Shown piece after piece: positions 1 to 35,034 of a stretch of 35,034 nucleotides of DNA. Position 1 is the first letter of the stretch, and every line of letters begins with the position of its first letter. The notes under the pieces were generated by a model. That model searched no databases, was not told the DNA's origin, and was given only the letters and a program-made list of their open reading frames with translations. Made by a program: the position numbers and the translations under genes. The DNA is from Acidimicrobiaceae bacterium (lineage in GTDB: Bacteria; Actinomycetota; Acidimicrobiia; Acidimicrobiales; RAAP-2). The stretch is from positions 1 to 35,034 of the forward strand of contig PLRX01000090.1 in assembly GCA_003164095.1 (NCBI GenBank), read 5' to 3'.

Positions 1-23
1 TTCGATTCTCCTCCCAGGCTCCA
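1..23 (+). tRNA. 3' end of a tRNA gene (truncated by window edge)
   Basis: The first bases read as a T-loop (TTCGATT), the 3' strand of a T-stem (CTCCT), the 3' strand of an acceptor stem (CCCAGGC), a discriminator base T and an encoded CCA at 21-23. A U73 discriminator is typical of bacterial tRNA-Gly and tRNA-Cys, but the anticodon lies outside the window, so the isotype cannot be given. The alternative is a chance resemblance; the exact 7-5-7-1-3 spacing makes that less likely. Confidence 0.7.
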
Positions 24-366
24 GAAGGTGGCGGACACGCCGGTGCCCGGGCCGCGGTGGGTCCGGACGAGGCGTCGTCACCGGCCTCCTGGGCGCCGCA
101 GGAGCCTTCCGAACACCAACGGGGGATGGATCCCGGTCACCGCGCGGTCCTGGCGGCCCGGCGGTCGTTCCCGGACCACCGCGCCGGCACCGGGAACGTG
201 CGCCCTCGACACCGGCCGGACCCGGTGGGCGCGGTGTCCCGGCGGGTCGCGGTTCGGCCCGCCGGACCGGTCTCCGGACCCCCGCTCCTCGACGTCGACG
301 ACGAGCGTCGTGTCTTCCGGCCCCCTCGGGCGTCGAGGAAGCCGACCACCCCGGACCGTCGTCGCG
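24..366. other. Non-coding stretch between tRNA end and giant secreted-protein gene
   Basis: About 340 GC-rich bases with no convincing gene. Open frames cross it on both strands, but they have low-complexity Arg/Pro/Gly composition and no start context. No clear U-tailed terminator for the gene ending at 367 was found. The 3' end of a tRNA is a classic integration target, but no integrase and no second copy of the tRNA end is visible in the window. Confidence 0.5.
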
Positions 367-3300
367 TCATCCCTCGTAGGTCTGGGTGCGCTGGATCCCG
401 TTGACGGTCAAGGTGACGGTGTCCCCGGCCTGGAGGGTCCAGTACGGCTTGGCGCCGTACTCGCTGCCGAATCCGAACGTCACCGAATTGTCGGAGTAGC
501 TGGACACCACCAGTCCGATGCAGTTGCCGGTGCTGCCGGCCGTCCACTGCTGACCCAACGGTGTGATGACGCTGAAGCTCAGAGAGCTGTTGGAGAAGTC
601 CTGGCCGGAACCTCCGCAGCCGGCGTTCGTGGCGGTGCCGCTCGGGGCGGGGCCCGGGCCGAATCCGGCTCCGTGGGCCTGGACGGTGACGGTGGATCCC
701 GACGGGGTGTAGGTGATGCCCGAGATGTCCCCGCCCTGGGTGTTGAACGTCCCCGACGCCACCGGCGACGAGGCGCCGGCGGCGTTGATGGCCCACACCT
801 GGACGGTATAGAGCGCCGTTCCCGGGTCGATGTCGTCGGAGACCTGGTAGCTCGTGGCCCCGCCCGTTCCCGAACAGACCGTCTTCGAGACGCCCACGAA
901 GCAGATCTGGTAGTTGGTGATGGCAGATCCACCGTCGTTGACCGGCGGTTGCCAGGTGATCTCCTCCTCACCCAGCAAGGGCACCAGCTGCAATCCCACC
1001 CGCTGGGTGGCGAGCGAGAAGGTCAGGCCGGTCGGTGGAGAGAAATCCACGCGGGTTCCTATGACGCACGGGATGGAGCCACTGAGTCCGGTGCTGTCGG
1101 TGGCCTTCACGATGACGATCCACCCCCCTGGTGCCGCGGTGGTCAGTTCACCGGCCGAGGTGATCGAGTCGCCCGACGTGCCGTTCTCGAGCGTCCAGGT
1201 GATGGGTGGATCTGAGGCGCCGTCGCTGCGGGCGGCGGTGAATCCCTGCACACTCTTGCCGACGGGTACGACGCACGCGCCGGGAGGCTGGTTGTTGGCC
1301 GTGACGTTCAAGGTCGGTGGTGGGGACTCAGTCGACGCGCATCCCAGGTTCTCGGAGAAGATCTGGGTGTCGTAGACGAAATTGTGGATGACGAGGTTGA
1401 GGTTCATCCCGACCGAGAGCGAGAGCTGGTTGCAGAGCGTGAAGTATGGACGCGCCGACGTGTTGATGGTCGCGGTCAGTGAGCCCTGGACCTGGAAGTT
1501 GAGGCAGGCGGCGATGTCGATGCACAGGGCCCCCTCGCCTTGGAGCACGGCGGATCCGGTCCCGTTGACCGACAATGTGGCGTTGGCCCTGGGCGGGAGG
1601 TTGATGAGTCCGGTGTTCGATGACGAGCACCCTGCGTGCTGGAAGAGTTTGGCCTCGCACTGCACACCGCCCCCGAGGCCGAAGTCCGCATTCCCCTGGA
1701 CGTGCAGATCGCCCGACAGGGTGAGGTTGGCGATCACCTCGGGACTGAGGACGATCCCGGGGAAGATCGGCCAGGCGTCCAGCACGTCGTCGATCAGGGG
1801 GTCCTGCTCGGTCTGGTTGATGTCGAACTCCACACTGGAGGTGAAGGACAAGATGGCGTCGGCGTAGAAGTCCACCCCGTACGGGGCGGGAATGCCGATG
1901 CAGAATCCCCAGGCACTCGCGCCGAGGCAGGCGATGTCGATGCCCCCTCCGGCGTCGAGCGCGTAGGTCACCGAGGCGTCCAGGCAGGCGGTCACGTCAT
2001 TGGGATCGGGGTTGCCGCAATCGCCGTGATCGACGTAGAGTCCCAGGGTCCCGGACGTACCGAACGACTCCCCGATGTCCTCCGGTGCCGCCCGCACCCC
2101 GGGAGACAGCGCCCGCACGTCGCCGGTCCTGTCGCCCGGGGCCGCACCGGAGATGCTGAACGTGTAGGTGAGGAAGGCCTGGCTCAACGAGGCGGTGGTG
2201 GTGTAGACGGTGATCCCGCCCGTGGGGGTCGGGTACACGCTCTGCACCAGGTCGGAGAGTCCGTCGGGCTCGGCCCCCGTAGGACTCGACGCCAGGACGT
2301 CACCGGCCTTCACGCCGGACAGCTGGGCCGGCACCGGCGAGGCCCAGGTCAGCACGCCACCGACGTCGGAGGACAGGGCGCCCATGGTGGCGCTCGTCAG
2401 TTCGATGGTTCCCGGATTGAGGGTTACGCCCGGTGTGACCGGCTGGTTCGTGGTGCGGGCGGGACTGTCACCGGACGCCACGGCGACGATCGACACGTCG
2501 TAGTACGAGGTGGGACTGAGGCCCTTCAACGTGTCGGACGTCACCGTCGGACCCAGCTTCACCTTGCCCGACACGCCCTTCTTCTTGACCTGCCCGGAGC
2601 GTTGGGCCGCCATTGGGGCGGCCGCCGAGGTCACGTCGTAGGAGAGGATGTAGCCCTTCAACGGCTTGGTGCCCGTGGTGGCCGGAGGGACCCAGCTGGC
2701 CACCAGATCGCCCGTCGTGTCGGGTTGGACCTCGAGTCCAGTGGGTTCCGCCGGGGCGATCTTGGCCTCCGGCGTCCCCGTCGCCGTGTCCACCGGCGAC
2801 GAGAGGTCGGCCTGGGACGTGACCGACAGGCTGACCGTGTACGTGGCTCCGTCGACGAGGCCGGTCAGGGTGTCCTCTGAGGCCGGTGCCGCCGGCTCGA
2901 GCGACACCGCCTTCTGCCCCGGTGCGGTGGCGGTGAGCAGATAGGTCGTGAGCGGCTCCCCGCCGTCGTCGGCCGGCGGGTTCCAGTTGACCAGGAGCGT
3001 CTTCTTTCCGGGCACGACCGACGTGATCAGCGGCTCCGACGGTGGGAGCGCGGCGAACGGGGCGACCGGTGCCCCGGCCGTACTGGGCGTGCTCGTGCCG
3101 TAGGCGTTGGTCGCCGTCACCGTCGTCGTGTACGGAACACCCGAACACAGGCCGGTGATCGTAGCCCCGGTGTCGCCGCCGGTCACCGGTACGGGGGCGG
3201 GGTCACTGCACCCCGTCGGGACGGTGCCGGTGTACCCGGCGGCCACGACCGCGGTGGCCGTGTAGCCGGTCACTGCGTCGGCCGAGGAGTTCGGAGCCCA

Positions 3301-5490
3301 GGAGACCCAGGCGCTCAGGCCTCCCGGCTGGGATGTCGCCGTGGCCGGCGGCTGGGGAGGCAGGTCGTAGGTGAAGCGGTCGCCCGGGTTGACGGTCGAC
3401 GCGCCGACCGCGGCGGTCACGGTGACATCGACCGGACCGGCGGCCGTCGCCGGGGGCTGGTCGACGGTGATCGACGTGGCCGCGTCGGAGATGATGTCCG
3501 TGGCCGCCACGCCGCCGAAATCGACGGTCACCGGTCCGCCGAGGTTCTGGCCGGTGATCGTCACCGGTTCGGGACTGTTCGTGCCGCTGGACGGGCTGAC
3601 CGCGCTGACGTACGGGAGAGCGGAGTTGTCGACGGTCAGGGTGAACGGCTGGCTGGTGGCGAGCGATGACGCGTCGACGGCGACCAGGGTCAGCGGGTAG
3701 GTGCCACCCGAGCCGGGCAGCGGGGTGCCGGTCAACTGCCCGCCCCCGGCGTCGGGGTCGGGCACGAAGGAGACACCCGGCGGCAGGTTGCCGATGCACT
3801 GGACGGTGTCGTTGAGGGCGTCGTCGAGGGACACGACGAAGGTGTTGGGTGTCCCGGCCGTGAAGGTGGCCGCGTCGGCCGTGGTGATGGTCGGCCCGGT
3901 GGTCGCCAGTCCGGCGCTGACCTCGCCGTCGGCGAAGGTGAGGGAGGATACTCCTGACCCGGAGGCACAGTCGGTGAGGAATTGGGACCTCGTGATCCCG
4001 GCGAAGAGGGTCATCGAGGCCGGTCCCGGGTAGGAGCCCTGCGAGGTGGCGCCGGTGAGGCCGATGCCCAGGTCTCCGTCCAGGTTCTGACCGTCGGCGT
4101 CCTCGGTCCCCGTCGAGGTGACCGTGGTCGGCGCGATCCCGTCGATCGGTGCCGGGGACGCCGTCCATGTCAATGAATAGCTGGCCGGTGTCCCGGCCAG
4201 GTAGGCGGAGCAGGCACTGCCGGTGAACGTCGAGGTGGCGGTGAGCGTGCCGGTCAGTGTCGGTTCCGAACCTCCGGTCCCCGGGACGTTGTCGTTGTCC
4301 TGCTGGGCGCAGCCGCTCAACGAGAGCGTGGTGGTCGCCGTCTCGGTCACCGGGGTGGGCGACGACGTGAGGGCCGGTGCGAACGTGGTCTGGCCGTCGA
4401 CGCCGGTGCAGGCGGCGCTCCCGTCGGCCGTGACCGCGCCCTGGGTGGCCACCCGGCCGATGGAGCTTCCCGCCGCATTGGTGAACCACAGCGCACCGTC
4501 AGGGCCTGCCGTGATGCCGGCGGGTACGTTGATCGTGGGGTCGGTGATATCGGTGATCGATCCGGTCGTGGTGATCCGTCCGATCGAGTTGTTCGCCCCG
4601 TTGGTGAACCACAGCGCGCCATCGGGGCCAGCGGCGATGCCGATCGGGTCCTCGACGGAGGTCGCCGTGTAGGTGCTGACCAGTCCGGCCGTCGTGATCA
4701 TGCCGATGGCGCTGCCGGCCCACGTGCGGACCGTGCCGGCATTGGTGAACCACAGGTTGCCGTCCGGTCCGGCCGTGATCCCGAGGGGGCGGTCGATGCC
4801 CGTACCCGTGTAGTCGGTGACCACGCCGGTCGGGGTGATGCGACCGATCGAACTGTTCCCGGTATTGGTGAACCACAGGTTGCCGTCGGGACCGGCGGTG
4901 ATTCCGTTCGGGTCGTCCACCCCGCCGGTCTTGAACACGGTCACGACACCGGCCGGGGTGATCCGCCCGATGGTGTTTCCGCTCGAGTCCGTGAACCACA
5001 GATTGCCGTCGGGCCCGGTGGTGATGGCGCTCGGTCCCTCGCCCGTGGGCAACGGGTAGGTCGTCACCGACCCCGAGGTGGTGATCCGTCCGATGGTGTC
5101 GCCGGCGTCATCGGTGAACCACAGGGCGCCGTCGGGGCCGGCCACCATCCCGGTCGGCTGGTCGATCGCGGTGCTCGGGTACTGCGAGACGGTTCCGGCC
5201 GTGGTGATGCTCCCGATCGAGTTGTTGGTCTCGTTGGTGAACCACAGGTTGCCGTCCGGGCCCCAGGCGATGCCGTCGGGGCCGCTGATCCCGGTACCGG
5301 TGAAGTTGGTGACCCCGCCTCCGGCGGCACCGGCCGTGACCGGGGTGGCAACGACGAGCAACGGGAGGAGCAGCAGGCCGACGAGCGAGGCTCCGACCGG
5401 CACCCGCCACCGCCGTCCGATCCGGTCCCGTCGTCCGGTGGGGGAGGACCGCCACCGCAGTCCGTCACGTCCGTGCCATGGTCGGCCCAT
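367..5490 (-). CDS. Giant secreted Vgb-like beta-propeller / Ig / fibronectin-III protein (1707 aa)
   Basis: Exported multidomain protein, probably cell-surface or extracellular. The ATG at 5490 is chosen because GGAGG lies 8 bases upstream (5499-5503); a GTG at 5511 would place that site inside the gene. Residues 1-56 form an Arg-rich n-region followed by a hydrophobic segment (about 32-48), a Sec-type signal. Residues about 60-345 hold seven roughly 42-residue repeats with the core GPDGNLWFTN..IGRIT, as in the seven-bladed virginiamycin B lyase (Vgb) propeller. Next come a putative-Ig (He_PIG-like) domain (about 530-617), an IPT/TIG-like domain (620-707), three fibronectin-III-like domains (710-1013), a beta-rich unassigned region, and a last fn3-like domain near 1483-1583. 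No sortase motif or C-terminal membrane anchor is seen. Lyase activity is not implied; the propeller may only bind ligand or carbohydrate. Confidence 0.88.
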   Translation of the reverse strand: MGRPWHGRDGLRWRSSPTGRRDRIGRRWRVPVGASLVGLLLLPLLVVATPVTAGAAGGGVTNFTGTGISGPDGIAWGPDGNLWFTNETNNSIGSITTAGTVSQYPSTAIDQPTGMVAGPDGALWFTDDAGDTIGRITTSGSVTTYPLPTGEGPSAITTGPDGNLWFTDSSGNTIGRITPAGVVTVFKTGGVDDPNGITAGPDGNLWFTNTGNSSIGRITPTGVVTDYTGTGIDRPLGITAGPDGNLWFTNAGTVRTWAGSAIGMITTAGLVSTYTATSVEDPIGIAAGPDGALWFTNGANNSIGRITTTGSITDITDPTINVPAGITAGPDGALWFTNAAGSSIGRVATQGAVTADGSAACTGVDGQTTFAPALTSSPTPVTETATTTLSLSGCAQQDNDNVPGTGGSEPTLTGTLTATSTFTGSACSAYLAGTPASYSLTWTASPAPIDGIAPTTVTSTGTEDADGQNLDGDLGIGLTGATSQGSYPGPASMTLFAGITRSQFLTDCASGSGVSSLTFADGEVSAGLATTGPTITTADAATFTAGTPNTFVVSLDDALNDTVQCIGNLPPGVSFVPDPDAGGGQLTGTPLPGSGGTYPLTLVAVDASSLATSQPFTLTVDNSALPYVSAVSPSSGTNSPEPVTITGQNLGGPVTVDFGGVAATDIISDAATSITVDQPPATAAGPVDVTVTAAVGASTVNPGDRFTYDLPPQPPATATSQPGGLSAWVSWAPNSSADAVTGYTATAVVAAGYTGTVPTGCSDPAPVPVTGGDTGATITGLCSGVPYTTTVTATNAYGTSTPSTAGAPVAPFAALPPSEPLITSVVPGKKTLLVNWNPPADDGGEPLTTYLLTATAPGQKAVSLEPAAPASEDTLTGLVDGATYTVSLSVTSQADLSSPVDTATGTPEAKIAPAEPTGLEVQPDTTGDLVASWVPPATTGTKPLKGYILSYDVTSAAAPMAAQRSGQVKKKGVSGKVKLGPTVTSDTLKGLSPTSYYDVSIVAVASGDSPARTTNQPVTPGVTLNPGTIELTSATMGALSSDVGGVLTWASPVPAQLSGVKAGDVLASSPTGAEPDGLSDLVQSVYPTPTGGITVYTTTASLSQAFLTYTFSISGAAPGDRTGDVRALSPGVRAAPEDIGESFGTSGTLGLYVDHGDCGNPDPNDVTACLDASVTYALDAGGGIDIACLGASAWGFCIGIPAPYGVDFYADAILSFTSSVEFDINQTEQDPLIDDVLDAWPIFPGIVLSPEVIANLTLSGDLHVQGNADFGLGGGVQCEAKLFQHAGCSSSNTGLINLPPRANATLSVNGTGSAVLQGEGALCIDIAACLNFQVQGSLTATINTSARPYFTLCNQLSLSVGMNLNLVIHNFVYDTQIFSENLGCASTESPPPTLNVTANNQPPGACVVPVGKSVQGFTAARSDGASDPPITWTLENGTSGDSITSAGELTTAAPGGWIVIVKATDSTGLSGSIPCVIGTRVDFSPPTGLTFSLATQRVGLQLVPLLGEEEITWQPPVNDGGSAITNYQICFVGVSKTVCSGTGGATSYQVSDDIDPGTALYTVQVWAINAAGASSPVASGTFNTQGGDISGITYTPSGSTVTVQAHGAGFGPGPAPSGTATNAGCGGSGQDFSNSSLSFSVITPLGQQWTAGSTGNCIGLVVSSYSDNSVTFGFGSEYGAKPYWTLQAGDTVTLTVNGIQRTQTYEG
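4446..5310 (-). repeat. Seven tandem ~126-bp repeats encoding the propeller blades
   Basis: Within the giant secreted protein, seven consecutive units share the protein core GPDG(N/A)LWFT(N/D) and a following IGRIT-type strand. Seven units match one closed seven-bladed propeller. The fifth unit carries a short insertion (TVRTWAGS) after the LWFTN core. DNA similarity between units is high, so copy-number slippage or assembly collapse is possible here. Confidence 0.85.
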
Positions 5491-5951
5491 GTTCGACACC
5501 TCCATCCGCACCGATGCATTTCGATGGTGACACGGAGGTTCCAGAGGGTCAATCAGTCATCGGCCGATGGCAGTGGCGACATGCCGATGCGGTAGGTGGC
5601 ACGATGACCGTCGAGGGGAGCCCGGAGGGCGATCACGTCCGGCCGGCGATGGGGAGAACAGCAGCGTGCCGGCCTAGTCCCGTGGTCGGGACACTCGCGA
5701 CGGACGAAACTCGTGCCTGACCCTGCGACTGCTGATCGGACGGCATCCCGCACGAAAATATGCGGGATCTACGCATTCGTAGGAGCGTTCATCTACGCAC
5801 GAACGCCGTTCCCCGAGGTCGTCCATTCAGGTTGCGGTCCGTTCCACGTGGAGGTGCCACGCCACTCCGGGCACGCCGGTTCCCTCCGACAGGGGGATGC
5901 GTCATCCCGATCGTCCAGGTGGGACAAGTCGACCGTGTGTAGAGTCCGATG
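5491..5951. other. 461-bp divergent intergenic region
   Basis: This lies between the divergently transcribed giant secreted-protein gene and the LuxR-type regulator. No convincing coding sequence is visible. It holds the Shine-Dalgarno site of the left gene (5499-5503, read on the minus strand), a cluster of three adjacent inverted repeats (5745-5806), a 10-bp palindrome TCCACGTGGA (5843-5852), and a -10-like TAGAGT (5940-5945) six bases before the ATG at 5952. It is large compared with other gaps in the window, which suits a regulated control region. Confidence 0.6.
5745..5806. promoter_or_regulatory. Cluster of three contiguous inverted repeats
   Basis: Three dyads lie end to end: ATCCCGCA/TGCGGGAT arms (5745-5752 and 5761-5768, 8-base loop), CTACG/CGTAG (5769-5773 and 5778-5782, 4-base loop) and GCGTTC/GAACGC (5785-5790 and 5801-5806, 10-base loop). 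CTACG occurs again at 5793-5797, so CGTAG at 5778-5782 has two possible partners. All arms are perfect. Operator sites for the adjacent LuxR regulator, or a switching RNA structure, would both fit. Which gene is controlled is not known. Confidence 0.45.
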
Positions 5952-8747
5952 ATGGTGACAGCGGGGCGCCTCGCGGGCCGCACGCACGAAGTCGGGCTGC
6001 TCCATCGCTTCCTCGACGACCTTCCCCTCGGCCCGCGGGCCCTGATCCTCGAGGGTGAGGTCGGGATCGGCAAGACGTCCCTGCTCGACCAGTTGGCGGC
6101 GACGGCGCGCGAGCGAAGCTGGCACGTGCTCGCAGCCAGTCCGGTTGCGTCAGAACTGCCGTGGGAGTTCGCGGCACTGGCGGACCTGTTCGGGCGACTA
6201 CCCCCCGATCTCGTCGAACGTCTCCCCCCGGCGCAGCAGCGGGCCCTGGGAGTCGTCGTCTTCCGCGATGCGGCACCGGCGGAGTCGGTCGACCCACTGA
6301 CGCTGGCCACCGCGGTCCGCGCGGCCCTGGAGGCGCTGGCCGAGGAGTCGCCCGTGGTGGTGGCCATCGACGATCTGCCGTGGCTCGACGCACCGTCGTC
6401 GCGCATCCTGGAGTTCGTGATCCGCCGGGCCGGTGCTGCTCCCATCGGACTGGTCGGAACTGTCCGCACGACATGGGGGCCGCACCCGGCACCCCTGTTC
6501 ACGGACGACGTGACGCCGGTCCCAGTCGATCGCCTGACCGTGGGACGGCTGGGCGCCGAGGCGATCACCCAGCTCCTCGCCGATCACGATCCCACGATCG
6601 TGCCGACGTCGACGAGGCTGCGCGAGATCCGTCGCTGGTCCGACGGGAACCCCCTGGTCGCCCTCCAACTCCTCCAGATCGCCCCCGAGGAGTTCGGCCC
6701 GGATTCGGTGCCGTCACTCGGCGTCCCGGACGCGCTCCGGCACCTGATCAGCGAGCGTCTCCGGACATTGAATCCGGGAACGCGCGACGTGCTCCTCGTG
6801 GCCGCGCTGTCGAACGCGCCATCGATGGCGCGGACGACCTTGGCGGCACGTGACCGCGCGACCGCCCGCGGTGCGGTGCACGACGCCGTGGATGGCGGAA
6901 TCGTTTCGCTGCGGGGCGATGTACTCAGCTTCGCCCACCCGATGATCCGTGCCGTGGTGATCGACGAGGCGACAGCGGCAGAACGGCGCCAGGCCCATCT
7001 CCGGTCGGCGGAGGTGAGCAACAGTCCCGAGGAGCGGGCGCGTCACCTGGCGCTCGGGTCGGAAGGGGCGGACGAAGCGGTGGCCTCGGAGATCGAGCAC
7101 GCGGCTGTCCTGGCCGCCGGCCGGGGGGCTCCCGACGTGGCAGCAGACCTCGCGGCGCTGTCCGTCGAGCTGACCCCGGCCGACGAAGGTCCGTCGCGCC
7201 GACGCCGGTCCGGCCGGGAGGCCGACTGGCGCTTCCTGACGGCGGACCCACCCCGTGCCTGTGCACTGTTGGAAGCGGTCGTCGCGGAATCGCCCCCGGG
7301 GCCCGAACGCGCTGAGTACCTCCGTCGCCTGGCCCGCTATGCCACGCATCGGGGGGACCCCGCCACCGAGTGGGTGGGTCGGCTCGCCAGCGCCTTCGAA
7401 GAGGCGGGAGACGACCCCGGGCTCCAGGGCGCCATCGCACTCGACCTCGCGGTCGCGCTCAGCAACGCGGGCGAACAGGGCAGGGCCGCCGAGTACGGCG
7501 AGATCGCGCTGACGATGGCGATCGTGTCCGGGGACGGCGCACGCGAGTGCCAGATCTATGCGGGCATGGCGTACAGCACGTTCCTGGCCGGTGGAGGGCT
7601 CGTGCGGGAACTGATCGACCGGGCCCTCGACGGACCGGATCAGCCGTCGGGCCTCAGCATGGAACTGCGACCCCGGTACGTGGTGGCACGCCTCCTGTTC
7701 TATGTCGAGGAGTACGACCGGGCCCGGGAGCTCTACGAAGCCGAGCTGACCAGCGCTCGTGAGGAGGGGATCACGTCGGGACTGGCACTCCTGCTCGGCA
7801 ATCTGGCCGATCTGGAGATCTGGTCCGGCAACTGGGACCGGGCGGGTCAATTGTTCGATGAGCTCATCGAGACAGGCGACGAGTCTCCCGTCACGACGAT
7901 CGTCGGCGGCGTGCTCGGACTCCTCCAGGTCTGTCGGGGACAGGCGGCGGAGGGCAGAAGCGCGATCGACACCGCGATCCTGACGGCGTCCGGGGCGAAC
8001 ATGCCGGTCTTGGTGCTGGACCACGCGTATGCCCTCGGAGTGGCCTGCGCGCTGGGGGATGCCGCCAGCACGCATGAGCAGCTCGCTCCACTCGTCGCAC
8101 TGGCCGGGGCCGCCGGTGTCGTCGAACCGTCACTACTGCGATTCGTTCCCGACGAGATCAGCGCGCTCGTTCGCCTCGGCCAACTCGACGCCGCGTCAGA
8201 ACTGCTGGCGTACTTTGAGCACTGCGCCGCACGGTCCACCGGATGTTGGGCCATGATCGCCGCTGCCCGATGCCAGGCGCTGCTCGCGATCGCCCGGGGT
8301 GACGTGGCAGAGGCGGCGGCTGCCATCGAGCGAGCGATCCAGTTCCATCGCCGGGTCGACCAGCCGTTCGAGGAGGCGCGCACCTGGCTGGTCGCCGGAG
8401 AGATCCACCGTCGGGGTCGCGCGAAGCGGAAGGCCGTGCAGTCGCTTGTCCACGCCATCGAACTCTTCGATGGGCTCGGGTCTCCACCGTGGGCCCAGCG
8501 CGCCCGGGACGAACTCGACAGAGTCGGACTGCGGGTCGGACGCAGTTCCGACGGTGGCTCCGTGTTGACCCCGGCCGAACGCGAGGTCGTGGAACTCGTG
8601 ATCTCGGGTCTGTCGAACCGCCAGGTGGCGGAGCAGTTGTTCATGGGGCAGCGGACGGTCGAGTCGCACCTCACGCGCGTCTACCGGAAGCTCGGCGTGC
8701 GCAGCCGGACGCAGCTGGCAGCGGCATACGCCTCACCGCACGGCTGA
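5952..8747 (+). CDS. LAL-type LuxR family transcriptional regulator with N-terminal ATPase (931 aa)
   Basis: Large ATP-binding LuxR regulator (MalT/LAL type) that would couple ligand and ATP binding to promoter activation. Walker A GEVGIGKT lies about 35 residues from the N-terminus and a Walker B-like VVVAIDDLPWLD about 90 residues later. The middle is alpha-helical TPR-like sequence. The last ~65 residues are a LuxR helix-turn-helix (LTPAEREVVELVISGLSNRQ ... RTVESHLTRVYRKLGV). Length is typical of the family. Starts at 5949 (ATG), 5952 (ATG) and 5955 (GTG) are possible; 5952 is preferred because TAGAGT (5940-5945) ends six bases before it, the spacing seen at other leaderless starts here, and no Shine-Dalgarno is visible. 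Targets are unknown. The divergent secreted-protein gene is the obvious candidate, since the shared gap carries three dyads. Confidence 0.9.
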   Translation: MVTAGRLAGRTHEVGLLHRFLDDLPLGPRALILEGEVGIGKTSLLDQLAATARERSWHVLAASPVASELPWEFAALADLFGRLPPDLVERLPPAQQRALGVVVFRDAAPAESVDPLTLATAVRAALEALAEESPVVVAIDDLPWLDAPSSRILEFVIRRAGAAPIGLVGTVRTTWGPHPAPLFTDDVTPVPVDRLTVGRLGAEAITQLLADHDPTIVPTSTRLREIRRWSDGNPLVALQLLQIAPEEFGPDSVPSLGVPDALRHLISERLRTLNPGTRDVLLVAALSNAPSMARTTLAARDRATARGAVHDAVDGGIVSLRGDVLSFAHPMIRAVVIDEATAAERRQAHLRSAEVSNSPEERARHLALGSEGADEAVASEIEHAAVLAAGRGAPDVAADLAALSVELTPADEGPSRRRRSGREADWRFLTADPPRACALLEAVVAESPPGPERAEYLRRLARYATHRGDPATEWVGRLASAFEEAGDDPGLQGAIALDLAVALSNAGEQGRAAEYGEIALTMAIVSGDGARECQIYAGMAYSTFLAGGGLVRELIDRALDGPDQPSGLSMELRPRYVVARLLFYVEEYDRARELYEAELTSAREEGITSGLALLLGNLADLEIWSGNWDRAGQLFDELIETGDESPVTTIVGGVLGLLQVCRGQAAEGRSAIDTAILTASGANMPVLVLDHAYALGVACALGDAASTHEQLAPLVALAGAAGVVEPSLLRFVPDEISALVRLGQLDAASELLAYFEHCAARSTGCWAMIAAARCQALLAIARGDVAEAAAAIERAIQFHRRVDQPFEEARTWLVAGEIHRRGRAKRKAVQSLVHAIELFDGLGSPPWAQRARDELDRVGLRVGRSSDGGSVLTPAEREVVELVISGLSNRQVAEQLFMGQRTVESHLTRVYRKLGVRSRTQLAAAYASPHG

Positions 8748-8790
8748 ACGGGGCGGCCGCAACCAGCTCGGAGGCCGACCGGTTGCCGGG

Positions 8791-10023
8791 TCAGCCGGCG
8801 GCGACCGGCTTGGGCTCCTTCGGCAGGCCGAGCACCCGCTCGCCCACGATGTTGCGCTGGATCTCGGCGGTGCCACCCCAGATGGTCTCGGAGCGGGAGA
8901 AGAAGAATGACGCCTGCAGGGCGCTGACCGGGTAGTCCTCGCGGCCCCGGTGCAGCCCCTCGTCGGACACCTCGTTCGGGTCGCCGGTCAGGATCTGGCC
9001 GGCCATACCGAGGATGTCCATGGCCAGTTCCATCGTCTCCTGGTGGAACTCCGACCAGTTCATCTTGTTGGCGGCGCCCAGTGCGGCCATGTGGTGGGTG
9101 CCGTTCAGCGCGTCGGTCAGCGACCGGTAGCCGTTGATCTCCATGATCTTGACCTTGGACCACGCTGTGGCCAGCCGTTGGCGGATCAGCGGGTCGTGGA
9201 TCCTGCCGTTCGCCCTAGCCGTGGCGATGATCGTGTCGAGCTCCCGCAGGAAGCGGCGGTGGCCGGTCGTGGCCGACGAACCGCGCTCGAAGCCCAGGGT
9301 GGTCATGGCCACCTTCCAGCCGTTGTTGACGCCGCCCACGACGTTCTCCTTGGGGCAGCGCGCATCGGTGATGAAGATCTCGTTGAAGTCCGCACTGCCG
9401 TCCACCTGGGCGATCGGTCGGACCTCGATGCCCTCCTGGTCCATGGGGACCAGGAGGTAGGAGATGCCGGCGTGCTTCGGGGCGTCGGGGTCGGTCCGGG
9501 CCAGCAGGAAGATGTAGTCGGCGAACTGGGCCTGGGTGGTCCACACCTTCTGGCCGTTGATGACCCACTCGTCGCCGTCGAGCTCGGCACGGGTCGTGAG
9601 GCCGGCCAGGTCGGAGCCGGCGTCGGGCTCGCTGAAGCCCTGGCACCAGGCGATGGTGCCCTTCAGGATGCCGGGTATGAACTGCTGCTTCTGCTCCTCG
9701 GAGGCCCACTGGAGGATGGTCGGTCCGACCAGCGTGTCGCCGAAGAAGTCGGCCCGCAGCGGTGCCTCGGCCCGGGCGAACTCCTCGTTGAGGACCACCG
9801 ACTCCATGAGGCCGAGCCCTTTGCCGCCGTATTCCTCGGGCCACGAGGCGCAGATCCAGCCCCCCTCGAAGAGCTTGGCCGTCCAGTCGGCCAGGAACGC
9901 CTTGCGCTCCTCCTTGGTCATCGAGAACCCGGGCGTGCCCCAGCCCTCCGGCAGGTTGTCGGCCAGCCACTGGCGGATCTCAGTGCGGAACGGCTCGGTC
10001 TCAACGGGGTAGTTCAGGTCCAT
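8791..10023 (-). CDS. Acyl-CoA dehydrogenase (410 aa)
   Basis: FAD-dependent acyl-CoA dehydrogenase introducing an alpha-beta double bond into an acyl-CoA; cytoplasmic. The fold is readable throughout: N-terminal helical domain, WPEEYGGKG, the flavin/substrate motif FSEPDAGSDLAGL, the middle beta domain with GQKVWTT, and the C-terminal WGGTAEIQRNIVGERVLGLP segment. It resembles the FadE-type enzymes of actinobacterial steroid or long-chain catabolism, but the substrate cannot be read from sequence. The start at 10023 is chosen because similarity begins at MDLNYPVE and a -10-like TATTCT (10031-10036, minus strand) lies 7 bases upstream, suggesting a leaderless mRNA. It is convergent with the LuxR gene and divergent from the PRC/MgtE-N gene; no electron-transfer partner is adjacent. 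Confidence 0.93.
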   Translation of the reverse strand: MDLNYPVETEPFRTEIRQWLADNLPEGWGTPGFSMTKEERKAFLADWTAKLFEGGWICASWPEEYGGKGLGLMESVVLNEEFARAEAPLRADFFGDTLVGPTILQWASEEQKQQFIPGILKGTIAWCQGFSEPDAGSDLAGLTTRAELDGDEWVINGQKVWTTQAQFADYIFLLARTDPDAPKHAGISYLLVPMDQEGIEVRPIAQVDGSADFNEIFITDARCPKENVVGGVNNGWKVAMTTLGFERGSSATTGHRRFLRELDTIIATARANGRIHDPLIRQRLATAWSKVKIMEINGYRSLTDALNGTHHMAALGAANKMNWSEFHQETMELAMDILGMAGQILTGDPNEVSDEGLHRGREDYPVSALQASFFFSRSETIWGGTAEIQRNIVGERVLGLPKEPKPVAAG

Positions 10024-10133
10024 GCGGGCGAGAATACCCGTCGGCCGCGGATGCGGACAGGTGGCGGGTGGCACCGGGACGGGCCCCGGTGGCCACCCCC
10101 GCGGCGGTGGGGTGCGTCTACGCTTGGTGGCGC

Positions 10134-11423
10134 ATGAGCACGAGTGACGTGGCGACGCACGCCGACATGGAGATCCTGCATCTCTCCAACATCGTCCGGC
10201 GTCCCCTGGCCGACTTGGGCGGCGACCGCATCGGTCGGGTGAAGGACCTGGTCGTACGCCTCGGCGACTCACCGCACCCACCGGTGGTGGGCCTGGTCGT
10301 GACCATCGGCGAGCGGGACCTGTTCGTCCCCATCCGCAAGGTCGCGGCCTTCGAGCCGGGGCGGGTCCTCTTCGACGGGCGCCGGGTGGACCTGCGCCAC
10401 TTCGAGCGCCGCGAGGGCGAGCTGCTGCTGGCCCGGGACCTGCTGGCCCGCCACGCCATCAATTTCGTCGGCGGTCGCATCATCAAGGCCAACGAGATCG
10501 AGTTGGCCAAGGTCGCCGACACCTGGGAGGTCGTGGCCGTCGATCCCTCGAGCCGCCCGCTGCTGCGTCGCCTGCTGCCCGGGCCGCTCGGAACGGGTAC
10601 CAAGCCGGGGCCGATGGTCGACTGGGCCAGCATCGAGCCGTTCGTGGCCCACGTCCCCACGTCGAAGCTCCGCATCCCCTACCGCAAGCTCAAGAAACTG
10701 CACCCGGCCCAGATCGCCGACCTCGTCGAGGCCGCGTCCCACGAGGAGGGCGAGGAGATCATCGAGGCGGTCGGCGAGGACCACGAGCTCGAGGCCGACG
10801 TGTTCGAGGAACTCGACGCCGAGCACCAGGCGGAGTTCGTCCGCAGCCGTTCCGACACCGAGGCGGCGCGGCTGCTCGGATCGATGGCCCCGGACGACGC
10901 GGCCGACCTGATCGGCGACATCGACCAGGAGCGGCGGCTCCCGATCCTGAACCTGATGCCCGAGCCCCAGCAACGCAAGGTCCGGTCACTCCTCAGCTAC
11001 CACCCCGAGACGGCCGGCGGCCTGATGAGTCCCGACTTCCTCTGCCTGCCGGCAAGCCTGACCGTGGCAGAGGTGCTCGATGCGGTCCGCACCAGCAGCT
11101 TCGCCCCCGAGGCGCTCAACGTGGTCTTCGCCGACGGCGTGGAGGGCGAAGTCGTCGGCTCGGCCTCGGTGGTCCGCCTCGTGCAGTCCGCCCCCGCTGC
11201 ACCGTTCGGCACGGTGTGCGAGGAGAACCCGCTCCACCTGCACCCGGACTGGGACCTCGGCGAGATCGTGCGCAAGATGTCCGACTTCAACCTCATCGTG
11301 GCCCCCGTGCTCGACCCCGAGCACCACACGGTCCTCGGCGTGGTGACGGTCGACGACGTGCTGGAGCTCCTGCTCCCCACGGGGTTCCGACGTGACTTCG
11401 GTCGCACGGCGGTGGAGGACTGA
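10134..11423 (+). CDS. Soluble PRC-barrel / MgtE N-domain / CBS protein (429 aa)
   Basis: Cytosolic protein built like the regulatory half of the magnesium channel MgtE but with no membrane domain. Residues about 15-85 are PRC-barrel-like (LGGDRIGRVKDLVVRLGDS). About 190-300 is an MgtE intracellular N domain (LHPAQIADLVEAA ... MAPDDAADLIGDI ... LLSYHPETAGGLM). About 300-425 is a CBS pair ending VLGVVTVDDVLELLLP. In MgtE these domains bind Mg2+ and gate the pore; here they presumably act in trans. The start at 10134 is set by domain extent and by TACGCT (10119-10124), 9 bases before the ATG. It lies upstream of, and probably co-transcribed with, the Nramp-family gene, suggesting it senses a divalent cation for that transporter. 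This pairing is inferred from context. Confidence 0.88.
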   Translation: MSTSDVATHADMEILHLSNIVRRPLADLGGDRIGRVKDLVVRLGDSPHPPVVGLVVTIGERDLFVPIRKVAAFEPGRVLFDGRRVDLRHFERREGELLLARDLLARHAINFVGGRIIKANEIELAKVADTWEVVAVDPSSRPLLRRLLPGPLGTGTKPGPMVDWASIEPFVAHVPTSKLRIPYRKLKKLHPAQIADLVEAASHEEGEEIIEAVGEDHELEADVFEELDAEHQAEFVRSRSDTEAARLLGSMAPDDAADLIGDIDQERRLPILNLMPEPQQRKVRSLLSYHPETAGGLMSPDFLCLPASLTVAEVLDAVRTSSFAPEALNVVFADGVEGEVVGSASVVRLVQSAPAAPFGTVCEENPLHLHPDWDLGEIVRKMSDFNLIVAPVLDPEHHTVLGVVTVDDVLELLLPTGFRRDFGRTAVED

Positions 11424-11686
11424 CATGGTCCGTTACCTGAAGCAGTCCGGTCCTCCGATCATCGTCGGGTACCCCCCCAGTCCCGTTCGGTAACCGGGTG
11501 CGTGGCTGCGCCGCGTACCCGGAGGTCCCCGCCCCGAGGGCCTCCAACCGACCGACCGGGCCGACGCGTCGGCCCCACTGCACGAGCGCCGGGCCGTGGG
11601 CCCGGATCGACCAGCACGACGGAGCGGCACGAACGCGGCCGACCACCGAACCATCAGCGGGGCGCCACGGCGCCCAGAGGTACCTC
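11424..11686 (+). promoter_or_regulatory. Hairpin-rich 263-nt intercistronic leader of the Nramp-family gene
   Basis: No coding potential is evident and no TANNNT -10 box was found near the Nramp start, so the two genes are probably co-transcribed through it. Five hairpins lie in a row: 11493-11521 (13-bp stem with two G-U pairs, 3-base loop), 11521-11545 (8 bp, one G-U), 11558-11575 (GGGCCGACGCGTCGGCCC, an 18-bp perfect palindrome), 11589-11605 (CCGGGCC-GTG-GGCCCGG) and 11660-11675 (GGGCGCC/GGCGCCC). The last directly abuts the AGAGG Shine-Dalgarno at 11676-11680. This looks like a cis-regulatory RNA or attenuator. It does not match the M-box consensus by eye. Confidence 0.5.
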
Positions 11687-13339
11687 ATGGCTCGAACGCC
11701 ATCACAGCAGGAACAACCCGAGGAGCACGACGCGTCGGCCGTCCTCGACAGCGCGCACGTGGGAGACATCCACGGCGCCTTCGGGACCATCCGCGAGCAC
11801 GACCTCGACTCGCGCCGCTCGTGGACGGCGCGTCTGCTCACCCTGCTCGCCATCATGGGACCGGGCCTCATCGTGATGGTGGGCGACAACGATGCCGGCG
11901 GGGTGGCCACCTACAGCCAGGCCGGCCAGAACTTCGGGCTCTCGCTGCTGTGGGTACTGCCGCTGCTGATCCCGGTGCTGGTGGTCAACCAGGAGATGGT
12001 GGTGCGCCTCGGAGCGGTCACCGGCGTCGGGCACGCCCGGCTGATCAACGAGCGGTTCGGCAAGTTCTGGGGTGCCTTCTCGGTCGGCGACCTGTTCATC
12101 CTCAACTTCCTCACCATCGCCACCGAGTTCATCGGCGTCAGCCTGGCGCTGGACTACTTCGGCGTGAACAAGTACTGGTCGGTCCCGCTGGCGGCCGTCG
12201 GCCTCGTGGTGATGACGGCCTCGGGCAGCTTCCGCCGGTGGGAGCGCTTCATGTTCGTCTTCATCGCGGTGAACTTCCTGGTCATCCCCCTGGCCTTCAC
12301 CTCCCACCCGAGCCCGGGTTCCTTCCTGCACGGCCTGGTGACACCCGGCGTGCAGGGTGGCTTCAACTCGACGTCGGTACTCCTGATCATCGCCATCGTG
12401 GGGACGACGGTCGCCCCGTGGCAGCTGTTCTTCCAGCAGTCGAACATCGTGGACAAGCGGATCACCCCCCGGTGGATCAACTACGAGCGGGCCGACACGG
12501 TGGTCGGCTCGCTGATCACGGTGTTCGCCGCTGCCATCCTGATGGCGGTGGTGGCCAGTGCTTTCGCCGGGACCCACTACTTCGGCAACTTCACCAACGC
12601 CGGTGGTGTGGCGCGGGGACTCCAGCACGAGGTGGGCCGATTTGCCGGCGCAGTGTTCGCCATCATCCTGCTGAACGCCTCGATCATCGGCGCCGCCAGT
12701 GTGACCCTGTCCACCAGCTACGCCTTCGGCGACGTGTTCGGCGCCCACCACTCGCTCCACCGCGGCTGGCGCGACGCCAAATTCTTCTACGGCGCGTTCA
12801 CCGCCATGGTGGTCCTGGCCGCCGGCATCGTGCTGATCCCCGGGGCACCGCTCGGACTGATCACCACCGGTGTCCAGGCCCTGGCCGGCGTGCTCCTGCC
12901 GAGCGCGACGGTGTTCCTCCTACTGCTGTGCAACGACAAGCAGGTCCTCGGACCCTGGGTGAACCGCCTGTGGCTCAACATCCTGGCGAGCGTCATCGTG
13001 TCGATCCTGCTGGCGATGTCACTGGTGCTCATGCTGACGACGCTGTTCACCTCGGTGAACGTCACGCTCCTGGCCGAGGTCCTGGGGGGCGTCCTCCTGG
13101 CGTGCTACCTGGTCGCCGCCGTCATCCTGGTCCGCAACCGGTCCCGTCGGGAGCCGGTGCCGGTGGTGCCGATGGAGCGCAAGGCCACCTGGCGGATGCC
13201 CCAGCTCAGCCTGCTCGAGCGTCCGACCTGGTCGAAGACGCGCCTGATCGGCATGTGGGGCCTGCGCGTGTACCTGGTGGTGGCGGTCCTGTTGCTCTTG
13301 GTCAAGGCCGTGCAACTGGGCCTCCACCACGGAGGGTGA
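11687..13339 (+). CDS. Nramp (SLC11)-family divalent metal transporter, atypical metal site (550 aa)
   Basis: Polytopic inner-membrane protein with an N-terminal cytosolic tail (~45 residues) and about eleven hydrophobic segments. TM1 begins GPGLIVMVGDNDAGG: D69-A-G-G72 aligns with the canonical Nramp DPGN, so Pro and Asn are replaced. TM6 reads GTTVAPWQLFFQQS: Ala243-Pro replaces the canonical Met-Pro, removing the sulfur ligand that favours Mn/Fe. Loss of that Met is expected in branches that move harder cations such as Mg2+ (Nramp-related magnesium transporters). Start ATG 11687 has AGAGG six bases upstream; upstream in-frame sequence is not protein-like. The neighbouring gene encodes MgtE-type Mg2+-sensing domains, which supports a magnesium or related role. 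Substrate remains inferred. Confidence 0.9.
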   Translation: MARTPSQQEQPEEHDASAVLDSAHVGDIHGAFGTIREHDLDSRRSWTARLLTLLAIMGPGLIVMVGDNDAGGVATYSQAGQNFGLSLLWVLPLLIPVLVVNQEMVVRLGAVTGVGHARLINERFGKFWGAFSVGDLFILNFLTIATEFIGVSLALDYFGVNKYWSVPLAAVGLVVMTASGSFRRWERFMFVFIAVNFLVIPLAFTSHPSPGSFLHGLVTPGVQGGFNSTSVLLIIAIVGTTVAPWQLFFQQSNIVDKRITPRWINYERADTVVGSLITVFAAAILMAVVASAFAGTHYFGNFTNAGGVARGLQHEVGRFAGAVFAIILLNASIIGAASVTLSTSYAFGDVFGAHHSLHRGWRDAKFFYGAFTAMVVLAAGIVLIPGAPLGLITTGVQALAGVLLPSATVFLLLLCNDKQVLGPWVNRLWLNILASVIVSILLAMSLVLMLTTLFTSVNVTLLAEVLGGVLLACYLVAAVILVRNRSRREPVPVVPMERKATWRMPQLSLLERPTWSKTRLIGMWGLRVYLVVAVLLLLVKAVQLGLHHGG

Positions 13340-13435
13340 CGGGCGACCTGGGCCGGTCCGGGTGGGCGGGGTTTGCGCATCGGCCCTGCTCGCGAGAGTA
13401 TCTGTCTCTTATGTGCACCCCTGCGCCGGACCGTC

Positions 13436-14794
13436 ATGCCTAGCCTCCGGTTCGGTCGCAACAAGGTCAAGGGTCCGAAGAAGCCACCTCCCGTCCCCGA
13501 GCGCATCCCGCCCCGCCCGCCGGCACCCGGCGGCCTGCGGATCGCCTTCCTGGTCTACCGGGGGAACCCGCGCTGCGGCGGCCAGGGCGTCTACACGCGC
13601 CATCTGACCCGCGAGCTGGTGGCCCTCGGCCACTCGGTGGAGGTCTTCGCCGGCCAGCCGTGGCCCGAGGTCGACGAGGGCGTCGGGTTCACCCCGGTGC
13701 CGAGCCTCGACCTGTACCGCGACCCCGACCCGTTCCGGGTGCCCCACCTGGCCGAGTTCGTGAACTCGTACCCGACGTCGGTCGCCGCCCTCGAGTTCGG
13801 GGTGATGTGCACGGCCGGGTTTCCCGAGCCGTGGACCTTCTCGATCCGGGCCCGCCGGATGCTGGCCGCCCGCCGCGACGAGTTCGACCTGGTCCACGAC
13901 AACCAGTGCCTCGGCTACGGCATCCAGGGGATGATGGACGACGGCTGGCCGGTCCTCGAGACCCTGCACCACCCCATCACCGTCGACCGCCAGCTGGCAC
14001 TGAGCCACACGACCAACCCCTGGCAGCAGTTCAGCCAGCGCCGTTGGTTCGGCTTCCTGCGGATGCAGGTCAAGGTCGCCCGCTCGCTGCCCCGGATCAT
14101 CACCGTGTCGCAGTCGTCCAAGACCGACATCACCGCCCAGATGGGGGTCGAGTCCGACCGGATGACCATCGTCCCGGTGGGCGTGGACCACACGGTCTTC
14201 CGTCCCCGCGAGGACGTGGAACCGGTCCCGGGCCGCATCATGGTCACCTCGTCCTCCGACGTCCCGATGAAGGGCCTGGTGCCCCTGCTCGAGGCGGTCG
14301 CCAAGCTCCGCACCGAGCGGGAGATCGAACTGGTCGTGATCGGCAACCCCCGGCCCGAGGGGCGGGTGGCCAAGGCGATCGAGCGGCTCGACCTGGGCCC
14401 GATCGTGCGCTGTGTCACCGGCATCAGCGACGACGAACTGGCCCGCAACTACGGACAGGCCCAGGTGGCCGTGGTCCCGTCGCTCTACGAGGGCTTCTCG
14501 CTGCCGGCCATCGAGGCCATGGCCTGCGGTGTGGCCCTCGTGGCCACCACCGGCGGCGCACTGCCCGAAGTGGTCGGCACCGACGGCGAGACGGGCCTGC
14601 TGGTCCCGCCGGACGATCCGGGCGCCCTGGCCCAGGCCATCGGCCGACTGCTCGACGACGACGTCCTGCGGGCGACCCTCGGGGCCGCCGGCCGCGAGCG
14701 GGTGCTCGGCCGGTTCACCTGGCAGGTCACGGCGGCCGGCACGGCCGACCAGTACCGCAAGCTGCTCGAGGACAAGGAGGCCGGCCGATGCTGA
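13436..14794 (+). CDS. GT4-family glycosyltransferase (452 aa)
   Basis: GT-B fold retaining glycosyltransferase, cytosolic or membrane-peripheral. A basic, Pro-rich N-terminus is followed by an N-terminal Rossmann domain (LRIAFLVYRGNPRCGGQGVY, with the donor/acceptor Gly loop). The C-terminal donor-binding domain includes VPVGVDHTVFRP and the EX7E motif EGFSLPAIE (E352 and E360), then GLLVPPDDPGALAQAI. The start at 13436 is the first ATG consistent with the family; no strong Shine-Dalgarno is present. It overlaps the next gene by 7 bp (ATGCTGA), heading a translationally coupled three-gene operon. Sugar donor and acceptor are unknown; a methylated glycoconjugate is a reasonable guess given the next gene. 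Confidence 0.92.
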   Translation: MPSLRFGRNKVKGPKKPPPVPERIPPRPPAPGGLRIAFLVYRGNPRCGGQGVYTRHLTRELVALGHSVEVFAGQPWPEVDEGVGFTPVPSLDLYRDPDPFRVPHLAEFVNSYPTSVAALEFGVMCTAGFPEPWTFSIRARRMLAARRDEFDLVHDNQCLGYGIQGMMDDGWPVLETLHHPITVDRQLALSHTTNPWQQFSQRRWFGFLRMQVKVARSLPRIITVSQSSKTDITAQMGVESDRMTIVPVGVDHTVFRPREDVEPVPGRIMVTSSSDVPMKGLVPLLEAVAKLRTEREIELVVIGNPRPEGRVAKAIERLDLGPIVRCVTGISDDELARNYGQAQVAVVPSLYEGFSLPAIEAMACGVALVATTGGALPEVVGTDGETGLLVPPDDPGALAQAIGRLLDDDVLRATLGAAGRERVLGRFTWQVTAAGTADQYRKLLEDKEAGRC

Positions 14795-15549
14795 CCGTCG
14801 ACTACGAACGCCTCGGCGTCCGCTCCGGCGACAAGGTGCTCGATCTGGGCTGCGGCTTCGGCCGCCACGCCTATCAGGCCGCCCGGCTGGGGGCCGAGGT
14901 GGTGGCCTTCGACTTCGGCGCCGACGAGGTCCGCAACGTGCAGGACACCTTCGGCGCCATGATGGTGGCCGGTGAGCTCGACCTCGTCGAGTCGCGGGTG
15001 GGCGCCGTCCAGGGCGACGCGCTGGCGCTGCCGTTCGCCGACGACTCCTTCGACCGGGTGATCGCCTCGGAGATCCTGGAGCACATCCCCGACGACGAGC
15101 AGGCCATGGCCGAGCTGGCCCGGGTCCTCCGTCCCGGCGGCACCATGGCCATCACCGTGCCCCGCACCGGACCGGAGTTCATCAACTGGGCGCTGTCCGA
15201 GGAGTACCACAACGTGCCCGGCGGCCACGTCCGGATCTACCGCCAGAGCCAGCTCGTGGAGCGCCTCGAGGGCACCGGCATGCAGGCCACCGGCCACCAC
15301 CACGCCCACGGGCTGCACGCGCCCTACTGGTGGCTCAAGTGCCTGGTCGGCACCAAGAACGACAAGAACCCGGCCGTCGCCGCCTACCACCGGCTGCTGG
15401 TGTGGGACATCGAGAAGGCACCCACCTTCACCCGCACGGCCGAGCGCATCCTGAACCCGCTCGTCGGCAAGAGCCTGGTGGTCTACCTGGTCAAGCCGCT
15501 GCCGGCCACCCGGTACGGGGCGCCGAGCCCGGTGGGGGCCAGCGCATGA
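14788..15549 (+). CDS. Class I SAM-dependent methyltransferase (253 aa)
   Basis: Rossmann-fold methyltransferase. Motif I is KVLDLGCGFGRHAYQAARLG; VVAFDFGADEV follows as the acidic SAM-ribose strand; QGDALALPFADDSFDRVIASEILEHI and LARVLRPGGTMAITVP are the later Methyltransf_11 motifs. The ATG at 14788 has AAGGAGG upstream and overlaps the glycosyltransferase stop by 7 bp; its own stop overlaps the next ATG by 4 bp (ATGA), so the three genes are translationally coupled. The C-terminal ~80 residues (HHHAHGLHAPYWWLKC..., DKNPAVAAYHRLLVW) extend past the SAM fold and may be the acceptor-recognition part. Substrate unknown; likely the product of the neighbouring GT4 enzyme or its lipid acceptor. 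Confidence 0.92.
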   Translation: MLTVDYERLGVRSGDKVLDLGCGFGRHAYQAARLGAEVVAFDFGADEVRNVQDTFGAMMVAGELDLVESRVGAVQGDALALPFADDSFDRVIASEILEHIPDDEQAMAELARVLRPGGTMAITVPRTGPEFINWALSEEYHNVPGGHVRIYRQSQLVERLEGTGMQATGHHHAHGLHAPYWWLKCLVGTKNDKNPAVAAYHRLLVWDIEKAPTFTRTAERILNPLVGKSLVVYLVKPLPATRYGAPSPVGASA

Positions 15550-16649
15550 GGGTGGTCCCCGAGGTCCCGGGCATCATCAGCGCCGCCGACGTACTGGAGA
15601 CGGCACGGTCCATCGTGGCCGTGCAGCGACCCGACGGGATGATCCCGTGGTTCCCGGGTGGCCACTGCGACCCGTGGAACCACGTCGAGGCGGCCATGGC
15701 CCTCACGGCCGTCGGCCTCGACGCCGAGGCCGACGCCGCCTACCAGTGGCTCGTCGACACCCAGCTACCCGACGGCAGCTGGTTCAACTACTACCTCCAC
15801 ACCGGGGTCAAGGACGCCCGCCTCGACACCAACGTCTGCGCCTACCTGGCCACGGGGGCGTGGCACCGCTACATCTCGACCGGCGACCTCGACGGCCTCG
15901 AGCAGCTCTGGCCGACGGTTGCGGCCGGCGTCGACTTCGTCCTGCGCTGGCAGCGCCTCGACGGCTCCATCCGGTGGTCGCTCGACTCGGCCGGCATCCT
16001 CGAGGAGTACGCCCTGCTGACGGGTTCGTCGTCGATCTACCACAGCCTCCGCTGTGCCATCGCCATCGCCGAGCGCCTCGGCCAGGAGCGGCCGGACTGG
16101 GAGCTGGCCGCCGGTGGACTGGCCCACGCCGTGGCCCACGACCCCGATGCCTTCGCCCCCAAGGTCGAGTTCGCCATGGACTGGTACTACCCGATCCTGT
16201 CCGGCGCACTGTCCGGCGACGCCGCCCATCGGCGGATCGACGGCTCCTGGTCCACCTTCGTGATGGAGGGCCGCGGCGTCCGCTGCGTGTCGACCGGCGA
16301 GTGGGTGACGGCCGCCGAGACGGCCGAGTGCGTGCTGGCACTGGACGCCCTCGGCCGCGACGACGAGGCCCGCGAGCTGTTCCGCTGGGTCCAGGCGCTG
16401 CGCAACGACGACGGCTCCTACTGGACCGGCATGGTCTACCCCGAGGAGGCGACCTACCCGCCGCTCGAGCGCTCGACGTACACCGCCGGCGCCATGGTGC
16501 TGGCCGCCGACGCGCTGGGCCACAGCACACCGGCCTCCGGCCTCTTCCGGGGTGAGGGACTGCCCAGCCACCTCGACCTGACCGAGCCCGCTCCCGCGGC
16601 ACCGGTCGAGCCGGCCCTGCGGTCCCCGGGCGCCCCCGGCGTCGCCTGA
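15546..16649 (+). CDS. Alpha/alpha-toroid protein, prenyltransferase- or GH15-like fold (367 aa)
   Basis: The sequence shows a repeated helix-turn-helix pattern with aromatic/Gly turns: QRPDGMIPWFPGGHCDPWNH, TQLPDGSWFNYYL, WQRLDGSIRWSL and ALRNDDGSYWTGM. This is the pattern of alpha/alpha-barrels found in terpene cyclase/prenyltransferase proteins and in glucoamylase-like hydrolases. The squalene-cyclase DXDD/DCTAE motif is absent, so cyclase activity is doubtful. No signal peptide is visible. The ATG overlaps the methyltransferase stop by 4 bp. Last gene of the GT4 operon, followed four bases after its stop by a strong hairpin. Function unknown; processing or binding of the glycan or lipid made by the two upstream enzymes is plausible. 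Confidence 0.85.
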   Translation: MRVVPEVPGIISAADVLETARSIVAVQRPDGMIPWFPGGHCDPWNHVEAAMALTAVGLDAEADAAYQWLVDTQLPDGSWFNYYLHTGVKDARLDTNVCAYLATGAWHRYISTGDLDGLEQLWPTVAAGVDFVLRWQRLDGSIRWSLDSAGILEEYALLTGSSSIYHSLRCAIAIAERLGQERPDWELAAGGLAHAVAHDPDAFAPKVEFAMDWYYPILSGALSGDAAHRRIDGSWSTFVMEGRGVRCVSTGEWVTAAETAECVLALDALGRDDEARELFRWVQALRNDDGSYWTGMVYPEEATYPPLERSTYTAGAMVLAADALGHSTPASGLFRGEGLPSHLDLTEPAPAAPVEPALRSPGAPGVA

Positions 16650-16652
16650 GTC

Positions 16653-16675
16653 CTGCCTCCGGGCCGGGGAGGCAG
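16653..16675 (+). terminator. Hairpin terminator after the GT4 operon
   Basis: Perfect 8-bp stem CTGCCTCC (16653-16660) / GGAGGCAG (16668-16675) with a 7-base loop, starting four bases after the stop at 16649. There is no U-tract, as is common for actinobacterial hairpin terminators. Confidence 0.55.
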
Positions 16676-17252
16676 CGGAACCCCGGGAACTCTCAGGAGA
16701 CCCCCAGCAGGGGAGCATGGACGTCACTGGTGGCCTTCGTACCGTCGTTGTCGAGGGAGGTGGACGACGCCGACCGACCACGTCGTCCGAATCGACGCTG
16801 AAGCCAAGGTCAACGACGATCGACACGTGGTCGGCGCCTCCTAGCCGACTGCTGACTGCGGTCGGCTGAAGCCGTCCGCAGCCAGTGGCGCCGTCGGCCG
16901 GGGGCGGACCGTTCCGGACGATCTCGACGCCTGGGCCCCCGTACCCCCGACCGGGGAGACGTCCGCGACCAAGAGCAGTCGGAGCCGGTCAGGGAACCGG
17001 CGGACGTCCCCCTGGGGTCGGGGCCGCGGCCGGCAGTGGGGTCCGGCGGCGGGTCTGCGAGCTCGCGGGGTCCAGTCGGCCTACGACCAGGGGCCGGCCG
17101 GGCACCGTCATGGACTGGGGATCCCGTCGGACTCACACATGACGAACAACGAATACCGAGGGCCAGCGCTACCCGGATGGAGGCGCGGTCGTCTGCGACG
17201 TGCGTGCCCGCTGCCGACCGATGTGGTCGTTGCGTTCGACCGGGTCCCCGGC
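16676..17252. other. ~580-bp region without a recognisable gene
   Basis: Frames on both strands are short or of shadow-like composition, and no product is recognised. It contains an inverted repeat AGCCGAC (16843-16849) / GTCGGCT (16861-16867) with an 11-base loop, possibly a second terminator or a remnant. It separates the GT4 operon from an oppositely oriented methyltransferase gene, so it serves both 3' ends but is far longer than needed. Decayed coding sequence is possible. Confidence 0.5.
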
Positions 17253-17933
17253 TCAGATGCGACGCAGGATGCGCAACGAACCGCAGGCGCCGTCCTCGGC
17301 GAACTCGCCCGAGTCGAGAGCGGCTCGCCAGATCTCGTACGGCGGTCGACCGCCGTCTGCCGGATCGGGGAACACGTCGTGGATGGCCAGCCATCCGCCG
17401 CGGACGACGTGGGGTGCCCATCCGCGGTAGTCCGCCCAGGCGGGTTCGTCACCGTGGCCACCGTCGATGAAGCAGAACGTCAGTGGTGTGGTCCATCGCG
17501 AGCTCACCGTCGGCGAGTCGCCGACCAACCCGACCACCGATGACTCGAGGTCGGCGGTGATCATCGCCCTCCGCCAGTGGGGGAGGGTGTCGATCCGACC
17601 CGTGTCCGGGTCGACGAGCGAGCTGTCGTGGTGCTCCCAGCCGGCCTGGTTCTCCTCGGAACCGTGGTGGTGGTCGAGGCTGAACAGGACCGCGCCCGTC
17701 TCCTCGGCCGCCGCACCCACGTAGGTGGTGGACTTGCCGCACCAGGCGCCGATCTCGACGAAGGTGGCCTGGGGCGCCGAGGAACCTGCGCGCACGGCGG
17801 CCTGGAACAGCGCCTCGCCCTCGTCGTCGGGCATGAAGCCGGTGGTCGTCCGGGCGAGAGCGAAGAGGTGCTCCCGACGCTCCTCGACCGTCTGCTGGTC
17901 GGCAGCTGCGTGTGCCGTGCGGGTCGATTCCAT
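17253..17933 (-). CDS. Methyltransf_24-like class I SAM methyltransferase (226 aa)
   Basis: Rossmann-fold protein of the CmcI/Methyltransf_24 type. ATFVEIGAWCGKSTTYVGAAA is the SAM-binding first strand and loop; VLFSLDHHHGSEE is the acidic second motif; LTFCFIDGGHGDEPAWADYRGWAPHVVRGGWLAIHDVF is the characteristic DGxH segment that in relatives binds a metal near the active site. Start ATG 17933 has GGGAAGG seven bases upstream. A second, divergent member of the same fold is encoded at 19993-20835, with an AhpD-like gene and gene remnants between. Substrate unknown; relatives act on polysaccharides, antibiotics or other small molecules. Confidence 0.88.
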   Translation of the reverse strand: MESTRTAHAAADQQTVEERREHLFALARTTTGFMPDDEGEALFQAAVRAGSSAPQATFVEIGAWCGKSTTYVGAAAEETGAVLFSLDHHHGSEENQAGWEHHDSSLVDPDTGRIDTLPHWRRAMITADLESSVVGLVGDSPTVSSRWTTPLTFCFIDGGHGDEPAWADYRGWAPHVVRGGWLAIHDVFPDPADGGRPPYEIWRAALDSGEFAEDGACGSLRILRRI

Positions 17934-18071
17934 CCGTCAACCTTCCCACACCGGAGGCGGCCCCTCGGCAGCCGACACGCCCTGCTGTGCGTCTCTGACC
18001 AGGTGGTTGGGGGGGAAGCCTGTAGTTGCTGGAGCCGACGCGTCGACGTGCCCGTCCACCGGCCGCTGCGG

Positions 18072-18965
18072 TCAGTCGGGGGCGAGGCCGTAGACCAGGG
18101 AGCCATCCGGCTCCACGTCGTAGACCTCGATGCCGTCCTCGACGTGGGCGGCATCCGCACCTAGCGCAACGGCGACCTTGTTGAGGGCGTTACGGGTCAC
18201 GTCGAGGACCAGCTCGACCTGTTGGTCGGGTCGGGCCTCGGCCTGCAGGGCGGCCACGACGTCGGCCCCGATCCGGCCGGGCGTCCACAGCATGGCGTCA
18301 CAGAAGGCCAGGGATGCGCGAGCGAGCGCCGACAGGGAGCTGTCGGCGTAGTGGTCGACGGCGTCGAACTCCGCCTCGGTCGCACCGGCGCGCAGCGCGC
18401 TGCGGCTCCGCAGGGACCTGCAGAGGCGGCAGTCGTGCTGTCGGGCACCGCGCAGGCGCACGAGCTCGGACGTGACCGGGTCGAGGGCGTCGAGCGCCGG
18501 CACCACCCGCATCAGGCGGTCGAGGGCGCCCCAGATCCCGGCGGGAGCCGGCTCGACCTGTGGTGGCGGCCAGCCTCCCGGACCGAACAGGGCGACGAGC
18601 GCGGCCCGGGTGCGGGGCACCATGTCGACCACCCACAGGGACGCGACCAGCCCGCCGGCGAGCGGCCCGGTGGCGGCCAGGAAGTCGTCCCGCAGCGTCG
18701 GACTGATCGAGGCGACGTCGAGACAGCACTGCTCGGCGAAGGCAAGGACGGCCGACGAGTCACCTTTCCACCCGGCCCCGGCGGCACCATGGGGCGGCGT
18801 GAGGGGTTCGAGGCCGAGCAGATCGGCCGTCCTAGCGGCCGCGGTGGCCACGACCGCCGTGGTGCCGCTGGCGGACGCCTCGGCCCAGAGGGCGCCGATG
18901 ACGCTAGCGAGGGCGTCGGCACTGTCGGGCGCCACGTGGCGCAGGGTCGCGGCACCGGTGGTCAC
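18072..18965 (-). CDS. Carboxymuconolactone decarboxylase / AhpD-like protein (297 aa)
   Basis: The C-terminal half contains the AhpD/CMD core SELVRLRGARQHDCRLCRSLRS, a CxxC motif near residues 176-179 preceded by His, as in alkylhydroperoxidase-type thiol enzymes. The N-terminal half is an Ala-rich helical extension that may be a second, degenerate CMD repeat. Likely a cytosolic thiol-based peroxidase or hydroperoxide reductase, but family members vary widely. GTG codons at 18971 and 18965 are both possible; 18965 is preferred because TAGCGT (18973-18978, minus strand) then sits exactly 7 bases upstream, giving a leaderless mRNA. It is followed after ~140 bp by the methyltransferase gene in the same direction. 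Confidence 0.85.
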   Translation of the reverse strand: MTTGAATLRHVAPDSADALASVIGALWAEASASGTTAVVATAAARTADLLGLEPLTPPHGAAGAGWKGDSSAVLAFAEQCCLDVASISPTLRDDFLAATGPLAGGLVASLWVVDMVPRTRAALVALFGPGGWPPPQVEPAPAGIWGALDRLMRVVPALDALDPVTSELVRLRGARQHDCRLCRSLRSRSALRAGATEAEFDAVDHYADSSLSALARASLAFCDAMLWTPGRIGADVVAALQAEARPDQQVELVLDVTRNALNKVAVALGADAAHVEDGIEVYDVEPDGSLVYGLAPD

Positions 18966-19001
18966 GCCCACGACGCTACCGCCCTGTCGTCCTCGTCACC
19001 G

Positions 19002-19421
19002 GTGGGCGATCGTCACGATGCCATCCGACTTGTCATCGCGATCATCGATGTCTCCCCGTTCACCAATGACGCCAAGGTGCTCCTCGCCAGCGGAGGCGCG
19101 ATCCGGCCGGCCGACGTCATCGCCTTCGGACTCTGGTTCTGGGCACTTGACCGGGGTGGGCCAGCAGCGCGGGCTACATGCGCCGCCAGACCCCCTGCAT
19201 TCGTCTTCCCGGAGATGAAGAGCGGGGGGCACGTGGCACCCGACTGGAGTCCTCAGTTCGTGGACTACTTCCACTTCGCCTTTGCCACCGCCACTGCGTT
19301 CGGTCCGACCGACGTGTCAGCCACCAGACCCTGGACGAAGCTGATGATGATGTCCGAGGAGGCGATCTCACTTGTCGTCGCTCGCTTGGTGGTGGCCCGG
19401 GCGGTCAACATCCTCAAGTGA
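19002..19421 (+). pseudogene. 5'-truncated remnant of an actinobacterial integral membrane protein (DUF1345-like)
   Basis: This frame encodes a coherent C-terminal region: VIAFGLWFWALDRGGPAA, PPAFVFPEM, FVDYFHFAFATATAFGPTDV, KLMMMSEEAISLVVARLVVARAVNIL. I recognise this as the end of a widespread ~220-residue membrane protein of unknown function. The N-terminal ~90 residues, with the first membrane helices, are absent. The only upstream start is a GTG at 19002 without Shine-Dalgarno or -10 box, and the first residues are not helix-like. A decayed gene is more likely than a short functional one; it could still be translated as a 139-residue protein. Confidence 0.6.
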
Positions 19422-19635
19422 CCGCAGCTGAACCCGCCACCACGGACCGAGAGGATGCCCTGTGGGGGTCCGACTGCATGGTGCCCGAGTGGCGCACGGC
19501 GATGTCGCAATGAAGGTACAGGTCCTTTGACGGTGTCGGTAGACCACGCACGGTGAAGTTGACCTGCTCGGCAGGGATGCCCTGGTCGGAGATCTGCGGG
19601 ATGTACGGCTCAAGTGTCGCCGTGACGGAAGTCAC
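19414..19635 (-). pseudogene. Possible remnant of an exported protein (73 codons)
   Basis: The translated stretch (EPYIPQISDQGIPAEQVNF, LPTPSKDLYLHCDIAVRHSG) has balanced, protein-like composition, unlike nearby shadow frames, and resembles the beta-rich part of a secreted protein. Upstream there is an in-frame stop after only about ten more codons; no signal peptide, Shine-Dalgarno or -10 box is present. Its 3' end overlaps the end of the membrane-protein remnant on the other strand. Read as a fragment; a genuine small gene starting with GTG at 19635 cannot be excluded. Confidence 0.35.
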
Positions 19636-19992
19636 CTGCCCCGTCAGCGCCGCAACCGAGCGCCGCTATCCCACTGATCACTGAGACCGGCACTGCGTAC
19701 CACGGCGCCATCGCACTTCGATGATAACTGGAACGACCCTGCTGGAGGAGGTGGGCCCGCTTCAGATTCTGGTGCGAGATTCTGGGCGACGCACGCGCGT
19801 AGACGTCGAGGCCCGGCGGCGTCCCAGCATCGCATCGTGCCCACGCAAGCCCGGCCTTCGACCGCTCGCCGAGCGGATCAGCCTCGGAAACGGTCAGCTG
19901 CGGAGCCCGGTGATCTAGGCGTCTGGTGACCGCGGAGGGCGACCGCCTCGTTGGTCCGGGACGATTCCCGGATGGCTGCTAGCGTGCGCCCG
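19636..19992. other. ~357-bp region without a gene; promoter of the next methyltransferase at its end
   Basis: No protein-like frame is recognised. The last bases carry TAGCGT (19980-19985), seven bases before the ATG at 19993. Together with the two remnants upstream, this makes 18966-19992 mostly non-functional sequence, unusual in this otherwise compact window. Confidence 0.5.
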
Positions 19993-20835
19993 ATGCTTCA
20001 GCAAGTGATCGATCACGGAGCGCGCAGCCTCCAACTCCTGTTCACCGGGAACAGTCCGACATTCGAGCGCGACAACCATCGGCGTGCGCTTGCGGGCGAA
20101 CCTAGGATTCTGGCCCGCCGTCCGTTGCCCAGCTCTCAATGGAAGCACTCGCCTCGGAGGATCAATACGTTGGCGGTCGGGGCCAGTGCTCGTGACTACC
20201 TTGAGATCGGAGTTGCCCGGGGGTTCACCCTGCAGAACGTCCGCGTGAACGCTCGCGTTGGTGTGGACCCGTCCCCGCGATTCAACGTCGCGAGGCTGCC
20301 CCACGCCGTCACCTTCCACGCCGTCACCTCCGACGCCTACTTCGCGTCGCTCGCACCGAGTGTCACCTTCGATCTCGCCTTCGTGGACGGCCTACATACC
20401 TTCGAGCAGACCTGGACCGACCTGGTCAATGTGTTCGCCCACATGCCGGTCGGAGCCGTATTGATCGACGACACCGTCCCCACCGATGAGGTCGCTGCTC
20501 TTCGCGACCAGGATGAGTGCCTGGACCGCCGTCGGGCGGTCGGGTCGACTGACCGACGATGGATGGGCGACGTGTGGAAGGTCGTCGTGTGCCTCGAGCG
20601 CTACGTGCCAGAGCTCGAGTTCCGCACCATCATCGGAAGTGGCAACGAACAGACACTTGTGTGGCGGCGGCAGCCTGGTACACCGGTCTCGACAGTGACG
20701 CCTCAGGAGCTCGCATCCGTCGCCTCGCTTGGGTACACGGAAGTCATGGGTGCTGGTGTCCCGGCGGCGTTCCGCCCCACCACCGAGGCCGAGGCGATCC
20801 GAGAGTGCCTCTCCGTGGTCACCCGTCGCCCCTGA
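19993..20835 (+). CDS. Methyltransf_24-like SAM methyltransferase family protein (280 aa)
   Basis: ARDYLEIGVARGFTLQNV is the first SAM-binding strand and loop; RVGVDPSPRFNV follows; VTFDLAFVDGLHTFEQTWTDLVNVFAHMPVGAVLIDDTVP is the DGxH segment of Methyltransf_24 proteins. The C-terminus adds ~100 residues including WMGDVWKVVVCLERYVPELEFRTI, common in the branch that modifies glycans. The ATG at 19993 is chosen over 19951 (TTG) and 19972 (ATG) because TAGCGT lies exactly 7 bases upstream; no Shine-Dalgarno is present for any of them. Codon use looks less GC-biased than the housekeeping genes, and it adjoins decayed sequence, so acquisition by transfer is possible. Acceptor unknown. Confidence 0.85.
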   Translation: MLQQVIDHGARSLQLLFTGNSPTFERDNHRRALAGEPRILARRPLPSSQWKHSPRRINTLAVGASARDYLEIGVARGFTLQNVRVNARVGVDPSPRFNVARLPHAVTFHAVTSDAYFASLAPSVTFDLAFVDGLHTFEQTWTDLVNVFAHMPVGAVLIDDTVPTDEVAALRDQDECLDRRRAVGSTDRRWMGDVWKVVVCLERYVPELEFRTIIGSGNEQTLVWRRQPGTPVSTVTPQELASVASLGYTEVMGAGVPAAFRPTTEAEAIRECLSVVTRRP

Positions 20836-21024
20836 GGTCCCGTTCTTGCGTTCTCCGGCTCCGGTCGGAAGTCTTGACGGAAGCTACGTGAACTGCTCCG
20901 CCAGGGCGCTTCCGTGGGTCTCCTCCGACTGGTGGCTGTGAGTGACCGAGACGCCGGAGCGGCTGCGACATCCCGCTCGGCCCGTCGGCGACGACGGCGT
21001 CCGTGAGCGGCAGCATTATCATGG

Positions 21025-21612
21025 TCAGCCCCGGACGAGGGTGACCAGGGTGTAGACGGCGAACCCGGCCAGGAGGACGCCGCCGGCCTTGCGGATGACC
21101 TTCAGAGGCAGGATCCGCAGGAGTGCGCGGCCGCCGAAGGCGCCGAGTGCGGCGACCGTGGCGAGTGCGGCGAACGCCCCGATGAAGACGGACAGCGGCT
21201 GGTGGTATTTGGCGGCGAGGTTGGCCGTGAGGATCTGGGTAAGGTCGCCGAACTCGCCGACGAAGATCACCACGAACGCGGTGGCGATGGGCTTGAGGCC
21301 GGCCGGCGCCTCCTCTGCCTCCTCCTCACCCTCCTCCTCCTCCTCCTCCTCGGAGACGAAGAGCAGGTAGGCGGCCCCCCCGGCGAAGAGCAGTGCGGTG
21401 ACGGCCTCGACCCAGCGGTGGGGGAGCAGGGCCAGGAGTCGGCCGGCCAGCACGGCGATGCCGGCGTGGATGGCGAACGCGGTCGTCGCCCCGATCCAGA
21501 CCAGGACCGGCCGGTAGCGGCTGCCCATGATCAATGTCGCGATCATGGTCTTGTCCGGCAGCTCCGCCACGAAGATGAGGGCGAAGACGCCGAGGATCAG
21601 GCCGATCTGCAC
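21025..21612 (-). CDS. GDT1/TMEM165 (UPF0016)-family cation transporter (195 aa)
   Basis: Inner-membrane protein of two pseudo-symmetric halves, each with the family signature in a membrane helix: E17-L-P-D-K-T22 and, near residue 118, EFGDLTQ. Bacterial relatives export Mn2+ or other divalent cations. The second signature has Leu where most members have Lys (GDKT/S). Between the halves lies an acidic loop with a near-continuous Glu run, plausibly a cation-binding segment. GTG at 21612 is preceded by TAACCT (21619-21624, minus strand) six bases away, so a leaderless transcript is likely. With the Nramp and MgtE-N genes, this is the third divalent-cation gene in the window, though ~8 kb away. 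Convergent with the upstream methyltransferase gene. Confidence 0.92.
   Translation of the reverse strand: MQIGLILGVFALIFVAELPDKTMIATLIMGSRYRPVLVWIGATTAFAIHAGIAVLAGRLLALLPHRWVEAVTALLFAGGAAYLLFVSEEEEEEEGEEEAEEAPAGLKPIATAFVVIFVGEFGDLTQILTANLAAKYHQPLSVFIGAFAALATVAALGAFGGRALLRILPLKVIRKAGGVLLAGFAVYTLVTLVRG
21330..21350. repeat. (CCT)n trinucleotide run encoding a poly-Glu loop
   Basis: Seven consecutive CCT-type triplets (GAG codons on the minus strand), flanked by further interrupted CTC/CCT triplets from about 21308. It encodes the acidic loop of the GDT1-family protein. In-frame length change by slippage would alter loop length without a frameshift. Confidence 0.85.
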
Positions 21613-21665
21613 CGGCTCAGGTTAGAGACTCGCCGGGAACCCGGTCGACGGGTCCCCAGGGACGG

Positions 21666-24245
21666 TCAGGCGTCGAGACCGAGCACCTCGGTGAGGGTGG
21701 CGGCGAGGCCGACGCCCTCGCGCTGTCCGAATGCCACGCTCATGGCCAGGCGTTCGAGGATCTGGTCCACCGTGCGCCCGCCCGCCGCCAGCGGGTGGGC
21801 CCTCACGAAGGCGGTGATGTTGGCTGCCAACTCGGGTGGCGAGCACAGGGCGCGGATGCCGTCGAGCATGCGGGGCAGTGTGTTCGAGGGGAACTTCTTC
21901 GGGAACTCGTCCCACGCCGCCACGATCCGCTCCCACGTGGCCGGTCCGGTCTCCCGGTTGGCCAGGAGGAGGCGGATGAGGAACGGGGCGTCCTGGCTGC
22001 GGACCTCGGTCATGGCCAAGTCGAACGTGCGGGCTGCCAGGTCGGCGGCACCGAAACTGGCGAGCGCATCGAGGTACCGGTTCTCCTCCTGGGGCGTGGC
22101 CGCCGCGCGGTAGGTGGCGAGGCACGCCTCGTACTCGTCGACGGCGCCATCGGCCGCCACGATGTCGAGCACCGCCGAGGCCGTGTCGCCGTGGAGGCGC
22201 GTGGTCGCCCGGGCGGCGAACCGGGCTGCAGCCTCGGCCCGCACCGCGGGGTCGGCGCCGATGGTGCCGAGGGTGCGCAGCACGGCCGACCGCAGCGACG
22301 GGGTGCGCTCGTCGTCGGACGGCGACGGGTCCCAGCCGAGGCGCTCCGCCAAGGGGCCGAGCAGCGTCCGCACGCCCTCCGCCAGGACCGGCCGACCCTC
22401 GTCGGGCACGATCCTGTCGAACAGCCCGATGGCGCCGACCACGACCGACCACACGCTGGGGTCGCCCTCATCGGCGTCGGCCAGTGCCTTGGCCAGGCGC
22501 AGCAGATCGGCGACCCGGGCGTGCCCGGCCAGGGTGGCCGCCCAGGTGTCCGACACCAGGTTGTAGCGCTCGAGGGGCGCGAGGTCGCCGAGGCGCCCAG
22601 CGAGATGGGCCACCCGCTCGGGCGAGTAGGCGACCCGGTAGTAGCCGGAGCCGCCGGCGTTGGCCACCAGGTCGCCGGAGCCGCCCATCTCCTGGGTGGC
22701 CGCCGTCATCAGGACCGCGTCGTTCCATTCGGTACCCGAATCGAGCGCCCGGTGGAGCACGGGAACCTGCCAGCGGGAGCCGATGGCCCCGCCCGGGGCG
22801 CCGGAGTAGCAGAAGGGCTGCTGGGCCAACGACCCGTCCTGCTCGACCGTGACGAGCGGGTAGCCGCCCTGGTTGATCCACGTGTCCATGATCCGGGCGA
22901 CGGGCCGTCCGCTCGAGCGCTCGAGAGCGTCCCACAGGTCCCGTGTCTCGGTGTTGCCGTACGAGTGGGCGACCAGGTAGTCGTGGATGCCCTCGCGGAA
23001 GACGTCCGGACCGATGAACTGCTCGAGCATGCGCAGGACGCTGCCGCCCTTCTGGTAGGTCAGGACGTCGAACATGCCCTCGGCCTCCTCGGGCCGTCCC
23101 ACCGGGAACTCGACCGGGCGGGTGGCGTGCAGCCCGTCGACGGCCATGGCCGCCTCGCGCTCGACGCCGAAGCTCACCCAGCGCTGCCACTCGGGGCGGA
23201 AGGCGTCCACCGCCAGGACCTCCATGAACGTGGCGAAGGCCTCGTTCAGCCAGATGCCGTTCCACCACTTCATGGTGACGAGGTCGCCGAACCACATGTG
23301 GGCCATCTCGTGGCACACCACGTCGGCAATCCGCTCGAGCTCGACGCGGGCGGCGGTGGCCGGGTCGACCAGCAGTGCGGACTCGCGGTAGGTGATGCAG
23401 CCGAGGTTCTCCATGGCCCCGGCTGCGAAGTCGGGGATGGCCACCATGTCGACCTTGTCGCCAGGGTACGGGATGCCGAAGTACTCGCTGAAGAACCGCA
23501 GTGCGTGGGCCCCGACCTCGAGGGCGAACTCGGTGAGGTGCCCCTTGCCCAGCGGATGCACCACCCGCAGGGGCACGCCGTCGACGTCCACCGCCTCGGT
23601 GTGCCCGAGGGGCCCGACCACGAAGGCGACGAGGTAGGTGGACATGACCATCGTGGGGCCGAAGTGGACCCGCTTGCGGCCACCCGGCTCGGGTGTCTCC
23701 TCGATGATGGGGCTGTTCGAGTAGGCGGCGAGGTGGTCGTCCACCACCAGGGTGATATCGAAGGTGGCCTTGAACTCGGGCTCGTCGAAGCACGGGAAGG
23801 CCCGGCGCGCGTCGGTCGACTCCATCTGGGTGGTCGCGATCACGCGCTCGACGCCGGCCTCGTCGGTGAACGTGGAGCGGTAGAAGCCGCGCAGCTTGTC
23901 GTTGAGGATCCCGGTGAAGGCCAGCCGCAGCGTGGCGGCGCCGGGTGCGAGGCCCGGGGCGAAGGTGAGCAGCGCCCGCTCCTCGGCGGTGTCGAGGGAG
24001 ACCGAGGCGGCGGGCAGTGCGCCGGCACCGGCCGGCACGACCTCGGCCGAGGTGATCTCGAGCTCGGCGGCGTTGAGCACCACCTCGTCGGTGGCAGTGT
24101 CGACGGTCACGTCGATCTCCACCTCACCGGTGAAGGTGGCGGCACCGAGGTCCGGCGTCAGGGTCAGCCGGTAGGCGTGCGGGAGGACCGTGGTCGGCAG
24201 GCGGTAGGCGGATGCGTCGGTGGTCCCTGGAGTCGAAGTGCGCAT
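21666..24245 (-). CDS. pepN: Aminopeptidase N, M1 zinc metallopeptidase (859 aa)
   Basis: Removes N-terminal residues from peptides in the cytoplasm. The M1 signatures are intact: GAMEN at 276-280 and the zinc site H312-E-M-A-H316 with the third ligand E335 in LNEAF (HEXXH-X18-E). The N-terminal beta saddle (ANSFDEP-like RRAFPCFDEPEFKATFDI), catalytic domain and long helical ERAP1-like C-terminal domain are complete; the length is normal for actinobacterial PepN. No signal peptide. The start at 24245 (MRTSTPG) is supported by TAGCCT (24253-24258, minus strand) exactly 7 bases upstream. It is divergent from a PfkB kinase whose start codon is only 23 bp away, the two promoters overlapping. Downstream, after ~50 bp, lies the GDT1-family gene in the same direction with its own -10 box. 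Confidence 0.96.
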   Translation of the reverse strand: MRTSTPGTTDASAYRLPTTVLPHAYRLTLTPDLGAATFTGEVEIDVTVDTATDEVVLNAAELEITSAEVVPAGAGALPAASVSLDTAEERALLTFAPGLAPGAATLRLAFTGILNDKLRGFYRSTFTDEAGVERVIATTQMESTDARRAFPCFDEPEFKATFDITLVVDDHLAAYSNSPIIEETPEPGGRKRVHFGPTMVMSTYLVAFVVGPLGHTEAVDVDGVPLRVVHPLGKGHLTEFALEVGAHALRFFSEYFGIPYPGDKVDMVAIPDFAAGAMENLGCITYRESALLVDPATAARVELERIADVVCHEMAHMWFGDLVTMKWWNGIWLNEAFATFMEVLAVDAFRPEWQRWVSFGVEREAAMAVDGLHATRPVEFPVGRPEEAEGMFDVLTYQKGGSVLRMLEQFIGPDVFREGIHDYLVAHSYGNTETRDLWDALERSSGRPVARIMDTWINQGGYPLVTVEQDGSLAQQPFCYSGAPGGAIGSRWQVPVLHRALDSGTEWNDAVLMTAATQEMGGSGDLVANAGGSGYYRVAYSPERVAHLAGRLGDLAPLERYNLVSDTWAATLAGHARVADLLRLAKALADADEGDPSVWSVVVGAIGLFDRIVPDEGRPVLAEGVRTLLGPLAERLGWDPSPSDDERTPSLRSAVLRTLGTIGADPAVRAEAAARFAARATTRLHGDTASAVLDIVAADGAVDEYEACLATYRAAATPQEENRYLDALASFGAADLAARTFDLAMTEVRSQDAPFLIRLLLANRETGPATWERIVAAWDEFPKKFPSNTLPRMLDGIRALCSPPELAANITAFVRAHPLAAGGRTVDQILERLAMSVAFGQREGVGLAATLTEVLGLDA

Positions 24246-24252
24246 GCTGGGC

Positions 24253-24262
24253 AGGCTACCGT
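24253..24262. promoter_or_regulatory. Overlapping divergent leaderless promoters of pepN and the PfkB kinase
   Basis: The 10-mer AGGCTACCGT contains TAGCCT on the minus strand (7 bases before the pepN ATG) and TACCGT on the plus strand (6 bases before the kinase GTG); the two hexamers share the central TA. An identical 10-mer stands between the gene pair at 26049/26076. Confidence 0.6.
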
Positions 24263-24268
24263 CGCACC

Positions 24269-25348
24269 GTGCCCTCCGACCCCGGTTCCGAGTTGAATTC
24301 GCCATCGACCGCAGACGACGTCCCGGCGGACGCCGCCGCGTCCCGGACCACCCGTCTGGACGTGGTCTGCGTGGGAAACGCGCTGGTCGACGTCCTGGCG
24401 TCGGCGACCGATGAGCTCCTGACCGAGCTCGATCTGGTCAAGGGCACGATGGCTCTGGTCGACCACGTGCGGGCAGCCGCCATCTACGACCGGATGGGAG
24501 CCACCACCGAGGCCTCGGGCGGTTCGGCGGCCAACACGGCGGCCGGCGTGGCCGCGCTCGGCGGCAGGGCCGCCTTCCTCGGTCGTGTGGCCGACGACGG
24601 GCTGGGTCGGGCCTTCACCCATGACATCCGATCCATCGGCGTCGCCTTCGACCCGACGCCCACCCCTGCGGTGCCCGGCGAGGTCGTGAGCGGCCACTGC
24701 CTCGTGCTCGTCACCGAGGACGCCGAGCGGACGATGGCCACCCACCTCGGCGTGGCGTCGGAATTCGGCGCCGTCGACCTCCACGACGGGCACCTGGCCT
24801 CGACGCAGGTCATCTACCTCGAGGGCTATCTGTGGGAGCAGCCGACGGCCAAGGTGGCCATGCGCGACGCCATCGAGGTGGCCCACCGCAACGACGCCTC
24901 GGTGGCGTTGACGGTGTCCGACCCGTTCTGCGTGCAGCATCACCGGGCCGAATTCCTCGAACTCCTCGACAGTGACCTCGAGCTCCTGTTCGCCAACGAG
25001 GAGGAGGCGATGATGCTGTTCGGGACGTCGTCCTTCGATGCCGCCGTCGACGCCGTCGCCGAGACCGGCGTGCTGGCCGTCCTGACCCGCGGCGCCCACG
25101 GCTCGGTGGTCGTGACCGCGTCGGGCCCCGTCGAGGTACCGGCGGCCCCGGTCGGCCAGGTGGTCGACACCACCGGGGCGGGCGACCTCTTCGCCGCGGG
25201 CTTCCTCTACGGCATCACCAACGGGCTGCGTCCCGAGGATGCCGCCCGCCTCGGCGGGGTGTGTGCGGCCGAGGTGATCAGCCACGTAGGCGCCCGGCCC
25301 AGGGGCGACCTGCGGGCGCTCGCCGTCGAGGCCGGCCTCTTCGGCTGA
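24269..25348 (+). CDS. PfkB-family carbohydrate/nucleoside kinase (359 aa)
   Basis: ATP-dependent kinase of the ribokinase/adenosine kinase family; cytosolic. The first PfkB signature region reads GGSAANTAAGVAALGGRAAFLGRV; the second is D300-TTGAGD306-LFAAGFLYG with the anion-hole glycines and catalytic base D306. The N-terminal part (VVCVGNALVDVLASATD...) and overall pattern are closest to adenosine/sugar kinases, but the substrate is not certain. An N-terminal tail of ~28 residues precedes the fold. GTG at 24269 is chosen because TACCGT ends six bases upstream and no Shine-Dalgarno is visible. Divergent from pepN. Convergent with the unknown gene at 25453, the two 3' ends sharing a structured 100-bp gap. 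Confidence 0.92.
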   Translation: MPSDPGSELNSPSTADDVPADAAASRTTRLDVVCVGNALVDVLASATDELLTELDLVKGTMALVDHVRAAAIYDRMGATTEASGGSAANTAAGVAALGGRAAFLGRVADDGLGRAFTHDIRSIGVAFDPTPTPAVPGEVVSGHCLVLVTEDAERTMATHLGVASEFGAVDLHDGHLASTQVIYLEGYLWEQPTAKVAMRDAIEVAHRNDASVALTVSDPFCVQHHRAEFLELLDSDLELLFANEEEAMMLFGTSSFDAAVDAVAETGVLAVLTRGAHGSVVVTASGPVEVPAAPVGQVVDTTGAGDLFAAGFLYGITNGLRPEDAARLGGVCAAEVISHVGARPRGDLRALAVEAGLFG

Positions 25349-25454
25349 GCCAGCGGCTGCCGGGCGCGGTTGCCTGGGGTCTGCGCATGCTCCGGCACCA
25401 CGTGCGGTCGGCCGTCTGCGCAGCGCTGGCCCCGTGACCGACCGGAGGCCGGTC
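25349..25454. repeat. Nested inverted repeats between convergent genes (probable bidirectional terminator)
   Basis: The outer arms GCCAGCG (25349-25355) / CGCTGGC (25424-25430) enclose CTGCGCA (25381-25387) / TGCGCAG (25417-25423), with the two right arms directly adjacent. A second, small hairpin GACCGG-AGG-CCGGTC (25440-25454) reaches into the stop of the minus-strand gene. Symmetric hairpins between convergent genes suggest a two-way terminator. No U-tract is present. Confidence 0.45.
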
Positions 25455-26049
25455 AGTCGTCGATCGGGTCGACCGGCCGGAAGCTGAACGGGAGGTCCGC
25501 GATGCGGACGAGCAGCGAGGCGACCTCGCGCCCGAGCGGTGCCAGCCCGGGCTCCAGGGTCGAGAGGTCCTCCAGCGTCGCCTCGTCGATGGCACACGAG
25601 CCCTCGTAGGTCACTTCGATGGCGCACTCCGGGCCGCCGTCGCCGATGAGCATCTGCTCGATGGTGGCGGGGCCCCGGACGAGCGGCTCACCCAGCACCT
25701 CCAGCGTCTCGGGCAGCGCGTCCAGCAGGGGGTCGGCGTCGGGCACCCCGTCGAGGCCCTGGACCCGGAAGGCGATCTCGACCAGCACCTCGGGCGGCTC
25801 GTCGGGGTCGTCGCCGATGGCCCAACTCCGGTAGGAGGTCTGGCTCCAGGTCGGCCAGTCGAGGCTGGTGTCCACCCGGATCCGGGCCGGGCGCTCCTCG
25901 CCCGGCAGGCTGTAGGACGTCTCGAAGCTGATGTCACCCAGGAAGACGTCCACCTGGAACCGCTCCTCGACGGCCTGGCGCTGCAGGAGCGCGGCCTCGA
26001 AGGAGTTCCGGTGGGCGGAGACGAGGTGGGTGAAGACGTGGTCCAGCAT
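25453..26049 (-). CDS. Conserved-looking protein of unknown function (198 aa)
   Basis: Acidic soluble protein without signal peptide or membrane segments. It begins MLDHVFTHLVSAHRNSFEAALLQRQAVEERFQVDVFLGDI and continues with beta-rich sequence (FETSYSLPGEERPARIRVDTSLDWPTWSQTSYRSWAIG; EVLVEIAFRVQGLDGVPD; CAIEVTYEGSCAIDEATL). I do not recognise the family. The start at 26049 is set by a -10-like TAGCCT (26060-26065, minus strand) ten bases upstream. It is divergent from the GDPD gene with only 26 bp between start codons, and convergent with the PfkB kinase. Sharing a promoter core with the GDPD gene suggests coordinated expression but not function. Confidence 0.8.
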   Translation of the reverse strand: MLDHVFTHLVSAHRNSFEAALLQRQAVEERFQVDVFLGDISFETSYSLPGEERPARIRVDTSLDWPTWSQTSYRSWAIGDDPDEPPEVLVEIAFRVQGLDGVPDADPLLDALPETLEVLGEPLVRGPATIEQMLIGDGGPECAIEVTYEGSCAIDEATLEDLSTLEPGLAPLGREVASLLVRIADLPFSFRPVDPIDD

Positions 26050-26059
26050 GGCGGGGCAG

Positions 26060-26069
26060 AGGCTACCGT
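26060..26069. promoter_or_regulatory. Overlapping divergent leaderless promoters of the 25453-26049 gene and the GDPD gene
   Basis: AGGCTACCGT again: TAGCCT on the minus strand (10 bases before the ATG at 26049) and TACCGT on the plus strand (6 bases before the GTG at 26076). It is identical to the element at 24253-24262. Confidence 0.6.
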
Positions 26070-26075
26070 TCTTCC

Positions 26076-26963
26076 GTGACCACCTCGTCCGGAGCCCTGC
26101 CGTCCCGCCCGACACAGGTGTGGCCAGACCGGCGGGTCATCGCCTACGCCCATCAGGGAGGGGCGTGGGAGGGGCCGTCGTCGACGCTGCACACCATTGC
26201 CACCGCCCTCGAGGCCGGAGCGACGGGCATCGAGCTCGACGTCCATGCCACCGCCGACCACCGGCTGGTCGTCTGTCACGACGCCACGGTCGACCGGACG
26301 TCCTCGACGACGGGCACCATCGTCTCGTTCACGTACGACGAGCTGTCCCGTCTGGACAACGCCCACTGGTGGGCGCCCGGTGCGGACGTCACCCCCGGAC
26401 TCGACGACGGTGCCTACCCCTACCGGGGCCTGGCGCCCGCCGACCACCGGTTCGGGTTCGCCCTCCTGGAAGAGGTGCTCGAGGAGTTTCCGGACACGGT
26501 GCTCAACCTCGACATCAAGCAGACCGGCCCGGTGGTCCCGCCCTACGAGGAGGTACTGGCCGACCTGCTCCGACGGTTCGACTGCGCCGACCGCGTGATC
26601 GTCGCCTCGTTCCTCGACACCGCCACCGACGACTTCTCGGCGTACGCGCCCGAGTTCGCCACGTCGATGGGCACCCTGGCCATGGCAGAGTTCTATCGGG
26701 CGGTGCAGGCCGGTGGGCACCCCGTACCCACCCGCCACGTCGCGCTGCAGGTGCCGGCGACGTCCGGGGACGTCACACTGGTGGACGCCCGATTCGTCGA
26801 GGTGGCGCACGAGGAGGGCCTGGCCGTCCACGTGTGGACCATCGAGGAGGAGGCCGAGATGGAGGACCTGTGCGGCGTCGGGGTCGACGGGATCATCACC
26901 GACCGGCCGTCGGCCCTGGTCGGGGTCCTCGACCGCCTCGGCTGCACCTGGGTCCCGAGGTGA
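26076..26963 (+). CDS. Glycerophosphodiester phosphodiesterase family protein (295 aa)
   Basis: TIM-barrel enzyme hydrolysing glycerophosphodiesters to glycerol-3-phosphate and an alcohol. The GDPD core is clear: VIAYAHQGGAWEGP (HRG motif as HQG), ALEAGATGIELDVHATADHRLVVCHDATVDRTS with the metal-binding Glu/Asp and catalytic His, VLNLDIKQ, and the C-terminal VHVWTIEEEAEMEDLCGVGVDGIITDRP. The catalytic HRG Arg is Gln here, which may lower or change activity. No signal peptide, so cytosolic. The GTG at 26076 follows TACCGT by six bases. An inverted repeat CGCTG/CAGCG (26979-27006) with an inner GGG/CCC lies shortly after the stop and may terminate the transcript. Confidence 0.92.
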   Translation: MTTSSGALPSRPTQVWPDRRVIAYAHQGGAWEGPSSTLHTIATALEAGATGIELDVHATADHRLVVCHDATVDRTSSTTGTIVSFTYDELSRLDNAHWWAPGADVTPGLDDGAYPYRGLAPADHRFGFALLEEVLEEFPDTVLNLDIKQTGPVVPPYEEVLADLLRRFDCADRVIVASFLDTATDDFSAYAPEFATSMGTLAMAEFYRAVQAGGHPVPTRHVALQVPATSGDVTLVDARFVEVAHEEGLAVHVWTIEEEAEMEDLCGVGVDGIITDRPSALVGVLDRLGCTWVPR

Positions 26964-27081
26964 CCACCGGGGCCCGGTCGCTGTGCTTGGGCGCGACCCG
27001 TCAGCGGCTAGGGGACACCCTGCAGCACGGACGTGAACGGCCCCGACCGGTCACCCGGTGCGGGACAGGGGACGGGGCGTG

Positions 27082-27104
27082 GTCGCCCGGTCCCGGGGGG
27101 CGAC
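27082..27104 (-). terminator. Hairpin terminator of the bL37 gene
   Basis: Perfect 7-bp inverted repeat GTCGCCC (27082-27088) / GGGCGAC (27098-27104), beginning two bases after the bL37 stop on the minus strand. No U-tract. Confidence 0.5.
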
Positions 27105-27106
27105 GG

Positions 27107-27190
27107 TCAGCCGCGCCCGCAGTTCGGCTTCTTGCCGTGGTTGGCCTTCTTCTTGGCCCGGAGCTTGCGCTTGTTGGTTCGCTTAGACAC
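27107..27190 (-). CDS. Small basic ribosomal protein bL37-like (27 aa)
   Basis: A 27-codon gene starting GTG at 27190. The product is almost entirely Lys/Arg/Asn (begins MSKRTNKRKLRAKKK) and carries KKANHGKKPN, which matches the ANHGKRPN tail I know from the actinobacterial large-subunit protein bL37. Proteins of this class bind 23S rRNA and are often missed because of their size. A TAGCCT -10-like hexamer lies nine bases upstream (27200-27205, minus strand) and a hairpin follows the stop, so this is a complete monocistronic unit. The extra C-terminal CGRG is unlike the usual ending. Divergent from the DUF192/rsmI pair. Confidence 0.8.
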   Translation of the reverse strand: MSKRTNKRKLRAKKKANHGKKPNCGRG

Positions 27191-27285
27191 AGTTCGGCAA
27201 GGCTAGTCGGTCCCGCCCCTGTGCGGCCAACGGGGTGCCCGGCCGCACATGCGCCGGCGCAGCGGACCCCGCCCGGTCCGGGCCG

Positions 27286-27615
27286 ATGACCTGGCTGCTG
27301 CGTGACGGCACCGTCCTGGCGGGCGCCGAGGTCATGGACGGGTTCGGCGGCCGCGCCCGGGGCCTCCTCGGGCGCACCGGCTACGAGGGGGCGATGGTCC
27401 TGCCCCGCACCCGGTCCGTCCACACGTTCGGCATGAGGTTCCCGCTCGACGTGGCGTTCTGTGACCGCGACCTCCTCGTGCTGGACACCGCACGTGTGGC
27501 CCCACTGCGCCTGACCATGCCGCGGCGCGGTTGTCGTGCCGTCATCGAGGCCGAGGCCGGTGCCTTCGAGCGGTGGGGCCTGCGGGCCGGCGACGCGCTG
27601 GAGCTGCGCGGGTGA
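27286..27615 (+). CDS. DUF192 family protein (109 aa)
   Basis: Small single-domain protein of the DUF192 (COG1430) family, function unknown. The family core is plain: GFGGRARGLLGRTGYEGAMVLPRTRSVHTFGMRFPLDVAFCDRDLLVLDTARVAP, followed by VIEAEAGAFERWGLRAGDALEL. Many members are exported, but this one has no signal peptide. The start ATG 27286 agrees with the family N-terminus. Its stop overlaps the rsmI GTG by four bases (GTGA), so translation of rsmI is probably coupled to it. Confidence 0.9.
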   Translation: MTWLLRDGTVLAGAEVMDGFGGRARGLLGRTGYEGAMVLPRTRSVHTFGMRFPLDVAFCDRDLLVLDTARVAPLRLTMPRRGCRAVIEAEAGAFERWGLRAGDALELRG

Positions 27616-28562
27616 CCGGTACCGACGGGCCACCCGAGGTCGCACCTGGGGACGACGGGCCCGACGACGGGCCGCCCTCGGTCCTCCCGACGGGTGACGC
27701 GGTGGGGGCCCTGGTCGTGGTGGGCACGCCCATCGGCAACCTGGGCGACCTCTCACCCCGTGCCGTGGCCGCGCTTGCAGACGCCGATGTCATCTACGCC
27801 GAGGACACGCGGCACTCCCGCAAGCTCCTCAGCCACGCCGGGATCTCCGGGGTGCCACTGCGCTCCCTCCACGAGCACAACGAGGCCGACCGCGTCGACG
27901 AGGTGGTGGCGGCGGTCACGGCCGGTCGCACGGTGGCCCTGGTGAGCGACGCCGGGATGCCGGGCGTGTCCGACCCCGGGGCCCGGGTGGTCGCCGCGGT
28001 GGGTGCCGCCGGCCTGTGTGTCACCGTGGTTCCCGGGCCGTCCGCCGTGCTGGCGGCACTGGTGTCGAGCGGGTTGGCGACGGATCGGTTCTGCTTCGAG
28101 GGGTTCCTGCCCAGGTCGGGCCGGGATCGCACGGCGCGGTTGGCGCTTCTGGCCTCCGAGCCGCGCACCTCGGTGCTGTTCGAGGCGCCCGGCCGGGTGG
28201 CGGCCACCCTGGCGGACCTGGCGGCGACCTGCGGCGCCGATCGGCAGGTGGCCGTGGCCCGTGAGCTGACCAAGTTCCACGAGGAGGTGTGGCGAGGCAC
28301 CCTGGAGGACGCCGGCGCCTGGGCGGCCGACGGCGTCCGGGGCGAGGTGGTGCTGGTGCTGGAAGGCGCCCCCGAACCCGAGGAGACCGAGGTGGCCGAG
28401 TCGGTCCTGGCGGCCGAGGTGACCGCGGCCCTGCGTGCCGGTGCCCGCACCCGCGGGGCGGTCGACGAGGTGGCGGCCCGTCACGGTGTGCCCCGGCGGC
28501 GGGTGTACGAGTTGGCCCTCCGCCTGCGCGAGGCGGCGGGCGCCGGACAGGATGAGGAATGA
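27612..28562 (+). CDS. rsmI: 16S rRNA (cytidine1402-2'-O)-methyltransferase RsmI (316 aa)
   Basis: Methylates the ribose of C1402 in the decoding centre of 16S rRNA, using SAM through a tetrapyrrole-methylase-like fold. The SAM-binding and family motifs are present: LVVVGTPIGNLGDLSPRA, YAEDTRHSRKLL, LVSDAGMPGVSDPGARVV, VVPGPSAVLAALVSSGL, FCFEGFLPR and ELTKFHEEVWRGTL. The first ~35 residues are an acidic/Pro-rich extension beyond the usual start. GTG at 27612 overlaps the DUF192 stop. The gene heads the metG-tatD-rsmA-ispE neighbourhood, its usual place in actinobacteria; msrA is inserted downstream. Confidence 0.95.
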   Translation: MTGTDGPPEVAPGDDGPDDGPPSVLPTGDAVGALVVVGTPIGNLGDLSPRAVAALADADVIYAEDTRHSRKLLSHAGISGVPLRSLHEHNEADRVDEVVAAVTAGRTVALVSDAGMPGVSDPGARVVAAVGAAGLCVTVVPGPSAVLAALVSSGLATDRFCFEGFLPRSGRDRTARLALLASEPRTSVLFEAPGRVAATLADLAATCGADRQVAVARELTKFHEEVWRGTLEDAGAWAADGVRGEVVLVLEGAPEPEETEVAESVLAAEVTAALRAGARTRGAVDEVAARHGVPRRRVYELALRLREAAGAGQDEE

Positions 28563-28707
28563 CCGCCCCCCGACGGGTGTTCCCTGGAGCGGGACGCCGA
28601 GCGTCCGGTCGGCGTGTAACGCCAGCGCCGTCCGCCGGGACCGTACCCGTGGACGGCCGCCGCAGGGCCGTCGCAGATCGCAACCACCGACCGTAGGAGG
28701 TCCACCG

Positions 28708-29253
28708 ATGTTCGGACGCAGCTCCAACCTCGACGCCAGCCAGGCGCCCCCGACCGAGCCCGACGACGTGCCCGAGGGCCTCGACCGGGCCGCCTTCGCC
28801 GCCGGCTGCTTCTGGGGGGTCGAGGAGTTCTTCCTCGAGATCCCTGGCGTGGTCGACGCCGTCTCCGGCTACGAGGGCGGCCATGTCGACCATCCGACCT
28901 ACGAGCAGGTGTGCTCCGGTGCCACCGGGCACGCCGAGGCCGTCCTGGTGACGTTCGACCCCACCCGGGTGACCTTCGAACACCTGCTCGAGGAGTTCTG
29001 GCGCCACCACGACCCGACCACCCTGAACCGCCAGGGCCCGGACCATGGGACGCAGTACCGCTCGGCGGTGTTCGTGCGTAACGAGGCCCAGACGACCGCC
29101 GCCCGGGAGTCGCTCGACGCCTTCCAGATCCGCTTCAAGCGCCCCATCGTCACCGAGGTGACCGCGGCGTCGACGTTCTGGCCGGCCGAGGCGTACCACC
29201 AGCGGTACACCCAGCGCACCGGTCGCGGCGGCTGCCACGTCGCCAACTGGTAA
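28708..29253 (+). CDS. msrA: Peptide-methionine (S)-S-oxide reductase MsrA (181 aa)
   Basis: Repairs oxidised methionine in proteins. The catalytic motif GCFWGVEEFF carries C34; HDPTTLNRQGPDHGTQYRSAVF is the conserved substrate-binding stretch; the C-terminus RGGCHVANW supplies a probable resolving Cys. A ~30-residue acidic N-terminus precedes the fold. One of the few genes here with a strong Shine-Dalgarno, GGAGG eight bases before the ATG at 28708, implying a transcript with a 5' leader that begins in the 145-bp gap after rsmI. No msrB is adjacent. Confidence 0.95.
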   Translation: MFGRSSNLDASQAPPTEPDDVPEGLDRAAFAAGCFWGVEEFFLEIPGVVDAVSGYEGGHVDHPTYEQVCSGATGHAEAVLVTFDPTRVTFEHLLEEFWRHHDPTTLNRQGPDHGTQYRSAVFVRNEAQTTAARESLDAFQIRFKRPIVTEVTAASTFWPAEAYHQRYTQRTGRGGCHVANW

Positions 29254-29337
29254 CCGGGGCCCGCGCCCGCCCGGCCCGACGCGGCTCCCGGTCCACGTGT
29301 GCGAGGGGACGTGGCGGGGTCGGTACGCTGGCGGGCA

Positions 29338-30846
29338 GTGTCCCGCTACTTCATCACCACGCCCATCTACTACGTCAAGGACGCGCCCCACGTCGGGCAC
29401 GCCTACACGACGGTCAACGCCGACGCCCTGGCCCGCTGGCACCGCCTGGTGGGCGACGATGTCTTCTTCCTGACCGGCACGGACGAGCACGGCCAGAAGG
29501 TGGCCCGGGCCGCCGAGGAGCAGGGCCTCGCCCCCCAGGACTGGACCGACCAGCTCTCGCCCCGCTTCGCCGAGGCGTGGGCCGGCCTCGACATCGCCAA
29601 CGACGACTTCATCCGTACCACCGAGCCACGCCACACCCGGGCCGTCCAGGAGTTCCTCAGCCGGATCCACGACAACGGCTTCATCTACAGGGACACGTAC
29701 AGCGGCCTCTACTGCGTGGCGTGTGAGCGCTACTACGCGCCCGACGAACTGCTGCCCGGTGGCCTGTGCCCCGACCACCTCACGCCACTCGAGGAACTGG
29801 AGGAGGAGAACTACTTCTTCAAGCTCAGCGCGTTCCAGGACCGGCTGATCGAGTGGTACGCCGCCGACCCGGACGTGGTCATCCCTGAGCCCAAGCGCAA
29901 CGAGGCGCTCAGTTTCATCAAGGGTGGCCTCAACGACATCTCGATCACCCGGACCTCCATCGACTGGGGCGTCCGGGTGCCGTGGGACGACGCCCACGTC
30001 TTCTACGTCTGGTACGACGCGCTCATCAACTACGTGACGGCCATCGGCTACGGCCAGGACCAGGAGCGTTTCGAGGAGTGGTGGCCCCACGTCCACCACC
30101 TCATCGGCAAGGAGATCATCCGGTTCCACTGCGTGTGGTGGCCCGCCATGTGCATGGCCGCCGGCATCGACCCGCCGAACCGGGTGCAGGTCCACGGATG
30201 GCTGCTCCTCGGCGGCGACAAGATGTCCAACTCCAGCGTCAACCGGATCGCGCCGTCCGACCTCACCGACGAGTACGGCGTCGACCCCGTCCGTTACCAC
30301 CTGCTGCGTGACATCCCGCTCGGCAGCGATGGCGAGTTCTCGGCCGAGGGGATCTCGGCCCGCTACAACGCCGACCTGGCCAACAACCTCGGGAACCTGC
30401 TGTCGCGCGTGTCCACCGTGGTCGTGAAGCTGTGCGACGGCGTGGGACCGGCCCCCGATCCGGACAGCCGTCTGGCGGCAGTCGCCGCCGACGTGGTGGC
30501 CGAGGCAACGGCCGCATGGGCCGCCGGCGCCCCCCACCTCGGGCTCGAGGCCACATGGCGACTCATCCGCGAGACCAACGCCGAGCTCGAGATCGCCGAG
30601 CCGTGGAAGTCCGAGCCCGGCCCGGCGGTCGACGCCGTCCTGGGCTCCGCGCTCGAGGTGCTGCGCATCGTGTCGGTGCTCGTCGTGCCGGCCATGCCGT
30701 CGACGGCCCGGGAGATCTGGCGGCGCATCGGACTCGACGGGGTCCCCGAGGACCAGCGGCTGCCGGCCGCGGGGGCCTGGGGTGGCTACCCCGGTGGGCT
30801 CCCCGTGGAGAAGGGCGCGCCGCTCTTCCCGCGGCGCAAGGACTGA
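29338..30846 (+). CDS. metG: Methionyl-tRNA synthetase (502 aa)
   Basis: Charges tRNA-Met. Class I signatures: HIGH as H18-V-G-H21 in YYVKDAPHVGHAYTT; the connective peptide with a single zinc-knuckle-like CVACERYYAPDEL; the KMSKS loop as K295-M-S-N-S299, with Asn in place of the second Lys. The enzyme is the short form without a C-terminal tRNA-binding appendix. GTG at 29338 follows TACGCT (29324-29329) by eight bases and there is no Shine-Dalgarno, so the transcript is probably near-leaderless. Only three bases separate its stop from the tatD start, so the two form an operon. Confidence 0.95.
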   Translation: MSRYFITTPIYYVKDAPHVGHAYTTVNADALARWHRLVGDDVFFLTGTDEHGQKVARAAEEQGLAPQDWTDQLSPRFAEAWAGLDIANDDFIRTTEPRHTRAVQEFLSRIHDNGFIYRDTYSGLYCVACERYYAPDELLPGGLCPDHLTPLEELEEENYFFKLSAFQDRLIEWYAADPDVVIPEPKRNEALSFIKGGLNDISITRTSIDWGVRVPWDDAHVFYVWYDALINYVTAIGYGQDQERFEEWWPHVHHLIGKEIIRFHCVWWPAMCMAAGIDPPNRVQVHGWLLLGGDKMSNSSVNRIAPSDLTDEYGVDPVRYHLLRDIPLGSDGEFSAEGISARYNADLANNLGNLLSRVSTVVVKLCDGVGPAPDPDSRLAAVAADVVAEATAAWAAGAPHLGLEATWRLIRETNAELEIAEPWKSEPGPAVDAVLGSALEVLRIVSVLVVPAMPSTAREIWRRIGLDGVPEDQRLPAAGAWGGYPGGLPVEKGAPLFPRRKD

Positions 30847-30849
30847 GCC

Positions 30850-31713
30850 GTGGCGAGCGACGCCGTGCTCGAGTGGTTCGACTCGCACTGCCACCTCCAG
30901 GACGAGTTCGACCGGCCCGACGACGGTCCCGTCGAGCCCCACGCCGATCGGCTGGCCGCCGCCATCGCACGGGCCTCCGAGGCCGGGGTCAGCCGTCTGG
31001 TGTGCGTGGGCACGGGTGCCGCATCGTCGGCGGAGGCCGTCACCCTGGCCAGGTCACTCCGGCGGCCGGGCGGTCCCGCCACCGCCGAGGGCGTGTCGCT
31101 GTGGGCCACCGTCGGCCTGCATCCCCATGACGCCGTCGACGGCGTCGACGGGCTGGACGGCCTCCTCGCCGCCGAACTCGACGGTGGCGTGGCGCCGGCC
31201 GACCGGGTCGTGGTCGGCATCGGCGAATGCGGGCTCGACTACCACTACGACCACTCGCCGCGTCCCGTGCAGCGGGAGGCCTTCGCCCTCCAGATCGAGC
31301 TGGCCCACCGCCACGGGCTCGCCCTGGTGATCCACACCCGGGAGGCGTGGCACGACACGTTCGGACTCCTCGAGGCCAACGGGGTACCCGAGCGCACCAT
31401 CGTCCACTGCTTCACCGGCGGTCCGGAGGAGGCCCGGCGGTGCCTCGACCTCGGGGCCTCGCTGTCCTTCAGCGGCGTGGTGACCTTCAAGAACGCCGGT
31501 GACGTCCGTGAGGCCGTCGCCCTGTGCCCGCTCGACCGGCTGCTGGTGGAGACGGACTCGCCGTTCCTGACGCCCGTGCCGCACCGTGGCACGCCCAACG
31601 AGCCGTCCCGGGTGCCCCTGGTGGGTGCGGCCGTCGCCCAGGTCAAGGGCATCGAGACCGCCGAGGTGGCCGCGGCCTCCACGGCAAACGCCCGCCGGGC
31701 GTTCCAGGTCTGA
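30850..31713 (+). CDS. tatD: TatD family metal-dependent hydrolase / DNase (287 aa)
   Basis: TIM-barrel metallohydrolase with 3'-5' exonuclease or repair roles in studied members. Metal ligands are visible: FDSHCH (H13, H15), GIGECGLDYHYD, VIHTREAW, IVHCFTGG and LLVETDSPFLTP. Length is typical. The GTG at 30850 lies three bases after metG, without a clear Shine-Dalgarno, so re-initiation after metG is likely. Gene order metG-tatD is conserved in actinobacteria. Confidence 0.95.
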   Translation: MASDAVLEWFDSHCHLQDEFDRPDDGPVEPHADRLAAAIARASEAGVSRLVCVGTGAASSAEAVTLARSLRRPGGPATAEGVSLWATVGLHPHDAVDGVDGLDGLLAAELDGGVAPADRVVVGIGECGLDYHYDHSPRPVQREAFALQIELAHRHGLALVIHTREAWHDTFGLLEANGVPERTIVHCFTGGPEEARRCLDLGASLSFSGVVTFKNAGDVREAVALCPLDRLLVETDSPFLTPVPHRGTPNEPSRVPLVGAAVAQVKGIETAEVAAASTANARRAFQV

Positions 31714-31749
31714 CCGTGGTTCCGGGGCGAGGTCCGGCCGAGGCGGGTG

Positions 31750-31761
31750 CCCCGGTCGGGG
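31750..31761. terminator. Small GC hairpin between convergent tatD and lipoprotein genes
   Basis: CCCCG-GT-CGGGG in the 63-bp gap between two converging stop codons. The loop is too short for the whole stem to form, so confidence is low. Confidence 0.3.
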
Positions 31762-31776
31762 GTCCTGCCCGATGAC

Positions 31777-32310
31777 TCAGCCGGCCGTGATGACAGTCAC
31801 GAGCTGTGGGAAGGGGGCCGACAGGCCGACCTTCGGCGGGAGCCCGGACACCGAGAGCTTCGAGTCCTTGACGGAGGTGGGCGCGTAGGTCACCGTGATG
31901 GCCCAGTTGCCGGCCTTCGGCGGCGTGAACGCCGTGGGCAGGTCGAAGGAGCCCGGGTGGGACACGGTGATCTGCTGGGTGGTGGCGGCCCTGCCTGATT
32001 CGGCCGATGGCGCGTCGGAGATCTGGAACACCAGGTGGGCCGCGGTCACGACCCCCGTGAGCTGGGCCTTCACGTGCATCGTGGTGGAACCGGCCACGCC
32101 GGTCAGGGGTGACGAGGTGACCGACAGGGTGACTCCATCGACGCTGCCGGTGGCCGGGAGGTCGAGCGGGTTGGGCACCGTGGTGGTCGTCGGCTTCGGG
32201 GCGGTCGTCGTGGTCGAGGACGTAGAGGAGCTCGAGCAGCCGGCGGCGGTCACCAGGGCGGCCGTCAGGAGGACGGACGTGACGAGCGGAAGGGTCCGGG
32301 GGGAGTGCAT
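31777..32310 (-). CDS. Putative lipoprotein of unknown function (177 aa)
   Basis: N-terminus MHSPRTLPLVTSVLLTAALVTAAGC is a type II signal peptide with the lipobox TAAGC, so the mature protein should be lipid-anchored at Cys24 on the outer face of the membrane. A Ser/Thr-rich spacer (SSTTTTAPKPTTTTVP) follows, then a beta-rich domain of ~130 residues (VDGVTLSVTSSPLTGVAGSTTMHVKAQLTG ... PKAGNWAITVTYAP) of Ig-like look. No enzyme motif is seen. ATG 32310 follows TACGCT (32317-32322, minus strand) by six bases, giving a leaderless mRNA. Convergent with tatD, divergent from the RlpA-like gene. Confidence 0.85.
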   Translation of the reverse strand: MHSPRTLPLVTSVLLTAALVTAAGCSSSSTSSTTTTAPKPTTTTVPNPLDLPATGSVDGVTLSVTSSPLTGVAGSTTMHVKAQLTGVVTAAHLVFQISDAPSAESGRAATTQQITVSHPGSFDLPTAFTPPKAGNWAITVTYAPTSVKDSKLSVSGLPPKVGLSAPFPQLVTVITAG

Positions 32311-32444
32311 CGGGTCAGCGTACCGCCGCACGGGTGCCGTTCCCGGTCTCTCCCGGCCCGCTGACCAGGGGGTTCGGGAGAGACCTCGGATGGCCCCACC
32401 CCGTCCGGGGTCCACCCCGTGTTGCCCGGCGCCCGTCGTCCCGG

Positions 32445-32450
32445 TAGCGT
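32445..32450 (+). promoter_or_regulatory. -10 hexamer TAGCGT upstream of the RlpA-like leader
   Basis: TAGCGT matches TANNNT. The base six to seven positions downstream (about 32457) is the first base of an 11-bp inverted repeat, so the transcript would begin with that hairpin. No -35 box is obvious. Confidence 0.45.
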
Positions 32451-32456
32451 GGACCA

Positions 32457-32626
32457 ACGGCCACTCCACGGAGTGGCCGTGCCGCATCGGCCGACCTGTC
32501 AGGTCGTCGTGCGGAGGTCGGCTTGGAGGAGCCGGCCAAGTCCATCCTCTCCCCGGGTGGCCGACGTCGTTCGTCGGACCGTCCGGGACTGTCGGGGGAG
32601 GGACGCATCCCACAAGGAGTGGAGCC
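32457..32626 (+). ncRNA. Structured 5' leader RNA of the RlpA-like gene (candidate riboswitch or attenuator)
   Basis: About 170 nt, non-coding. It begins with ACGGCCACTCC (32457-32467) / GGAGTGGCCGT (32470-32480), perfect 11-bp arms. It then has CGACCT-GTC-AGGTCG (32492-32506), which competes with the longer pairing GCCGACCT (32490-32497) / AGGTCGGC (32515-32522). CCGACG-TCGTT-CGTCGG (32561-32577) is a further hairpin. The Shine-Dalgarno segment AAGGAGTGG (32614-32622) contains GGAGTGG (32616-32622), identical to the right arm of the first hairpin and fully complementary to CCACTCC (32461-32467). That would allow sequestering of the ribosome site. Actinobacterial genes for DPBB/Rpf-type wall proteins are often preceded by a c-di-AMP (ydaO) riboswitch; identity with that class could not be confirmed by eye. 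Confidence 0.5.
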
Positions 32627-33226
32627 CTGAGGAACCAACCCGATCGGAGTCACCGCCTCGCGGTGGCATTCGTGCTGTGCGCCGCACTGCTCGCCGCGCC
32701 CCTGGTCGCCCTGCACAGCAGCGGCGACGCTTCGGCGACACCGGCCCAGCCGTCCGCGGGGCGGCCAGCGGTATCGCCGGGCGGCGGTCCGGTCTCCGTC
32801 CGGACCCACGGGGCGGACCGTCCGCCGGTCGGACGTCCGGCGCCCGTGACGATCGCCGAGGCTCCCGTGGTCAAGGTCACGGCGACCTCGGTGCCGCCCA
32901 CCACCACGACCACGACGTCCACCGTGCCGCCCACCACGACCACGACGACGACGACGGTGCCGGCGGCCGAGGTCGAGGCCGCCGGTGCGGTGGAGACGAC
33001 CGGGGTCGTCACGTACTACGACCACCCGGCCGGGCGGTGCGCCAGTCCGTGGCTCCCCTTCGGCACCGTGGTGCATGTGACCAACCCGGCCAACGGCGCC
33101 ACCGTGACCTGCACGGTGGACGACCGCGAAGCCGACACGGCCCGCTCCATCGACCTGGCCACCGCCACCTTTGCCGAGCTCGCCCCGCTGTCGCAGGGCG
33201 TCATCGACGCCAGACTGAGCTGGTGA
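32627..33226 (+). CDS. Exported RlpA-like double-psi beta-barrel protein (199 aa)
   Basis: Secreted or wall-associated protein. Starting from CTG at 32627 the N-terminus is an ideal signal peptide (RNQPDRSHR, hydrophobic LAVAFVLCAALLAAPLVAL, then SGDASA), and AAGGAG lies exactly seven bases upstream; no ATG, GTG or TTG fits, since GTG at 32669 would remove the charged n-region. A Pro/Ser region and a Thr-rich linker (residues ~89-111) lead to a C-terminal DPBB domain (~125-199): VVTYYDHPAGRCASPWLPFGTVVHVTN ... CTVDDREADTARSIDLATATFAELAPL, with the RlpA-type DR and IDL motifs and two Cys likely disulfide-bonded. RlpA relatives act on peptidoglycan. It lies between tatD and rsmA, where other actinobacteria carry rpfB. 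Confidence 0.85.
   Translation: MRNQPDRSHRLAVAFVLCAALLAAPLVALHSSGDASATPAQPSAGRPAVSPGGGPVSVRTHGADRPPVGRPAPVTIAEAPVVKVTATSVPPTTTTTTSTVPPTTTTTTTTVPAAEVEAAGAVETTGVVTYYDHPAGRCASPWLPFGTVVHVTNPANGATVTCTVDDREADTARSIDLATATFAELAPLSQGVIDARLSW
32891..32956 (+). repeat. Two imperfect 33-bp repeats encoding VPPTTTTTT linkers
   Basis: GTGCCGCCCACCAC-type units at 32891-32923 and 32924-32956, rich in ACC/ACG/ACT Thr codons, forming a flexible, possibly glycosylated linker between signal peptide region and DPBB domain of the RlpA-like protein. Confidence 0.8.
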
Positions 33227-33287
33227 CGGCCCGGCGGTCCCGCCGGGCATGGAACGGGCGGCGCCCACGGGGTGCCACACTGATCGG

Positions 33288-34148
33288 GTGACCCACGGGC
33301 GCGCCGAGATCCATGAGCTGCTCCTGGCCAACGACCTGCGCCCCAGTCGCGCGCTGGGGCAGAACTTCGTGGCCGACGCCAACACGGTGCGGCGGATCGT
33401 CCGGCTGGCCGGAGTCGAGCAGGGGTCGAAGGTCGTGGAGATCGGTGCGGGGCTCGGGTCGCTGACCCTGGCCCTCGTGGAGGCGGGGGCCGAGGTGACC
33501 GCCGTCGAGGTCGACCGCCACGTGCTGCCGGTGCTCCGGTCGGTGGTGGAGCCCGTCGGTGTCCGGGTGGTGGAGGCCGACGCCCTGCGGGTGGCCTGGG
33601 ACGAGGTGCTGGATGACGGCGGCCCCTACGCGCTGGTCGCCAACCTGCCCTACAACGTGGCGGTGCCGCTGGTGATCCGGGTGCTGGAGGAGGCTCCCCA
33701 GGTGACCTCGCTGCTGGTCATGGTCCAGCGGGAGGTGGGGGAGCGCCTGGCCGCCGCCGCCCGTGACGAGGCCTACGGCGCGGTGTCGGTCAAGGTCGCC
33801 TACTGGGCCACGGCGGCCGTCGTCGGCAAGGTGTCCGCCAGCGTGTTCATCCCCCGGCCGAGGGTCGAGTCGGTGCTCGTGCGGCTGGACCGGCACCCCG
33901 GGGGACCGCTGCCCACCGGCGACGGGCGGGTGGGGCCGGGGGCCGCCGACTACGAGCGGCTGTTCGCCGTGGTGCGGGGCGGTTTCGCCCACCGGCGCAA
34001 GATGCTGCGCCGGGCGCTCCTCGACCTCGTCGACCCCGAGGCCTTCGCCGCGGCCGGCGTCGAGCCGACGGCCCGGGCCGAGGAGCTCGGGCTCGACGCA
34101 TGGGAGCGCCTCGCCTGGTGGCGGCCGGCCGTCCCCGTCGCCTCGTGA
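33288..34148 (+). CDS. rsmA: 16S rRNA (adenine1518/1519-N6)-dimethyltransferase RsmA/KsgA (286 aa)
   Basis: Dimethylates the two adjacent adenines in helix 45 of 16S rRNA during small-subunit maturation. Motifs: RPSRALGQNFVAD at the N-terminus, VVEIGAGLGSLTLALVEAGAEVTAVEVD for SAM binding, N119-L-P-Y122 for catalysis on adenine, and VFIPRPRVESVLVRL plus GFAHRRKMLRRAL in the C-terminal domain. GTG at 33288 is the start that gives the family N-terminus; a weak CACACT hexamer lies six bases upstream. It is 61 bp after the RlpA-like gene and 16 bp before ispE, the normal actinobacterial arrangement. Confidence 0.96.
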   Translation: MTHGRAEIHELLLANDLRPSRALGQNFVADANTVRRIVRLAGVEQGSKVVEIGAGLGSLTLALVEAGAEVTAVEVDRHVLPVLRSVVEPVGVRVVEADALRVAWDEVLDDGGPYALVANLPYNVAVPLVIRVLEEAPQVTSLLVMVQREVGERLAAAARDEAYGAVSVKVAYWATAAVVGKVSASVFIPRPRVESVLVRLDRHPGGPLPTGDGRVGPGAADYERLFAVVRGGFAHRRKMLRRALLDLVDPEAFAAAGVEPTARAEELGLDAWERLAWWRPAVPVAS

Positions 34149-34164
34149 CAGGGGAGGCGGGGTG

Positions 34165-34971
34165 ATGACCCGGTTGACGGCCCCGGCCAAGCTCACGGTC
34201 ACGCTTGCCGTCACCGGTGTGCGCGCCGACGGCTACCACCTGCTCGAGTCCGAGATGGTCACGCTCGACCTGGCCGACACCCTCGAGATCGACGACTCCG
34301 GCGACGGCGCCGGCGAGACCGCACTCGAGGTGGTGACGTCCTGGCCCGCCGGCTCGGTGGCCCGCGACCCGGACGCCCTGGGCCCGGTGGCCGACAACCT
34401 CGTGGTCCGGGCGCTCGCCGTCGCCGGGCGGACGGCCCGGGTGCTCCTGGTCAAGCGGGTCCCGCCCGGAGCCGGGCTCGGCGGCGGGTCGGCAGACGCC
34501 GCAGCCGTGCTGCGCTGGGCCGGCTGCAGCGACCCGGCAGTGGCGGCAACCCTCGGTGCCGACGTGCCGTTCTGCCTGACGGGGGGTCGGGCCCTCGTCA
34601 CCGGGGTAGGTGAGGAGGTGGCGCCCCTGGCGTTCGAGGAGCGGACGTTCGTGCTCGTGCTGCCGCCGTTCGGTGTGGACACCGCCGCCGTCTACCGTGC
34701 CTACGACCGCCTAGGGGGAGAGGCGGCTGGGCGTGCGTCGACGGGTAACGACCTCGAGGCGGCGGCCCTCGAGGTGGAGCCCCGCCTGGTGGGGTGGCGG
34801 CACGCGCTCGAACAGGCCACAGGTCGACCGGCCCGGCTGGCCGGCAGCGGCTCGACGTGGTTCGTCGAAGGGGAGGTCGACGGAGTCGACCCCGGAGCGG
34901 AGGCGTGGCTGGAGCGGGAGGGGGAACTCGCCCCCCTGGTGGTGGCCCGGACGGTGCCGGGGCCTACCTGA
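34165..34971 (+). CDS. ispE: 4-diphosphocytidyl-2-C-methyl-D-erythritol kinase IspE (268 aa)
   Basis: GHMP kinase of the MEP isoprenoid pathway, phosphorylating CDP-methylerythritol. Visible motifs: APAKLTVTLAVTGVRADGYHLLES at the N-terminus, the ATP loop PPGAGLGGGSADAAAVLR, and the C-terminal ARLAGSGSTWF. Slightly short for the family but complete. ATG 34165 has GGAGG seven bases upstream and lies 16 bp after rsmA, so the two are co-transcribed. A GTG directly before the ATG (34162) is an alternative start. A strong hairpin follows 11 bases after the stop. Confidence 0.95.
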   Translation: MTRLTAPAKLTVTLAVTGVRADGYHLLESEMVTLDLADTLEIDDSGDGAGETALEVVTSWPAGSVARDPDALGPVADNLVVRALAVAGRTARVLLVKRVPPGAGLGGGSADAAAVLRWAGCSDPAVAATLGADVPFCLTGGRALVTGVGEEVAPLAFEERTFVLVLPPFGVDTAAVYRAYDRLGGEAAGRASTGNDLEAAALEVEPRLVGWRHALEQATGRPARLAGSGSTWFVEGEVDGVDPGAEAWLEREGELAPLVVARTVPGPT

Positions 34972-34982
34972 TCCTGCTGCGA

Positions 34983-35008
34983 CCGTGGGCCCGTTGCGGG
35001 TCCCACGG
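34983..35008 (+). terminator. Strong hairpin terminator after ispE
   Basis: CCGTGGG (34983-34989) pairs with CCCACGG (35002-35008), and inside it CCCG (34990-34993) pairs with CGGG (34997-35000) around a TTG loop, an 11-bp stem with a single bulged T at 35001. No U-tract; likely the end of the rsmA-ispE transcript. Confidence 0.6.
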
Positions 35009-35034
35009 AGGACGGGACCTACTTGCCCGCCGCC

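Follow-up and report, generated by a model that had tools for sequence, protein, structure and literature searches.

A conserved structured leader RNA and an apparent CTG start codon at the gene of an exported double-psi beta-barrel protein between tatD and rsmA in Acidimicrobiales

The stretch of DNA analysed here, hereafter the window, comprises 35,034 nucleotides of contig PLRX01000090.1 from an Acidimicrobiaceae bacterium. Its plus strand carries metG and a locus with the gene order tatD-DPBB-rsmA-ispE, where DPBB designates the gene of a predicted exported protein with a double-psi beta-barrel domain. The features are the following.

30850-31713, plus strand: tatD, upstream neighbour of the DPBB gene
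32422-32450, plus strand: putative promoter, with a -35-like TTGCCC (32422-32427), a 17-nt spacer and a -10-like TAGCGT (32445-32450)
32457-32480, plus strand: P1, a hairpin of 10 bp, at the 5' end predicted for the transcript
32482-32514, plus strand: P2, a variable hairpin whose base, CCGCA/UGCGG, the six closest leaders share
32516-32537, plus strand: P3, a 9-bp hairpin with the apex CUU-GGAG-GAG (loop GGAG at 32525-32528)
32540-32604, plus strand: P4, a long hairpin
32606-32640, plus strand: start-site motif, UCCC ... AAGGAG (Shine-Dalgarno, 32614-32619) ... CTG (32627-32629) ... GGA
32627-33226, plus strand: DPBB gene with an apparent CTG start, for a predicted exported protein (199 aa) whose C-terminal part is a double-psi beta-barrel
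33288-34148, plus strand: rsmA (ksgA), GTG start, downstream neighbour, matching TIGR00755 above its cut-off
34165-34971, plus strand: ispE-like, third gene of the presumed operon, matching four IspE models, each below its own cut-off

In the window, a gap of about 60 nt separates the DPBB stop codon from rsmA. At 12 of 42 loci (L018, L020, L024, L025, L027-L030, L098, L100, L104 and L113), the GTG of an open frame with an RsmA motif overlaps the DPBB stop (GTGA), the sequence ending too early to tell in four further loci (L087, L088, L090 and L091), and this overlap suggests that in those 12 the translation of rsmA is coupled to that of the gene started at CTG. Between tatD and the DPBB gene lies a divergent lipoprotein-like open frame (31777-32309, minus strand) with a signal peptide, an AAGC box and an S/T-rich linker, for which a family-model search gave no match; by eye, it is also present in L003 and L004 and absent from L005-L009. 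A strong inverted repeat, GGTCTCTCCCGG/..TTCGGGAGAGACC, is found in front of this frame, at 32345-32385. Three contigs titled Acidobacteria (L149, L164 and L170; isolates G2_25, REEB96 and G2_27) likewise have tatD, DPBB and rsmA in a row together with the CTG start motif, and are probably mislabelled or mixed assemblies.

The hydrophobic N-terminus of the DPBB protein points to export, and the exported protein probably acts on the cell wall. The DPBB_1 domain was recognised in 24 of 26 homologues, the window protein itself matching with an E-value of 6.5e-05, under the Pfam cut-off. The rlpA model matches weakly (23 bits for a cut-off of 82), and a profile search retrieves PA4485 as well as papain-inhibitor and RlpA-like structures. 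Relatives of the protein occur in 35 of the 61 genomes searched. The genome of the window encodes a second, weak DPBB relative (L002, G000:C102:13767-14156; 30% identity, E 8.1e-5), at which the leader model R1 described below gives no match.

The region preceding the DPBB gene is predicted to fold into four successive hairpins, P1, P2, P3 and P4, with an energy of -103.8 kcal/mol (z -4.6), and none of 200 dinucleotide shuffles is as stable. A TTGNNN element, 17 or 18 nt and a TANNNT element stand directly before P1, in the same place, in 18 of 18 leaders, in agreement with the sequence-only reading of this DNA, which had placed the transcription start just before the first hairpin; a sigma-70 consensus scan for a promoter returned no site. 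The two arms of P1 (32457-32467 and 32470-32480) are 11 nt long and 2 nt apart, which as RNA gives 10 bp and a 4-nt loop: in the window, the local pairs have a probability near 1, and the innermost one, closing a 2-nt loop, a probability of 0. The spacer 3' of P1 is partly conserved and GUUUUGCA-like. P2 and P4 vary in length and sequence among leaders, the P4 strands CCUCUCC and UGUCGGGGGAGGG-like being kept in the six closest ones and different or absent elsewhere. A simple consensus scan of 32300-32700 found 0 sites resembling an intrinsic terminator. A pseudoknot between the P3 loop and a downstream UCCUC was considered and rejected, as by eye it is possible in some leaders and impossible in others.

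Comparison with relatives supports the view, already put forward from the window alone, that a structured leader lies upstream of the DPBB gene. In five genus members, leader DNA matches at the same locus over most of its length, with 71-75% identity. The alignment of P1-P3 (A2; 13 of the 14 leaders known at that point, 12 distinct, L007 left out) contains 17 consensus pairs, with 94.6% of cells pairing and 6 pairs altered in both partners; none of 500 shuffles, and none of the slid structures, attains any of the five measures. When P1 is considered separately (A7; 15 of 18 leaders, L007, L013 and L015 left out), 4 pairs have both partners changed and the covariation score exceeds that of all 500 shuffles; three other measures are reached by shuffles, namely in 174/500 for further pair types, 15/500 for pairs changed on both sides and 1/500 for such cells. 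For P3 (A6; 13 distinct rows out of 18 leaders, excluding L014 and L015 with a shortened apex and the copies L013, L061 and L062), compensatory stem changes give a score that, again, 0 of 500 shuffles reach, the number of pairs changed on both sides being reached in 42/500. All six slid controls, for the joint and the separate alignments, score lower. The stem of P3 varies from GGUCGG/CCGGCC to UAUAUCGG/ACGAUGUA, and its apex, CUUGGAGGAG, is the same in 16 of 18 leaders. P1 and P3 are base-paired elements of a conserved structured RNA.

To survey the distribution of the leader, 172 genomes of the family were searched with R1, a covariance model built on P1-P3. Matches with E < 1e-3 occur in 17 of them, every one at the DPBB gene, so that the proposed link between leader and gene holds for all clear matches: 11 belong to the 14 members of the window's genus, 4 to genus g5 and 2 to genus g21. 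One weaker match in g5 (G077, E 0.058) is by eye a real leader. At E up to 1, R1 matches in 88 of the 172 genomes; six weaker stretches were inspected, five of which are chance matches and one a contig end of the same locus (G002), and nine further weak matches were screened by motif only, with one motif match (L068). A P3-only model (R3), run on the 14 genus genomes, gave 9 matches with E < 1e-3 in 9 of them, at the DPBB gene, the next best having an E-value of 0.024; at E up to 1, all 14 match. The three genus members without a clear R1 match are G009, in which the contig ends inside the gene, and G003 and G011, which have neither leader nor DPBB gene, tatD being followed directly by rsmA. 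As these two retain rsmA, the leader travels with the DPBB gene, not with rsmA. Furthermore, P3 is missing in most inspected genera that retain the gene and its CTG, and is thus not essential for translating the gene.

The DPBB gene appears to start at an unusual codon, CTG, to judge from its reading frame and sequence context. In the window, the Shine-Dalgarno AAGGAG is followed after 7 nt by the CTG that it serves (32627-32629). The frame opens at CTG in 30 of 36 homologous places; the other six comprise two contig ends (L010 and L022), one place left out at its start (L031), and candidate GTG (L021 and L023) or ATG (L086) starts. Thirteen more CTG loci were found with RNA models, four with R1 and nine with a start-site model (R2), giving 43 in total, a set chosen by locating the CTG; G019 provides a further CTG start. 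At 14 of these 43 loci, the stretch from the preceding in-frame stop codon to the CTG contains no ATG, GTG or TTG, so that the CTG must serve as start there unless the signal peptide is cut short; at the other 29 the sequence alone would allow an upstream start.

Most CTG starts share one context, GUCC..(A)AGG.G.GUGGAGNNCTG(A/C)GGA, of which the window is among the weaker examples, the 5' GUCC reading AUCC and the 3' GGAC reading GGAA. A pattern search in which GTCC itself was not required returned 59 matches; all 40 DPBB loci among them have GTCC upstream, between -28 and -12, compared with 0 of the 19 other matches, one of which (L128) is too short upstream; the 40 loci were called by script (28) or added by eye (12), and 18 of them overlap the earlier set. 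A -10-like hexamer precedes the CTG by 56-76 nt in 30 of these 40 loci and by 186-220 nt in 8, those with the P3 apex, and none was seen in the remaining 2; the short distance elsewhere indicates that the leader of the window's genus has been enlarged by P2-P4. R2 matches the window with an E-value of 0.0149. Run on 298 genomes of the order, R2 matched 25 places with an E-value of at most 0.1, of which 12 correspond to DPBB starts and 13, with E-values from 0.0036 upwards, do not; weak matches are lost to the strict filters of R2. At L086 (G023), about position 947, the CTG has lost its context and the upstream half of the motif has turned into ATG TCC CCA G, which looks like the replacement of a CTG start by an ATG start.

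Two further candidate elements at the start site were rejected. A start hairpin, P5, would pair GUCC 5' of the Shine-Dalgarno with GGAC behind the CTG, and appears to covary in L028 (UCCGC/GCGGA), L026 (UCCCG/CGGGA) and L090 (GUUCAG/CUGAGC). The controls do not support it: strands swapped among species pair as well or better in 331 of 5,000 and 1,423 of 10,000 permutations, in the alignment A4 (16 of the 34 start regions known at that point) no pair has both partners changed, and the predicted folds of 11 start regions are no more stable than those of shuffled versions (z -0.85 to 1.55). The motif nevertheless stands as conserved sequence. The other candidate was a leader peptide encoded by a GTG-GAG-NNC-TGA mini-frame before the start; mostly out of frame with the gene but in frame in L019 and L027, it was dropped because of this varying frame and because the Shine-Dalgarno abuts its GTG.

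With regard to function, we lean, cautiously, towards a 5' leader that is specific to one gene, acts in cis and determines how strongly the exported DPBB (RlpA-like) protein is translated, with the P3 loop as the recognition element. Such a leader probably controls the amount of DPBB protein and, via the operon, may influence rsmA and ispE. We infer that regulation takes place, that translation is the regulated step and that P3 has a binder; translation is preferred since the scan found no intrinsic terminator, which fits translational control better than attenuation, and since a rare start codon is a natural bottleneck. Transcription would start just before P1, as the conserved promoter implies, P1 would form at the 5' end of the mRNA, and P3 would display its conserved GGAG loop, to be touched in trans most likely either by the anti-Shine-Dalgarno of the 30S subunit, as a standby contact, or by a protein. 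Initiation would then occur at the CUG codon behind AAGGAG, which would keep the basal rate low, so that the output would depend on the leader. In energy models, a contact of P3 with the anti-Shine-Dalgarno of the 30S subunit is possible, at -9.3 kcal/mol for an opened loop, but in a co-fold with the anti-Shine-Dalgarno end P3 stays closed and its loop unused (-16.8 alone, -18.3 together), which speaks against such a contact. A bolder form, to which we give little credence, has the leader sense the state of the 30S subunit: a free anti-Shine-Dalgarno end (or RsmA, through a likeness of P3 to helix 45) would bind the P3 GGAG, and the CUG would make initiation dependent on this contact. If true, wall remodelling by the DPBB protein would be tied, within one operon, to ribosome supply and to ribosome maturation through rsmA.

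These proposals have to be weighed against others, beginning with the mechanism first proposed for the window, a translational riboswitch in which the left arm of P1 gives up its local partner to mask the ribosome site. The letters on which it was built are all present: GGAGTGG occurs at 32470-32476 and again at 32616-32622, CCACTCC at 32461-32467 provides an exact 7-nt complement, and a second pair of mutually exclusive stems can be written as 32492-32498/32500-32506 (local) and 32490-32497/32515-32522 (alternative). Seven contiguous Watson-Crick pairs between the P1 arm and the ribosome site are, however, confined to the window, the other 17 leaders offering 3-5, and even in the window the long-range pairs have a probability of about 1e-7 and forcing them costs about 10.6 kcal/mol. 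In genus relatives, P1 is CCGCTCC-like and the Shine-Dalgarno region reads GGAGAGTGG; the 7-nt match is explained by changes in the window's genome, namely the compensated replacement of a G-C by an A-U pair in P1 and the loss of 2 nt from the start region, where GGAGAGTGG became GGAGTGG. Chance alone yields 7 or more Watson-Crick pairs 229 times when the P1 arm is shuffled 20,000 times (1.1%) and 52 times when the start region is shuffled as often (0.26%); a 7-nt match between the start region and some part of the leader turns up in 8.4% of 5,000 trials with dinucleotide shuffling. P1 as a hairpin and the fold as a whole clearly depart from chance; the complement is uncommon without being compelling. 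When G-U pairs are allowed, the other 17 leaders reach 5-9 nt (9 in L004 and L006), as CCGCU and GUGG are both common; weak pairing is possible in some leaders, and the negative is to that extent not clean. The alternative stem fares worse, with a probability of 0.000 and 8 nt in the window against 2-5 nt in the other 17 leaders, and its formation would destroy the covarying P3. As to the c-di-AMP riboswitch suggested as a possible identity, RF00379 scores 11 bits for a cut-off of 38 and on the opposite (minus) strand, and matches 0 of 37 genomes, that of the window included, compared with 2 of 14 control genomes. The first-proposed switch is unlikely as the mechanism, and sequestration of the Shine-Dalgarno by P1 as a general explanation is hardly credible. 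A small-molecule riboswitch with P1-P3 as its aptamer, of a class outside Rfam, would account for the partly conserved spacer after P1 and the conserved P3 apex; conserved unpaired letters are few, there is a single target gene, the leaders compared by eye have no pseudoknot in common, and Rfam gives nothing at gathering score over the whole window and, at a relaxed threshold, 8 matches all far below their cut-offs (best E 0.22), which makes this explanation very unlikely.

A more prosaic possibility is that the leader is passive, P1 stabilising the 5' end against mRNA decay and P2-P4 being lineage-specific padding, with no ligand and no switch. The variability of P2 and P4 agrees with it, as do the short distances from the -10-like hexamer to the CTG in 30 of 40 loci, where the gene works without P2-P4. 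Padding does not predict, however, that the 10-nt apex of P3 should stay identical in 16 of 18 leaders while the stem changes on both sides, and we regard a passive leader as unlikely, without dismissing it. That P1 might be a DNA operator for a transcription factor rather than an RNA hairpin is suggested by a dyad lying exactly at the predicted +1. G-U pairs, which a DNA dyad disfavours, are frequent in P1, occurring in 11 of 15 rows at one pair, and P3 likewise pairs through G-U, so an operator can be given next to no weight. Feedback by a protein such as RsmA/KsgA, acting on P3 as an imitation of helix 45 of 16S rRNA, draws on the resemblance of the P3 apex UUGGAGGA to the apex CCGGAAGG that helix 45 has in a genus member (L223), and on the position of rsmA as the next gene of the operon, with the stop/start overlap in 12 of 42 loci. 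RsmA methylates two adenosines in helix 45. The likeness is weak, at four of eight letters, the position of the second methylated adenosine is a G in P3, and G003 and G011 keep rsmA though the leader is gone together with the DPBB gene; feedback of this kind is accordingly improbable. We thus retain, as the cautiously preferred reading, a cis-acting leader that sets translation of the DPBB protein through P3.

The leader is real, conserved and of a known broad kind, and is undescribed in the literature searched: queries retrieved the mycobacterial rpfB work and nothing on a DPBB leader or a CTG start in a DPBB gene, and searches on CTG starts in Actinobacteria and on riboswitches with the stem Acidimicrobi- returned nothing on the tatD-DPBB-rsmA locus. 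The apparent CTG start, held at one gene across several families of an order, is a rare case, and gene finders limited to ATG, GTG and TTG will mis-start the DPBB gene. P3, a small hairpin with a conserved loop, is well suited to binding tests.

Several known systems offer comparisons. Targets of CsrA present GGA twice, once in the loop of a hairpin and once within the Shine-Dalgarno, and the P3 loop GGAG and the Shine-Dalgarno AAGGAG look like such sites; CsrA itself (PF02599) was found in 0 of 14 genus genomes and in 3 of 31 in all, the controls E. coli, B. subtilis and T. maritima matching. The 6C RNA (RF01066), considered as a small RNA that might target the leader, matches in 0 of 37 genomes and in 1 of 14 control genomes, none above the cut-off. 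The AUU start of infC is a case of control through a weak start codon. By analogy, the leader may be compared with ribosome standby sites and infC-type control, in that a Shine-Dalgarno-like element lies upstream of a structured start and a rare start codon is held over evolution.

Two further parallels concern wall-protein genes of actinobacteria. According to the parts of Schwenk et al. 2018 (PMC6009663) drawn on here, the c-di-AMP (ydaO/yuaA) riboswitch stands in front of rpfA, an actinobacterial wall-protein gene. As a leader of a wall-protein gene of actinobacteria, the DPBB leader resembles it, but differs in having no RF00379 match. The same parts of that study describe a transcriptional RNA switch with an intrinsic terminator before M. 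tuberculosis rpfB, at the locus tatD-rpfB-ksgA-ispE, with the start codon re-annotated to TTG, and restricted to a subset of pathogenic mycobacteria. As far as this account goes, the two systems share the slot between tatD and ksgA-ispE, a structured leader and a non-ATG start, and differ in that the DPBB leader has no terminator in the scan, a CTG in place of a TTG start, and a DPBB domain in the encoded protein. Their hairpins seem unrelated. The tatD-X-ksgA-ispE slot would thus hold two RNA elements that seem to have no relationship, the rpfB switch of M. tuberculosis and the leader described here; if the latter regulates, this would suggest that RNA-level control of the operon's wall protein arose more than once.
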